The position numbers were made by a program, and so were the translations under genes. The notes below the pieces were generated by a model, which was not told the origin of the DNA, searched no databases, and worked only from the letters and a program-made list of their open reading frames with translations. DNA of 64,000 nt from Streptomyces griseoviridis (GTDB lineage: Bacteria; Actinomycetota; Actinomycetes; Streptomycetales; Streptomycetaceae): the NCBI RefSeq assembly GCF_005222485.1, contig NZ_CP029078.1:1240001-1304000 (forward strand). The letters run 5' to 3'. This document shows, piece after piece, positions 1-64,000 of this stretch (positions within the stretch are counted from its first letter, which is position 1; each line of letters opens with the position of its first letter).

Positions 1-1
1 C

Positions 2-517
2 GTCGGGCACTCCCTGACGGCGGCGACCGTCATGGGCGAGGTGCGGCACGCGCTGCGCGCCTACGCCGTCGAGGGGCATCCCCCGCACCACATCCTGGAA
101 CGGCTGGAGACCCTGCTGCGCCAGTCGCAGCCCGGCGTCACCGTGACGCTCTGCCTGGTCCTCGTCGAGCCGGACGGCCGCAGGCTGCACATCGCCAACG
201 CCGGTCACATCCCGCCGCTGGTGACCGACCCGCTGACGGGACCGCGCTTCCACACCCCGCACGGGCCGCTCCTCGGCCTCGGTCTGCCCCATCCCGCGCC
301 GGCCGTCCTGGACATCCCGCCCGGCACCCGGCTGCTCCTGGTGACGGACGGTCTCATCGAGATCCGCACCGCCCACCTCGACACCACCCTCGCCGAACTG
401 CGCGAGGCGGTGGCCACGGGCCCCGACGACCTGGAGGAGCTGTGCGAGCTGCTGCTCACCCGCTTCGGCCAGCACAAGGACGACGACATCGCCCTGCTCA
501 CCGCCCTGTTCACCTGA
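2..517 (+). CDS. SpoIIE/PP2C-family protein phosphatase, C-terminal part
   Basis: This is the end of a PP2C-type serine phosphatase of the SpoIIE/RsbU class; its start lies outside the window. The 171 residues seen run from VGHSLTAATVMGEVR, the helix after the second metal-binding Asp-Gly, through a strand of the form HIANAGHIPPL and LLLVTDGLIEIR to a final KDDDIALL, which carries the last metal-binding Asp residues. These are the C-terminal motifs of the fold in order. In actinomycetes such enzymes usually dephosphorylate anti-anti-sigma factors. The N-terminal sensor domains cannot be seen, so the signal is unknown. Family assignment is secure; the partner is not. Confidence 0.85.
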   Translation, partial: VGHSLTAATVMGEVRHALRAYAVEGHPPHHILERLETLLRQSQPGVTVTLCLVLVEPDGRRLHIANAGHIPPLVTDPLTGPRFHTPHGPLLGLGLPHPAPAVLDIPPGTRLLLVTDGLIEIRTAHLDTTLAELREAVATGPDDLEELCELLLTRFGQHKDDDIALLTALFT

Positions 518-578
518 CGGCGACCGGCCTGACCCTGCCGCGGGCGGCGCCTGCCGGGGCCGCCCGCGGTCATCGGGG

Positions 579-1046
579 TCAGCTGATGAACGAGCCGGGG
601 GCGCAGGCGGAGGCCGTCACCCAGGCGTGCGACATGATGTTGTCGTTCATGTTGATGTTGTTGGTGAACTTGTTGCGGCCCAGATCGTCGACGTACAGCT
701 CGCCGGGCTTGAGGCAGCCGTACGCGGTGTCGTCGTACCCCGTCCAGTAGTAGAACGCGACGACGTCCTTGCCGCCGAGGTAGCCGCTGTTCATCACCGA
801 CGAGGCGGCGTTGCCGTCCGAGCCCTGGAAGGGCCCCGCGGCGTCACCCCAGTTGGGGTCGTTGCCGGGGGTCACACCGAGGAGGGTGCCGCCGCAGTCG
901 GTGCCGCTCCAGGCGCGGACGTTGCCGTCCCGGCCGTGGCTGTTCCAGTTGCTGTTGCAGCCGGTGCCTGCCTGGGCGGTCACCGGGACGGCGACACCGA
1001 ACGCGGCCAGCCCGAGGGTGACGACGGAGAGGGTCAACTTGCGCAT
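579..1046 (-). CDS. Small secreted protein, I36-type peptidase inhibitor-like
   Basis: A 155-residue precursor with a clear Sec signal peptide: MRKLT, then a hydrophobic core rich in V, L, A and G, then a cleavage site near TAQA-GT about residue 27. The mature part is rich in Gly, Asn, Asp and aromatics and has four Cys, likely two disulfides. The pattern of NVRAWSGTDCGG followed by short loops resembles the streptomycete I36 inhibitor/crystallin-like secreted proteins, a fold that can inhibit metalloproteases. I see no membrane anchor. The ATG follows an AGGACC stretch at suitable distance. The gene stands alone. The inhibitor function is an inference from sequence style; secretion is well supported. 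Confidence 0.6.
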   Translation of the reverse strand: MRKLTLSVVTLGLAAFGVAVPVTAQAGTGCNSNWNSHGRDGNVRAWSGTDCGGTLLGVTPGNDPNWGDAAGPFQGSDGNAASSVMNSGYLGGKDVVAFYYWTGYDDTAYGCLKPGELYVDDLGRNKFTNNINMNDNIMSHAWVTASACAPGSFIS

Positions 1047-1266
1047 GACGTGGTCCTGTTCTGCCTCGCGGGGAGGCGGATGGAAGGTGATGGATGGAAA
1101 GAGAGGAAGATCGAGGGAAACCCAGGCAAATCCAGGGAAATCGCCGGACGGACCGGGCGCGGCGTGTGGCGCCGGAGCCGGTGGTGTGTTCCGCCGGTCC
1201 GTGGGGGCCCGGGATGCCGGTGGTGGGTACCGCCGGTCCGTGCGGGCCGGGGATGGTCAGGCCCGG

Positions 1267-2214
1267 TCAGGCCCTCGCGGGCACGATCCGCTCGGCCCGG
1301 GTGAGGGCGGCCTGCCGCAGCCGCCCGTACCGGGACAGCGCCGGGCCGTACGTGTCGGTCAACTCGCCCATGTAGTGGGCCTCCCGGCGCTCGCCGACCG
1401 ACTTCAGAGAGACGGCCCCCACGCACCGCGCGTCGGCCACGGCGATCGTGACCTCGGCGGCGAACGTCCTGGCCTCGGCCGCCCCGCTCTGCCCGGCGGC
1501 GTGGTTCCTGGTCGCCCGCCGGGCCGCGTCGGGGTCGGCGAAGGGGTGCCCGGCCCGGCGCATGCAGCGCGACCAGTCCCGCACCGCGCCGCTGAACTCC
1601 TTGTCGCGCAGCAGCTTCCCCACGTACAGGGGACGGAGGTTGCTGACGGTCGTGTCGGTGCGGAACCAGGTCGCCGGATCGCCGTACAGCTTCTTCTCGG
1701 CCTCGGCGGTGCAGCCGCCCGACTGCTTGCGGACGGTGCCGCCGCCGGGCTCCCTGGTCCTGAGCACGGGCGCCGACCGATCGCCGTCCAGCGCCGTGTC
1801 GTACGCCGAACGGCGGTGCGCGGAGAGGGAGTTGCGGTAGGCGAGGTTGGGGTTGCGCAGCCGGGCGCGGTCCTCCTTCGCCATGATCCGGCTGCCGTAC
1901 CCGTGAGCGCGGGCCCACCCGATGTCGTCCTGGACGTAGCCGACCGGCCGGCTCTCCTCAAGGCTCAGACCGCGCTGCTCCCAGAAGCGGAAGCCGTGCC
2001 CGGTCATGCACCGGGTGACCAGGCGCTGTTCGGCGTCCGAGATCCGCAGCTCCTCCGCGTAGTCGAGCCGGGGCACGGTGGCGTCGCCGGTCCGCGCCCG
2101 GTCAAAGCGCCCGGTGTGCTGCGCGCAGCCCGTGAGGGCGAGGGAGACGACCGCGGCCACCGTGCCCATCGTGGCGAGCACCCGGGCCCGGCGGCGGACG
2201 TCGTCACGCTGCAT
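1267..2214 (-). CDS. Putative lipoprotein of unknown function
   Basis: A 315-residue protein whose N-terminus has an arginine-rich start, a hydrophobic stretch and a lipobox LTGC near residue 30, so it should be lipidated and held on the outer face of the membrane. The remainder is charged with few hydrophobic runs and four or more Cys. I recognise no enzymatic domain. Repeated short ArgTrp- and Tyr-containing segments suggest a helical extracellular domain of the kind common in streptomycetes. The ATG is preceded by GGAAGGGGAG. It is separated from the downstream secreted-protein gene by about 220 bases and is probably monocistronic. Confidence 0.6.
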   Translation of the reverse strand: MQRDDVRRRARVLATMGTVAAVVSLALTGCAQHTGRFDRARTGDATVPRLDYAEELRISDAEQRLVTRCMTGHGFRFWEQRGLSLEESRPVGYVQDDIGWARAHGYGSRIMAKEDRARLRNPNLAYRNSLSAHRRSAYDTALDGDRSAPVLRTREPGGGTVRKQSGGCTAEAEKKLYGDPATWFRTDTTVSNLRPLYVGKLLRDKEFSGAVRDWSRCMRRAGHPFADPDAARRATRNHAAGQSGAAEARTFAAEVTIAVADARCVGAVSLKSVGERREAHYMGELTDTYGPALSRYGRLRQAALTRAERIVPARA

Positions 2215-2407
2215 CGCTGAACTCCCCTTCCTGGTCGGTACGTTGTCGCACTGTCGTCTGGTAGACGCGTGAACGTGCCGGGCCGTATGACACTCGGCGG
2301 GAAGTTCTTCGCGGGGGGGCGCTCAGGTGGAGCGGCTCGCGGGATTCGATGGGGGACGCGCCCGGGACCGGGACCGGGTCGCACCGGTCCTGGGCAGGTG
2401 GGGAGGA

Positions 2408-3460
2408 TCAGGTCCGCTGGAGCGTCAAGGCCGTGCCTTGCCACTCCTCCAGTACCGCCATGCTGGCGAACATGGTCTGGAAGGACGTCCCGATGCGCCG
2501 GGCCGGCCTGCGCAGATGCCGGCTGGAGGCTCCGAACAAGTTGATCAGGGTCAGGATCTCCTGGAAGGCGGCGCTGTCGAACTGGAGGCCCGAGCACGTC
2601 GTGACCACGTCGTCGAGAACCCCCTCGAAGCCGTCGGGCCACTCCTCGCGAGGCACGGCCGCCGCCCATTCCAGAACAGCCCCGAACCCCACGGAGGCGG
2701 CCTTCATCCGGTCCGCGAAGCGGTTGGCCGCTGCTTCCAGGTCACCCGCAGGACCGTCGATCGCCCTGGCGAGGCGGTTGACCACCGCGAGCGTCATCTT
2801 CATGGAGGCCCCGGGGTGGCTGACGCGCGCCATGTCCTCGGCGATGAGCTCCATCATCGCCCCCAGGTCCGTCAGCGCGGACTCCACATCGGCCATGTCC
2901 CCCTCGATGGCCTCCAGTTGCGCTTCGGCCTCGACCATCAGGTCGAACAGACCGGGGGCGTTCTCGTCCTGCCCGGACGTCGGGACCTGGGGTGTCCGCG
3001 CCGCCTCTTCGATGGGCTCGGAGACGACGTTCTCCCTGCCCAGGGCCTCCGCGAAGATGGCCGTGAGATGCCGCCGGGCCGCGACCGCTCCGTCGGCGTC
3101 GGTCGGGAGCGCGACGGCCCGGAGCCGGGCCGTCCCGGGTGGGGTGCCGGTTCCCTCAGTGACGTGGACGGTGCAGCGGCCCAGCGCGTGGCGTACGCCG
3201 AGACCGAAGGACAACCCCCCGTCAAAGCCGCTGGGTTCGACGACGACGATGTCCGCTCCGGTCACCAGGTCGAGCAGTTGGTCCGCGGTCAGGCCGGCGT
3301 CCTCGATGCCCTCCGTGCGCAGGAGGGTGAGGCCGAGTCGCTCGCAGGTGGGCCGTACGACGTCCTGGTGGAAGATCTCCGACCGGTGCCGGTCGGCCGG
3401 GGAGGGGCGTGGGGAGGAGCACGCGACGTGCGGCGCCCCGATGGCCAGGCAGGTGGGCAT
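2408..3460 (-). CDS. TIR/nucleoside-deoxyribosyltransferase-like sensor domain plus helical domain
   Basis: A 350-residue protein in two halves. Residues 1-150 match the TIR-like/nucleoside 2-deoxyribosyltransferase-like domain common in bacterial conflict proteins: FHQDVVRPTCERLGL, then TADQLLDLVTGADIVVVE, then LGVRHALG. In the usual family the last segment reads NpNvxYELGxRHAL with a catalytic Glu; here it is LSFGLGVRHAL, so that Glu is Gly. I therefore expect a non-catalytic binding or regulatory domain. Residues 150-350 are helical and acidic, with a possible coiled coil around EAQLEAIEGDMADVESAL. The ATG has AAGGA eight bases upstream. It is the last gene of a minus-strand operon with the motif-bearing P-loop protein. 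Its precise function is unknown. Confidence 0.6.
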   Translation of the reverse strand: MPTCLAIGAPHVACSSPRPSPADRHRSEIFHQDVVRPTCERLGLTLLRTEGIEDAGLTADQLLDLVTGADIVVVEPSGFDGGLSFGLGVRHALGRCTVHVTEGTGTPPGTARLRAVALPTDADGAVAARRHLTAIFAEALGRENVVSEPIEEAARTPQVPTSGQDENAPGLFDLMVEAEAQLEAIEGDMADVESALTDLGAMMELIAEDMARVSHPGASMKMTLAVVNRLARAIDGPAGDLEAAANRFADRMKAASVGFGAVLEWAAAVPREEWPDGFEGVLDDVVTTCSGLQFDSAAFQEILTLINLFGASSRHLRRPARRIGTSFQTMFASMAVLEEWQGTALTLQRT

Positions 3461-3520
3461 GGCAGGTTCCTTCTGCTCGGTGTGCGGGTGTGTCGGGCGG
3501 CAGCGAGTGGCCCGCGGAGT

Positions 3521-3793
3521 TCAGTCGAAGAGGGTGAGCGCGACCCCGTCAGCGATCTCGTCGGCGAAGACGGGGCGTTCCTCGATTCCCAGCGCGCGCA
3601 GCAGATCCACGGTGAGCACCCGGTGGCGTCGGCCGACCCGGACCGTGTCGCAGGGGAACGTGTCGAGGGCGACGAGCCGATAGGCGGTGCCCCGGCACAT
3701 GCCGAACGCCCTGGCCGCCGTGGTCAGGCCGACGCTGACCGGGAGGTTGAAGATCTCGCGGAAGGTGAGAGCCGTCTCGGCGGGTCCGGTCAT
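3521..3793 (-). CDS. Excisionase/HTH_17-like DNA-binding protein
   Basis: A 90-residue protein with one winged-helix domain of the excisionase/MerR-like type. LTTAARAFGMCRGTAYRLV is the helix-turn-helix, followed by a wing of the form VRVGRRHRV. The last 30 residues are acidic. Its ATG overlaps the stop codon of the preceding gene as ATGA, so the two are translationally coupled. In streptomycetes such small proteins are often paired with a larger partner as here. No integrase lies nearby, so I read it as a transcriptional regulator and not a recombination directionality factor. The DNA target is unknown. Confidence 0.65.
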   Translation of the reverse strand: MTGPAETALTFREIFNLPVSVGLTTAARAFGMCRGTAYRLVALDTFPCDTVRVGRRHRVLTVDLLRALGIEERPVFADEIADGVALTLFD

Positions 3794-4512
3794 CCGTTCC
3801 TCCGCACGTGCCGCAGGGAGAGCGCGGCGACCTGGCGCCCCCGCCCCGAGTACCGGGTGCCGGGGGCGGCGAGACCCCAGGTCTGGGCGAGCGCTCCGAT
3901 CCGCACTCCTTCGACCCGGTGGGCGGGGACGGTGAACCGCAGACCGGCCGCCAGTCCCGACCGGTTCGCGGGCGGGTCGTACTGCGCCTGCCAGCTTCCC
4001 CGCGCGTCCGTGTCCATGGGAGAGCCGCCGCTGCCCTCCACGTCGTCCGTCACCCTCTCGTGGCGGACCGTGCGCCACCGTGTCCACGCGCGCGAGCAGG
4101 CGGAACGCAGCACCTGCCCGCCGGGGTCGGAGGTGTCGGGTCCGATGTCCGCGAGGGCTTCGAGGTAGCAGGTGACGAGTTCGGCTTCGACGTCGTCCCG
4201 TTCCACGCGCAGCGACCTGACGATCCTGGCGGCGGTCCTGCGCAGTCCTGGCAGCCCCAGCCATACGACGGCCGTGGGCCAGTCGGACCGGTTCGGGTCG
4301 AGGCGTCGGCGCTCCGCGATCTGGTGCCACAGGTCGGTACGGGCGGCGGGGTCGAAGGACCGGTCGTAGAGCAACTGGCGGGCCTGTCGCAGGGCGACGG
4401 GTGCGGGCCGCCCGCCGAGGGTGTCGGGCAGGCGCAGTTCGGGCGTGGGGTTCAGGTCGGCGCACCGGCGCTCGACGGAGGTGAAGATCCCGGGATGAGG
4501 AGGAAGGGACAT
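3790..4512 (-). CDS. Conserved-style hypothetical protein coupled to HTH gene
   Basis: A 240-residue basic protein without a recognised enzyme motif. The middle (about residues 85-160) is helical, with DDVEAELVTCYLEALADIG followed by RSACSRAWTRWRTVRHE. The end (VEGVRIGALAQTWGLAAPGT) could form a helix-turn-helix. This is reminiscent of sigma-factor-like or DNA-binding accessory proteins but is not conclusive. The start is the ATG at 4512, preceded by AGGAGAG; longer readings upstream run into the neighbouring gene. It sits 14 bases after the P-loop gene and is coupled by ATGA to the excisionase-like gene, so the two products probably act together. Confidence 0.55.
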   Translation of the reverse strand: MSLPPHPGIFTSVERRCADLNPTPELRLPDTLGGRPAPVALRQARQLLYDRSFDPAARTDLWHQIAERRRLDPNRSDWPTAVVWLGLPGLRRTAARIVRSLRVERDDVEAELVTCYLEALADIGPDTSDPGGQVLRSACSRAWTRWRTVRHERVTDDVEGSGGSPMDTDARGSWQAQYDPPANRSGLAAGLRFTVPAHRVEGVRIGALAQTWGLAAPGTRYSGRGRQVAALSLRHVRRNG

Positions 4513-4526
4513 GGGTTCTCTCCTGG

Positions 4527-6548
4527 TCAGTCCGTGGGCGGGGCGGGCGGCTTGGTGCGCAGCGCGGCGAGCAGGCGCGGCGCCGCGACCTTCACGGGCA
4601 GGGCGTCCGGGGTCCTTTCGACGGCCAGGAGCCATCGGAGGAAACCAGGCTGTCGGGCAGCCGTCAGGCCCTTGAGGAGTTCCTCCAGAGCCGGACCGAG
4701 GGACGGTGTGCGCTCCGCCGCGCGGGACCAGGCGAAGAGGACGTCCCGCATCGGCGGGTAGGCGGCCGATTCGTTCAGGGCGTGTCCGGTCAGCCGGACC
4801 AGGGACGAGGCGGTGGCGTCGTCGGAGCCGATGCGGCCGCTCCACCAGGCGAGGTCCGTCCCGGCCATGGCGGGAAAAGCGAGGGCGGCGAGCATGCCCG
4901 GCAGGCCGTCGGCCGCGGCCCATTCCTCCAGCCTGGTCAGGAGGGCTTGCCTGGCCTCGGAGTCGCCGACGGCGAAGTGCCGCACCAGCGCGTCCGCGAC
5001 GGGTCCGGCGGCCTCCGCGTCGTCGCTGCCCCTCTCAACGAGCCGGTGTGTCAGTCGCAGGACCTGGTGGGTCGTCAGCCGGCCGAAGTCGGGGCGGCAG
5101 GCGTACGCGACCGTTCTCCGCAGGGCCGCCTCGCCCGCGACGCTCCACCGGTCGAGGAGGTCCGCGGCCTCGGCGGCGGCCGTCGGCCCTCCGACCGTCG
5201 TTCCCAGACACCGGGCGGCGACTTCGACAGCCACGGGCCCGTCGGACAACGCCAGCGGACGCAGCAGTTCCAGGGACCGGCCGGCGGTCGCCACAGCGAG
5301 AGCGGCGACCGCCTGCCCGGCCCGTTCGACCTGGTCAGGGGCGTCTCCCGGGTCGGCAAGCCAGAGGTGCAGCACGGGGAGCAGATCGGCGTGGTCCCGG
5401 CACAGGATCTCCCACACCGCGTCGGCCACGACCGGCCAGCAGAACGACACGGCTCCGGTGACGACCGGCCCTGTCTCCTGGGTGAAGTGCGCTCCGAGGG
5501 CGCGCAGCATTCCGTACCGGGACGGGCCGGGGTGCTGCCTGGCGAGGTCCTGACGCGGGTGACGGGCAGAGGGTTCCTGGTCCCGGCCGGGGTCCAGGTG
5601 CTCCAGCAGGTGGGCTGCCCGCTCCAGCACGACGTCGCCGTCGAGCCCGCCGTAGGCGCTGAGGGAGATCAGGTGGGCGAGGACCACCCGGTCCTCCCGC
5701 GCCTGGGCCACCAGTTCCGTGGCCTCCACCCGTGCCAGGGCACGCAGGACCCCGGTGGCGCAGGCGCCGTCCTCGGTCGTCGGCCGGGCCACGAACTGCG
5801 CGGCCCGCGCCGCGTGGCGGGGTGGCAGCCCGGTGTGCAGCACCTCGTCGAGCAGGCCCGCGCCCATGGCCCGCAGTGCCCTGACGCGGTCGGCGGCGTC
5901 GGGGCAGAGGTCCGCGAGATGGGCGTCGAAGACCTTCCTCGGGTCGGGTGGCAGATGGGTGAGGACCGGCGCGCCCAGGTGGTTGCGGAGGGCGGTGACC
6001 ATGCCGGGAGCGTCCGCCAGCACCATGAGGAGGCGCGCGCCCGCCTCGGTCAGGGCCGCTTCGAGGCGGGACAGGTCCCACGGGCGGAGCGCGAACGGAT
6101 CAGCGGGTTCCATCACCAGGTAGCCGTGCACCCCGTGGCGTCCCGGTACCCATCGGGCGAGGTCCACGGCACCGTCCACCTGGACGAGCACAGGGGCGTC
6201 GTGGCCGTGGGCCAGCAGGTTGAGGGCATGGGTCTCGCGGCCGGTCCCGGGTGCTCCGACGAGGGCCGAGACACCGGAGTCGAGTGCGGCGAGCGCGTCG
6301 CCGAAGCCGGGCGGCGGCACGAAGCGCCGCCTGGCCGCGAGCAGGTCCTTGGGGCGTACCGGGCCCTGTCCCGTGGGCCGGGCCGCGGGGCCGGCCGTCG
6401 CCGACGTGGAGACGATCTGCCGCTGGTCGCCTGTCACCAGGCCGGTGTTGACGGTGCCGTTCGGTGCGACGACGACCATCCTCCGCTCGGCGGCCAGGGC
6501 CGCGACAAGGGCGTCGAGGTCGGCGGCCCCGAGCACCTCAGGCGTCAC
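4527..6548 (-). CDS. P-loop (STAND-like) protein with N-terminal amyloid-like motif, copy 2
   Basis: A 673-residue protein. Residues 28-42 carry APNGTVNTGLVTGDQ, a variant of the short motif shared by four proteins of this locus. A P-loop follows at about 95: VGAPGTGRETHALNLL, with Arg where Walker A normally has Lys and one extra residue before Thr. A Walker-B-like strand is GARLLMVLADA. The C-terminal 400 residues are helical repeats without a named fold. It is a paralogue of the protein at 7879-9978, with the same order of motif, P-loop and helical region and similar length. It starts at GTG 6548, overlapping the stop of the small motif gene by 11 bases. I infer a signalling hub of STAND type; its ATPase activity is doubtful. 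Confidence 0.65.
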   Translation of the reverse strand: MTPEVLGAADLDALVAALAAERRMVVVAPNGTVNTGLVTGDQRQIVSTSATAGPAARPTGQGPVRPKDLLAARRRFVPPPGFGDALAALDSGVSALVGAPGTGRETHALNLLAHGHDAPVLVQVDGAVDLARWVPGRHGVHGYLVMEPADPFALRPWDLSRLEAALTEAGARLLMVLADAPGMVTALRNHLGAPVLTHLPPDPRKVFDAHLADLCPDAADRVRALRAMGAGLLDEVLHTGLPPRHAARAAQFVARPTTEDGACATGVLRALARVEATELVAQAREDRVVLAHLISLSAYGGLDGDVVLERAAHLLEHLDPGRDQEPSARHPRQDLARQHPGPSRYGMLRALGAHFTQETGPVVTGAVSFCWPVVADAVWEILCRDHADLLPVLHLWLADPGDAPDQVERAGQAVAALAVATAGRSLELLRPLALSDGPVAVEVAARCLGTTVGGPTAAAEAADLLDRWSVAGEAALRRTVAYACRPDFGRLTTHQVLRLTHRLVERGSDDAEAAGPVADALVRHFAVGDSEARQALLTRLEEWAAADGLPGMLAALAFPAMAGTDLAWWSGRIGSDDATASSLVRLTGHALNESAAYPPMRDVLFAWSRAAERTPSLGPALEELLKGLTAARQPGFLRWLLAVERTPDALPVKVAAPRLLAALRTKPPAPPTD

Positions 6549-6771
6549 CGTCGGCTCCCTGGTCGAGGTGGCCCGTCAGCTCGATGGCCGTGACGTGCTG
6601 GCCGCCGTGGACCGTGCCGGTGTTGATGATTCCCCGTTCGGCGTTCAGCACCATGGCGGGAGGAATTCCCGGCTCGTCAGCGGGGGCGGGCATTCCTCCC
6701 AAGTCGCTGTCGCGTCGCGTGGCGTACAGCGGAATCACCTTCTCCGCGAAATGATTTTCCTCTGGTCGCAT
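6538..6771 (-). CDS. Small protein consisting mainly of the shared amyloid-like motif
   Basis: A 77-residue protein. The first 40 residues are hydrophilic and Pro-rich. Residues 43-58 read NAERGIINTGTVHGGQ, the same core as in the cyclase-like and P-loop proteins. The remaining 19 residues are acidic. There is no other domain, signal peptide or membrane segment. The start is ATG 6771 with GGAAGG seven bases before it; a longer frame upstream lacks a ribosome site. Because it holds almost nothing but the motif, it could seed, cap or bridge assemblies of the other motif proteins. It is the first gene of the second operon of the locus and overlaps the next gene by 11 bases. Real expression is likely from this overlap; its function is inference. 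Confidence 0.6.
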   Translation of the reverse strand: MRPEENHFAEKVIPLYATRRDSDLGGMPAPADEPGIPPAMVLNAERGIINTGTVHGGQHVTAIELTGHLDQGADGDA

Positions 6772-6887
6772 GTCGTCCTTCCGCAGCCGTAGTTGACGTC
6801 CGAGGCGTGCTCGCGTGCCGTTTTTCCGGACGCCTCGAGATTCGCGCACGGAAGTCGCCGCGTCCGCTCTCTCGATGCGTACGGAAA

Positions 6888-6901
6888 GTGGCTGTGGTCA
6901 C
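6888..6901. promoter_or_regulatory. Crp-type box upstream of second operon
   Basis: The sequence gtggctgtggtcac fits GTG-N6-G-N-CAC, the motif described for Streptomyces Crp, on both strands. It lies about 117 bases upstream of the ATG at 6771, in the only intergenic gap of the locus. A second box of the same form precedes the first operon (11045-11060). A Crp-type regulator is encoded at 11067-11723. Binding is an inference. Confidence 0.5.
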
Positions 6902-6933
6902 ATGTGCGGACCGCCCGGGACAGCGCACGCGGA

Positions 6934-6975
6934 AAAGGGCGGGTGCGTCGTCCGAAGACGACGCACCCGCCCTTT
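6934..6975 (-). terminator. Rho-independent terminator after SPFH-like gene
   Basis: A near-perfect hairpin: a 19-bp stem (6934-6952 with 6957-6975) closed by a cgaa tetraloop, followed on the minus strand by TTTTCC. It begins about 23 bases after the stop at 6998. It splits the locus into two transcription units, 11->10->9 (10916-6998) and a second one starting near 6771. Confidence 0.8.
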
Positions 6976-6997
6976 CGACCGCTGCTTTCCCTCCTTC

Positions 6998-7882
6998 TCA
7001 CCCGGCCATGTCTGGTACCTGACGCCCCAACGCGGAGATACGGTCGCGCAGAAGGTAGGAGATCTCTTTCCGTTCCTGATCGGTCAACGTGCCCAGCAGC
7101 GTGGCCAGTTCTTCCTGCCAGTCGGTGCGCGGCGGGCTGAGCAGCTCACGGTGGTCGACCGCCCAGTCCAGCACCTGGCTCACCTGGTCGGGATGTCTGA
7201 GCAGCCAGAGCGCCGCCAGCGAGGCGGGCCCGGCGTGCAGCGCCTGGAGGCAGAACTCGAACTCGCCACGCCGGCTGGGCGTCCAGGAGTAGCGGACCCC
7301 CTCACTCTCCGCCCGGCCGAGGAGGAGTTCCTCGTCCGACTCCCTCAGCCGCACGTCGAACACCCGGTAGCTCAGGCCCGTCTCCTCGAGTCGCTGAGGT
7401 GCACCGAGGTGGTGCATGATCTCCGGGGCTCCGAGTCCGTTGCCCGTGACCGCCTGGGCCTCGGCGAGGTCGCGCAGCGCACTCGCGAGGTGGGTGCGGA
7501 CCAGGTGCCAGCCGTGCACGGCTCTCGCACGGACGACACTCACCGGATCGTGCACCCACCACGACACCCACAGATCCACGGATTCGGTGCCGTACACCGT
7601 GGGGAGGCCGATGGCCTTGGTGTCCACGTGCTCGGTCGCGTCCACCCGGAAGACGTCGGTGTAGTCGCCTCGGACACCGGGTGCGGGCGCCTCGCTGAAC
7701 ACCGGCACCTGGGCATCCGGGTCGTCGGGATCTCCACGGTGGCCGAGGACGAAGTAGTCGCCGGCGGTGTCCCGCAGCACCAGGGACCAGTCCTGTGCCG
7801 CCGACCAGCGCCGGCCGAGGATCTCCCGCCAGGGCGGCCTCGCCGTCCGGTGGTAGAGACGTTCGGTCGGTCCGTCGCTCAT
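6998..7882 (-). CDS. SPFH/band-7-like protein of accessory locus
   Basis: A 294-residue soluble protein. Residues 40-190 have the spacing of an SPFH/band-7 domain: a strand with YFVLG, then VDLWVSWWVHDPVSVVRARAV, then VRTHLASALRDLAEA. The segment VxWxVxDPxxVV is typical of that domain. Unlike stomatins or flotillins it has no N-terminal membrane hairpin. The C-terminal third is helical (LLRHPDQVSQVLDWAVDHR). Its ATG overlaps the stop of the upstream P-loop gene as ATGA, so the two are coupled. In the context it might scaffold or sense membranes for the motif-bearing proteins. The SPFH call rests on pattern only and needs a profile search. Confidence 0.4.
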   Translation of the reverse strand: MSDGPTERLYHRTARPPWREILGRRWSAAQDWSLVLRDTAGDYFVLGHRGDPDDPDAQVPVFSEAPAPGVRGDYTDVFRVDATEHVDTKAIGLPTVYGTESVDLWVSWWVHDPVSVVRARAVHGWHLVRTHLASALRDLAEAQAVTGNGLGAPEIMHHLGAPQRLEETGLSYRVFDVRLRESDEELLLGRAESEGVRYSWTPSRRGEFEFCLQALHAGPASLAALWLLRHPDQVSQVLDWAVDHRELLSPPRTDWQEELATLLGTLTDQERKEISYLLRDRISALGRQVPDMAG

Positions 7883-9978
7883 GCCGCCTCCTCCTGTCTG
7901 CCGCTCCGCCACCGGTCGAGCGAGGCCCGTGCGATGTCACGGCCGACCCGGCCGTCGGCTTCCTTCTGGTCCATCTCCACGAAAAGCCGGAACTCGCCGG
8001 ACCGCATGGATTCAGCGAGGTCGGCGAAGAGGTTCTCGACCGCTCGGCGCGACGTGGGGTCCCATTGCGCTCCGTCGGCCCATCCCAGCAACGCCCCGCA
8101 GGTGGCGTCGAAGGAACTGTCGTTGTTCAACGCCTGCCGGATCAGATCGGTGATCAGTTCGCCCTCGGGGGTGTCGTCGGCGAGCTGCCGGGTGAACCAT
8201 CGCGGAGAGCGCAGCAGTTGGGCGAAGAGGAAGAGTATGCCTTCCGTGTCGGCCTGGTCCGCGCTCAGCCATTCGCGAATCCGGCCGAACACGTTCTCCT
8301 CGTTGCCGGCCTGGAACAGGGTGGTGACCGCGGCCTGTACGGCGACGCGCACCTGGCTCTCTCCGCTGTCCTGCCCGTCGCGGGTGCGCAGTCCGAAGAC
8401 GAGGGTGCGCAGCAGGTGCAGGGCCACATCGGGGCGTGCCAGTCCGAACTCGGTGCCGCACGCGAGTCCCACCGTGGTCCGCAGGTCCGGACTCGCCGCG
8501 TGGCTCCACTGGCGGAGGCGGTAGCGCACCTCCGCGACCAGCACGGGGTCCTGGGCGGCGATGCCCAGGGCGTGGGCCGCGATGACGCGCCCGGTCGTGC
8601 GCTCGGACCCGGCGAGGGGCTGGATGTGGCGGAGCGCCCTGCGTCCGCCTCCCCAGCTCGCGGCCATTCCCATGACCCGGCCGACCGGTCCGGTCAGCCC
8701 GTCGTCCCAGCTCACCTCGCGCAGCCATCTGACGACCAGGTCCGCCAGCCGGCCGTACTCACGCCAGACGTGCCTGAGTACGGTCTCGGCCTGTCGGTGC
8801 CGGACGAAGACCACCGGTTCCACGCTGTGTCCGAAGGTGCCCGCCGTGCGGATCTGGCGCGGCTGCCGGGAGGCCTGGACGGCATGGAGGAGTTCTGTCA
8901 GGGAGCGCCGGAAGACGAAGTCGGGGTTGGGCCTTTCGGCGGTCTCCACGCCCTGGGAGTCCGTCGCCGGCAGTGTCGCCGCCAGGCATCCGTCGGAGAG
9001 GTCGAGCAACCGGTCGGCCTCCTCCCTGACGATGCGGTAGTCCGCCCCCTCGTACACGCAGGCCGCCAGCAGGAAGGAGAGGGCGTCGGGATCGTCGCGC
9101 AACTTCTCCATGAGGGGCGGTACTTCGCGCTCGGCGCGGTAGCTCAGCCGGTCTCGGAGATCGCCCAGCGCCGTCGCGTCACCGTCGGCCGCGACCAACG
9201 CCCCCACCAGCTCGACGACTTCGGCCGGCAGCAGCTCCGGTACCAGCAGCTCCCCCAGCTCCCGGCGGCCCAACGCCCCCAGCAGCCGGTCCCGTTCCCG
9301 TTGGTCGGGTACCGCGGCTTCGAACTGCGAGCCGAACACGGCCTCGGGCGGCGGCGGTTCGCACCGCACGACCGTGACATGGAGATCCTGTTCGAGCCGG
9401 CGCAGCAGCGCCGTGTCGTCCGGCAGGACGATCACCATGCGGGCGCCGACCCCGCTCAGCAGGGACCGCACATGGCCGAGGACACCGGCTCCGAGCGGCC
9501 GGGACGGGAACAGTCCGGCCACCACGTAGCCGCGTGCCGAAGCGTCGGTGGGCTGCCAGCTGTCCAGTTCGGTGAGGCTGTCCAGGGCGCGCAGCGGGGC
9601 CCCGCTCCCGCACTCCGCCCGCAGGAGGTTGAGGGCCGCGGTGTGCCGGCCGGAGCCGCTCCTCCCGGCGAGGAAGAGCAGCCCCCGATCCAGTTCCGCG
9701 CGGGCCGCGGTGAACCACGCGGGCTCCGCGAACCCGAAGGCGGCGGCCGTTACCTCCTCCTGAGGGATCGGCCCCTCGCGCACTCTGGACGGCCGAGATG
9801 CCCGCGGTTCGTCCGTCCGCTGGTTGTGGACGCCTTGACCGCCGTGTACGGATCCCGCGTTGACGTTCCCGTTCGGGGCGTAGACGAACGACCGCCACGG
9901 GCCGGTCCGTCCGGCGATGGCGTCGAGCAGCTCGGAGACCCCGCTCTCCGGTTCCCCCGGCGCCTCGTCGCCCGGCAT
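7879..9978 (-). CDS. P-loop (STAND-like) protein with N-terminal amyloid-like motif, copy 1
   Basis: A 699-residue protein. APNGNVNAGSVHGGQ lies at about residues 34-48. The P-loop is AGRSGSGRHTAALNLL near residue 110, with Arg in the Lys position, exactly as in its paralogue at 4527-6548. The strand GARMVIVLPDD stands at the Walker-B position. About 450 residues of helical repeats follow. The start is taken as ATG 9978, which shares its A with the TGA of the cyclase-like gene; a GTG three bases earlier is equally possible. Lying between the cyclase-like gene and the SPFH-like gene with overlaps on both sides, it should be made in fixed ratio with them. I infer a receptor or scaffold recruited through the motif. 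Confidence 0.65.
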   Translation of the reverse strand: MPGDEAPGEPESGVSELLDAIAGRTGPWRSFVYAPNGNVNAGSVHGGQGVHNQRTDEPRASRPSRVREGPIPQEEVTAAAFGFAEPAWFTAARAELDRGLLFLAGRSGSGRHTAALNLLRAECGSGAPLRALDSLTELDSWQPTDASARGYVVAGLFPSRPLGAGVLGHVRSLLSGVGARMVIVLPDDTALLRRLEQDLHVTVVRCEPPPPEAVFGSQFEAAVPDQRERDRLLGALGRRELGELLVPELLPAEVVELVGALVAADGDATALGDLRDRLSYRAEREVPPLMEKLRDDPDALSFLLAACVYEGADYRIVREEADRLLDLSDGCLAATLPATDSQGVETAERPNPDFVFRRSLTELLHAVQASRQPRQIRTAGTFGHSVEPVVFVRHRQAETVLRHVWREYGRLADLVVRWLREVSWDDGLTGPVGRVMGMAASWGGGRRALRHIQPLAGSERTTGRVIAAHALGIAAQDPVLVAEVRYRLRQWSHAASPDLRTTVGLACGTEFGLARPDVALHLLRTLVFGLRTRDGQDSGESQVRVAVQAAVTTLFQAGNEENVFGRIREWLSADQADTEGILFLFAQLLRSPRWFTRQLADDTPEGELITDLIRQALNNDSSFDATCGALLGWADGAQWDPTSRRAVENLFADLAESMRSGEFRLFVEMDQKEADGRVGRDIARASLDRWRSGRQEEAA

Positions 9979-10916
9979 CACGGTCGTCCTTGGTTCTTGT
10001 TCCCGCGCACCTGGTCCCCCTGGAAGCCGCGGACCCGGCCGGCCTTGTTCCCTCCGACAGCGTCACCGGCGACATGGTGATTGGCCACGCTCTGCCCGCC
10101 GTGCACCGTCCCCGTGTTGAGGTTGCCGTTGGGGGCGCTGTTGCGCACCCGGGTGCCGCGGTCACCGCCGCTCTGCTCACCGCCGCCCTCCGACCGACGG
10201 GAACTCGCCTTCACCTGCTCCTCGACCGTGCCGTCGGACGAGGTCTCCTCGTACAGCGGCCCGGACGGCTGCGGCACGTAGATCCAGGCCCGCTGGGAGA
10301 AGGGCTTGCCCTCGACGGTGGCGGCCACCTCCACGAAGTGGTCGAGGTGGCGCCCGGTGTATCCGCCGGCGACGGCGTCCTCGTAGCAGCGGTCGGAGAG
10401 GATCGCCGCGACGTGGGTGATGTTCTCCTTGTGCGAGGCGAGCACCGCCTTGACGGGCCGGGAGTCGAGCAGCCGGTGTGTGTCGTTGCGTGCCGTGCCG
10501 TTTCCGCTGAACTCGTCGCCGGTGTCCGGCAGCGGACCGATGTGCAGACTGACGCGCAGCCTGATGGGCACCACGCCGTGGGAGAGGACGTTGTAGTCCG
10601 TCAGCAGGTCCTGCAGATCGATCAGGAGGGGGTGGATCACGAAGGGCATCAGGGCGGGATCGAAGCCGAGGACGTAGCCGTCACCGGTGGAGGCGGGGAA
10701 CTTGCGATCGTTCCAGAGTTCCTGAAGTCCCGCCCTGGCGAGGGCTGTTTCCAGCAGCTCGGGCACGCTGCGGCTGATGGCCTCGTGCTGGACGGCCGGA
10801 TGGCCGGTGAACCCCTTCGCGTCCACGGCCAGGATGCCCCGGTACGGGGGAAGCGGACGGCTGTGGGTGTGCGGGGCCGCGCCCCACCGGGGCAGTCGGC
10901 TGCTCTGCTCGGGCAT
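9978..10916 (-). CDS. Class III nucleotide cyclase-like protein with C-terminal amyloid-like motif
   Basis: A 312-residue protein. Residues 24-160 read as a class III cyclase homology domain. D32 in VDAKGF and D79 in STGDGY are the two expected metal-binding Asp. RLRVSLHIG precedes a loop ending ARNDTHRLLD, in which N144 and R148 have the Asn-xxx-Arg spacing of the transition-state pair. All key residues thus seem present, although the purine-choosing Lys position is not obvious, so the base used (A, G, C or U) is open. Residues 261-275 carry APNGNLNTGTVHGGQ. A basic tail follows with two GDxVxGNK-like repeats. The ATG has GGAGGAG upstream. It heads the first operon and lies next to a Crp gene. 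Related domains act in Pycsar defence; that link is only suggestive. Confidence 0.65.
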   Translation of the reverse strand: MPEQSSRLPRWGAAPHTHSRPLPPYRGILAVDAKGFTGHPAVQHEAISRSVPELLETALARAGLQELWNDRKFPASTGDGYVLGFDPALMPFVIHPLLIDLQDLLTDYNVLSHGVVPIRLRVSLHIGPLPDTGDEFSGNGTARNDTHRLLDSRPVKAVLASHKENITHVAAILSDRCYEDAVAGGYTGRHLDHFVEVAATVEGKPFSQRAWIYVPQPSGPLYEETSSDGTVEEQVKASSRRSEGGGEQSGGDRGTRVRNSAPNGNLNTGTVHGGQSVANHHVAGDAVGGNKAGRVRGFQGDQVRGNKNQGRP

Positions 10917-11044
10917 GCGTCACTCCTCCTCGCGCTCCGTCCGCTCCGCGACGGTCGGGACGGAGACGCCGTTGTGTGGGTGGTCGTGCCGTTCGAGCTT
11001 CACAGCCGGCACCGGATCGGTCCGCCCCGCGAGTGCGCACGGAA

Positions 11045-11060
11045 TGTGACGTGGACCACA
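11045..11060. promoter_or_regulatory. Crp-type box upstream of cyclase-like operon
   Basis: The sequence tgtgacgtggaccaca matches 9 of the 10 fixed bases of TGTGA-N6-TCACA and contains GTG-N8-CAC. It lies in the 150-base gap between the stop of the Crp gene (11067) and the cyclase-like gene, about 130 bases before that ATG. It would let the Crp-type protein control the operon making its possible ligand. Confidence 0.55.
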
Positions 11061-11066
11061 GGGTGT

Positions 11067-11723
11067 TCACGCGCTGAGAGAGCCGGCGAGCATCTTCCTC
11101 AGGTCGTCGAGACCGGTGACGTGGACGCGGTTCTTCGTGGCCTCCACCCGTTCCGGGCCGAGGCGGAGCAGCGCCTTGGTGACGGAGTTGCGGCCCACCC
11201 CGACGTGCTGCGCCAGCTCCTCCCTGGTGAGCGAGAACGAGCACACACCACCGGAGACCTCGACGAGGCGCAGCAGCGCCATCGCCAGACGCTCATGCAC
11301 GGCACCGTCGTAGACCTCGGTCTGCTCCCGCAATCGACTCGATGCCAGCACGGCCAGCGGGTAGGCAAGCTGATGGTCGTCCACAAAGCGTCTGAAGTCC
11401 TCAGCAGGCACCACGGACGCTTTGCATGTGCTCATTGTCCGCACGTCGGCCAGACGCTCCCCGCCGTGCTGGAGTGCCATCTCGCCCAGAATCTCACCCG
11501 GCCCGCGGAAGGCGAGCAGCCGCTGCCGCCCATCGCGGTCCGTGCGGACCACCTTCACCATTCCACTGGTCAGGGCAAGCACATGAGTCCCACGCGTGCC
11601 CTGCCGTAACAGGGTTCGATCTGCTGGATAGCTCCAGGACGGGTAGCGGGTGAGACCCCTCCACGCCTCGCCCGTCACCAGATCCCTCAGCGTCCGCACG
11701 GAGAAGTAACTCTCTTCACTCAT
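11067..11723 (-). CDS. Crp/Fnr-family transcriptional regulator
   Basis: A 218-residue regulator with an N-terminal cyclic-nucleotide-binding beta-barrel (about 20-125), a dimerisation helix (about 128-155) and a winged helix with FSLTREELAQHVGVGRNSVTKALLRL at 163-188. The phosphate-binding cassette is intact: GEILGEMAL with E81 and R90 eight to nine residues later, the pair that holds the ribose and phosphate. This argues for real cyclic-nucleotide binding. It lies directly upstream of the cyclase-like gene on the same strand, and a Crp box lies between them. No strong Shine-Dalgarno precedes the ATG, so the mRNA may be leaderless. Its role as local regulator is an inference. Confidence 0.8.
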   Translation of the reverse strand: MSEESYFSVRTLRDLVTGEAWRGLTRYPSWSYPADRTLLRQGTRGTHVLALTSGMVKVVRTDRDGRQRLLAFRGPGEILGEMALQHGGERLADVRTMSTCKASVVPAEDFRRFVDDHQLAYPLAVLASSRLREQTEVYDGAVHERLAMALLRLVEVSGGVCSFSLTREELAQHVGVGRNSVTKALLRLGPERVEATKNRVHVTGLDDLRKMLAGSLSA

Positions 11724-11931
11724 GCGATCACGCTAAGGGAGCGAGCGCGCCGGTGAGGGCGAAATTCCGGACTCCGCCCTCCCGCCCCGGAGGCATGCTC
11801 ACGCCCGGTCGGGCAACGAGGGAGGGAGGCCATTTCCCGCGGCAGGCAGACGCCCTTCCTTTGGCTATCCTGCGCGAGTACACAGTATGTGATCACTCTG
11901 TCGCTGTCCGCACCGATACCGGGAGCCGTGG

Positions 11932-13629
11932 ATGCAGGAACAGACCGTCGTTCACCGTGGCAGGACGCTCGCGTGGGAGGGGTTCTGCATGGGGCCAGGA
12001 CTGCTGTCGCGCGCGGAGTTGGAGGACGTGTCGCGGCGGTTGCTCGGCGTCGGGCTCGCCGGGGCCGAGGCGGCGGCCGATGTGGAGCTGCGGCCGTTCG
12101 GCGCGGAGCGCGGGCAGGTGCCGGCCATCGTCCTCGGCACCGCCTCCACGCTCAAGGGCTGCTTCGAGGCCGACGTCGCCCAACTGGCCCTGGGGCGTTC
12201 GCCCGACGACTTCTCCGCCTACATGGAGGCCAGGTCGGTGTATCTGGCCGCGCCGGGCGACCTGGCGGTGGGGCGGGGCGAGCCGTGGCGGCAGGCGGTG
12301 GCCGCGTCAGGGAAGGTCGTCGGCGTCGAGGTGGCCGACACCAGCTACTACTACCTGTCGCACGCCCTGCTCGCGCTGGCCGTCGCCGCGCCCACCGAGC
12401 GGCTCGCCACGCCCCTCGACGTCCTCGTACGGCAGTTGCGCGCCGCGCCCGAGACCGTCGTGCGGCTGTTCGCCGCCGACACCGAGACCCGGGTGCTGCT
12501 GCTCTGGCTGAAGCGCGCGGCGGGTCTCACCGAGCTGCGCGTCGACGCCAACGGGCCCGAGATCGCCGCCCGTTGGAACCGCAAGACGACGCTGTACCCG
12601 ACCGTCGAGGAGGCGTTTGAGGTCCCCGGCCCCCGCGCCGCCGACGACGACCCGCGCCTCCTGCTGGACGCCGAGGCCGAAGTGACGCCCTTCCACCGGG
12701 AGTTCGGGGTGCTGCTGCCCCGCCTGCCGGGGTACTCGCTGACCCGGCGCGGCTCCGACGAGGCGTCCATGCGCGACCAGGTGCGGTCCGCCGCCCGTCT
12801 GCTGCGCGAGCGGTACGGCCTCGAACTGGGCTGCTTCAAGCCCGCCGAGGAGCTGACCGGCAGCCGGATCAGGATGGGGGTGCCCCTCGACGACGTCGCG
12901 GCGCTTGACGCGTTGGCGCGGCAGGCGATGGAGACCGAGGAGGACTACGTCCTGGAGGTGCACACCCACTACGGGCGGCACCGCGTCCCCGGCTACGAGT
13001 TCATCCTGGCGCCCTCCGCGCACGTGGTCGCGGGCCGGCCGGCCGAGGGCGGGACCGTGCAGATCACCCGGGGCAGCGTCTGGGAGGGCAGTGTCTACGT
13101 GGACGAGGACACCTGCGCGCGCTTCGACATCGCGCCCGCCGACTTCCGGGCCGTGCGGGAGGGGGTGGCCGCCCTGCACGGCGCGTTCCAGGGCGCCGGG
13201 CGCGACCTCGGGTTCGTCAAGGGCGGCGTGGACTTCGCGCTCGCCCGCCTCGGCGGCCGGTTCGGGGACCGTCAGGTGATCGCCATGCAGGACCTGAACC
13301 TGTCGTCCAACGGCGCCGAGTACGTCCGCGCGTTCCTCACCGAGGCGCGCGAGGTGCTCGGCCGCGAGCAGGGCGTGTACGCGGCGACCAAGGTGGTGCG
13401 GCCGGCGGCGGAGACCGATCTGAAGCGGCTCGAGGACGGGATCGGGCAGCCGGGTCCCGAGGGCCATGTGCGGGCTATCACGTCGGTCGCCGGGCGCTGG
13501 GGGCTGATCGGGGCGGCGGCTCCCTGCCCCCGCCAAGCCGCCCAGGAGGTACTGGAGTTGGAGCAGCGGCTGCACCGGGCGGGGCTGCTGCGGACCAGCC
13601 TGCGGGACGAGTCCGTACAGCCCGGCTGA
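11932..13629 (+). CDS. Conserved-style hypothetical protein, weak ATP-grasp likeness
   Basis: A 565-residue soluble protein without a signal peptide. The second half has a tentative ATP-grasp flavour: GSVWEGSVYV, then FVKGGVDFALARLGG, then QVIAMQDLNLSSNGAEYVRAF, where an acidic residue and Asn near the end would take the metal-binding place. The first 250 residues match nothing I know. The start is ATG 11932, with GGGAG eight bases before it. It is transcribed away from the Crp gene and is separated from the following operon by a G-rich convergent gap, so it is probably a single-gene unit. I do not recognise a function. Confidence 0.55.
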   Translation: MQEQTVVHRGRTLAWEGFCMGPGLLSRAELEDVSRRLLGVGLAGAEAAADVELRPFGAERGQVPAIVLGTASTLKGCFEADVAQLALGRSPDDFSAYMEARSVYLAAPGDLAVGRGEPWRQAVAASGKVVGVEVADTSYYYLSHALLALAVAAPTERLATPLDVLVRQLRAAPETVVRLFAADTETRVLLLWLKRAAGLTELRVDANGPEIAARWNRKTTLYPTVEEAFEVPGPRAADDDPRLLLDAEAEVTPFHREFGVLLPRLPGYSLTRRGSDEASMRDQVRSAARLLRERYGLELGCFKPAEELTGSRIRMGVPLDDVAALDALARQAMETEEDYVLEVHTHYGRHRVPGYEFILAPSAHVVAGRPAEGGTVQITRGSVWEGSVYVDEDTCARFDIAPADFRAVREGVAALHGAFQGAGRDLGFVKGGVDFALARLGGRFGDRQVIAMQDLNLSSNGAEYVRAFLTEAREVLGREQGVYAATKVVRPAAETDLKRLEDGIGQPGPEGHVRAITSVAGRWGLIGAAAPCPRQAAQEVLELEQRLHRAGLLRTSLRDESVQPG

Positions 13630-13645
13630 GACGCCGAGCGGCGGC

Positions 13646-13744
13646 CGGGACGGAGGGGACGAGGGCGACGGGGGGGGCGAGGCAGCGGGACGGGAGGCGG
13701 CAGGGGCGGGAGGGGAAGGCGGGACGGGGGGGGACGGGGGGACG
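13646..13744 (+). repeat. G-tract-rich segment, quadruplex-prone
   Basis: About 100 bases between two convergent genes contain more than eight runs of three or more G on the plus strand, two of them eight or seven G long. Such a series can fold into G-quadruplexes. It lies just after the stop at 13629 and could slow or end transcription from the left. Confidence 0.6.
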
Positions 13745-13830
13745 GCGCGTATCGGTCCGTTCTCCGGTCCGTTCCGCCTCACCCGCCTCGCCACGTCCCG
13801 CCCCTGCCCGTCGCGGCCCGTCCCGGCCCG

Positions 13831-13882
13831 TCGCGCCGTCGTCACCCTCGTCCGCGTCGCGCCGTCGTCACCCTCGTCCGCG
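13831..13882. repeat. Tandem 26-base direct repeat
   Basis: Two adjacent identical 26-base units, starting tcgcgccgtcgtcaccctcg. The second unit contains the stop codon of the antiporter gene (13868), so the repeat extends the non-coding side by one exact copy. It looks like a recent slippage duplication. Confidence 0.8.
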
Positions 13883-15136
13883 GCCCGGTGTCGGCACCCT
13901 GTCCTGGGTGGGGGTCGGCGGACGGTCGTCCTTCGACGGGGTCGGGCGGGACGGCAGCAGGGGGCCGGTCATGACCGTCGTCAGGACCGCCATCACCACC
14001 ATGATCGAGTAGAACGCCGCGTCGATCAGGTGGAGTTGGAGGCCGACGGTGAGGATCACCACCTCGGTGAGGCCGCGGGTGTTCATCAGGACCGCGAGGG
14101 TGAGCACATCGGGGCGGGGCAGGCCGGCCGCCGCGGCGCCCAGTCCCGCGCCGGCCATCTTCGTGGCCACCGCGACCGCCAGCATCACGGCGAGGCCGCC
14201 GAGGTGTGCCGCGCGGAACGTCGACAGGTCGACCCGGGTGCCCGCGATCACGAAGTAGAGGGGGAGCAGGATGCGGGTGGCGGACTTCTCCAGGCCGTCC
14301 ATCACCGCCACCCGCATCCGTTCCTCGCTGCCCTCCCTGGGCATCACCGCGCCGAACACGAACGCCCCGAACACGAAGTGGATGCCGAGCCATTCGGTGG
14401 CCGCGCAGGAGGCCATGAGTCCGGCGACGACGAGGACGACGGCGCCCGCCGTGTCCGCGGTGCCGTGGGCGCGGCGGCGCAGGAACCGGGCGGCCAGCGG
14501 GCGTACCACCCCGAGCAGCAGGACGAGATACACCGGCAGGAACGCCATCCGCCACGACTCGGCGTCGCTGAACAGGGCGGCGACGACGGCGAGGCAGGCC
14601 CAGGCGATCAGGTCGTTGACGCCGGCCGCGGCCATGGCGATCCGGCCGACGGGCGTCCGGTTCAGCCGCTGGTCGGCGAGGATGCGGGCCAGGACGGGGA
14701 ACGCCGTGACGGACATCGCCACGCCGACGAACAGCACGAACCCGCGGGTGCCCGAGGGTCCGTGGGCGGCGGCGAAGGGCAGGGCGACCAGGATGCCGCC
14801 GGCCAGCGGCAGCAGGACCGAGCCGGTCGCGACGCTGAGGGCGGTGCGGCCGCTGCCGCGCAGGAACGCGGGGTCGGTCTCGTAGCCGATGACGCACATG
14901 AAGAGGGCGAGGCCGACGTTGGCGAGCGCCCCGAGGAGCGGTTGGACGTCGTCGTAGGGGACGGCGTCGCGCACGCCCCAGGTCGGGGAGAGCAGGGTCG
15001 AGCCGAGCAGGACGCCCGCGACGATCTCGCCGACGACAGCGGGCTGTCCGAGGCGGCGGGCGCCCGCCCCGCAGAGCCTGGCCACCGCGAGGACCAGGGC
15101 GAGCGCGAGGAAGAAGACGGCGGTGCGGTCGTCCAT
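13868..15136 (-). CDS. Cation:proton antiporter, CPA2 (KefB/NapA-like)
   Basis: A 422-residue integral membrane protein with about twelve hydrophobic segments. The core carries FVGVAMSVTAFPVLARIL and AAAGVNDLIAWACL, the discontinuous helix and the Asn-Asp motif of CPA2 antiporters, where the Asp binds the ion. It should exchange Na+ or K+ for H+ across the cytoplasmic membrane. The final 30 residues are a hydrophilic Pro-rich tail. The ATG overlaps the stop of the acyl-CoA-dehydrogenase-like gene (ATGA), making it the last gene of the halogenation operon. Antiporters occur in several natural-product clusters as export or pH-balance functions; its exact role here is unknown. Confidence 0.85.
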   Translation of the reverse strand: MDDRTAVFFLALALVLAVARLCGAGARRLGQPAVVGEIVAGVLLGSTLLSPTWGVRDAVPYDDVQPLLGALANVGLALFMCVIGYETDPAFLRGSGRTALSVATGSVLLPLAGGILVALPFAAAHGPSGTRGFVLFVGVAMSVTAFPVLARILADQRLNRTPVGRIAMAAAGVNDLIAWACLAVVAALFSDAESWRMAFLPVYLVLLLGVVRPLAARFLRRRAHGTADTAGAVVLVVAGLMASCAATEWLGIHFVFGAFVFGAVMPREGSEERMRVAVMDGLEKSATRILLPLYFVIAGTRVDLSTFRAAHLGGLAVMLAVAVATKMAGAGLGAAAAGLPRPDVLTLAVLMNTRGLTEVVILTVGLQLHLIDAAFYSIMVVMAVLTTVMTGPLLPSRPTPSKDDRPPTPTQDRVPTPGRGRG

Positions 15137-16314
15137 CAGAGACTCCCTCCGGCCGGGTCGCCGCCCAGAACGGCCCGGCCGACGAGGTCGCGCATCACCT
15201 CGCTCGGTCCGGCCGCGACGGTGGCGGCGCGGGCGTCGCGGTGGGCGCGGGCGGCCGTGGACGTCTGCGTGTAGCCGTGCGATCCCTGGAGCTGGAGCGA
15301 GGTGTCGGCGAGGCGGCAGGCCAGTTCGGTGGTGTGCAGTTTGGCCATGGAGCACTCCACGGACGGCAGTTCGCCCTGCTCGTAGAGCCACGCGGTGTGG
15401 TGCACGAGGTGGCGGGCGGCGGCGAGTTCGGTGGCAAGGTCGGCGACCCGGTGCACGAGGGCCTGCCGTTGGGCGAGGGGCTCGCCGCCGACGTTCCGGG
15501 CGCGCAGGAAGGCGCGCAGGTCGTCCAGGGTGTGGTCCATGCCGCCGAGGGCGAGGACGGCGGCGACGAGGCGTTCCAGTTGCAGGCCGCGCATCAGGTA
15601 GTAGAAGCCGTGGTCGAGGCGGCCGACGAGCCGGTCGGCGGGGACCCGTACCGCGTCGAGGGTGACGGTGGCGGTGCCCGCCGAGCGCCAGCCGAGGGTG
15701 GGGTGCGGGGTGCGGTGGACGCCGGGCAGGTGGGTGTCGACGAGCAGCAGGGAGAGGCCGGTGGCGCCGCGCGGGCCGCGGGTGGCGGGGGCGGTGCGGA
15801 CCGCCGTCACGAGGAAGTCGGCGGTCATGCCGTTGCTGACCATGGCCTTGGTGCCGTCGACGACGAAGTGGCCGCCGTCCCTGACCGCCCTGGTGGCCAG
15901 GGACGACAGGTCGGATCCCGCGCCCGGTTCGGTGATGGCGAGGGCCGCGACGCGTTCGCCGCGCACGGCGGGCCCCAGATAGGCGCGGCACAGGTCGGGG
16001 CTACCGACCCGGCTGAGGTAGGGGGTGGCCATGTAGGCGTGGACGGCGACGGCGGCCCGCAGTCCGCCGTAGCCGGTGCGGCCGAGTTCTTCGAGGAGGA
16101 CCACGGAGGTGAAGAAGTCGCGGTCGGTGCCGCCGACGGCGCGGGGGTGCGCGAGGCCCAGGTAGCCGCTTTCGCCGAGGAGTTTCCAGCAGGCGGCGGG
16201 CACCGTGTCCTGTTCCTCCCAGCGGGCCGCGTGCGGCAGCACCTCGGTGGCCAGGAACGCCCTGACCTCCGCGCGGAACGCGGCGTGGCCGTCGTCGAAG
16301 TAGGGGGATCTCAC
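15136..16314 (-). CDS. Acyl-CoA-dehydrogenase-like flavoprotein (possible KtzA-type)
   Basis: A 392-residue protein with the complete acyl-CoA dehydrogenase layout: an N-terminal helical domain, a central strand domain with ALAITEPGAGSDLSSL, and a C-terminal helical domain ending HRDARAATVAAGPSEVM. FAD binding is expected. At the position where medium-chain enzymes have the catalytic Glu before Gly-Thr, this protein has Ala-Gly-Pro, so ordinary dehydrogenation is uncertain. In kutzneride biosynthesis the homologous fold (KtzA) works on a gamma-chlorinated aminoacyl carrier protein to form a cyclopropane. Given the halogenase in the same operon, a similar carrier-bound reaction is plausible. 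It starts at GTG 16314, overlapping the thioesterase stop. Confidence 0.75.
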   Translation of the reverse strand: MRSPYFDDGHAAFRAEVRAFLATEVLPHAARWEEQDTVPAACWKLLGESGYLGLAHPRAVGGTDRDFFTSVVLLEELGRTGYGGLRAAVAVHAYMATPYLSRVGSPDLCRAYLGPAVRGERVAALAITEPGAGSDLSSLATRAVRDGGHFVVDGTKAMVSNGMTADFLVTAVRTAPATRGPRGATGLSLLLVDTHLPGVHRTPHPTLGWRSAGTATVTLDAVRVPADRLVGRLDHGFYYLMRGLQLERLVAAVLALGGMDHTLDDLRAFLRARNVGGEPLAQRQALVHRVADLATELAAARHLVHHTAWLYEQGELPSVECSMAKLHTTELACRLADTSLQLQGSHGYTQTSTAARAHRDARAATVAAGPSEVMRDLVGRAVLGGDPAGGSL

Positions 16315-17165
16315 GCGCGGTCGCTCCCTCGTGGTCGTCGTGTCGCGGCGGGCGCGGTCTCGTCGTCGAGCAGGTGGAGCAGGTGGCCGGTCCCGTCCTC
16401 GGGCGAGAACGGGAAGAAGTGCCCGCCCTCGACGGGCCGGGCGCCAAAGCCGTGCGGGGCGAGGTGCCGCCAGGCGGCCACCGCGTCGGGGGGCGCGACG
16501 TCGTCGGTGGTGCCCCAGAACACGGTGGCGGGCACGGGCAGCGGGTCGGGCGCGGGGTGGTGCCAGGTCTCGGCGAGCCGGATGTCGGCGCGCAGCACGG
16601 GTTCCAGCAGTTCCATGAGGGCGGGGCGGGCGAGGACGGCCGCCGGGGTGGCGGCCAGCCGGCCGAGTTCCGCGAGGAACCGCTCCGGGGGCAGTGCGTG
16701 GATGGCGGGCAGGGCGCGCGGCACGTGGGGTGCGCGGCAGCCGGACAGCAGGACCTTCTCGGGCGGTCGGGCGAGCGGTCGGCGGACGGTCTCGTAGACG
16801 AGCATCGCGCCCATGCTGTGGCCGAACAGCACGTAGGGCGCGGGGACTTGGTCGTCGAGGGCGGCGGCGAGGTCCTGGGCGAGCGTGGGCCAGTGGCGGG
16901 CGGGCGGCTCCCGCAGCCGGCTCTCCCGCCCCGGCTCCCGCAGCCGGCTCTCCCGCCCCGGCAGCCGTACCGCGACGAGTTCGACGTCGGGGGCGAGCCG
17001 TTCGGCCCAGGGGCGGAAGACGGCGGCTCCGGCGCCGGCGTGCGGGACGCAGACGAGGCGGAGCCTGGCGTCCGGCCGGGGCAGCGGGCGGTGGAACCAG
17101 CGGCCGGGCGCCGGCCGTGCGGTGCCGTTCGTCGCCCGCTCCCCCGCGGGCCGTCCGCCGCTCAC
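16311..17165 (-). CDS. Type II thioesterase
   Basis: A 284-residue alpha/beta hydrolase of the external thioesterase type. It has LVCVPHAGAGAAVF near the N-terminus, the nucleophile elbow FGHSMGAMLVYE, an Asp in WGTTDDVAPP and a His in EGGHFFPF, which form the Ser-His-Asp triad. Such enzymes clear wrongly loaded acyl groups from carrier domains. Residues near 80-97 contain a tandem duplication of nine residues (PGRESRLRE twice), encoded by the 27-base repeat at 16906-16959. It starts at GTG 17165 inside a GTGA overlap and is one of seven coupled genes, so its clients are most likely the two carrier domains upstream. Confidence 0.85.
   Translation of the reverse strand: MSGGRPAGERATNGTARPAPGRWFHRPLPRPDARLRLVCVPHAGAGAAVFRPWAERLAPDVELVAVRLPGRESRLREPGRESRLREPPARHWPTLAQDLAAALDDQVPAPYVLFGHSMGAMLVYETVRRPLARPPEKVLLSGCRAPHVPRALPAIHALPPERFLAELGRLAATPAAVLARPALMELLEPVLRADIRLAETWHHPAPDPLPVPATVFWGTTDDVAPPDAVAAWRHLAPHGFGARPVEGGHFFPFSPEDGTGHLLHLLDDETAPAATRRPRGSDRA
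16906..16959 (-). repeat. 27-base in-frame tandem duplication in thioesterase gene
   Basis: Two identical 27-base units, 16906-16932 and 16933-16959, keep the frame and double nine residues in the loop after the first strand-helix region of the thioesterase. This surface segment tolerates length change. It looks like recent replication slippage. Confidence 0.85.
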
Positions 17166-18547
17166 GGCCGGGTCGTCCGCTGGGGCGCGGCGCTCGCCTC
17201 GACGGCGTCGGCGAGGGCGCCGAAGGTGCTGTCGGTGAAGATGAGGTCGGGGGTGAGGGCGTCCTCGCCGAGTTCGTCCTCCAGGGTCGCCATCAGGCGT
17301 ACGGCGGTGAGGGAGTCGCCGCCGAGGTCGAAGAAGTCGGCGTCGGGCCGTACCGCGTCAGGGCCGAAGATCTCCGCCCAGATCCGGGCGAGCACGGCCG
17401 CCCGGGGCGAACCGGTGGTGTCCCGCCCGGCCTGCCGGGGCTTCGGACGGCTGTCGGTGAGGGCGGTGACGAGCGTGTAGCGGCGGGGTGGTGGCGTCGA
17501 CGGGAGCCGCCTTGCGGTCAGTTCGCGCAGTTCCTCCTCCAGGCGGCGCAGGGTCGGGCCGCCGCCGGGCAGGGTGACGGGGGCCGCGCCGGTGGCGGCG
17601 CCTGGGCGCCTGGCGTAGACGGTGTGGCAGGGGGTGCGGGTCAGCCGGGGGTCCTGGTCGGTGCGGGTCTCGTAGCCGTGGGCGCGGAGTCTGGCGAGGA
17701 CGGCGGCGAGCCGGCCGTCGATGTCGTGGACCTCCATGACGATCCGCTCGACGCGCGGCCACACCGTGTCGTCGATGCCGTCGAGGACGTCGGCCTCGGC
17801 CTTCTCCACGTCGATCTTCAGCAGGTCGACGCGGTCGAGGGCGTGCGCGTGGACGACGGCGGTGAGCGTGGTCACCGGGACCCGGCGGGTGTGCGCGGCC
17901 ATCCGGTCGGTCACCAGGCGGTCCAGGTGTCCCGCGGGTGGCGCGTCCGGGGCGGTCAGCAGGTAGCCGCGCAGTACGTCGAGGTCCTCGGCCGGGTCCG
18001 CGAACCGGCCGGACATGACGCTGTTGCCGGGGTAGAAGGTGAAGGCCGTCTCGCCCTCCTCGCGGCCGAGGGCGGTGCGCAGCACGGTGGCGTCCACGTC
18101 GTGCAGTTCGGCGTTGAGGGCGACGGCGTCGGCGAGTTCGGTGACGGGTTCGACGGCGATGACGCGGGCGCCCGGACTGTGCAGGGCGGCGCGCAGGGTG
18201 AACATGCCGATGTTGGCGCCGACGTCGACGACGACGGCCGCCTCGGGCAGCGCGATGCCGTACCTGAAGTAGGCGTTGTCGGTGAAGATCTCGCGGTGCA
18301 GGAACTCCGTCTCGCTGCGGTTGAGGCCCGCGACCCGCAGGGCGCCCGCGGGTTCGTGCCAGCCGAGGCCGCCGAGCCGGCCCGCCGCCTCCAGCCGGGC
18401 GGACCGGTGCAGCACCCGGGCCGTGCCGGGGTCGGCGACCAACTGGGCGTGGCCGCCCGCGCCTTCGGGGTCTGGGGTGACCGTGGCCGCGGCGACCGCG
18501 GGGTGTTCGGTGAGCACCTCGGCCAGGTGCGGGTCGATGTCGTTCAT
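17162..18547 (-). CDS. FkbM-type methyltransferase inside a remnant A domain, plus carrier domain
   Basis: A 461-residue fusion. Residues 1-35 (LAEVLTEHPAVAAATV) look like the start of the C-terminal subdomain of an adenylation domain. Residues about 85-300 are an FkbM methyltransferase with the AdoMet motif VVDVGANIGMFTLR and DLLKIDVEKAEADVL. Residues 320-375 resume the A-domain end (RRYTLVTALTDSRPKPRQ). Residues 385-455 are a carrier domain with FFDLGGDSLTAVRLM. The large A-core is missing, so it cannot activate an amino acid. It may methylate a substrate handed to its own carrier Ser. It is coupled by ATGA and GTGA overlaps to its neighbours. The substrate is unknown; a carrier-bound chlorinated residue is the natural guess. 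Confidence 0.7.
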   Translation of the reverse strand: MNDIDPHLAEVLTEHPAVAAATVTPDPEGAGGHAQLVADPGTARVLHRSARLEAAGRLGGLGWHEPAGALRVAGLNRSETEFLHREIFTDNAYFRYGIALPEAAVVVDVGANIGMFTLRAALHSPGARVIAVEPVTELADAVALNAELHDVDATVLRTALGREEGETAFTFYPGNSVMSGRFADPAEDLDVLRGYLLTAPDAPPAGHLDRLVTDRMAAHTRRVPVTTLTAVVHAHALDRVDLLKIDVEKAEADVLDGIDDTVWPRVERIVMEVHDIDGRLAAVLARLRAHGYETRTDQDPRLTRTPCHTVYARRPGAATGAAPVTLPGGGPTLRRLEEELRELTARRLPSTPPPRRYTLVTALTDSRPKPRQAGRDTTGSPRAAVLARIWAEIFGPDAVRPDADFFDLGGDSLTAVRLMATLEDELGEDALTPDLIFTDSTFGALADAVEASAAPQRTTRP

Positions 18548-19725
18548 GTGCCCTTCCGGTCGGGGACGGTCACGGAGCGCAGAAACTCCTCGGCCAGCGA
18601 GACGAGTTCGCCGCCCGCGTCGAAGGCGGTGAGGTGGTCGCCCTCGGGCAGTGTGCGCAGGCCGGCCCGGGGCAGGTGGCGGGCGACGAAGGCGGAGCCC
18701 GCCGGATGGGCGGTGGCGTCCCGGTCGCTGGTGACGACGAGGGTCGGTTGCGGGGCGTCGAGCAGCCGCCGGCAGTCGGCGGTCATCAGGGCGCCGTTCA
18801 ACAGGCCGTAGCGGTGCAGGAGTTCGGGGGTGGCGTAGGGGTGGATGAGGTAGTGGGCGATGTCCGGGCGCAGCGCCTGGAGGGCGGTGGGCCGGCTCAT
18901 CAGCCGGTGCATGGCGGCGGCCTGCGGGCGGCCCCTGGCGACGAGGGCGAGCAGGGACGCGATGTCGTGCTGGTGGGCCGTCTTGGGTGCTTCCGCGCCG
19001 AGTTCCCAGTCGCCGTGCCAGAGGCTGAGGGAGCTGACGCGGTCGGAGCGGGCGGCAGCCGAGAGGGCGATCACCGCTCCCCCGCACAGGCCGAGCGCGT
19101 GGGCGTGCGGGATGCCGAATCCGTCGAGGACGGCGAGCACGTCGTCGCTCTGGGCTTCGAGGGTGTGCGCGGGGGGCCGGCCTAGCCCGCTGCCGTCGTC
19201 GGCGGCGAACAGGCCGCGGCTCTCCCAGGTCACCACCCGGTAGGCGCGGGACAGGGCGGCCAGCCACGGTGTCGCGAGTCCGACGGGCATCCCGCAGGCG
19301 CTGACGACGATCACGGCCGGGGCGTCCTCGGGGCCCGCGGCCCAGCAGCGCAGGGGGGTGCCGTCCCGGCCGGGCAGCACCACGGCGGGTCCGGGGAACG
19401 CGGCGCGCGCGGCTCTGGCCGCCCGGTGCGGCTCGCCGTCGGCGAGTTCACCGGGCGCGCGCAGCGCGAGCCGTCTGCCGACGGCGAGTTCGACGGCGGT
19501 GGCTCCCTCGACCGCCGGGAGGACCGTCACCCCGGGCAGGCCGAGTTCGTCGGCGATCTCGTCGAGCAACTCCTGTGTCCTGGGCAGCTGTTCGGGCGGG
19601 ATGGGCACGGCGGGGGTCACCCTCACCCGGTGCGGCAGGGCGCGGGTGAGGGACGCCGTGTCCAGCAGGGCGTGGGCGAGGGCGGCCGGTGTGCCGTCGT
19701 CGGCCGCCGTTCCCCTCGGCCTCAC
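18544..19725 (-). CDS. SyrC-like aminoacyl transferase (Cys-nucleophile alpha/beta hydrolase)
   Basis: A 393-residue protein with a 110-residue N-terminal extension and then an alpha/beta-hydrolase fold. The nucleophile elbow is LGLCGGAV, with Cys214 in place of the usual Ser. The later Asp is in VTSDRDA and the His in EGDHLTAF. Syringomycin SyrC and coronamic acid CmaE use just such a Cys to move an aminoacyl group between carrier proteins, and the length and Cys position agree with SyrC. It starts at GTG 19725, overlapping the halogenase stop as GTGA. I infer that it moves the chlorinated threonyl group from the A-PCP protein to the downstream carrier domain or an assembly line elsewhere. 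Confidence 0.75.
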
Positions 19726-20675
19726 CTGCCGACCGGGGGCTGGGTGACGAAGGGGTGGTCGCGGGTGGTGCGTTCGGCGGTCTTGTTGTGTCCGTAGGTG
19801 TCGGCGCCGCTGACCAGGACGGTGCCGTACCGGTCGAGGCTGACCCGGCCGCCGTACTCCTCGATGGCGTCGGTGCCGGGGTAGACCTCGACGGAGGTGG
19901 GCACGTAGCGGGAGGCGAAGCCCATGCGCATGTCGCGGGTGCGGCCCTCGTGCGGGTGCGAGGCGTGCATGAGGGTGGACCAGAACATGATGAACTGGCC
20001 GGCCCGCATCTCCATGGAGACGGCCTTCGACTCGTCGGGCTTCCAGTCGGGGTCGATCTGGAGTTCCCGGTAGTCGTAGCCGAAGAAGCCGCGCCTGACG
20101 CCGTCCTTGTCGACGTCGTTGTTGCGGTCGGGCGCGTAGTGCATCCGCTTGGTCTCGTCGTAGTACATGGTGCGGTGGGTGCCGGGGATGAACTGGAGGC
20201 AGCCCATCTCGGCGCTCGCCTCGGTGAAGGCGCACCAGACGGTGATGGTGCCGCCGAAGTCGGAGCCGCCCGGCCACTGGATCTGCGGGGTGCCCGAGGC
20301 GTTGGCGAAGGTGTCCGCCTGGTGCCAGTCGGTGCCCTCGTCGCCGGGGTGTTTGGGGAAGAACTCGGTGCGCCAGCACAGCACGTCGGGGCCGAGGACG
20401 GAGGCGACGCGGTGCACGATCTCCGGACGGGTGATGTGGTCGGCCAGGAAGGGGTGGTCGAGGTGGCGGTCGTAGTTGGAGATGTTGGTGGCGGCGGAGA
20501 CGGCGGCGTCCTCGCTGTACACGGCGGAGCCGCGGTCCAGGAGTTCCAGCCGGGTGCGGCCCCAGCCCTTCTTGATCTCCTCGGGGCTGTACAGCGTGAA
20601 GGGGCCCGCGTAGCCGTCGCGGTGGAAGGCGGCGAGATCCTCGGGGCTGAGCGAGAAGTCGGGCTGTGCGGTCAT
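19722..20675 (-). CDS. Non-haem Fe(II)/2-oxoglutarate halogenase, SyrB2-like
   Basis: A 317-residue enzyme that looks like SyrB2 almost throughout, for example [40 protein letters not shown] and [14 protein letters not shown]. The iron site is H118 and H237. The residue two after H118 is Ala120, where oxygenases have Asp or Glu; this gap lets chloride bind iron, the hallmark of this halogenase class. SyrB2 chlorinates the methyl of threonine held on a carrier protein. The ATG at 20675 has GGAGGGAC upstream. The adjacent A-PCP protein has a threonine code, so 4-chlorothreonyl-S-carrier is the expected product. The simpler label of phytanoyl-CoA dioxygenase would miss the active-site change. 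Confidence 0.9.
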
Positions 20676-20722
20676 GCGTCCCTCCGGGGTGGGTGGGGTG
20701 GGGCGGGCCTCTCGTGCGGCGC

Positions 20723-22615
20723 TCACCGGGGGCCGGCGGCCAGGGCGGTGTCGACGTGGCGGGCCAGGGCGGCGACGGTGGCGCCGTCGATCAGCACGGT
20801 GATGTCGAGGTCGGTGCCGAACGCGGCGTTGGTCCTGGCGAACATGCGCAGCAGGGAGAGCGAGGTGCCGCCGAGGTCGAAGAAGTCGGTGTCGGTGCCG
20901 AGGTCGGGCAGGTCGAGGACCTCGCGCCAGATCCCGGCGATCCGCGCCTCGGTGGGGGTGGGTCCCGCGGCGCCGTCCTGGTCGGGGACGGCGACGGCGA
21001 CGGGGGCGTGCGCGGTCGCGGTCCGCGGGTCGGGGAGCCGGGCGCGGTCGGCCTTGCCGTTGCGGGTGAGCGGCAGTTCGGGCAGGACGACGTAGGCGGA
21101 GGGCCGCATGTGCGCGGGCAGCACGGCGGCGGCACGGTCGCCGAGCCGGGGCGCGAGGTCGGCGGCGGGGGTGTCGGAGGCGACGTAGGCGAGAACGCGT
21201 ACGTCTCCGTCGACGCCGCCGCCCCCTCCCTCGCTCTCGCCGTAGTCGTGCGCGACGGCGACGGCCGCGGAGACGGCGGAGTCGGCGAGGAGCACCGCCT
21301 CGATCTCGCCCGGCTCGACCCGGTAGCCGCGGATCTTCAACTGGTCGTCGGTGCGGCCGAGGTAGCCGTAGCCGCCGTCGGGGAGGGCGACGACGCGGTC
21401 CCCCGTGCGGTAGCAGCGCCGGACCGTGCCGTCAGCCCCGACCAGTTCGAGGAAACGTTCCTTTTCCAGCTCGGGGCGGTTCAGATACCCGCGGGCCAGC
21501 CCGTCGCCCGACAGGTACAGCTCACCGGGGGTGCCGTCGGGGACCGGTACGCCGTCCTCGTCGAGCACCTGGAAGGCGAGGTCGTCCAGCGGCACGCCGA
21601 TCGGGCTGCCGGGCGCCGCGCAGTCGGCGGCGGTGAGCGGGCGGTGCGAGGCGTGCACGGTGGCCTCGGTGATGCCGTACATGTTGACCAGGCGCGGCCG
21701 TTGGTCGCCGTGCCGGTCGAACCAGCCCCGCAGCGAGGCGGGTTCGAGCCGCTCGCCGCCGAACACCACCCACCGCAGCCCGTCCAGGGGCGGTCCGTCG
21801 ACGGCGGCCAGCCGGGCGAACGCGGACGGGGTCTGGTTGAGGACCGTCACGCGCTCCTCGCGCAGCAGCCGGTGCAGGTCGCGCGGCACCCGGGCGACCG
21901 CCTGCGGCACCACGACGAGCCGGCCGCCGGACAGCAGCGCGCCCCAGAACTCCCAGACGGAGAAGTCGAAGGCGATGGAGTGGAACAGCGCCCAGACGTC
22001 GTTCTCGTCGAAGTCGAACAGGTCCCGGGTGGCGTCGAACAGCCCCACCACCTGCCGGTGTTCGACCTGGACGCCCTTGGGCAGACCGGTGGAGCCTGAG
22101 GTGTGGATGACGTAGGCCAGGTCGGCGGCGGAGGGGGCGGCGACGGGGGCGCGATCGGCGGCCGGGTGGGCGGCCCGGCCCTCCCGCACGTCCTGCCCCG
22201 GCGCACGCCCCGGGTCCGCCCCCGTCTCCTCGTCCAGCACGACGATGTCGACGCCCGTTCCGGTGAATCGTTTTGCCAGTTCGGTCGTCGTGACGACGCT
22301 GGTGACGTCGGCGTCCTCCAGCGTCCAGTCGATCCGCTCCTCGGGATAGCCCGGATCCAGGGGGACGTAGGCGGCACCCGACCTGATGAGGCCGAGCAGC
22401 CCGACGGGGAGCGCACCGGTGCGCGGGAGCAGCAGGCCCACCAGGGCACCGGGGCCGGCGCCCGTCTCCCGCAGCCGCCCGGCGACCGCCGCGGACCGGG
22501 CGTCGAGGGCCCGGTAGGTGAGGTCGCGGCCGTCGGCCGTCACCGCCACCCGGTCGGGGAACCGAGCGACGACTCCTTCGAATAGCTCAACGAGTGTGCG
22601 TTGCCCTGACTCCAC
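20723..22615 (-). CDS. NRPS adenylation-carrier protein for L-threonine, SyrB1-like
   Basis: A 630-residue stand-alone A-PCP protein. Core motifs are present: [16 protein letters not shown] (A3), [11 protein letters not shown] (A5), [21 protein letters not shown] and [10 protein letters not shown] (A10). The pocket residues D217, F218, W221, N260, V284, G286, M312, V320, H321 and the A10 Lys give DFWNVGMVHK, a threonine code identical to that of SyrB1 as I recall it. The carrier domain ends with [14 protein letters not shown], whose Ser takes phosphopantetheine. It starts at GTG 22615, the only start in the right frame with an AGGA about ten bases upstream. It is the first gene of the halogenation operon and lies 47 bases before the halogenase gene. 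No condensation domain is present. Confidence 0.9.
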
Positions 22616-23176
22616 TCTGAATCCATCCTGTTCGACGGAACGAAAGGTGACACCGCGGACCCCGCCGGGGCGGGCACGCGCCGGAATGCGATGCGTTTCG
22701 GACGGGCGCACCACAAAATGGGCCGGGCATCCCACACATTTCGCGGGACGGGCGCCTCGGCCACGGTTGCTCATCTTCATCGGGCGGTACCACCTGTGCA
22801 AGGGGGCACTGCAGTAATTCCCTGTACCGCCGAAGTGATCGGCAATTCGAGCCACCTGGTCCGTAATTCCCCGCCCGACCAACGAGGCCGGTTGGCGTCG
22901 CCGTTACGGGTGTGAAAAGCTGTAACTCCTGGTGGCCGAGTCATCGGGCGCGACGACGATTTCACGCCGATCGGGCCTCTCGTCGATTCTGGCGAAATCA
23001 GGACTGCATTTGTTTCGCGCCACCGGAACGGAAAGCGACTTCTTCACCTCCGCCGTGAAAGCGCCCGTTCTCACCGGAGCGGGCGTGTCGTGCCGGGCGT
23101 CCCGCGCGCTCCGTGTCTGATGGTGCTGGCCGAGACCGATTGGTACGAGGGGCACAGGCCCGGAGGATGGTGGGGC
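22616..23176. other. Intergenic gap between divergent genes
   Basis: This 561-base gap separates the minus-strand halogenation operon from the plus-strand phosphatase gene and must hold both promoters. It is less GC-rich than the flanks around 22800-22960. I could not point to a convincing -10/-35 pair or a named operator, and see no small gene supported by a ribosome site. Confidence 0.5.
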
Positions 23177-24937
23177 ATGGCGGCCCGCGAGAAGTCAGAA
23201 CAGGACGCCCGGCCACCGGTCGGCGTCCGTGCTCTGGAGGAGCTGCTCGCGTCGCAACGCCGCAGGATCGGCTGGTACACCGCCCGCGCCGACCACCGGG
23301 CCCGGGAGGCTTTCCCGACGCCGCCCGCCGAGGGCGGGGACGACCGCTCCGACGTGCCGGCCGAGGTGGCGGCCATCGCCACCCGTGACCTCCTGGACGC
23401 GCTGCCGATGGCCGCGCTGCTGGTCAGGGTCGTCTGCGACGACGAAGGCCGGATCGTCGACTACCACTACGTCACCCAGAACGAGGCGGCCGTGCGGTAC
23501 GCGGACGCCGTCATCCCGCGCGAGGCGCGTCCCCCGTCGGCCGGCCGGCCGGTGCCGCTGTTCGACCGGTTCCCGAGCATGGCCGACACGGCGGTGCCCC
23601 GGATGCTGCGGGACGCGTTCGGCGGCGGCGGGCCGCAAGGACCCGAACCGGTCGAGTGGTACCTGCCGCTGCCCGACGGGCAGGCGGTGCGCATCCACAA
23701 CGAGCTGACCGTCACCCGCTGCGGCGAGCATCTGCTGCTGTGCTGGGAACGCGGCCACCGCACCCTACTGGCGCGCGCCGCCCAGCAGTTGGCGCAGGTG
23801 TGCTGGGCGGAGTGGAACCTCGGCGACGACTCGGCGCAGGGCTCGGAGGGACTCCAGCACGTCCTCGGACTCGCAGACGACGCCCCCGTCCCCTCCCTGC
23901 CGCGGCTCGCCGCGATGACCGACACGGCCGGTCAGGACAGGCTCTGCCAAGTCCTGTACGACGTGTTCGAGCACCACCGTCGCGCCGCGTGCGACCTGCG
24001 GCTCGAAGCCAGCGGGCAGGTGCTGAGCTGTGTCGCCGAGCCGGTCCGCCTGCCGGGCGGGCCGGTGTGGAGCGTGCGCGCGGTGATGATGGACGTCACC
24101 GGTGACCGCAGGGCGCGCGAGCGGGCCGCGCTCGCCGAGCGGGACGCCCAGGCGCAGCGGGCCCAGGTGCACGCGCTCGCGGACATCTCCGGAGCGCTGC
24201 GGGACGCCGTACTGCCGCATTTCGAGGGCGAGTTGAGCCCCTTCGGGCTGGAGGCGGCGGCGGTGTACCGGCCGGACTCGGGCTCCGGGGTCGGGGGTGA
24301 CTGGTTCAAGGTGCGGGTCCTGCCGAGCGACCGGGTCCTCATCGCGCTCGGTGACGCGCGCGGCCACGGGCTCCAGGCGGTCACCCTGATGGCGAAGCTG
24401 CGGTACGCGCTGGCCGGGCTGAGCTTCACCGGCCGGAAGGTGGAGCAGCTCACCACGTGGCTGAACAACGTCGCGTGCGACGACGGCCGGGAGTCGACGG
24501 CCACCGCCGTCATCGCCCGCTACCACCCCGAGCGGTGCCTGCTGCGCTGGACCTGCGCCGGGCATCCGCGTCCCGTGCTGCTGCGCGGCGGCGAGGCGCG
24601 CGTCCTGGACGAGGCGCCCGGCACCGGCGGGCCGCCGCTCGGGGTGGTTCCGGACCTGCGCTACCGGGCGACGGAGACGACGCTGCGCGAGGACGACATC
24701 GTCCTGCTGTACTCGGACGGGCTGGTCGAGCGGCGCACCCATGACGCGGACGCGGACACCGCACGGCTGGTCGAGGAGGTACGGCGGGCCGCGGAGCCCG
24801 GGGTCGGCGCGGGCCCGGCCGGTCTCGAGGAGTTCGCCCAGGACGTGGTGCGGGCCCTGACCGGACCGCACCAGACGGACGACGCGACACTCCTCGTCTT
24901 CCGGCATCTGCACGGCGAGCCGGTCCGGCCGCGCTGA
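23177..24937 (+). CDS. PAS-domain PP2C/SpoIIE-type phosphatase
   Basis: A 586-residue cytosolic protein. Residues about 60-190 and 215-340 look like two PAS-type sensor regions, for example YHYVTQNEAAVRYADAV and VRAVMMDVTGDRRARERA. A short coiled linker leads to a C-terminal PP2C domain (about 370-580) with GVGGDWFKV, LIALGDARGHGLQAV, WTCAGHPRPVLL and LYSDGLVERR, the metal-binding motifs of SpoIIE/RsbU phosphatases, ending with QTDDATLLVF. It should remove phosphate from an anti-anti-sigma factor in response to a small ligand. The ATG at 23177 follows GGAGG; longer forms lack this. No anti-sigma gene lies next to it. Confidence 0.8.
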   Translation: MAAREKSEQDARPPVGVRALEELLASQRRRIGWYTARADHRAREAFPTPPAEGGDDRSDVPAEVAAIATRDLLDALPMAALLVRVVCDDEGRIVDYHYVTQNEAAVRYADAVIPREARPPSAGRPVPLFDRFPSMADTAVPRMLRDAFGGGGPQGPEPVEWYLPLPDGQAVRIHNELTVTRCGEHLLLCWERGHRTLLARAAQQLAQVCWAEWNLGDDSAQGSEGLQHVLGLADDAPVPSLPRLAAMTDTAGQDRLCQVLYDVFEHHRRAACDLRLEASGQVLSCVAEPVRLPGGPVWSVRAVMMDVTGDRRARERAALAERDAQAQRAQVHALADISGALRDAVLPHFEGELSPFGLEAAAVYRPDSGSGVGGDWFKVRVLPSDRVLIALGDARGHGLQAVTLMAKLRYALAGLSFTGRKVEQLTTWLNNVACDDGRESTATAVIARYHPERCLLRWTCAGHPRPVLLRGGEARVLDEAPGTGGPPLGVVPDLRYRATETTLREDDIVLLYSDGLVERRTHDADADTARLVEEVRRAAEPGVGAGPAGLEEFAQDVVRALTGPHQTDDATLLVFRHLHGEPVRPR

Positions 24938-24970
24938 CGCACCGCGCGGCCGGGTCCCACGCCGCCGGGG

Positions 24971-26368
24971 TCAGGCGCCCTTCGTGCCGGTGACCGACAC
25001 CGGGCCCCTGAAGGTGTTGGCGGTGCAGCCGGGTCCGGAGAGGGTGACGGCGGAGCGGGTGCCGACCACCGACAGCGCGCCGGTGAGCGAACTCCCGCAG
25101 ATCTGGACGGTGTCGGCGCCGACGGTCTGCACCGCGCCGGTGATGTCCGAGCCGCGCACCACCAGGCTCGCGCCCGAGGTGACGAGGACGACCCCGGTGA
25201 GGCGGGCGTTGTCGAGGCAGGTCGTGCCCGACGTCACCAGCAGGGCGCCCGCGCGCTGCCCAGTGACCGTGCGGGTGCAGGCGGGGGTGGCGGGCACCCG
25301 GGAGCGGTAGTCGAGGGCGAAGGCGAGCTTGCCCGGCTTGCTGTCGCTCAACGGCAGCGACAGGTCCCCGAACTCGCCCTTCGTCTCCTTCTTCCCGGCG
25401 TTCCACTCGGCGAGCCTGCCCAGCTCGTCGGCGGTGCGGCCGCCCGCGACGACGGTGTCGCCGGGGAGGTCGGTCATCGCCTTCGAGGCGTCGCGCACGG
25501 CGTCGAGGGAGGACGACAGGGACGTCAGGTCGTACCGGGACAGGTCGATCCGGTCCCGCAGCCAGCCGCCCCAGAGGAATTCGAGGAACTCGGCCGAGCC
25601 GTTCGCCTGTTCGTAGCCGATGCCCCGGGTGAAGTAGACGAGGCTGCGGTAGGGGTCGTCGTGGAAGCGGGACAGGCCGAGCCGGGTGGGGAGTTGGGAC
25701 ACCGTGATGGCGTCGCCCTTCTCGTCCTTGAGCCACACCCAGTTCTCGGCCCGCATCCGCTTCCAGAAGTCGGCGGTGGAGAGCCGGCTGAGGTTGGCGC
25801 TCACCCGCAGCCTGATGGGCGTCTTCGGACCGCCGTCGGCCGCCTCCCAGAACGAGGTCAGCGAGTGGTGGCCGTCCGTCAGGTACAGCGTGCCGCCGGG
25901 TCCGACGACCACGGTCTTCATCTGGGCGAGGCTGTCCTCGGTCTCCTGCCCGACCGGGATCGCGCAGGTGAAGGAGGACGGGTCGGTCAGCGCGGCGCCC
26001 GCGTCGACGGAGGCGGCCACGCCCTGGCCGTTGGTCTCGCACCAGTCGTCGAACCGCTTGTTGAACTTGCCGCGGTCCTCGTCCTTGCTGCTGCCGTAGC
26101 GGCCGAGCTTGTAGAAGATCTGGTCGTAGCCGAGCGAGGGCTGGGTGGGCCTGAGCTGGTCGAGGGTGACGTCGATCAGGTCGCCCGCCCGCGCGGACGT
26201 GACACCGGACGCCGTGCCCGACTGGGCCGCCGCCGGGGTACCGGTGAGGATCTGGCCGATCAGCAGCGAGCAGGTCAGCACCCCCGCTCCGCGCGCCAGG
26301 CCGCGCCGCCCGGGGGCGCGGGAGGCGACGGCGGATCTGGCGGGCCGGACGCGGGCCGAGCCGGTCAT
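24971..26368 (-). CDS. Secreted ParB/Srx-fold protein
   Basis: A 465-residue protein with a long twin-arginine-like or Sec signal (RRGLARGAGVLTCSLLIGQIL) cleaved near PAAAQS. Residues about 70-260 have the ParB/sulfiredoxin-like fold, marked by LTDGHHSLTSFW with the nucleotide-contacting Gly-His-His. Secreted members of this family are found in streptomycetes and have no settled function. The last 110 residues are Gly-, Ser-, Thr- and Val-rich repeats (LTGVVLVTSGASLVVRGSDI) that suggest a parallel beta-solenoid, perhaps for surface or polymer binding. The start ATG 26368 is preceded by AGGAGT. It is convergent with the phosphatase gene, only 33 bases apart. Confidence 0.65.
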   Translation of the reverse strand: MTGSARVRPARSAVASRAPGRRGLARGAGVLTCSLLIGQILTGTPAAAQSGTASGVTSARAGDLIDVTLDQLRPTQPSLGYDQIFYKLGRYGSSKDEDRGKFNKRFDDWCETNGQGVAASVDAGAALTDPSSFTCAIPVGQETEDSLAQMKTVVVGPGGTLYLTDGHHSLTSFWEAADGGPKTPIRLRVSANLSRLSTADFWKRMRAENWVWLKDEKGDAITVSQLPTRLGLSRFHDDPYRSLVYFTRGIGYEQANGSAEFLEFLWGGWLRDRIDLSRYDLTSLSSSLDAVRDASKAMTDLPGDTVVAGGRTADELGRLAEWNAGKKETKGEFGDLSLPLSDSKPGKLAFALDYRSRVPATPACTRTVTGQRAGALLVTSGTTCLDNARLTGVVLVTSGASLVVRGSDITGAVQTVGADTVQICGSSLTGALSVVGTRSAVTLSGPGCTANTFRGPVSVTGTKGA

Positions 26369-26398
26369 GAACACTCCTACTGCGGTCGGGAGGGGCAC

Positions 26399-27056
26399 GA
26401 GACGGGGTGCGGAAGGGGTGGTTCGCGCCTCGGTGTCCTCATCCAGCCAGCCGAACCGTCCGGGGAGGTGGCACCGAGATGACTCGTCGGTGTCTACCAG
26501 GCGAACGTGCCCGTGGCATCGAGCATTTCGACATGCCCGGACGGGACCAGGTGGTCACTCCGCGGAGCGGTCGGTGTCCACCGCGGACCGTCGTCCGGAT
26601 CGGCGGGGTACGGCGCCGGGGGCTGTCCATGGCGCGATGGGCGCGGCGGCCACGGAGACGGCGGCGAGGAGCCGGGCACACCGCCGCCCTCCGCACCGCC
26701 CGCGCCCGGCCGACTCTAGGTGAATCCCTAATTGTGGCGCGGGCGTTGAACACTTTCGGCGGCGGGCATCGTCACCGTTTCTCCACCAGGGCCGGATTGA
26801 CTTTCGGTCAGTCGGGAACGGATGGTCCGCGCGGTGGCGGGGCGCCGTTCGCGCTCGGGCCTCCCGTTCCGCCGCTTGTGCCCTTTCCGCGGAGGAGACG
26901 TGGTGATCGGCGCACCTCCCCTCCATCGACCCGTACATTCACCGTCCGTGACCGGCGCATAGGATCCTGGCCGCCCCATCCCCGCCCCCTCCCCCGATCC
27001 CAAGGCGCCCTCGTGTCCGCGATGTTCAGCACCGGTTCCCGGGACGGAGCCGCCCC
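26399..27056. other. Long intergenic region, no gene found
   Basis: Roughly 660 bases between the divergent ParB-fold gene and the conservon-type kinase gene. Open frames here have no codon-position GC bias of the Streptomyces kind and no ribosome sites. An AT-richer patch around 26715-26735 (ctaggtgaatccctaattgt) could be promoter sequence, but I see no convincing pair. Confidence 0.5.
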
Positions 27057-29387
27057 GTGAGAATCAACCGCCGTCTGGCCCTGCTCGTCACCGCGCCGCT
27101 CACCGTGGCCGTCGCCTTCTCAGGACTGGCCCTGGCGCCCGCGACGAACCACGCGCTCCAGGCGCACCGGCTGACCGCGATGGTGACCGCGGCGGCCGTC
27201 GGGGCGGACCTCGCCGACCGGGTGCAGCGGGAACGGGCGGCGGCGACCGCGCTGGTCTCCGGGCAGGGCGACGCGGACGCCTTCCGGACCGCCTCGGCCG
27301 CGACCGACCGGCGCGTCACCGCGTTCCGGCAGCGGGCCGCCGGCCTCTCCGGGGTCCCCGGCAACGCGCGGCGCGCGCTGGACCGGGCCGCGCGCTCCCT
27401 CGGCGCGCTGTCGTCGCTGCGCGCCCAGGTCCGCTCCGGCAGCACCACCGTCTCCGCGCTCGCCTTCCGCTACCGCATCGTCGTCGCCGACCTGGGCGGC
27501 TACCGCGAGGGCATCGCGCAGGCCGACGGGGTCGACGCCGGTATCGCCGACCGCGTCCGGGCCGCCGCCGCGCTCTCCGAGGCCGCCGAGTACACCGCCC
27601 AGCAGCAGGTCACGGTCGCGCGGGCGCAGGCGTCCGGCGGCTTCACGCCCGCCTCCCGCCGCGCCTTCGACGCCGGCCGGCTCGGATACACCGAGTCGCT
27701 CGGTGTCCTGTACGACCTGGGGCCGGGGCAGTGGCGGACCTGGCTGGAACGCACCCTCTCCGGTCCGAAGGCGCTGACGGTACGGCGGTACGAGGACGCG
27801 ATCGGCCGCTCCGGGACCCGCGCGGACGTCGAGGTCACCCCCGGGCAGTGGCAGCGGGCCTCGGCCGACCGGCAGACGCTGCTGCGCTCGGTGCAGCGGC
27901 GGGTCGACGCCGACGTCCTGGCGACGGTCTCCGACACCCGGACGGCGCTGGTCAGGACGGCCTTGATCGAGGCGCTCGTGGTGGTGCTCACCCTGGTGGG
28001 TGCCGTCGTCCTCACCGTCAGGATCGGCCGTGTGATGGTCCGGCGGCTGCGCGCCCTGCGCGACGCAGCGCACCAGGTCGCCCACACCGGGTTGCCCGCC
28101 GTGATGAGCGAGCTGTCCCGGCCCGGCGCGCTGCGCGGCGCCACCCCCGAAGAGGTCGCCGAGCGGACCGGCGCCCCGGTGGCGGCCACCGGCGGGGACG
28201 AGATCGGGGAGGTCGGCGAGGCGTTCAACGCCGTCCACCACGAGGCGGTCCGGCTCGCCGCCCAACAGGCCCACGCGCACGCGCAGTTCGCCGAGACGCT
28301 GGTCGGGGTGGCGCGCAGGGGCGCGCAGTTGACCAGTGTCATGGTGTCCGAGCTGGACACCGTGCAGCGGGACGAGGCCGATCCGCGGCGGATGCAGCAT
28401 CTGTTCGCGCTCGACCATCTCGCCGTCCGTATGGAGCGCAACACCAACAACCTGCTGGTGCTGGGCGGTTACGGGAACGCCCGGGTGCGCCCGGCCGACG
28501 TCGACTGCGCCACCGTCGTGGTGGCCGCCGCCCAGCAGATCGAACGGTTCGAGCGGGTCTCCCTCGGACTGATCGAGCCCGATGTGGCGGTCACCGCGCG
28601 GGCCGTCCACGACGTGGCGCACATCCTGGCGGAACTCCTCGACAACGCGACCCGGTTCTCCCCGCCCGAGACCACCGTCGGGGTCACGGTGTGGCGGCTG
28701 CGGGACCGGGCGGTCGTGCAGGTCGTCGACGAGGGTGTGGGGATCTCGGCGGAGCGCCGGGCGGTGCGGAACGCCGCGCTGCGCGAGCCGCAGGCGGGCA
28801 TCGGGGACGTCCGTTTCATGGGGCTGCACGTGGTGGCGCGGCTCGCCGCACGGCACGGCATCGTCGTCGAACTGCGGGACTCCGCGGGGCCCGGCACCAT
28901 CGCGGAGGTCACCCTGCCGGCGAGCGTGCTGGCCACCGTCCCGGTCGAACTCCCGGCGCAGGGAGGGGACATGGCGGAGGGGGCGCGGACCGCTCCGCCC
29001 CGGCGCAGGGCCGTGCCCGAGCGGTCCGGGCGACGGCAGGGTGCGGACGCCGGGGCGGCGCCCGACCCGGGCGACGGTCCACGGGAGCGGCACAACGAGC
29101 CGTCCGCGAGCCCCGAGCCGTCCGCGAGCGCCGAGCCGGGCTCCCGGGTCGCCGGGGTGAGCGCGTCGGGGCTGCCGGTGCGCAGACGCGACGCGCCGCA
29201 GCGCTGGCCAGGCGCCGGGCGGGACACCCCGCAGCAGCGGCCGGGCGGCGCCCCGGCGCGCCAGGCGCCGCGCCGCCGGGACTCCCGGCAGGTCTCGGAC
29301 GTGCTGGCCGCCTACACCTCGGGCGTCAGCCGCAGCGCGCGGCGGCGCGAGCGCACCGCCGCCGACGACACCGAACGGAGCGAGTGA
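27057..29387 (+). CDS. CvnA-type sensor histidine kinase with nitrate-sensing-like domain
   Basis: A 776-residue membrane kinase. A first membrane segment (LALLVTAPLTVAVAFSGLAL) is followed by an extracellular helical domain of the nitrate/nitrite-sensing type (about 40-290), a second membrane segment (LIEALVVVLTLVGAVVLTV near 310), a HAMP-like linker and an HATPase domain with ELLDNATRFSPPE, VVDEGVGIS and GLHVVARLAARHGI. No His-containing dimerisation box is obvious, as usual for CvnA proteins. About 150 C-terminal residues are a disordered Pro/Arg/Ala tail. It starts at GTG 27057. Its TGA overlaps the next ATG. Only the roadblock partner follows, so this is half of a conservon. Confidence 0.75.
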   Translation: MRINRRLALLVTAPLTVAVAFSGLALAPATNHALQAHRLTAMVTAAAVGADLADRVQRERAAATALVSGQGDADAFRTASAATDRRVTAFRQRAAGLSGVPGNARRALDRAARSLGALSSLRAQVRSGSTTVSALAFRYRIVVADLGGYREGIAQADGVDAGIADRVRAAAALSEAAEYTAQQQVTVARAQASGGFTPASRRAFDAGRLGYTESLGVLYDLGPGQWRTWLERTLSGPKALTVRRYEDAIGRSGTRADVEVTPGQWQRASADRQTLLRSVQRRVDADVLATVSDTRTALVRTALIEALVVVLTLVGAVVLTVRIGRVMVRRLRALRDAAHQVAHTGLPAVMSELSRPGALRGATPEEVAERTGAPVAATGGDEIGEVGEAFNAVHHEAVRLAAQQAHAHAQFAETLVGVARRGAQLTSVMVSELDTVQRDEADPRRMQHLFALDHLAVRMERNTNNLLVLGGYGNARVRPADVDCATVVVAAAQQIERFERVSLGLIEPDVAVTARAVHDVAHILAELLDNATRFSPPETTVGVTVWRLRDRAVVQVVDEGVGISAERRAVRNAALREPQAGIGDVRFMGLHVVARLAARHGIVVELRDSAGPGTIAEVTLPASVLATVPVELPAQGGDMAEGARTAPPRRRAVPERSGRRQGADAGAAPDPGDGPRERHNEPSASPEPSASAEPGSRVAGVSASGLPVRRRDAPQRWPGAGRDTPQQRPGGAPARQAPRRRDSRQVSDVLAAYTSGVSRSARRRERTAADDTERSE

Positions 29388-29788
29388 TGAACCCTTCCGA
29401 CCTCAGCTGGATCCTGAGCGACTTCGCCGGCCGGGTGCCCGGGGTGACGCGGGCCATCGCCGTCTCCGTGGACGGTCTCGCCCTGGCCCACGCCGGGGTG
29501 GACCGGGACGAGGCGGACCGGCTGGCCGCCATCGCCTCCGGCGTCGTCAACCTGCTGTCGGCTGCGGCGCAGTTGACGGACACCGATCCCGTCGAGCACA
29601 GCCTGACCGCGACGGAGGGCGGCTACCTGTTCTCGATGGCCGTCTCCAGCGGTGCGTCGCTGCTGGTCACCACCACGAGGGACGCCGACATCGGCGAGGT
29701 CAGCTACATGATGTCCGAGCTGATCAACCAGGTCGGCGACGCCCTGTCCCCGCAGACCCGGGCGCCGCACGCGCCGTTCGCGCGCTGA
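29387..29788 (+). CDS. Roadblock/LC7-domain protein, CvnB-type
   Basis: A 133-residue single-domain protein with the roadblock/LC7 pattern: LSWILSDFAGRVPGVTRAIAVSVDGLALAH, then ASGVVNLLSAAAQL and SGASLLVTT. In conservons this protein (CvnB) forms the link between the sensor kinase and a small Ras-like GTPase. Its ATG shares a base with the kinase stop (TGATG), so the two are made together. The expected next genes, a DUF742 protein and the GTPase, are absent; a solute-binding lipoprotein follows at 45 bases. Function therefore may depend on GTPases encoded elsewhere. Confidence 0.85.
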   Translation: MNPSDLSWILSDFAGRVPGVTRAIAVSVDGLALAHAGVDRDEADRLAAIASGVVNLLSAAAQLTDTDPVEHSLTATEGGYLFSMAVSSGASLLVTTTRDADIGEVSYMMSELINQVGDALSPQTRAPHAPFAR

Positions 29789-29832
29789 GCGCGGAACCCC
29801 CGCCAGGACCGGCCCCGTCACCGCCCGCCCGG

Positions 29833-31047
29833 ATGAGAGCCCCCATGTTCCTCGACCCGTCCCCTCGTTCCTCCCGCGCGCCGCGGCTGTTCGGCGCGGT
29901 GGCGCTGGCCCTCGCGCTGACCGCCGTCACCGGGTGCGGCGGTCCTGGCGACGGCCCTGACGACCCCCTGAAGGTCGGTCTCGTCGCGTCCCTCTCCGGC
30001 ACCTACAAGCCGGTCGGCACCGAGCTTCGGGACGGCTTCGAGCTGTATCTGCGTACGCACGGCGGCGAGTTGGGCGGGCGTCCGGCCGAACTCGTCGTCG
30101 CGGACGAGGGCGACGGCCCGCAGGCCGCCGTGCCCGCCACCACGCGGCTCGTCGAGAAGGAGAAGGTCGACGTCCTGACGGGCTTCGTCAGCGGTGGTTC
30201 GGTCAACGCGGTGCTGCCCCTGGTCGAGCGGGCCGGGATCCCGTTCGTGGGGTCCAACGCCCGCCCGGCCGTCAAGGACCTGGACCGGGTGTGGACGACG
30301 AGCTTCCTCTCCGACGAGCCGGGCCGGGCCATCGCCCCGTACGTCGAGGAGGCGGTCGACGGCCCGGTCTACGCGATCGGCCCCGACTACCAGGGCGGCT
30401 ACGACCAACTGCGCGGCTTCACGGACGAGTTCGAGCGGCTGGGCGGGAAACTCGCCAACCCGGGCGGCGGGACGACCTGGACGCCGTTCCCGAGGACCAC
30501 CGACTTCCGGCCGTACTTCGCGCGGATCGCCCGCTCGGACGCCAAGGCCGTCTACTGCTTCTACGCGGGCCGGGCCGCGATCGACTTCGCCCGCCAGTAC
30601 GCCCGTTCCGAGATCGCCGACCTGCCGCTGTACACGGCGTTCGTCACCGAGGGCAGTGTCCTCGACGCGCAGGGCGACGCGGCCAAGGGCATCTACTCGG
30701 TCCTCAACTACGCGGCCGACCTGGACAACGAGGCCAACCGGCGCTTCGTCGCCGACTGGACGGCGCGGCACGACGCGCAACCGACCACGTACGCGATGTC
30801 GTCGTACGACGCGGCGGCCGTGCTGGACAAGGCGGTCGCGGACGCGGCGGCGCGGGGCGCGGTGACCCCGGAGACCGTCAACCGGGCCATCGGCGGGCTC
30901 GGCCAGATCGACAGCCCGCGCGGGGCCTGGGAGTTCGGGCGCCGGGAGCACTCGCCGGTGCAGACCTGGTACCTGCGCCAGGTCCGCCCGGACGGGACCC
31001 GCCTCGCGAACGTCATGGTCGAGGACCTGGCGACGCTCGGCGACTGA
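29833..31047 (+). CDS. ABC transporter substrate-binding lipoprotein (branched-chain amino acid type)
   Basis: A 404-residue lipoprotein of the type I periplasmic-binding fold (Leu/Ile/Val-binding protein or amide-binding family). A signal with the lipobox VTGC lies at about residue 35. Then come LKVGLVASLSGTYKPVGTELRDGFELYL, VDVLTGFVSGGSVNAVLPL and YAIGPDYQGGYDQLRGF, typical strand-helix blocks of the two lobes. It should hold a small ligand outside the membrane. No permease or ATPase gene lies beside it. Because it follows the kinase-roadblock pair by 45 bases, it may instead present the ligand to that kinase. The start could also be the ATG 12 bases further on. Confidence 0.8.
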   Translation: MRAPMFLDPSPRSSRAPRLFGAVALALALTAVTGCGGPGDGPDDPLKVGLVASLSGTYKPVGTELRDGFELYLRTHGGELGGRPAELVVADEGDGPQAAVPATTRLVEKEKVDVLTGFVSGGSVNAVLPLVERAGIPFVGSNARPAVKDLDRVWTTSFLSDEPGRAIAPYVEEAVDGPVYAIGPDYQGGYDQLRGFTDEFERLGGKLANPGGGTTWTPFPRTTDFRPYFARIARSDAKAVYCFYAGRAAIDFARQYARSEIADLPLYTAFVTEGSVLDAQGDAAKGIYSVLNYAADLDNEANRRFVADWTARHDAQPTTYAMSSYDAAAVLDKAVADAAARGAVTPETVNRAIGGLGQIDSPRGAWEFGRREHSPVQTWYLRQVRPDGTRLANVMVEDLATLGD

Positions 31048-31115
31048 TTCCCACCGGACGGCTGCCCGCCAGGCGGTTCGGTGAGCTCCGGGCGGTCACG
31101 TGAACCCCTGAAACC

Positions 31116-31141
31116 CCGGGCGGTCCAGGCCGTCCGCCCGG
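31116..31141. terminator. Inverted repeat between convergent genes
   Basis: An 8-bp stem ccgggcgg/ccgcccgg with a ten-base loop ends two bases before the stop of the FAD monooxygenase gene and about 70 bases after the lipoprotein gene. It may serve the plus-strand transcript as terminator. No T-run follows, so confidence is moderate. Confidence 0.4.
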
Positions 31142-31142
31142 C

Positions 31143-32360
31143 TCAGCGGCCCGTCAGGCGGTGTCCGCCGAAGCCGCTGGTGCGGTCCGAGCCGTTGTTC
31201 TGGGCCTGCCACCAGGTGTCGAACTCCGGCTGCTCCATGGCCGACCAGTCCGGGGTGTTCACGACCTGCGCGGCCCCCATCCGGCGGGCCAGCGCCACCA
31301 TCGCGGAGCCGATCGGGTGGCGGGCGGTGTCGTAGGCGTCCAGGATCCGCTGCCAGTCGCCGCCCTCCTCCCAGGCCGCCTGGAGAGCGGTGGCGTCCTG
31401 GAGCGCCTTCACGCTGCCGGCGCCGAGGTGCGGCCGGGCGATGCTCGCGGCGTCCCCGATGAGCGCCGTCCGGCCGACGGTGTAGCTGGGGACGTCCAGG
31501 TCGTAGATGGGCTGGACGAAGGTGGCCTCCACCGGGGTCCCCAGCAGCTTGGCGGCCCAGTACGGCGGGAAGGTGTCGGCCACCAACTCCCGCAGGGACG
31601 ACGTCAGTCGCGCGGTGACGCGGCCCGGTGGCAGCGAGGTCGGGGTGCGCGGGTCGAAGTGGAGTTCCTCGGCGCCGGTGGGCGTGGTGTAGAGGATCCA
31701 GTTGAGCCGGTGGCCGCCGACGCCGTCCGGGATGCGGTACGCCATGCAGTGTCCGCCGGGGAAGACGATGTTGTGCGCGTCGAGCCCGTCCGAGGGCAGG
31801 TCGGCGACCTCGGGCGAGGTGCCGCGCCAGCCGATGTAGCCGGCGTAACTCGCCGTCGCCTCCGGGTACATGGCGGCGCGGACGACGGAGCGGTAGCCGT
31901 CGGCGCCGATCACGAGGTCGAAGCGCTCGCGGTGTCCGTCGCCGAGCCGCAGGGTGACACCGTCGGCGTCGGGCTCCACACCGGTGATGACGGCGCCCGA
32001 GCGGTAGTCGACGCGGTCGGGCACCCGGTGCCGCAACTCGCCCCACAGGGAGCCCCAGTTGTAGGCGCGGAACGGGAACGGCTGCTCGCCGACGGGCCGC
32101 CCGTGCCGTGCGTCGCCGTCCCGCACGCTCCACACGCGGCGGTTCAGGGGCGCCCAGGGCATCTCGGAGGTCAGATAGCCGGCGTCGCGCAGTTCGGCGA
32201 AGCGGTCCTCGTGCAGGCCGATCCCCACGCCCCGGTCGCGGAGCCCGGCCTGGGCGCGCTCGAAGACGGTGATCCGGTCGGCTCCGCCGCGCGCCGCGGC
32301 CAGCGCCGCCGCGCACCCCGCGATGCTGCCGCCGACGACCGCTATGGTGCCTCCGCTCAC
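31143..32360 (-). CDS. FAD-dependent monooxygenase (PHBH-type)
   Basis: A 405-residue flavoprotein of the aromatic-hydroxylase/UbiH class. It has an N-terminal dinucleotide fold (IAVVGGSIAGCAAALAAARGG), then FDLVIGADGYRSVVR (the DG motif) and a C-terminal GRTALIGDAASIARPHLGAGSVKALQDA, the GD motif that binds FAD ribityl. The substrate is not apparent. It starts at GTG 32360 with GGAGAG upstream. It lies at the edge of the polyene cluster; FR-008 has an FAD monooxygenase gene (fscO) in this area, and this could be its counterpart. But a glucanase gene separates it from pabC, so I do not give the symbol. Confidence 0.8.
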   Translation of the reverse strand: MSGGTIAVVGGSIAGCAAALAAARGGADRITVFERAQAGLRDRGVGIGLHEDRFAELRDAGYLTSEMPWAPLNRRVWSVRDGDARHGRPVGEQPFPFRAYNWGSLWGELRHRVPDRVDYRSGAVITGVEPDADGVTLRLGDGHRERFDLVIGADGYRSVVRAAMYPEATASYAGYIGWRGTSPEVADLPSDGLDAHNIVFPGGHCMAYRIPDGVGGHRLNWILYTTPTGAEELHFDPRTPTSLPPGRVTARLTSSLRELVADTFPPYWAAKLLGTPVEATFVQPIYDLDVPSYTVGRTALIGDAASIARPHLGAGSVKALQDATALQAAWEEGGDWQRILDAYDTARHPIGSAMVALARRMGAAQVVNTPDWSAMEQPEFDTWWQAQNNGSDRTSGFGGHRLTGR

Positions 32361-32504
32361 GTGCAACTCTCCGCTTCGCCGGTCCTGTTGGCTGTTCCCG
32401 CCCCGGTGCGCGCCTGGGTGACCTGCGGTGGGGGGCGGTAGGGATGCTACCGAGGAGAGCGTTGCGGAGGAGTAGGGCATCTCCTAGAAGGCACGGGGAA
32501 GAGA

Positions 32505-32549
32505 AGGTCTGTACCTGGAGCCGGAGCCGGTGCCGATAGGTCCGTACCT
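32505..32549 (+). promoter_or_regulatory. Pair of AGGTCYGTACCT boxes
   Basis: Two copies of a 12-base near-palindrome, aggtctgtacct (32505-32516) and aggtccgtacct (32538-32549), have centres 33 bases apart, about three helical turns. They lie just upstream of a promoter-like sequence for the glucanase gene. This is the arrangement of a dimer-binding operator pair. The regulator is unknown. Confidence 0.5.
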
Positions 32550-32554
32550 GCCTC

Positions 32555-32584
32555 TTGACGCCGGCCCGCTTCCCTTCCTAGAAA
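32555..32584 (+). promoter_or_regulatory. Sigma70-like promoter of glucanase gene
   Basis: TTGACG (32555-32560) and TAGAAA (32579-32584) are 18 bases apart, followed 36 bases later by the ATG at 32620. This fits a HrdB-type promoter with the two AGGTCYGTACCT boxes directly upstream. Confidence 0.45.
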
Positions 32585-32619
32585 CGGAGGGAAGCATTCC
32601 CCCCACGGAAGGCCGACCC

Positions 32620-33468
32620 ATGAACTCCGCACGCCTGTTGCGCAGATGTCTCTTCACCACCCTGTCCGTCGCGCTCGTCGCCAGTGCCGCCGTGGCCCCC
32701 ACCCACGCGGCACCCCGGTCGGCGGCGGCCGTCACCTTCTCCGACACCTTCGACGGAGCCGCCGGATCAGGCGTCGACCCCGCCAAGTGGCAGACCGAGA
32801 CCGGCGACAACGTCGACAACCACGAGCGGCAGTACTACACGCAGGGAACCGACAACGCGCGCCTCGACGGCCAGGGGCACCTGGTGATCGAGGCCCGCCG
32901 CGAGAACCCGGGCAACTACCAGTGCTGGTACGGGAGCTGCGAGTACACCTCGGCGCGGCTGAACACCTCGGGCAGGTTCACCGCCACCTACGGGCATGTC
33001 GAGGCCCGCATGAAGATCCCGCGCGGCCAGGGGATCTGGCCCGCGTTCTGGATGCTCGGCCAGGACATCGGCGACGTCGGCTGGCCCGAGTCGGGTGAGA
33101 TCGACGTGATGGAGAACGTCGGCTTCGAGCCGTCGACGGTCCACGGCACCCTGCACGGGCCCGGCTACTCGGGTTCGGGAGGGATCGGCGCCGCGTACAC
33201 GCTGCCGAACGGGCAGGCGTTCGCCGACGACTTCCACACCTTCGCGGTGGACTGGGCGCCGGACAGCATCACCTGGTCCGTGGACGGCACCGTCTACCAG
33301 ACCCGCACCCCGGCCGACCTCGGCGGCAACCGGTGGGTCTTCGACAAGCCGTTCTTCCTGATCATGAACCTCGCGGTCGGCGGCTACTGGCCCGGCGACC
33401 CCGACGGATCGACGTCCTTCCCGCAGCAGTTGGTGGTCGACGAGGTGACGGTCACGACCAGCGGCTGA
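32620..33468 (+). CDS. Secreted GH16 endo-beta-1,3-glucanase-like hydrolase
   Basis: A 282-residue exported enzyme. A Sec signal (LLRRCLFTTLSVALVASAAVAPTHA) is cut near residue 30. The rest is a single glycoside hydrolase family 16 domain. The catalytic motif GEIDVMENVG supplies the two Glu acids with the ExDxxE spacing. RGQGIWPAFWMLG and FHTFAVDWAPDSITWSVDG are further GH16 hallmarks. It should cut laminarin-type beta-1,3-glucans, for example of fungal walls. There is no carbohydrate-binding module. The ATG has GGAAGG before it. It stands alone between polyene-cluster genes on the other strand; a wall-cutting enzyme beside an antifungal cluster is suggestive, but no link is shown. Confidence 0.9.
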   Translation: MNSARLLRRCLFTTLSVALVASAAVAPTHAAPRSAAAVTFSDTFDGAAGSGVDPAKWQTETGDNVDNHERQYYTQGTDNARLDGQGHLVIEARRENPGNYQCWYGSCEYTSARLNTSGRFTATYGHVEARMKIPRGQGIWPAFWMLGQDIGDVGWPESGEIDVMENVGFEPSTVHGTLHGPGYSGSGGIGAAYTLPNGQAFADDFHTFAVDWAPDSITWSVDGTVYQTRTPADLGGNRWVFDKPFFLIMNLAVGGYWPGDPDGSTSFPQQLVVDEVTVTTSG

Positions 33469-33483
33469 CGCCGCCTCCGGGCA

Positions 33484-33512
33484 CTGCCGCGTCCGGGTCC
33501 CGGGCGCGGCAG
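33484..33512. terminator. Bidirectional hairpin between convergent genes
   Basis: A stem of ctgccgcg/cgcggcag, extended inside by a ccggg/cccgg pair, lies 16 bases after the glucanase stop and 8 bases from the pabC stop. It can end transcription from both sides. Confidence 0.55.
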
Positions 33513-33519
33513 CACCCGG

Positions 33520-34293
33520 TCACAGCGGGTCGGCGGGCAGCGAGCGGTAGGTGTCGGCGAGCCGGCTCAGCACCGGGTGGACGGCCGGGTACGCGCGTTC
33601 GTCGATCCGTACCACGGGCCGCACCCCGGTGACCGCGTTCGTCGCGAACACCGCCTCGCAGTCGCCGAGTTCGGAGACCGACACCAGGTCGGTGACATCG
33701 TCGCCCGCCCGCCGCAGGAGCTGCCGGGTGGTGCCGGCCAGGATGTCGCCGCCCGGCCACACCACCTCGCCGTCGCGCACCAGGCCGATGTTCCAGGTCC
33801 CGCCCTCGAGGACCGCGCCGTCGGCGCCGGTGAGCAGGACGTCGTCGTAGCCGTCCCGCGCGGCCCGGCGGCGCAGCCGCAGGGTGGCGGCGAGGCCGAC
33901 GGACTTGACCTCGGGCAGGTCCCTGAGGTGGACGGCGGTCCGCACCCGCAGCGGTCCCGGGTCGGCGGCCGGGGCCGGCCGCGCGGTGACCAGGACCCGG
34001 GGGTGGGCGTCGGCGGCCATGGTGGCGAGGCCGAGCGCCGGGTCGAAGACCGTGACCCGGACGACCCGGCGGCCGCGTTCCGGGGCGGCGCGGCGGGCCA
34101 GGGCGCGGACCCGGTCGGGGTCGAGCGGGGTGCCGAAGAGGAGCCGGCAGTCGCGGATCAGCCGCTCCAGGTGGAGGTCGAGTCCGCGGACGGCGCCGTC
34201 CTCGACCAACAGGGTCGTGAAATGGCCGTAGTTGGTGACTGCCAGGGCGATCAGGTCGTCGGGGGCGGCTGGTTCGCCGTCCAGCTCGATCAT
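33520..34293 (-). CDS. pabC: 4-amino-4-deoxychorismate lyase
   Basis: A 257-residue PLP enzyme of the class IV aminotransferase fold. It has an N-terminal segment with TLLVEDGAVRGLDLHLERL, the Lys in DLPEVKSVGLAATL, and ILAGTTRQLLRRAG with the phosphate-binding Thr pair. It should split 4-amino-4-deoxychorismate into pyruvate and p-aminobenzoate, completing the pathway begun by PabAB at 49768-51909. The ATG at 34293 has no strong ribosome site. It lies downstream of the PAS-LuxR regulator gene by 116 bases on the same strand. A housekeeping branched-chain aminotransferase is excluded by size and by the neighbourhood, which needs PABA as starter. Confidence 0.88.
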   Translation of the reverse strand: MIELDGEPAAPDDLIALAVTNYGHFTTLLVEDGAVRGLDLHLERLIRDCRLLFGTPLDPDRVRALARRAAPERGRRVVRVTVFDPALGLATMAADAHPRVLVTARPAPAADPGPLRVRTAVHLRDLPEVKSVGLAATLRLRRRAARDGYDDVLLTGADGAVLEGGTWNIGLVRDGEVVWPGGDILAGTTRQLLRRAGDDVTDLVSVSELGDCEAVFATNAVTGVRPVVRIDERAYPAVHPVLSRLADTYRSLPADPL

Positions 34294-34409
34294 GGCGTCA
34301 CCGTCAGGGGGAGGGCCGCCGGGTGCGGTGTGGACCGGGGCGGGCGGCGTGAGCGGGCGGGGCGGTGCGGCGGCCTGGCCCTCGAAGGCGTCGGCGTGAG
34401 GGCATCGTC

Positions 34410-35078
34410 TCACTTGATGAAGTCCTCGACGACCCGGGGCGGCCAGGTGCCGACCTTGAGGACGCCCATCGAGTAGGCGCGGGAGACGAGGGCGGCCCGG
34501 TTGGGGACCTTCAGGGCGCGCAGCAGCCCGGTGACGTGGTACTCGACGCCCTGCCTGCTGAGGTAGAGGCGGGAGGCGAGGGGGATGGTGGAGACGCCGG
34601 CGGCTATGCCTTCGAGGATGCGGGCGTCGATCTCGCTGAGGAGCCGCTTGCGCGGCGCGACGGCTGCCGCCGCCTCGGCCTTCTCGCCCGCGGCGGACAT
34701 CACCACGAGGATGGCGGCGACGTCGGGGGTGTGGGCGCCGCGCACGGCCATGGCGCTCAGCGGCAGCATGGACGCGGCGCTCTCCTGGCCGACGGCGATG
34801 ACCTCGGTGGCGAACCGGTGGCGCTTGCCCTCCAGCATCCGCGCGAACTGCCGCAGCAGCGGCTGCTGGACGCTGGGGTGGACGAGGTCGCAGAAGTGCT
34901 TGCCGCAGAGGTCGGCCGCGGGGCCGCCGAAGCGGCTGTCGAACTCCCGGTTCACCTGCTGGATGGTGAGGGCGGGATCGAGACAGGCGACGTAGGCGTC
35001 GGGCCGGTCGAAGTCCTCGGTGAGACCGGCGACCTGTTCCGGTGAACCGGCGGGTGCCGGGGTCTGCGCGCGGTCCAT
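34410..35078 (-). CDS. fscRI: PAS-LuxR transcriptional regulator of polyene cluster (PimM/FscRI type)
   Basis: A 222-residue regulator with a PAS domain at about 20-120 (AYVACLDPALTIQQVNREF, then GKHFCDLVHPSVQQPLL) and a LuxR-type helix-turn-helix at 165-215 (VSTIPLASRLYLSRQGVEYHVTGLLRALKV). This two-domain form is restricted to polyene clusters, where it activates PKS and tailoring genes through a 16-base operator. I choose ATG 35078; a TTG 27 bases earlier is possible. Upstream lies a 517-base region with repeated TTCGGTA boxes. The downstream gene is pabC. Homology to FscRI/PimM/NysRIV is strong from domain order and context. Confidence 0.88.
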   Translation of the reverse strand: MDRAQTPAPAGSPEQVAGLTEDFDRPDAYVACLDPALTIQQVNREFDSRFGGPAADLCGKHFCDLVHPSVQQPLLRQFARMLEGKRHRFATEVIAVGQESAASMLPLSAMAVRGAHTPDVAAILVVMSAAGEKAEAAAAVAPRKRLLSEIDARILEGIAAGVSTIPLASRLYLSRQGVEYHVTGLLRALKVPNRAALVSRAYSMGVLKVGTWPPRVVEDFIK

Positions 35079-35293
35079 GAGCGTGGTGTGGGGGGTGGGC
35101 GTCAAGGAACTCGGAACCCTTCTTCAAGAGCACTAACGGTGGCGGGAAGCAGGGATCCCACGAGCGGGACAGAGCCCTGCCATGAGCCTTGTCGAAAAAG
35201 GCGGTGCGTTGAAGCAGATGATTTGGATATTACGAAGGCGGGGAAGCACGGGTCAACGCGGGTCGGGCCTGACCTGCCAATCCTGTGGTATCT

Positions 35294-35354
35294 CCTTCGG
35301 TAGGTACGGTCCCGTACCGAAGGGGTTCGGTAGGGAGGGGTTCGGTGTTCGGTA
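35294..35354. promoter_or_regulatory. Cluster of TTCGGTA boxes upstream of fscRI
   Basis: Within 61 bases there are TTCGGTA at 35296, 35326 and 35348, TTCGGTG at 35341 and the inverted TACCGAA at 35315. The first and inverted copies form a 9-bp inverted repeat (ccttcggta/taccgaagg), with ggtacgg/ccgtacc nested inside. They lie about 220 bases before the PAS-LuxR start, in the only large gap of the regulator block. This density suggests a multi-site operator. The binder is unknown. Confidence 0.55.
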
Positions 35355-35539
35355 CCGCACCCCTCCACCAGTTCACGACCAGCAGAAACACCCCGCAGTC
35401 GACGAAATCACCCATCCCGCGGGAGTGAAAGCGCTTGCGCCCGGTCGGCCGCGCCGTACGGTCCCGCAAAGAGATGACAGAAGTTCAGGTATTCCCCGCC
35501 GGGCGGCCCGCCGTCACAGCGAGGAACCGCAAACGGAAA

Positions 35540-35582
35540 CGCCCGGACGCCCCCCGTAATATTCCGGGAGAAAGTCCGGGCG
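35540..35582 (-). terminator. Terminator after fscRII
   Basis: A 9-bp stem cgcccggac/gtccgggcg with a smaller inner hairpin begins 14 bases after the stop of the LAL gene at 35596. On the minus strand it is followed by TTTCCGTTT. It separates the LAL regulators from the PAS-LuxR gene, whose own promoter must lie in 35079-35540. Confidence 0.7.
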
Positions 35583-35595
35583 TCTTCCTCGTGTA

Positions 35596-38442
35596 TTACT
35601 TGGGGGCATCCCCGATTTCCGTGCCGGATACCAGCCCGATGAGTTCACGGCGGCCCGCGATGCCCACTTTCCGGTAGACATGCGTGAGGTGCTTCTCGAC
35701 GGCGCGCGAGCTGACCCGCAGCTCCCCCGCGATCTCCTGGTTGGTCAGCCCCCGGCAGGCGAGACCGGCCACCCGCCGCTCGGTCGGGGTGAGCAGATGG
35801 TGCGGGAAGGCCACCGGGGTGTGCCGGTCCCCGGTGCCGCCGACGGCGCGCTCGGCGAGGAAGGGCGCTCCGCAGGCGGTCGCCAGGGTGGCGGCCTCCC
35901 GGGCCAGCGCCTCCGACTCGGGCCCGCCGCCCAGGCGTTCGGAGAGCGACAGCAGCGCGCGGGCCAGTTCGAGCTGGTTGGCGGAGACCCGCAGCACGGT
36001 GACCGCCTCGCGCAGCAGGGCGATGCCGCGGCCGCCGTCCTCCAGGCGTCCGAGCAGCCGCATGGCGCGGCCGACGCCGACGGGCGCTCCCCACTGCTCG
36101 GCGCGGGCCAGCTCCTCCTCGGCGAGGGCGCGGGCGGTGCGGTGGTCGCCGAGCCTGCGGTGGACGCCGACGGCCCAGGAACGCCAGGGGAAGAGGACCG
36201 GGTTGTGCCAGCCGGCCGCCTCCAGTTGGCGGCCGCAGGACCTGAGGGAGTCGAGGGCGCCGGTGTGGTCGCCTGCGGCGATCTCGCGGGTGGCTTCGAG
36301 CAGGCGGAGGATGCCGGTGAGGGTGAGGCCCTGCGGGCGGATGCGGCTCGCGCGGCGCAGCACCCGTTCGGCGAGGGCGGGGTCGCGGGACTCCAGGGCG
36401 ACGATGGCGTGGGTCATCGTCGCGACGGTGCCCAGGGTGTGGTGGTCGGACTCGGTCATGCCGAGGGCGGTCTCGGACTGTTCGCGGGCCTGGGCGAGCC
36501 GGCCGCGGCCGAGGTGGACGAGGGCCTGTTCGATGTGGGCGAGGGCGTTGGCGGGGGCGGTGCGCCGGGTGTGGGCGCGGTGTTCGACGGCGAGCCAGGA
36601 GTCGACGGCCTCCACCGAGTCGGCGGCGATCATCGTGATGATGACCAGGGGCAGGGTGGAGTGGATGCGCGCGGAGGTGGCGGGTTCCCGGTCGAGGACG
36701 CGTTCGGCGAGCCGTACCACCTCGTCGGCGGGCATCCGGCAGCCGAGGGTGACGGCGCCGAGCAGGGCGATGGTCAACTCCCGTTCGGCGGCGGTGTCCA
36801 GGGGCGGTTCGGGGCCGAGTTCCCGCAACCGGTCGGCGGCCGCGGCGAGTACGGCGGGGTCCTCGTGGCCGCAGTGGCGCAGTCTGGCCTCAAGGCGCAG
36901 CGCGAGGTCGCGGTCGGCGCCGGTGAGCAGGTCGGCGGGGCCGAGTCCTTCGGCGGCCTGTCTGAGCAGTTCGACGACGGTGAGCAGGGCGGGGCCGAGC
37001 GGGGTGGGTGAGATGCGCAGCGCGGCGACGGCGCGGTCGCGGGGTTCGGGCAGCAGGGTCATCGCCTGGGCGATGTGCCGTTCACAGGCGAGGGGGTCGA
37101 ACCCCCTTTCTGCGGTGGCGAGTTCGACGAGGAGGCGGGCGCGTCCCACGCCGTCGGCGGGGCTGTCGAGCAGGGCGCGCTGGAGGTAGCGGGCGGCGGC
37201 GTCGGGGGCGCCGCGGCGCAGCGCGGTGTCGGCGGCGGCGCGCAGGACGTCGACGGCCCACGGCTGGTGGCGGGTGACGACGGCCATGAGCTGGGCGGCG
37301 ACCTGTTCGGCGGGGGCGCCTGCGGAGTAGAGGAGGGCGGCGGCCTCGTCGTGCAGCCGTTCCCGCTGGACCATGGTGAGGGTGGACTCGGCGGCGTCGC
37401 GGACGGCGCGGTGGACGAAGCGGGGTTCGTGGGCGGTGCGCGGTCCGTGGGCGGCGGCGAGCATGCCGAGGGCGCCGAGGGCGCGCAGGGCTCCCGAGTA
37501 GCCGATTGCGTCGAGTCCGGCGAGCCGGGCGAGCGCCTCGGGGGTGCCCTGTTCGCCGAGGACGGCGATGGCGGCGGCGAGGTCGCGGACCGCGGGCGGC
37601 TGGGTGCGCAGGATGCTGGCGATGCGTTCGCGCAGTTGGGAGGGGGCCAACCCGCGTGCCACGGCGGCGTGTTCGGCGAAGGGGCGGCGGCCGAGGACCT
37701 CGGTGCCGATGAGGGTCGACATGAGGAACAGGGGGTTGCCCGCGGAGACTTCGTGGCAGGCGACGACGAACTCCTCGTCGCCGGGCTCCCCGAAGCGTTC
37801 GCGGACCAGGGCGTGGGCGGCGGTGAGGCTGAGGGAGGCGGGCCGCAGGGTCTGGGTGGCGGCGTCGCGGACCTCGCGGATCAGGGTGTGGTGGGTGCGG
37901 GGGTCGCCGTCGCGCAGGGCGCAGACGATGACGGCCCGCAGTCCGTGCAGCCGTTTGGCGAGGTAGGTGAGCCAGCGCAGGGAGGGCACGTCGGACCACT
38001 GGAGGTCGTCGACGAGGATGAGCAGCCGGTTCTCGGTGCTGACGTTGGCGATCAGCGAGAAGAGTCCGTGCAGGACGGCCTCGGTGGCGGCGATGGCCTG
38101 GTCGGCGCCGGGTGAGGCGGCGTCGTCGGCGAGGACGTGCCGGGCGAAGGAGGCGTGGGCGTCCATCCAGCGGTCCCTGGCGTCCTCGGGCGAGTCGCTC
38201 AGCAGCGTCTCGAAGAGTTGCCGTACGACGCCGAACGCGAAGTCCTGTTCCATGGAGGCGGCGTTGGCCCGCAGCACCCGGATGTCGTCGTGGCCGTCGG
38301 CGAGTCCGGACAGCCGCTGAAGCAGGGCGGTGCGGCCGATCCCGAGCGGTCCGGTGAGCAGGACCAGGGAGGACCGTCCGTCGGTGGCGGCGCCCAGGGC
38401 GGCGTCGACCAGGGCGATCTCGGTGTTGCGCTCCAGCAGCAT
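35596..38442 (-). CDS. fscRII: LAL-type LuxR regulator of polyene cluster
   Basis: A 948-residue LAL regulator. The N-terminal P-loop is [19 protein letters not shown], where the Walker A Lys is Arg. The Walker B-like [19 protein letters not shown] is intact. A long TPR-like helical centre follows, and at the end a LuxR helix-turn-helix ([19 protein letters not shown] to [16 protein letters not shown]). Such proteins activate polyene genes. The ATG at 38442 lies four bases after the stop of fscRIII and has GGAGGG upstream. With fscRIII it forms one transcription unit ending at the hairpin 35540-35582. The Arg raises doubt about ATP hydrolysis. Confidence 0.85.
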
Positions 38443-38446
38443 ATGG

Positions 38447-41365
38447 TCAGCTGCCCTCCGATCCTTGGGCCAGTGCGCGCAGTTCCTCACGTCCGCGGAT
38501 GCGGAGTTTGCGGTAGACACCGCTCAGGCGCAGTTCGACGGTGCGGGTGGTGACCGAGAGGATCGTGGCGATCTCCCGGTTGCCGAGGCCGCGGGTGGCG
38601 AGGACCGCCGCCTCGCGTTCGGCGTCGCTGAGGCCGCGCCAGGCGGCCGGGACCCGGGTGTCCTGGCGCGGGGTCGGGTGGGGCGCGGTGGTTGCCTGGT
38701 GGCGGGCGGTGGCGTCCCTGGCGGAGGTGTCGGTGCGCAGGGTGGCGGCGATGTCCCCGGGCAGAATCGAACCGGCGGCGTTGAGGGAGACCACCGATCG
38801 GCGGTCGGCCTCGTCGCGTTCGGCGGAGGCCAGTTCGATGACGGCGCGGGTGTAGTCGGTGCGGGCGGGGGCCTCGCTGAGGGTGGCGACGGCGGCCCGC
38901 AGGTGTTCGACGCGCTGGTCGGCGACCACCATGGCGAGGCCGAGTTCGGCCCGCCCGAGCGGGCTGCTCGCGCCCCAGCGGCGGGCCAGGCTCAGCTCCT
39001 CGCGGGCCAGCCGCTGCGCCTCGTCGCCCGCGCCGAGGATGTGGGCGGTCTCGGCGGCGAACGAACGCCAGGGCACCTCGGCGGGGTTGACGCAGCCGAA
39101 GCGCAGCAGCCAGCGGCCGGCCGCGCGGAAGTACTCCCTTGCCTGGTACGGCTCGTCGCGGACGTGGGCCAACGCCCCCTGGGCGAACAGCAGGTAGGCG
39201 GTGGTGGCGCACTCCTGGGCGAGGCGCGGCACCGGCCGGGCGACGGTCTCGGCGGCGCGGTCGATGTGGCCGCGCTGGATGTCGGAGATGACGCTCAGCG
39301 CGATCCAGTACGGCATGAACAGCGGATGGCGTCCGGCGGGCGGCAGTTCGACCTCGGCGGCGGCCAGGTCGCGGGAGGCGGCGTCGGGGCGGCCGTGTCT
39401 GATGTGCAGGTCGGCGCGGACGGAGAGGATGTGCGCGACGGCGAGGGAGGAGCGCTCGCGGTGGGCCTCGGAGAGCATCTCGGCGAGGTGGCTCTCGACC
39501 TCGTCGCCGTCGTCGGTGAGGAGCAGCGCGCGGCAGGCGAAGAGGCGGGGCACCACGAGCGGCGGGCGGCCCGCCGGGTCGGGGGCGAGGGCGGCCCGGC
39601 CGAGTCTGCGGGCCTCGTCGATGTGGGCGCCGGCCACGGCGTGCTGCCAGGCCCGCAGTCCGGCGACTGCGGGGCTGTGCGAGTGGTCGGGGAGCGCGGG
39701 GGTGGGGAGGATGTCGAGTTCGGTGCCGTCGTGGCGCAGGCAGTCGCCGATCCTCAACAGGGCGGCCATCTCGTGCTGTTCGGCCACCGTGGGGCCGGTG
39801 CCCTGGCCGGCTCCCGCGGGTGTGTCGGTGGTGCAGTGGGCGGCGGCGTGGGTGCCGGGCGACTTGGGGGGTGTGAGGGGGGCCGCGTCCGGGCGGCCCC
39901 GGTGCGGGCGTCTGCTCGGGACGCCGTCGCCGGGGAGTGCGGAGAGGTCGCCGGACTCGGCGAGGGCGAGGCGGGCGGAGCGGGTGTCGCCGCCGAGGAG
40001 GCACAGGTCGACGGCGCGGGAGCGCAGCCCGGTGCCGGGGGTGCGGATCAGGCCGTGCAGCCGGCGTTCGGCGGCGGCGGGCACGGAGAGCATCTCCACG
40101 GAGGCCAGTTGGTACTCGACGCGGGCCCGGGTCTCGGCGTCCAGGGGTTCGTCGAGGGCGCGGGCGAGGTAGCCGGCCGCGCGGTCGCGGTCTCCGCCGC
40201 GCAGGGCTGCGGTGTAGCCGCGGCGCAGGGTGTCGACGGCCCAGGGCGCGCCGACCGGGCGGGCCAGCATCAGCAGGTCGGCGATGCCCTGGTCGTCGGC
40301 GGCGACCCGCTGGGCGAGCCGGGCGGCGCGGGCGTGGAGGTCGGCGCGGTCGGCGGCGGGCATCTCTTCGAGGACGCGGGCCCGGACAACGCTGTCAGGG
40401 ATGTAGGGGGCGCCGTCCTTCAGGGTGGTGAGGCCGCTGGCCTGGAGCGCGGCGCGCAGCCGGGCCTCGGGTACGGCGTGCGGTCCCGCGAGTCCGCAGA
40501 CCAGCGGGAAGTCGAGGAGGTCGCCGCAGACGGCGAGGGCGCGCAGGGCGTCGACGGCGGCGGGGTCGCGCAGTTCGCTGAGCGCCTTGGCGGCGTGGTC
40601 GCCGACCACTTCGGCGGTGAGGGCGCGCAGCTGTCCGACGGACTCGGCGAGCGGGCGGTGCCCCTCGCGGGTGAAACGTTCCAGGGCGTCGTGCAGGACG
40701 GCCGGGTTGCCGCGGGTGGCGTCGGCGACGGCGGCGGTGAAGGCGGGGGCGCCCGGGGTGCCGCAGACCGCGCGGACGGCGTCGGCGGTGCCGCTCGCGG
40801 TGAGCGGCGGCAGGGCGAGTTCGATGGTGCTGACGACGCTGGTGAGGGAGGTGCCGACGCTCCACTCGGGGCGGGTGATGGCGGCGCCCGTGCTGCTGGT
40901 GAGCAGCGCGAGCGGGACCCGGGGCAGCCGTCTGACCAGGGCTTCGAGCCAGCGCAGTGAGGCGACGTCGAGCCACTGGACGTCCTGCACCACGAGGAGG
41001 GTGGGGCGGTCGCGGGCGGCGGTGAGGAGTCCGCCGAGGCCGGGCAGTCCGCCGGACTGGTCCTGGGAGAGGAAGAGGCGCGGGGCGAGGTCGCGGTCCT
41101 CGCCGGTGAGGAGCTGGGCGACGACGCCGTAGCGGAGTTGGTCCTCGGCGGGGGTGGCGCGGGCCGTCAGGACGCGCAGGCCGGCGCTCGTCGCCTGTTC
41201 GGCGGCCCAGCGCAGCAGGGCGTTCTGTCCGAGTCCGGGTTCTCCGGTCACGGTGACCACGGCGGGGCGCGCGGACCGGAGCTCGCCGATCATGGCCGAG
41301 AGCACAGCCTGCTCGCGGTCGCGCTCCAGGAGCGGGAACTCGGGGGACGGCATAGAGGTGATCAT
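38447..41365 (-). CDS. fscRIII: LAL-type LuxR regulator with degenerate Walker A
   Basis: A 972-residue LAL regulator. Its P-loop segment is [17 protein letters not shown]: the Lys and Thr/Ser of Walker A are Gln and Asn, so normal ATP binding is unlikely. The Walker B-like strand is [19 protein letters not shown], which has kept Asp. A helical centre leads to the LuxR DNA-binding domain ([19 protein letters not shown] to [16 protein letters not shown]). I choose ATG 41365, with GCGGAA five bases before it. It lies 97 bases after fscRIV in an AT-rich gap that may hold a promoter, and four bases before fscRII. Its role as pathway activator is inferred from FR-008/candicidin. Confidence 0.85.
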
Positions 41366-41462
41366 ATATTTCCGCGAGAACACGGGAGCTACATGTAACC
41401 TGTTGTTCTTTTTGTTGGCTTTTCTCCTTTCTGTTGTGCGATGTCGACGGAGCGCGCGGCGC

Positions 41463-44357
41463 TCAGGGTCCCGAGGCGGACAGAACGGGCGGCGGCGGTC
41501 CGCCCGTGCGCAGGGCCTCCGTCAGGTCGGCCCGCCGGTTCACCCCCAACTTCCGGTACACGCTGGTCAGATGGAGCTCGATCGTACGCACCGTCACGAA
41601 GAGGGACTCCGCGACCTCCCGGTTGCCCGCCCCCGCGGCGACCAGACCGGCCACCGTGCGCTCGGTGCCGGTCAGCATGTCGAGCGGGGACGCGGTGATC
41701 TCCCGCATCCGGCCGCCGGCCGCCACCAGGTCCTCCCTGGCCTGCCGGGCGAGGGCCACACAGCCGCTGCGCCGGGCGAGCCCGACGGCCTCCCGCAGAT
41801 GGTCGCGCGCCTCCCGCACCGCTCCGCCGGCCAGCACCGCCCGCCCGAGCAGCAGCAGCGCCCGCGCGTGCTGGACGCGCGCGGGTGAGGACTCCAGCAG
41901 GGCGACCGCCTCGCGCAGCGGCCCCGCCCCGGCGGGCCCCGGTGCGGCGGCGCCGCGCGCCAGCAGGGCGTACCCGTGGGCGCGCGGGGTGTCCCAGCGG
42001 GCGGCGAGCCGGGCGCCGTGCTCGGCGGCCTCGCGCGCCTCGGCGGTCCTGCCGAGTCCGCCGAGCAGACAGGCGGCCTCCAGCCACCAGGGCGCGAAGA
42101 CGGGGTTGCCGAGCCCGGCCGAGGCCAGCGAGTCGCCGCAGCCGCGGAACGTGTCGAGGGCGCCGTCCAGGTCGCCCCGTGCGGCCCGTACCCGGCCCCG
42201 CGCCATCAGGTACCAGTGGTACTCCCAGGCGAAGCGGTCCAGGTGGGGCCGTTTGATCGCGGCGAGGGCCTCCTCGGCGCGGGCCACCTCGCCGCGTTCG
42301 GTGAGGGCCGCCGCGTAGGCGGTGTGCGGCATGGTGGTGCTGTCGCCCCAGCGTTCCTGCCCGAGGATCTCCAGCGAGGTCTGGGCGTCCGCGAGCGCGT
42401 CCGCGACCTCGCCGTTCTCCAGGCGGTACAGGGAGCGGGTGGAGAGCGCCAGGACGTACGTCCAGACCGCGGCGGAGTCCCGGCTGCCGCGCAGCACCGT
42501 CTCCAGGGCGTCGTCGGCGGCCTGGTTCTCGTCGGCGAGGGACAGCGCGAGGGAGGCGGGCAGCAGCGACCACGCGCCGAGCGGGACACCGGGGGCGCGC
42601 AGCGCGCGGCGGGCCCGCCGTACGCTCTCGGCGGCCGGCCGGCCGTCGACGGCGCCGAGCACGCTCAGCATGGCGAGCTGCTGCCGTTCGGCGGGGGTGT
42701 CGCCGGGCGGCGGGGTGAGGTCCCTGGTGCGGCGCAGCACCTCGGGGAGGGTGGACTTCTCGTCGGCGCCGACGATCAGCAGGGCCGACTCGGCGAGGGT
42801 GCGCAGTTCGCGGTCGGCGGGCTCGGGGTCGGCGCCGAGCCCCGCGTCGAGGTCGGCGAGCGCGTCGGCGAGCACCCGGGTGCCGTCGGGCGAGCGCTGC
42901 ACGCTGAGGCAGGTCAGGGCGAGTTGGACGGCCGTCGCGGTGCGGGCGCGGAGGTCGGTGGTGAGGGTGTGCGCGTCGTGCAACAGGCTGACCGAGCGGC
43001 GCGGGTCGGTCTCGGCGAGGGCCTTGCCGAGCCGGGTGAGGACGTCGGGGTCGTCGGGTTCGGCCTCCCTGACCCGTTCCAGGTAGCGGGCGGTGGCCTC
43101 GGGGGCGCCGCGCTGCTCGGCCTGGGCGGCGGCGGCCCGCAGCACGGAGGTGGCCCAGGCGTCGACCGGTCCCGGCACGGCGAGGATCTGGGCCGCGGTC
43201 TCCTCGGGTGAGCGTCCGATGTCGGAGAGCAGCCGGGCGGCGCGCAGCCGCAGCGCGGCCACCCCGGCGGCGCCGAGCGGGTCGAGGACGGCGGCGCGCA
43301 CCAGGTCGTGGACGGGTTCGCGGCGGCTGCGGTGGACCAGGCCCGCCTGCCGCAGGATCTCCACGCCCTCCTCGACGTGCAGGGCGGACACCCCGACGAG
43401 GGCGGCGAGGTAGGCGGTGTCCTCGTCGCCGAGGACGGCGAGCGCGAGCAGCACCTCGCGCACCCAGCCGGGCTGGTCGACGAGGGTGCCCTGCACGGAC
43501 GCGGCGACGATCCGCCCGCCGACCTCGGCGATCTGCCGGGTCCCCGCCTCGTCAGGGCCGAGGCCCGCGGTGCGCAGGTCGCGCAGCAGCCGTACGGCGT
43601 CGAGGGGGCTGCCGCCGGTGACGGAGACGAGCCGGGTGACGAACCCGGGCTCGGGCCGCTGTCCCGGGAAGACCCGGGCGACGAGTTCGGTCACCTCGGC
43701 GGTGTCCAGCGGGCCGAGGCGCAGCGAGGCGGGCAGGTGGTGGGCGGCCAGGTCGGAGAGGGCGTCGGGGGCGCCGAGTCCCGCCTCCGTGCGGTGCGCG
43801 GCGACCACGAGGAGCGGCAGCCCGTCGGCGCGGCGCAGCAGGAAGTCGAGCCAGCGCAGGGAGCGTTCGTCGCACCAGTGGGCGTCGTCGAGGACCAGTA
43901 CCAGGGGGCCTTCGGCCATCAGGTTGACGGCGAGCCAGTACAGGCCCTGGAGGACGGAGAAGGTGCCCTCGGGGGCGCCGAGTCCTTCGAGGGTCTCGGG
44001 GTCGGCGGCGAGTGCGGGCAGGGCGCGGCGGGCGCCGCCGTCGAGGAGGTGGGAGGCGCGGCCCTTGCGGCTGGTCAGGCCGAGCCGGGCGCAGAGCGCG
44101 CGGACCCCGCTGTAGCCGGTGCCGGCGTCGACGGCGCGGCAGCCGCCGTGCAGGACGGTCATGCCGGCGAAGGGGCCGCCGTCGGCGACGGCGGCGCGCA
44201 GCAGGGCGGTCTTGCCCGCGCCAGCCGGACCGTCGACGAGGACCAGCCGGGGCCGGCCCGCGCGGGCGGCCTCGGCGTGCCGGGCGAGGGCCTCGAGGTG
44301 GCGGGCCCGTCCGACCAGCGGCGGTGCGGAGGGGGCGGTACGGGCCCGTTCGCTCAC
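41463..44357 (-). CDS. fscRIV: LAL-type LuxR regulator with canonical Walker A
   Basis: A 964-residue LAL regulator whose P-loop is complete: LVLVDGPAGAGKTALLRAA. Walker B is PLVLVLDDAHWCDERSLRWL. The centre is TPR-like and the C-terminus has the LuxR helix-turn-helix (LTGTERTVAGLVAAGAGNR to RTIELHLTSVYRKLGV). It is the only one of the three adjacent LAL proteins with an intact ATP site and may therefore be the energy-using switch. It starts at GTG 44357 with GAGGGAG upstream. It is divergent from the glycosyltransferase gene across a 335-base region containing a PimM-type operator. Confidence 0.85.
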   Translation of the reverse strand: MSERARTAPSAPPLVGRARHLEALARHAEAARAGRPRLVLVDGPAGAGKTALLRAAVADGGPFAGMTVLHGGCRAVDAGTGYSGVRALCARLGLTSRKGRASHLLDGGARRALPALAADPETLEGLGAPEGTFSVLQGLYWLAVNLMAEGPLVLVLDDAHWCDERSLRWLDFLLRRADGLPLLVVAAHRTEAGLGAPDALSDLAAHHLPASLRLGPLDTAEVTELVARVFPGQRPEPGFVTRLVSVTGGSPLDAVRLLRDLRTAGLGPDEAGTRQIAEVGGRIVAASVQGTLVDQPGWVREVLLALAVLGDEDTAYLAALVGVSALHVEEGVEILRQAGLVHRSRREPVHDLVRAAVLDPLGAAGVAALRLRAARLLSDIGRSPEETAAQILAVPGPVDAWATSVLRAAAAQAEQRGAPEATARYLERVREAEPDDPDVLTRLGKALAETDPRRSVSLLHDAHTLTTDLRARTATAVQLALTCLSVQRSPDGTRVLADALADLDAGLGADPEPADRELRTLAESALLIVGADEKSTLPEVLRRTRDLTPPPGDTPAERQQLAMLSVLGAVDGRPAAESVRRARRALRAPGVPLGAWSLLPASLALSLADENQAADDALETVLRGSRDSAAVWTYVLALSTRSLYRLENGEVADALADAQTSLEILGQERWGDSTTMPHTAYAAALTERGEVARAEEALAAIKRPHLDRFAWEYHWYLMARGRVRAARGDLDGALDTFRGCGDSLASAGLGNPVFAPWWLEAACLLGGLGRTAEAREAAEHGARLAARWDTPRAHGYALLARGAAAPGPAGAGPLREAVALLESSPARVQHARALLLLGRAVLAGGAVREARDHLREAVGLARRSGCVALARQAREDLVAAGGRMREITASPLDMLTGTERTVAGLVAAGAGNREVAESLFVTVRTIELHLTSVYRKLGVNRRADLTEALRTGGPPPPVLSASGP

Positions 44358-44520
44358 TTGCTCTCCCTCGCGTCGTACAAGGCCGGGACGGCGGCCGGCG
44401 GTCACCGGGGCGGGCGCGTTCGCATCGGCCGGTGGCGATCACCGTCCCGGGTCGCACCTGCCCCGCCTGAACCTCATCTACGCACATTCGGGGGGCTCGA
44501 CGGCGGCGGGGGCGCGATGT

Positions 44521-44536
44521 CTAAGGATTTCCCCGG
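44521..44536. promoter_or_regulatory. PAS-LuxR (PimM-type) operator
   Basis: The sequence ctaaggatttccccgg matches the published PimM consensus CTVGGGAWWTCCCBAG at 14 of 16 positions. It lies midway between the divergent starts of fscRIV (44357) and fscMI (44693), so one site could serve both. The regulator would be the PAS-LuxR protein encoded at 34410-35078. Confidence 0.6.
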
Positions 44537-44692
44537 TAGCTGCCATGAGATCAAGTGAGGGTGCCCCCGGCGACGCCTGTGACGGAGTCGGCCGGCACAC
44601 CGCACACCGCACGACTGTCCCCGCGCCCGTCCACGTGTGACCGGCGGACCGCGGCCACCCTCGGCGCCACCTCGTGAAAGGGCATCCCACCC

Positions 44693-46069
44693 ATGGACTC
44701 CGCCGCCCGGCCGATCCTCTTCGTCAGCCTCCCCGAGAGCGGCCTGCTCAACCCGTTGCTGGTGCTGGCGGGCGAGCTGGCCCGCCGCGGTGTCCCCGAC
44801 CTGTGGTTCGCGACCGACGAGAGCCGCCGCGAGGAGGTGACGGCGCTCGGCGCCGCCTCGCCGGTGTCGTTCGCGTCGCTGGGCGCGACGGTGTCCGAGC
44901 TGTCCGCGGTGACCTGGGACGACGACGTGTACCGGGAGGTCACCCAGTCGTCCCGGTTCAAGGCGCACCGCGCGGTGGTCAGGCAGTCCTACAAGCCGGC
45001 GCTCCAGGCCCGCAAGTACCGGGAGCTGGAGAAGGTCGTGGACGAGGTGCGGCCCGCGCTGCTGGTCGTGGACTGCGTGGCCGGTTTCGCCGTCGACCTG
45101 GCGCTGACCCGGAACATCCCGTACGTGCTCAATGTGCCGTTCGTCGCGAGCAACGTGCTGACCTCGCACAACCCGTTCGGCGCGTCGTACACCCCGAAGA
45201 ACTTCCCGGTCCCCAACTCCGGGCTGCCGCTGGCGATGTCGGCCCGGCAGCGGCTGGCCAACACGCTCTTCAAGTGGCGCACCCTCGGCATGTTCCTCGG
45301 CCCGCGGATGGGCAAGGTGCTGCGGGAGGACGCGGCGATCCGCAAGGAGCTCGGCATCACCCCGCCCAACGCGATGACCCGCGTCGACCGGGCGGCCGCC
45401 GTGCTGTGCGCGTCGATCGCCGAGCTCGACTACCCCTTCGACATCCCCGCGAAGCTGAACCTGGTGGGGGCCGTGCTGCCGCCGCTGCCCGAGGCGCCGG
45501 ACGACGACGAGGTGTCGGACTGGCTCGACGGGCAGTCCTCGGTGGTCTACATGGGCTTCGGCACCATCACCCGGCTGACCCGCCCGGAGGTCGAGGCGCT
45601 GGTGGAGGTGGCGCGGCGGATGGCGGACACCCACCAGTTCCTGTGGAAGCTCCCCGCCGAGCAGCAGCATCTGCTGCCGCCCGCCGCGTCGCTGCCGGCG
45701 AACCTGCGGGTGGAGAAGTGGGTGCCCTCGCAGCTCGACGTGCTCGCCCACCCGAACGTGTCGGCGTTCTTCTCGCACGGCGGCGGCAACGCCTACCACG
45801 AGGGCGTCTACTTCGGGAAGCCGCAGGTGGTGCGCCCGCTGTGGGTGGACTGCTTCGACCAGGCGGTGCGCGGCCGGGACTTCGGCATCAGCCTGACCCT
45901 GGACCGGCCGCACACCGTCGACGTCGACGACGTCGTCGACAAGCTGACCCGTGTCACCGCCGAGCCGTCGTTCCGTGAGCGGGCCGAGCGTCTCGGCGCG
46001 CTGCAGAGGGCGGCCGGTGGCCGCAAGACCGCCGCCGACCTCGTGCTCGGCCTGCTCCCCGCGGCGTGA
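44693..46069 (+). CDS. fscMI: Polyene glycosyltransferase (mycosaminyl transferase)
   Basis: A 458-residue GT-B glycosyltransferase of the macrolide/UGT type (GT1). The N-terminal acceptor half begins RPILFVSLPESGLLNPLLVLA. The donor half has VVYMGFGTITRLTRPEVEAL, then WVPSQLDVLAHPNVSAFFSHGGGNAYHEGV, the nucleotide-sugar signature with the His-Gly-Gly-Gly run. It should attach GDP-mycosamine to the macrolactone, as NysDI, AmphDI and FscMI do. It is followed by the matching aminotransferase gene 59 bases on. A PimM-type operator lies about 157 bases upstream. The identity with FscMI is inferred from order and family. Confidence 0.88.
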   Translation: MDSAARPILFVSLPESGLLNPLLVLAGELARRGVPDLWFATDESRREEVTALGAASPVSFASLGATVSELSAVTWDDDVYREVTQSSRFKAHRAVVRQSYKPALQARKYRELEKVVDEVRPALLVVDCVAGFAVDLALTRNIPYVLNVPFVASNVLTSHNPFGASYTPKNFPVPNSGLPLAMSARQRLANTLFKWRTLGMFLGPRMGKVLREDAAIRKELGITPPNAMTRVDRAAAVLCASIAELDYPFDIPAKLNLVGAVLPPLPEAPDDDEVSDWLDGQSSVVYMGFGTITRLTRPEVEALVEVARRMADTHQFLWKLPAEQQHLLPPAASLPANLRVEKWVPSQLDVLAHPNVSAFFSHGGGNAYHEGVYFGKPQVVRPLWVDCFDQAVRGRDFGISLTLDRPHTVDVDDVVDKLTRVTAEPSFRERAERLGALQRAAGGRKTAADLVLGLLPAA

Positions 46070-46128
46070 GCGCCCCGCGCCCGCCCGCCCCCATCCCGCG
46101 TCAGCCAAGCGACAGCAGCGAGGACTTC

Positions 46129-47187
46129 ATGGCCTTCACCCATCCCGTCTCCCGGCCGAGTCTGGACGGCCGCGAGCTGGAGTACGTCACCGACGCCGTC
46201 TCGGCCGGCTGGATCTCCTCCCAGGGGCCCTACGTCCAGCGGTTCGAGGAGGCGTTCGCCGCGTGGAACGGGGTCGCCCACGGCGTCGCCTGCTCCTCGG
46301 GCACCGCCGCCCTGACCCTGGCGCTGCGCGCGCTGGGCATCGGTCCCGGCGACGAGGTGATCGTGCCGGAGTTCACGATGGTCGCCTCCGCGTGGGCGGT
46401 CACCTACACCGGCGCCACGCCCGTCTTCGTGGACTGCGGCGACGACCTGAACATCGACGTGGCCCGCATCGAGGAGAAGATCACCCCGCGCACCCGGGCG
46501 ATCATGCCGGTGCACATCTACGGGCGGCGCTGCGACATGGACGCCGTGATGGACCTCGCCCACCAGTACAACCTGCGGGTGGTGGAGGACTCGGCGGAGG
46601 CCCACGGGGTGCGTCCGGTGGGTGACATCGCCTGTTTCTCGCTGTTCGCCAACAAGATCATCACGGCCGGCGAGGGCGGCATCTGCCTCACCGAGGACCC
46701 GCGGCTGGCACGGCAGTTGGACCACCTGCGGGCGATGGCCTTCACCCGCGACCACAGCTTCCTGCACAAGAAACTGGCCTACAACTTCCGGATGACGGCG
46801 ATGCAGGCCGCCGTCGCGCTGGCCCAGGTGGAGCGGCTCGACGACATCCTCGCCGCCCGTCGGGAGATCGAGGCCCGCTACGACGCGGGCCTCAAGGACA
46901 TCCCCGGGATCACCCTGATGCCGGCCCGTGACGTGCTGTGGATGTACGACCTGCGGGCCGAGCGGCGGGAGGAGCTGCGCGCCCATCTCGACGCGCGCGG
47001 GGTGGAGACCCGGCTGTTCTTCAAGCCGATGAGCCGCCAGCCCGGCTACCTCGACCCGGTGTGGCCGACCCTCAACGCCCACCGGCTCAGCGAGGACGGC
47101 CTCTATCTGCCCACCCACACCGGGCTGACCGCGGCCGACCAGGAGTACATCACCGGCGCCGTCCGGGAGTTCTACACCGGGGGCTGA
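46129..47187 (+). CDS. fscMII: GDP-sugar aminotransferase for mycosamine (DegT family)
   Basis: A 352-residue PLP-dependent sugar aminotransferase of the DegT/DnrJ/EryC1 family. Key parts are SSGTAALTLALRALGIG (phosphate binding), VVEDSAEAHGV (Asp that holds the pyridine N) and FANKIITAGEGGI (the Schiff-base Lys). It should convert GDP-3-keto-6-deoxymannose to GDP-mycosamine, as NysDIII does; the length is the same as NysDIII. The start is ATG 46129 after GAGGAC. The 4,6-dehydratase that provides its substrate is not in this window. It is the second gene of the plus-strand run from fscMI to fscA. Confidence 0.88.
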   Translation: MAFTHPVSRPSLDGRELEYVTDAVSAGWISSQGPYVQRFEEAFAAWNGVAHGVACSSGTAALTLALRALGIGPGDEVIVPEFTMVASAWAVTYTGATPVFVDCGDDLNIDVARIEEKITPRTRAIMPVHIYGRRCDMDAVMDLAHQYNLRVVEDSAEAHGVRPVGDIACFSLFANKIITAGEGGICLTEDPRLARQLDHLRAMAFTRDHSFLHKKLAYNFRMTAMQAAVALAQVERLDDILAARREIEARYDAGLKDIPGITLMPARDVLWMYDLRAERREELRAHLDARGVETRLFFKPMSRQPGYLDPVWPTLNAHRLSEDGLYLPTHTGLTAADQEYITGAVREFYTGG

Positions 47188-47282
47188 CCGGGGGCCCGCC
47201 GCGGCGGGCCGCCGCACCCGCCCGCCGCCGGGCCCGACCGGGCCCGGTCCGCCGACCGCAGGACGATGAACAAGGAGCGGAC

Positions 47283-48464
47283 ATGACGACCAGCCCCGGC
47301 CCCACGGTGGTCGACTTCCCGTTGCGCACGCCCGAGGAACCGCTGCCGCTGTCCCAGTACGCGAGCCACCGGGAGCAGAGCGGACTGGTCAGGTCCCATC
47401 TGCCGAACGGCGTGCCGATCTGGCTGGTCACCCGGCACGAGGACGTGCGCGCGGTGCTCACCCACCCGAAGATCAGCGCCAACCCGGACAACGAGGGGTT
47501 CCCCAACGTCGGCGCGACGATGGGCGTGCCCAAGCAGGACCAGATCCCCGGCTGGTTCGTGGGCCTCGACTCCCCCGAGCACGACCGGTTCCGCAAGGTC
47601 CTCATCCCCGAGTTCACCGTGCGCCGGGTCAGGGAGCTGCGGCCTGCCGTGGAGCGGACCGTGGACGAGCGCATCGACGCCATGCTGGCCGGCGGCAACA
47701 CCGCCGACCTGGTGGAGGACTTCGCGCTGCCGGTGCCGTCGCTCGTCATCTCCTCGCTGCTGGGCGTGCCCTCGGCCGACCGTGACTTCTTCGAGTCGCG
47801 TACCCGCACCCTGGTCGCCATCCGCACCTCGACCGACGAGCAACGCGCCATCGCGACCCGGGAGTTGCTGCGGTACATCAACCGTCTCATCGCCATCAAG
47901 GAGAAGTGGCGCGGCGAGGACCTGATCAGCCGGCTGCTGTCGACGGGCCAGCTCAGCAACGAGGAACTCTCCGGCGTCCTGCTGCTCCTGCTGATCGCCG
48001 GCCACGAGACCACCGCGAACAACATCGGGCTCGGCGTGGTGACGCTGCTGTCCAACCCGGAGTGGATCGGCAGCGACAAGGTCGTGGAGGAGCTGCTGCG
48101 GCTGCACTCGGTGGCCGACATGGTCGCGCTCAGGGTGGCCGTCGACGACGTGGAGATCGCCGGGCAGCTGATCCGCAAGGGCGAGGGCATCGTGCCGCTG
48201 ATCGCCGCGGCCAACCACGACACCGAGGTCTTCGGCTGCCCGCACGCCTTCAACCCGGAGCGCGCCGAGCGCCGGCACATCGCCTTCGGGTACGGCGTCC
48301 ACCAGTGCCTGGGGCAGAACCTGGTCCGGGTCGAGATGGAGATCGCCTACCGCAGGCTGTTCGAGCGCATCCCGACCCTGGAACTGGCCGTCCCGATGGA
48401 CGAGTTGGCGTTCAAGTACGACGGGATCCTGTTCGGCCTCCACGAGTTGCCGGTGCGCTGGTAG
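47283..48464 (+). CDS. fscP: Cytochrome P450 for oxidation of the exocyclic methyl
   Basis: A 393-residue bacterial P450. The I-helix motif is LLLIAGHETTANN, the ExxR pair is EELLRLHSVADMVALR, and the haem loop is FGYGVHQCLGQNLVR with the ligand Cys. It is soluble, as usual in streptomycetes. The counterparts AmphN, NysN and FscP turn the C-16 methyl branch of the polyene into a carboxyl group. The next gene encodes a ferredoxin, 82 bases on, which is the expected electron donor. ATG 47283 follows AAGGAGCGG. Whether this enzyme acts before or after glycosylation cannot be read from sequence. Confidence 0.88.
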   Translation: MTTSPGPTVVDFPLRTPEEPLPLSQYASHREQSGLVRSHLPNGVPIWLVTRHEDVRAVLTHPKISANPDNEGFPNVGATMGVPKQDQIPGWFVGLDSPEHDRFRKVLIPEFTVRRVRELRPAVERTVDERIDAMLAGGNTADLVEDFALPVPSLVISSLLGVPSADRDFFESRTRTLVAIRTSTDEQRAIATRELLRYINRLIAIKEKWRGEDLISRLLSTGQLSNEELSGVLLLLLIAGHETTANNIGLGVVTLLSNPEWIGSDKVVEELLRLHSVADMVALRVAVDDVEIAGQLIRKGEGIVPLIAAANHDTEVFGCPHAFNPERAERRHIAFGYGVHQCLGQNLVRVEMEIAYRRLFERIPTLELAVPMDELAFKYDGILFGLHELPVRW

Positions 48465-48546
48465 CCACCGGCCGCGGGTGCCGCCGGACGGTCCCGGCGG
48501 CACCCGCGCATCCCCGGTCCCCCACCACCCCAAGGAGCCAAGGATC

Positions 48547-48741
48547 ATGCGTGTCACCGTCGACAGGGAGAGCTGCGTCGGAGCGGGCCAGTGCGTGCTG
48601 AACGCGCCCGACGTCTTCGACCAGGACGACGACGGTTTCGTCGTCCTGCTGGCGGAGGAACCCGGCGACGCGGACCCGGGCGCCGTCCGCGCGGCGGGCG
48701 ACCTGTGCCCGTCCCGCTCGGTCACCGTCCACGAGGACTGA
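48547..48741 (+). CDS. fscFE: Single-cluster ferredoxin, partner of the P450
   Basis: A 64-residue ferredoxin with three Cys, in ESCVGAGQCVLNAPDVF and GDLCPSRSVTV. This spacing is that of a [3Fe-4S] ferredoxin that serves streptomycete CYP105 enzymes. The acidic surface fits docking on the P450. The ATG at 48547 follows AAGGAGCCAAGG. It sits directly after fscP and before the thioesterase gene. No reductase gene is present nearby, so electrons must come from a general ferredoxin reductase. Confidence 0.9.
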   Translation: MRVTVDRESCVGAGQCVLNAPDVFDQDDDGFVVLLAEEPGDADPGAVRAAGDLCPSRSVTVHED

Positions 48742-48803
48742 CACCCGCCCGCCCCACGGCCGGCGGGACCCCGCCGGCCCGCACCACTGAAGGGACACAC
48801 ACC

Positions 48804-49562
48804 GTGACCACCGCTGCTGACGAGATCGCGGCCCGCTGGCTGCGGCGCTACCACCCGGCCGACGCCGACGCGGTCCGGCTGGTCTGCTTCCCGCACGCCG
48901 GGGGCTCCGCGAGCTTCTACCACCCGGTCTCGGCGCGGTTCGCGCCGTCCGCCGAGGTGATCTCGCTCCAGTACCCCGGCCGCCAGGACCGGCGCAAGGA
49001 ACCCTGCGTCGCGGACCTCGGCACCCTCGCCGACCTGATCACCGAGCAGCTGCTCGCCCTCGACGACCGCCCGACCGTCTTCTTCGGGCACAGCATGGGC
49101 GCCGCACTGGCGTTCGAGACGGCGTGGCGGCTGGAGCAGAAGGACGCCGGACCGCGCGAGATCCTCGCCTCCGGGCGCCGCGCCCCCTCCACCACCCGCG
49201 CCGAGGAGGTCCACCTCCGCGACGACGACGGCATCGTCGCCGAGATGAAGCGCCTCAACGGCACCGCGGCCGGTGTCCTCGGCGACGAGGAGATCCTGCG
49301 GATGGCGCTGCCCGCGCTGCGCGGCGACTACCGCGCCATCGAGACGTACTCCTGCCCGGCCGACCGCCGGGTGCGCTGCGACATCACCGTCCTCACCGGC
49401 GACGCCGACCCGCTGACCACGGTCGCGGAGGCCCAGCGCTGGCAGGACCACACCAGCGGCGCGTACCGGCTGCGGAGCTACGAGGGAGGCCACTTCTTCC
49501 TCGTCCAGCACCTGGCCGCGGTCCAGGCCGAGATCGCCCGCGCCCTCACCCCGGCCTCCTGA
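48804..49562 (+). CDS. fscTE: Type II thioesterase of polyene cluster
   Basis: A 252-residue external thioesterase: RLVCFPHAGGSASFYHPV, then VFFGHSMGAALAFE with the Ser, GDADPLTTVAEA with the Asp, and YEGGHFFLVQ with the His. It should hydrolyse stalled or wrongly primed acyl chains on the PKS carrier domains and is not the chain-ending domain. It starts at GTG 48804 with GAAGGGAC upstream. It differs in length and sequence from the thioesterase at 16311-17165, which belongs to the halogenation operon. About 200 bases separate it from pabAB. Confidence 0.88.
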   Translation: MTTAADEIAARWLRRYHPADADAVRLVCFPHAGGSASFYHPVSARFAPSAEVISLQYPGRQDRRKEPCVADLGTLADLITEQLLALDDRPTVFFGHSMGAALAFETAWRLEQKDAGPREILASGRRAPSTTRAEEVHLRDDDGIVAEMKRLNGTAAGVLGDEEILRMALPALRGDYRAIETYSCPADRRVRCDITVLTGDADPLTTVAEAQRWQDHTSGAYRLRSYEGGHFFLVQHLAAVQAEIARALTPAS

Positions 49563-49767
49563 GCGTCCGGCCCGGGTGGGTGGCGGGACCACCCCCCGGG
49601 CAGGCGCTGGAGCCGTGACCGAAGCACGCCGACCGGCATCGTGCCTGAGCACGTCCGCCGCGGCCGGGGCCGCCACGCAGCAGGAGAACCGTCCACGGCC
49701 GGACGGCACCCCCGTCCGTCGCCTCCCACGTCACTTTCCGCTCACGCGCCTCCTGGACAAGGACACC

Positions 49768-51909
49768 ATGCGCACACTTCTCGTCGACAACTACGACTCC
49801 TTCACCTACAACCTCTTCCACTACCTGTCCCGGGTCAACGGGCAGGAGCCCGAGGTCATCCGCAACGACGACCCCGGCTGGCGGCCCGGCCTGCTCGACG
49901 CGTTCGACAACGTCGTCCTCTCCCCCGGCCCCGGCACCCCGCACCGCCCCGCCGACTTCGGCCTCTGCGCGGAGATAGCCGCCGAGGGCCGCCTCCCGGT
50001 GCTCGGCGTCTGCCTCGGCCACCAGGGCATGGCGCTCGCCCACGGCGCGCGCGTGGGCCGCGCCCCCGAACCGCGGCACGGCAGGACCTCCGCCGTCCGG
50101 CACGACGGCACCGGCCTCTTCGAAGGGCTGCCGCAGCCCCTCGAAGTGGTCCGCTACCACTCCCTCGCGGTCACCGACCTGCCGCCGGAGCTGGAGGGCA
50201 CCGCGTTCTCCCCCGACGGCGTGCTGATGGCGCTGCGCCACCGCACCCTGCCGCTGTGGGGCGTGCAGTTCCACCCCGAGTCGATCGGCACCCGCGAGGG
50301 GCACCGGCTGCTGGCGAACTTCCGCTCCCTCACCGAACGGCACGGCCGCCCCCGGGTCCCCGCGGCGGCGCCCACCGTACGTCCGGTCACCCCCGCCGAA
50401 CCGGCCACCCCGGTAAGGACGTTGCGGGTCCTCGTCGAGCAACTCCCGGCCCGCTGGGACTCCGAGGTCGCCTTCGACACCCTCTTCCGGCGCGGCGAGC
50501 ACCCGTTCTGGCTCGACAGCAGCAGGACGGGCGACCGGCTCGGCCGGCTGTCCGTGCTCGGCGACGCCTCGGGCCCGCTCGCCAGGATCGCCAAGGCCGA
50601 CGTCACCGCGGGCACCGTGACGGTCACCGCGGGCGGCGCCACCAGCACCGTCCACAGCCCGTTCCTGACCTGGCTGGAGAACGACCTGGCCGGTCTGCGC
50701 ACCGAAGTGCCCGAGCTGCCCTTCGAGTTCGCCCTCGGCTGGGTCGGCTACCTCGGCTACGAGCTGAAGGCCGAGTGCGACGGCGACGCCGCGCACCGCT
50801 CCCCCGACCCCGACGCCACCCTCGTCTTCGCCGACCGCGCCCTGGTCCTCGACCACCACACCGGCACCGGATACCTGCTGGCGCTGGCCGAGGACGGCGC
50901 CGAGGACGCCGCGCGCGCCTGGCTCACCGAGGCCGCCGGGACCCTCGACGGCATCGCGGGACAGCCGCCCGCACCGTGCGCGCGGACCCCGCGGGGCACC
51001 ACAGGGCCCGTGGAGCTGCGCCACGACCGGGACGCCTACCTCAAGCTGATCGACGTCTGCCAGCAGGAGATCGCCGCGGGCGAGACGTACGAGGTCTGCC
51101 TCACCAACATGGCGGAGGCCGACACCGACCTCGACCCCTGGCAGAGCTACCGGGCGCTGCGCCGGGTGAGCGCGGCACCGTTCGCCGCGTTCCTGCACTT
51201 CGGCCGGGTCGCGGTGCTCAGCAGCTCCCCCGAGCGGTTCCTGCGCATCGACCGGCACGGCGGCATGGAGTCCAAGCCCATCAAGGGCACCCGGCCGCGC
51301 GGCACCACCCCCGAGGCCGACGCCCGGCTCGCCGAGGACCTCGCGACCTGCGAGAAGGACCGCGCCGAGAACCTGATGATCGTCGACCTGGTCCGGCACG
51401 ACCTGGGCCGGTGCGCCGCCGTCGGCTCGGTCGTCGCCGACCCGGTGTTCCAGGTCGAGTCGTACGCGAGCGTGCACCAGCTGGTCAGCACCGTGCGGGC
51501 CGGACTGCGCGCGGACCGCAGCCCGGTGGCCGCCGTGCGGGCCGCCTTCCCCGGCGGGTCGATGACCGGCGCCCCGAAGATCCGCACCATGCAGATCATC
51601 GACCGGCTCGAAGGCGGCCCCCGCGGTGTCTACTCCGGCGCCATCGGCTACTTCTCGCTGACCGGCGCGGTGGACCTGTCCATCGTCATCCGCACCCTGG
51701 TCCTCAGCGGCGACCGGCTGCGCTACGGCGTCGGCGGCGCCGTCATCGCGCTCTCCGACCCGGCGGCCGAGTTCGAGGAGACGGCCGTCAAGGCGACCCC
51801 GCTGCTGCGGCTGCTCGGCACCGGCTTCCCCGGCCGCGACGCCCCGGGCGAGGGCCCCGCCGACCCGGCACCGCCCACCGCGGCCGCCGCGGCCGCCGGG
51901 GATCTCTAG
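49768..51909 (+). CDS. pabAB: Fused aminodeoxychorismate synthase
   Basis: A 713-residue fusion. Residues 1-190 are the glutaminase (PabA) part with VDNYDSFTYNL, the nucleophile Cys in LGVCLGHQGMALAHG and the His-Glu in FHPESIGTREG. Residues about 225-700 are the PabB part of the chorismate-binding fold with EAGETYEVCLTN-type strands, SSPERFLRI, KPIKGTRPRG, VDLVRHDLGR and PGGSMTGAPKI. It makes 4-amino-4-deoxychorismate from chorismate and glutamine. Start ATG 49768 follows GGACAAGGAC. Such fusions in actinomycetes mark PABA-dependent antibiotics. It sits beside fscA, whose ligase takes PABA. Confidence 0.92.
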   Translation: MRTLLVDNYDSFTYNLFHYLSRVNGQEPEVIRNDDPGWRPGLLDAFDNVVLSPGPGTPHRPADFGLCAEIAAEGRLPVLGVCLGHQGMALAHGARVGRAPEPRHGRTSAVRHDGTGLFEGLPQPLEVVRYHSLAVTDLPPELEGTAFSPDGVLMALRHRTLPLWGVQFHPESIGTREGHRLLANFRSLTERHGRPRVPAAAPTVRPVTPAEPATPVRTLRVLVEQLPARWDSEVAFDTLFRRGEHPFWLDSSRTGDRLGRLSVLGDASGPLARIAKADVTAGTVTVTAGGATSTVHSPFLTWLENDLAGLRTEVPELPFEFALGWVGYLGYELKAECDGDAAHRSPDPDATLVFADRALVLDHHTGTGYLLALAEDGAEDAARAWLTEAAGTLDGIAGQPPAPCARTPRGTTGPVELRHDRDAYLKLIDVCQQEIAAGETYEVCLTNMAEADTDLDPWQSYRALRRVSAAPFAAFLHFGRVAVLSSSPERFLRIDRHGGMESKPIKGTRPRGTTPEADARLAEDLATCEKDRAENLMIVDLVRHDLGRCAAVGSVVADPVFQVESYASVHQLVSTVRAGLRADRSPVAAVRAAFPGGSMTGAPKIRTMQIIDRLEGGPRGVYSGAIGYFSLTGAVDLSIVIRTLVLSGDRLRYGVGGAVIALSDPAAEFEETAVKATPLLRLLGTGFPGRDAPGEGPADPAPPTAAAAAAGDL

Positions 51910-51921
51910 GGAAAACACGGC
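51906..51921 (+). promoter_or_regulatory. Possible degenerate PAS-LuxR half-site upstream of fscA
   Basis: The sequence ctagggaaaacacggc matches the left nine positions of CTVGGGAWWTCCCBAG exactly and 12 of 16 overall. It covers the pabAB stop and lies 61 bases before the fscA start. It could be a weak site; without footprints it remains tentative. Confidence 0.3.
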
Positions 51922-51981
51922 CCGCGCGGCAAGAGTCTGGAGCGGTTCTCTCTCCATGACGGCGACGCTCGACACCCGGGA

Positions 51982-57261
<5,280 letters not shown>

Positions 57262-57469
57262 CGCGAGCGCGACCGACCGGCCCCCAAGGGGCTTGTCTCG
57301 CGGGGCGGTTCACCCGCTGCCCCGAACGCCCTTGCACCTCAGGAGGGTTCGGCCACTCCCCCGGACAACGGTCCCAGCCGGCCGTCCCGTTCCGGCGGGG
57401 GCGGCCCGGCCCCCTCAAGAGACGGCCGGTCCTCCACCGGCCGCAGACCCACGAGCGGGAGTACATCGC

Positions 57470-58480
57470 ATGAGCGGGCTCGTCACGCCCCCTGTCACCC
57501 GGCCGGGACCGGCGCCGGGCTCCGGTCCCGGCGACCTGATGATCGAGGCGGCCGGCGTCACCAAGTCGTTCGGCTCGGTCCACGCCCTGGACTCGGTGAG
57601 CGTCGCCGCCCCGCGCGGCACGGTCCTCGGGCTCCTCGGCCACAACGGCGCCGGGAAGACCACTCTGGTCAACATCCTCACCACGGCGCTGCCGCTCACC
57701 TCGGGGCGGGCCAGGGTCGCGGGCTTCGACGTCTCGCACAAGCCCGTCGAGATCCGCCGCCGGATCGGCCTCACCGGCCAGTTCGCGTCGGTCGACGGCC
57801 AGCTCAGCGGACGCGACAACATCGTCCTCATCGCCCGGCTGCTCGGCGCCGGACGCCGGGCCGCCGCGGCGCGCGCCGCCGAACTCCTCGAACTCTTCGG
57901 CCTGACCGATGTCGGCGACCGCCGGGCGAGCGGCTACTCCGGCGGTCTGCGCCGCCGCCTCGACCTCGCGGTGTCGCTGGTCGGCGCCCCCGAGGTGCTG
58001 TTCCTCGACGAGCCGACCACCGGACTCGACCCGACCAGCAGGCTCAACCTGTGGGAGATCGTCGAGGGCCTGGTCCGCCAGGGCACCACCGTGCTCCTGA
58101 CGACGCAGTACCTGGAGGAGGCCGACCGGCTCGCGGACACCATCACGGTGCTGTCGGCGGGGCGGGTGGTGGCCGCGGGGACCGCCGCCGAGCTGAAGGC
58201 GACCATCGGCCGCCGCACGGTCACCCTGACCCTCGACACCGGCGAGGACCGCGCCACGGCGGGCGCGGCCCTGCGCGGCGCTGGCTTCGCCGCGGTGGTC
58301 GGCGAGGACGAGGCGCGGACCGTCGTCGTCCCGATCGACGCCACCCGGGAGATCGCGGACGTCATCAGGACCCTGGACCAGGCGGGCGTCGAGGCCGGCG
58401 AGCTGACCTTCGGCGAACCCAGCCTCGACGACGTGTACCTGGCGCTCGCCGACCGGTCCGCGGTCCGGACCCCGGCGTGA
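57470..58480 (+). CDS. fscTI: ABC transporter ATP-binding protein (DrrA type)
   Basis: A 336-residue drug-resistance-type ATPase. Walker A is LLGHNGAGKTTLVNIL, the signature YSGGLRRRLDLAVSLVG, Walker B PEVLFLDEPTTGLDP, and the switch His is replaced in TTQYLEEADR by Gln, as in DrrA. A C-terminal domain (DDVYLALADRSA) is typical of DrrA. It should drive export of the polyene with the permease at 58572-59417. Start ATG 57470 has GGGAG nine bases before it, after a 208-base gap downstream of fscA. Confidence 0.9.
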   Translation: MSGLVTPPVTRPGPAPGSGPGDLMIEAAGVTKSFGSVHALDSVSVAAPRGTVLGLLGHNGAGKTTLVNILTTALPLTSGRARVAGFDVSHKPVEIRRRIGLTGQFASVDGQLSGRDNIVLIARLLGAGRRAAAARAAELLELFGLTDVGDRRASGYSGGLRRRLDLAVSLVGAPEVLFLDEPTTGLDPTSRLNLWEIVEGLVRQGTTVLLTTQYLEEADRLADTITVLSAGRVVAAGTAAELKATIGRRTVTLTLDTGEDRATAGAALRGAGFAAVVGEDEARTVVVPIDATREIADVIRTLDQAGVEAGELTFGEPSLDDVYLALADRSAVRTPA

Positions 58481-58571
58481 GCGCCCTGGGCCCCGGCCGC
58501 CCAGGACCCGCCGGACCCCGCGCCACCCCGGCGGACGCGTCCGCCCACCGACGCCCCCCGTGGAGGACCCG

Positions 58572-59417
58572 ATGACCACCCAGCTCACCCAGGCGACCGG
58601 AGCGGCCTCCCGGGTCGCGGGCGCGCAACCGCCCGTGTTCGGCGGGAGTTCGCTCCTCACCCAGATCCGGGTGCTGACCGGGCGGTCGCTTCGCGCCATG
58701 GTGACCGACCCGGGCATCGTGCTGTTCGGCCTGATCCAGCCGGTGGTCATCCTGTTCGTGCTGACGCAGGTCTTCAGCAAGATGGGCATGCCGCCGCACT
58801 TCCCGAACGGTGTCAGCTACCTCGACTACGTGCTGCCCGCCGTCCTCGTGGACAACGCCGCGCAGTCCGCGATGCAGTCGGGGGTGGGGCTGGTCGAGGA
58901 CCAGAAGAACGGGATGGTCGCGCGGCTGCGGTCGCTGCCGGTGCACCCGGGGGCGCTGCTGGCCGCGCGCAGCCTGGTCGGGCTGGTGCGCAGCGCCGTC
59001 CAGGTGCTGGTGATCATGGTGCTGGCGATGACCGCCCTCGGGTACTCGCCGCACGGCGGTGTCGCCGAACTGGCGCTCTCCGCCGGGCTGACGCTGTTCA
59101 TCAGCTTCTCGCTCGGCTGGGCGTTCATCGCGGCCGGGGCCTGGCTGCGGCGGGCCGAGCCGTTGCAGAACCTCGCCCTGATCGTCATCTTCCCGCTGAT
59201 GTTCGCCTCCAGCGCCTATGTGCCGGTGGAGGACCTGCCCGCGTGGCTGCGGGTGGTCGCGAGCGTCAACCCGCTGACGTACGCGATCGACGCGACCCGG
59301 GCGCTCGCCCTCGACGTGCCGGGGCTCGACCACGCGTTCCCCGCCCTGGCGATCTGCGCGGTGATCGCCGTGGTCGGCATGGTGGCCGCCCTGCGCGGCT
59401 TCCGCCGGCCCCTCTGA
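58572..59417 (+). CDS. fscTII: ABC-2 type permease of polyene exporter (DrrB type)
   Basis: A 281-residue membrane protein with six predicted spans in the ABC-2 layout: VLFGLIQPVVILFVLTQVF, then a soluble stretch with EDQKNGMVARLRSLPVHP, then several long hydrophobic helices, for example ALIVIFPLMFASSAYVPVE, ending with VIAVVGMVAALRGFRR. It pairs with FscTI as DrrB does with DrrA. ATG 58572 follows GGAGGACC. It is the last plus-strand gene of the run and is followed by a strong hairpin. Confidence 0.88.
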   Translation: MTTQLTQATGAASRVAGAQPPVFGGSSLLTQIRVLTGRSLRAMVTDPGIVLFGLIQPVVILFVLTQVFSKMGMPPHFPNGVSYLDYVLPAVLVDNAAQSAMQSGVGLVEDQKNGMVARLRSLPVHPGALLAARSLVGLVRSAVQVLVIMVLAMTALGYSPHGGVAELALSAGLTLFISFSLGWAFIAAGAWLRRAEPLQNLALIVIFPLMFASSAYVPVEDLPAWLRVVASVNPLTYAIDATRALALDVPGLDHAFPALAICAVIAVVGMVAALRGFRRPL

Positions 59418-59453
59418 CCCCCCGCGCGGACTCCCCCCACGCGTGCGGGGGAC

Positions 59454-59492
59454 GAGGCCCGTGGACGCCCATCCTCAGCGTCCACGGGCCTC
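59454..59492 (+). terminator. Terminator after fscTII
   Basis: A perfect 15-bp stem (gaggcccgtggacgc with its complement), nine-base loop, followed by ttctc. It lies 37 bases after the permease stop. A smaller hairpin with a cacgcgtg centre stands just in front of it. Confidence 0.8.
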
Positions 59493-59951
59493 TTCTCATG
59501 CCCGGACGCGGAGACGACCGTGAGGCCGCGCGCAGGCCGTCGGGCCGCCACTGACGGCGTGCACGGGCGCCGGACACCGGACGCCCTGCCTGGACTGGAC
59601 GCCTGACCCTCCTGTTACACCGCGCGCGGGCGTCGGCCTGACGCCGCGCCCCGCCCGTCGAGCCGCCGGCACCCGCGCCCTGACGGCCCGGCCGGGGCTC
59701 ACCGGTGCTGCCCGTTCCGGTCAGCCGGGTTGGCGCAAACAGTCACCGCGGGCGCGCACATCAAGCCATGGGCTGGCTCGGCGGGAGACCTGTCCGTTTC
59801 CGTACGTTTGAAAGCGGGCGCGGCGGGACGGAGAACGGGCGGAGGGGCGTGCGCGCGGGGAGACGGCGACGCCCCGCCCGGTGGAGTGGACCCCGCGCAC
59901 CGGACGGAGCCGGCCCACCGCAGGCGCGCGGCCCGCGAGGGCGGGGGCGGA

Positions 59952-60001
59952 GAGCCCTCGGGGCCCGGTGCGCGGGGTGCGGCACCGGGCCCCGAGGGCT
60001 C
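59952..60001 (-). terminator. Terminator after PKS gene
   Basis: A perfect 20-bp stem (gagccctcggggcccggtgc and its complement) with a ten-base loop lies 20 bases after the stop of the minus-strand PKS gene. No T-run follows, but such long GC stems are the usual form in Streptomyces. Confidence 0.75.
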
Positions 60002-60021
60002 GCGGGCGGGGCGGGACTCGG

Positions 60022-64000
<3,979 letters not shown>

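Follow-up and report, generated by a model that had tools for sequence, protein, structure and literature searches.

Nine clustered genes in Streptomyces griseoviridis suggest a circuit in which a shared motif couples STAND/NLR-like receptors to a class III cyclase and Crp

The window analysed here is a 64-kb stretch of DNA from Streptomyces griseoviridis, and all coordinates are positions within it. Nine genes, all on the minus strand, are present between positions 2408 and 11723, in the order given by an earlier sequence-only reading of this DNA. In the order of transcription, they encode a Crp regulator, a class III nucleotidyl cyclase, receptor 1, an SPFH-fold protein, a 77-residue protein, receptor 2, a sigma-like protein, an HTH protein and a deoxyribosyltransferase-like protein. 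A gap of 150 bp separates crp from operon 1 (cyc, receptor 1 and SPFH), in which cyc and receptor 1 overlap by 4 bp, and receptor 1 and SPFH by 4 bp or 34 bp depending on whether SPFH starts at an ATG or a GTG. Operon 1 ends in the SPFH-small gap at an intrinsic terminator (6933..6976, minus strand; a hairpin with a U run, the folded 81-nt stretch having a z of -6.9). Operon 2 comprises small, receptor 2, sig, hth and 'tir', with an overlap of 11 bp between small and receptor 2, a gap of 14 bp between receptor 2 and sig, an overlap of 4 bp between sig and hth in which the hth start overlaps the sig stop, and a gap of 60 bp between hth and 'tir'. Crp alone among the nine proteins has a Pfam match above the cut-off; the other eight have weak matches or none in Pfam, NCBIfam and PADLOC. 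Thus, these three profile libraries name only Crp, in agreement with the earlier remark that the combination matches no familiar system. Nearly all listed database relatives of three block proteins are annotated as hypothetical.

Crp is a CRP/FNR regulator of 218 residues (11067..11723, minus strand) and consists of a cNMP-binding domain (Pfam cNMP_binding, 4e-21) and an HTH (HTH_Crp_2, 1e-9). Profile and alignment find its GE...R cassette intact, and the complete cyclic-nucleotide cassette proposed earlier (E81 and R90) is borne out by conservation across 78 aligned rows, with E in 73, D in four and a gap in one at position 81, and R in 77 and H in one at position 90. Predicted CRP boxes, which go beyond the earlier reading, precede both operons. 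Box 1 (TGTGG-N6-TCACA, 11045..11060, 9/10 positions) precedes operon 1 and lies between crp and cyc, while box 2 (TGTGA-N6-CCACT, 6887..6902, 8/10 positions) is before operon 2. A candidate box with at least 8/10 positions is found in the crp-cyc gap of 61 of 75 loci; among 7063 background segments, 1.8% reach this score. Before operon 2, such a box is present in 13/13 loci. In L101 and L103, where crp is divergent, the box is kept. A palindrome upstream of crp (CGGAAT-N-ATTCCG) was dropped as an operator because it is present at crp in only 3/12 loci.

The cyclase (cyc, 9978..10916, minus strand) has 312 residues, including a C-terminal tail that carries the motif described below, and matches PDB 3mr7 by profile (E 5.5e-9). 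The metal-binding residues D32 and D79 together with R148 are invariant in 80/80 aligned sequences and N144 is present in 69/80; profile match and conservation together confirm the earlier assignment as a class III cyclase with both metal Asp and the Asn-xxx-Arg pair. The base-specifying residues of the window cyclase are non-canonical, i.e. A75 and S137 rather than the purine-type Lys/Asp. At position 75, A is found in 48/80 rows and K is absent from the six commonest residues; at position 137, 54/80 rows have D. The window cyclase has no match among the PADLOC models, and a PycC match (E 0.007) is seen for 1/14 cyclases in an alignment.

Receptor 1 (ploop1; 7879..9981, minus strand) has an N-terminal motif, a STAND-type NTPase with a degenerate P-loop, and HEAT-like repeats. 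In Foldseek, its predicted model matches SAMD9, Avs5, NOD2 and NLRP3 with E-values from 3e-7 to 4e-4 and whole-model TM-scores of only 0.17-0.31; PDB entries 9jap, 5irm and 8swf (Avs5 and animal NLR) are among the best matches. The nSTAND3 profile matches 7/27 receptor 1 members (best E 0.0032), and among the best 50 VIA matches of receptor 1, HEAT proteins and AAA ATPases lead, with no NLR among the matches listed, which does not count against an NLR-like fold. Receptor 2 (ploop2; 4527..6548, minus strand) is a paralogue (26% identity) and also has an N-terminal motif. As judged from profile and predicted model, the receptors are STAND/NLR-like proteins with superstructure repeats. The earlier description as P-loop proteins holds in part: the STAND/NLR-like nature is supported by profile and model, but the Walker A lysine is found in 0/82 aligned receptors, which have R (74), A (7) or T (1) at this position. 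Because this lysine is missing, ATP-driven switching of the receptors is doubtful, although the sequence in the distant partner of L034 is SGKHT. Since the P-loop proteins are STAND/NLR-like, the analogy to amyloid signalling by NLR proteins drawn earlier is apt.

The motif is present in the C-terminal tail of the cyclase (NGNLNTGTVHGGQ, 10092..10130), at the N-termini of receptor 1 (NGNVNAGSVHGGQ, 9835..9873, in a predicted disordered stretch with pLDDT <50 at residues 26-67) and receptor 2 (NGTVNTGLVTGDQ, 6423..6461), and in the small protein (GIINTGTVHGGQ, 6598..6633), all on the minus strand. A regular expression for the motif gives four matches in six frames of the 64 kb, all in block proteins, while the same expression gives a mean of 0.03 and a maximum of one match on 200 residue shuffles. 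This agrees with the earlier observation that four of the proteins share one short peptide. Across loci, the motif at the cyclase C-terminus has a matching counterpart in the next gene, and its sequence varies between lineages. When cyclase tails were compared with the 650 nt downstream, the own locus scored above all distant loci in 56/94 cases, with 2.3 expected, and 38/94 loci failed this comparison. The tail-head alignment exceeded all 20 shuffles in 56/60. In a manual selection of nine loci that differ in motif type, the own next gene was best in 8/9, and 0/20,000 permutations were as good. The partners show similarity to STAND proteins and to HEAT-like repeats. By contrast, in a blast over all ORFs the own locus came first in only 4/98, partly because motif types are common to many loci. 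Motif types A and B correspond to one split on the cyclase tree and, therefore, most pairings are inherited and not independent. L108 has a B-like cyclase tail and no receptor was found there. Extending the earlier reading, the alignments suggest that the motif pairs cyclase tail and receptor head in several motif families.

The SPFH/stomatin-fold protein (6998..7882, minus strand) has 294 residues from the ATG, the length of most of its database relatives; a GTG start would be at 7912. The best 20 Foldseek matches of its AlphaFold2 model are all SPFH-family entries and, while no SPFH profile in Pfam matches, the predicted fold vindicates the earlier SPFH-like guess. Small (6538..6771, minus strand; 77 residues from the ATG at 6771) has the motif near its C-terminus and resembles a detached cyclase tail. 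In L073 and L077, in which receptor 2 is present and no small gene was found, the best 12 other-locus matches of each cyclase tail are all in small-gene frames. Sig (3790..4512, minus strand; 240 residues) has weak sigma-70 region 2 similarity, detected in only 1/16 members (E 0.017). Hth (3521..3793, minus strand; 90 residues) has an excisionase-like HTH (HTH_17), with a match below the Pfam cut-off (E 0.0016) that was scanned in the longer frame 3521-4465. Finally, 'tir' (2408..3460, minus strand) combines a putative deoxyribosyltransferase/DNPH1-like N-terminus with a long helical part. A nucleoside deoxyribosyltransferase profile matches 5/17 members at E <=0.1 (best 0.028), the window copy not being among them, and matches to PDB DNPH1 entries are weak (E about 1e-3); a catalytic-type Glu is found in 6/17 members, with Gly in the window copy. 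No TIR model in Pfam, PADLOC or a further profile search matches this protein. Thus, the suggestion of a TIR-like protein did not hold up, and a TIR effector was rejected on these profile searches.

Gene order was counted in 79 named homologous loci identified by tblastn. crp adjoins cyc in 77/79, receptor 1 is directly 3' of cyc in 58/79 with SPFH next in 54, and the complete nine-gene order is present in 10/79. The flanks of the complete loci are mostly unrelated and, therefore, the block behaves as a unit. The sequence-only reading depended on these genes occurring together, and because the unit recurs across many genomes, it withstands this neighbourhood analysis. Close orthologues of the cyclase (E <1e-70) are present in 25/295 genomes of the genus, its own included, i.e. 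the distribution is patchy. Such a block of unnamed genes is found in many Streptomyces-like soil bacteria.

We suggest, as the rather probable reading, that the two operons encode a receptor-to-transcription circuit running from receptor via tag and cyclase to Crp. In this model, receptor 1, or receptor 2 in operon 2, would sense a trigger via its repeat domain and expose the amyloid-like motif at its N-terminus, which would then template its counterpart on the cyclase's C-terminal tail. The active sites of class III cyclases form between two subunits; therefore, clustering would switch the cyclase on. The resulting cyclic nucleotide would bind the neighbouring Crp, which would act at the two CRP boxes, amplifying the sensor operon and deploying the second operon. 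The small protein may be a free motif adaptor that joins receptor 2 to the same relay, while the SPFH and 'tir' proteins are probably effectors or scaffolds. In a bolder form, which we hold tentatively, amyloid templating would turn on the cyclase such that a prion-like event would be converted into a diffusible messenger and Crp-driven, self-amplifying transcription, with motif families serving as insulated channels per actinobacterial lineage and small as a plug-in adaptor for a second receptor. Anti-invader defence of a filamentous organism is a plausible and, in our view, the most likely purpose. If the tag acts as it appears to, the circuit would represent a new bacterial route from danger sensing to gene activity. 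Cyclic nucleotide and Crp-driven transcription are predicted, measurable outputs, the host organisms can be grown and engineered, natural motif variants are available for swaps, and the model assigns testable roles to a gene set mostly annotated as hypothetical, as far as the listed relatives of three proteins go.

Bacterial amyloid (BASS) NLR signalosomes have reportedly been described by Dyrka et al. 2020. In the accessible text of later papers (PMC7889193, PMC8086366, PMC12261475), these systems resemble the locus in having an NLR-type receptor with an N-terminal motif, a neighbouring gene that carries the same motif at its C-terminus, several motif families, and an occurrence in filamentous actinobacteria. 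However, the BASS partner in this text is a Bell, CHAT or TIR effector, while here it is a class III cyclase with Crp and CRP boxes; also, the locus lacks the P-loop lysine of the receptor and has two receptors, a free motif protein and a second operon. Pycsar, as represented in the PADLOC models, likewise combines a class III cyclase and a cNMP-binding protein in one locus, but the cNMP-binding protein of this locus is a transcription factor of the CRP/FNR type, a motif-tagged receptor is present, and the window protein has no PycC model match. The VMAP/iSTAND MoxR-vWA conflict systems, in the available portions of PMC7159879 and PMC8195603, contain cNMP cyclase, band-7, STAND, CRP-type HTH and deoxyribohydrolase-type domains, i.e. 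the kinds of domains that are predicted or suggested for this block; however, in the block they are distributed over individual proteins that a short motif links, and Pfam finds no vWA, MoxR or VMAP in the nine proteins. Avs5 and animal NLRs are the best structural matches of receptor 1, but here the partner is in trans via the motif, and no SIR2 or death domain was seen. No description of a Crp-cyclase-STAND locus was found in literature listings and openly readable passages of papers. The cyclase/Crp text of PMC13118837, which dates from 2026 and deals with the synteny of orphan proteins in Streptomyces, likewise mentions no cluster of this kind. Thus, we regard the locus as a variation on NLR/BASS-type signalling with a cyclase and Crp output in place of the known effectors.

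The same receptor-cyclase-Crp circuit could serve development or stress sensing (e.g. of nutrients or envelope stress), which we consider unlikely but worth taking seriously. SPFH proteins organise membranes, which would fit such a role, as would the finding that no PADLOC model fits except those with a cNMP-binding domain like that of Crp. According to published abstracts, Streptomyces also relies on cAMP and Crp, both in development and in the control of antibiotics. The patchy occurrence and mostly unrelated flanks argue against this purpose. So does the architecture, as STAND receptors whose motifs diversify are typically found in conflict systems. Possible, although again unlikely, is that receptor and cyclase bind each other through the motif without amyloid templating, the motif being a common docking peptide or a beta-solenoid repeat. 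Many type A tails hold further GDxVxGxK-like repeats and motif A is without the VQ-G core of RHIM, both consistent with docking; however, the motif is short, located in a predicted disordered head and homotypic on both partners, and the layout with receptor N-terminus and partner C-terminus is that of bacterial amyloid signalosomes in the accessible text of PMC7889193. We think it quite unlikely that the boxes are read by the housekeeping Crp of Streptomyces, with the locus Crp acting elsewhere and the locus being carbon- or development-regulated. Both predicted boxes agree with the consensus GTG(N)6GNCAC given for S. coelicolor Crp in the available text of PMC10033298, but the box adjoins crp in most loci, recurs before operon 2 and is kept where crp is divergent, which argues against this reading. 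A divergent Pycsar system, in which cCMP or cUMP from the cyclase would bind an effector that kills the cell, is very improbable: the non-canonical base residues and the single PycC match would be compatible with it, but PADLOC has no model that matches the window cyclase and the sole recognised cNMP-binding protein is an HTH regulator and not a TIR or membrane effector. Plain Pycsar was rejected on the missing PycC match and the lack of a cNMP-gated TIR or membrane effector. That the genes are unrelated neighbours with a chance motif has a negligible probability, refuted as it is by the gene order conserved across loci, and opposed by the own-locus tail matches, the unrelated flanks and the shuffle test.

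As for mobility, a phage origin was rejected, the cyclase having no match in the phage collection. Plasmid-borne transfer of the whole block was also rejected, as the plasmid collection contains no match of receptor 1 and, for the cyclase, only relatives with <40% identity (11 records). The window has a single tRNA, 6 kb from the block, and in 18 loci scanned for tRNA, five of which are just 3.9 kb long, one tRNA was found approximately 1.3 kb past the last gene; on these grounds, a tRNA-linked island was rejected. The same scan gave an additional ARAGORN call inside a coding region.

The nine genes that the sequence-only reading had listed in transcription order (crp, cyc, receptor 1, SPFH, small, receptor 2, sig, hth and 'tir') are all present on the minus strand at 2408-11723 of the window, which lies at 1.24-1.30 Mb of the 8.96-Mb chromosome. 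Here, receptors 1 and 2 are STAND/NLR-like, small encodes a 77-residue protein and 'tir', named from a TIR guess, a protein with a weak likeness to deoxyribosyltransferases. Among the block proteins, Crp alone scores above the cut-off of a Pfam family, and in PADLOC it matches Pycsar proteins by their cNMP-binding part; the relatives listed for receptor 1, the SPFH protein and the last protein are nearly all annotated as hypothetical. The gene order across genomes, a check named in that reading, proved conserved. Using tblastn on the 79 distinct named loci given by the best 80 of 105 cyclase relatives, mostly from Streptomyces and Kitasatospora but also from Nocardiopsis, Actinoplanes, Saccharopolyspora and others, Crp adjoins the cyclase in 77/79, receptor 1 lies immediately 3' of the cyclase in 58/79, SPFH follows receptor 1 in 54/79, and the full nine-gene order is present in 10/79. 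Locus L051 has all but the small gene by tblastn; a matching small frame is nevertheless present.

The modules of the block recombine. The cyc-receptor 1-SPFH module occurs alone with crp in 41 loci and is absent from L050, L073 and L077 have the arrangement cyc-receptor 2-sig-hth-'tir', and in four loci the cyclase is followed directly by sig-hth-'tir' without a receptor. For L022/L084 (on one contig) and L075, two Crp-cyclase loci lie close by in a single genome; receptor 1 and SPFH belong to one of them and sig-hth-'tir' to the other. The flanks of 12 loci (those of the window, of ten loci with the full order and of L050, one of them with too little downstream sequence) have almost nothing in common save in a few groups: L043, L045 and L049 share an upstream flank, a small part of which is also in L046, and downstream likeness is confined to two pairs. 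The block is genuine and appears to move as one unit. The cyclase family has matches in 102 of 295 genomes of the genus, with E < 1e-70 in 25 (own included), and in 49 of 396 genomes of the phylum, with E < 1e-20 in only nine. This distribution is an accessory pattern and probably that of a horizontally moving block.

As had been claimed, four block proteins share one short peptide, which is found at the C-terminus of the cyclase, at the N-termini of both receptors and in the small protein. From locus to locus the motif itself varies, but the cyclase tail and the head of the following gene stay in agreement. By regular expression, 39/80 cyclase tails carry type A (NxNxGxVxGGQ) and 21/80 type B (QxVxxGxAVMGxVxxD), with at least one B tail (L090) missed and left among the remainder. 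L034 has the tail-head pair GPxSFGGHAAGRDV, and other pairs occur in other lineages (L106, L109, L107/L110, L036 and L026/L029/L030). In L026, L029 and L030, from another family of the order, the tail motif is like AVQHGDVHIH, and the next frame, of 151 residues and presumably resembling a Bell protein, has it at its C-terminus; the two look like a cyclase sharing its tag with a putative pore former. A stricter type A expression gave 95 sites that lie no more than 400 bp from block genes and on the strand of these genes, and two elsewhere in the 1.55 Mb of loci.

The tail-head score exceeded all 20 shuffles in 56/60 cases, and for nine loci chosen by us by hand as representatives of the motif types, the best match was the own next gene in 8/9 (L118 failing), with 0/20,000 permutations as good; because A versus B is a single change on the cyclase tree, such pairing counts, here and below, are not independent events. 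Within 650 nt 3' of the cyclase, the own match beat every distantly related locus for 56 of 94 distinct tails (2.3 expected by chance) and failed for 38, L106 included. A blast scan for motif partners placed the own locus first in only 4/98. Among the receptor-less loci, the tails of L100, L101 and L103 have no motif and that of L108 has a B-like one; in L101 and L103 a short stretch resembling an amphipathic helix stands in its place. We infer from these sequence comparisons that the motif pairs the receptor with the cyclase. L073 and L077 have receptor 2 immediately 3' of the cyclase, and a small gene was not found in either; their cyclase tail reads ERGIINTGSVHGGQHL. Outside the own locus, the top 12 matches of each tail are all small-gene frames, which carry ERGIINTGxVHGGQHV or close variants. 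The small protein thus resembles a cyclase tail that has been detached.

The crp-cyc gap contains a TGTGA-N6-TCACA-like site (at least 8/10 positions) in 61/75 loci, related loci included, against 1.8% of 7063 same-length segments, and the gap 5' of the small gene holds a second such site in 13/13 loci; in the window, the latter stands after a strong terminator. Only four sites of at least this quality occur in the whole window, and two of them are the candidate boxes of the block. Where crp is divergent (L101 and L103), the candidate site is still 5' of the cyclase. Crp is predicted to feed back on its own block via these sites. Because both window boxes agree with the S. coelicolor Crp consensus given in PMC10033298, GTG(N)6GNCAC, the housekeeping Crp is a rival reader. 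The crp start lies at most a few bases away from a largely conserved word, TA-N2-GTGA-TCGCATG (11721-11740, and 14 aligned loci), which suggests a leaderless transcript.

We suggest a model in which feedback by the block's own Crp is coupled to receptor assembly. Class III cyclases work as dimers, and clustering of the cyclase by a templated motif would therefore be a natural on-switch; the product would act via Crp on both operons, cyc-receptor 1-SPFH and small-receptor 2-sig-hth-'tir'. The receptor P-loop lacks the Walker A lysine, suggesting that the trigger is assembly rather than ATP cycling, or that the receptor keeps ATP bound and does not turn it over. In bacterial amyloid signalosomes, as described in PMC7889193, the motif is likewise at the receptor N-terminus and the partner C-terminus, but in the block the partner is a cyclase. 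As this effector differs from those of BASS, we make no claim to BASS membership. The portions of PMC7159879 and PMC8195603 consulted assign cNMP cyclases and band-7, STAND and CRP-like parts to conflict systems of the MoxR-vWA and STAND kinds, and they link CRP genes to peptide-processing systems; a motif-joined pairing of Crp-cyclase with STAND was not found there, and the word 'cyclase' is absent from the main texts of PMC7889193, PMC8086366 and PMC12261475. Because our literature search found no description of a Crp-cyclase-STAND locus, we place the block with NLR/amyloid-motif signalling as a new form. Defence is its most likely, though putative, purpose, judging by the patchy occurrence, the mobility, the STAND design of the receptors and the diversified motifs.

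In one genome of the genus (G241), the cyclase lies in several pieces on both strands, along with a stop, and is apparently a broken copy. Beside the block, the 565-residue plus-strand neighbour (11932-13629) is itself accessory and had no match outside its own genome among the 41 searched, own included; a tRNA-Arg gene lies at 18287-18373.
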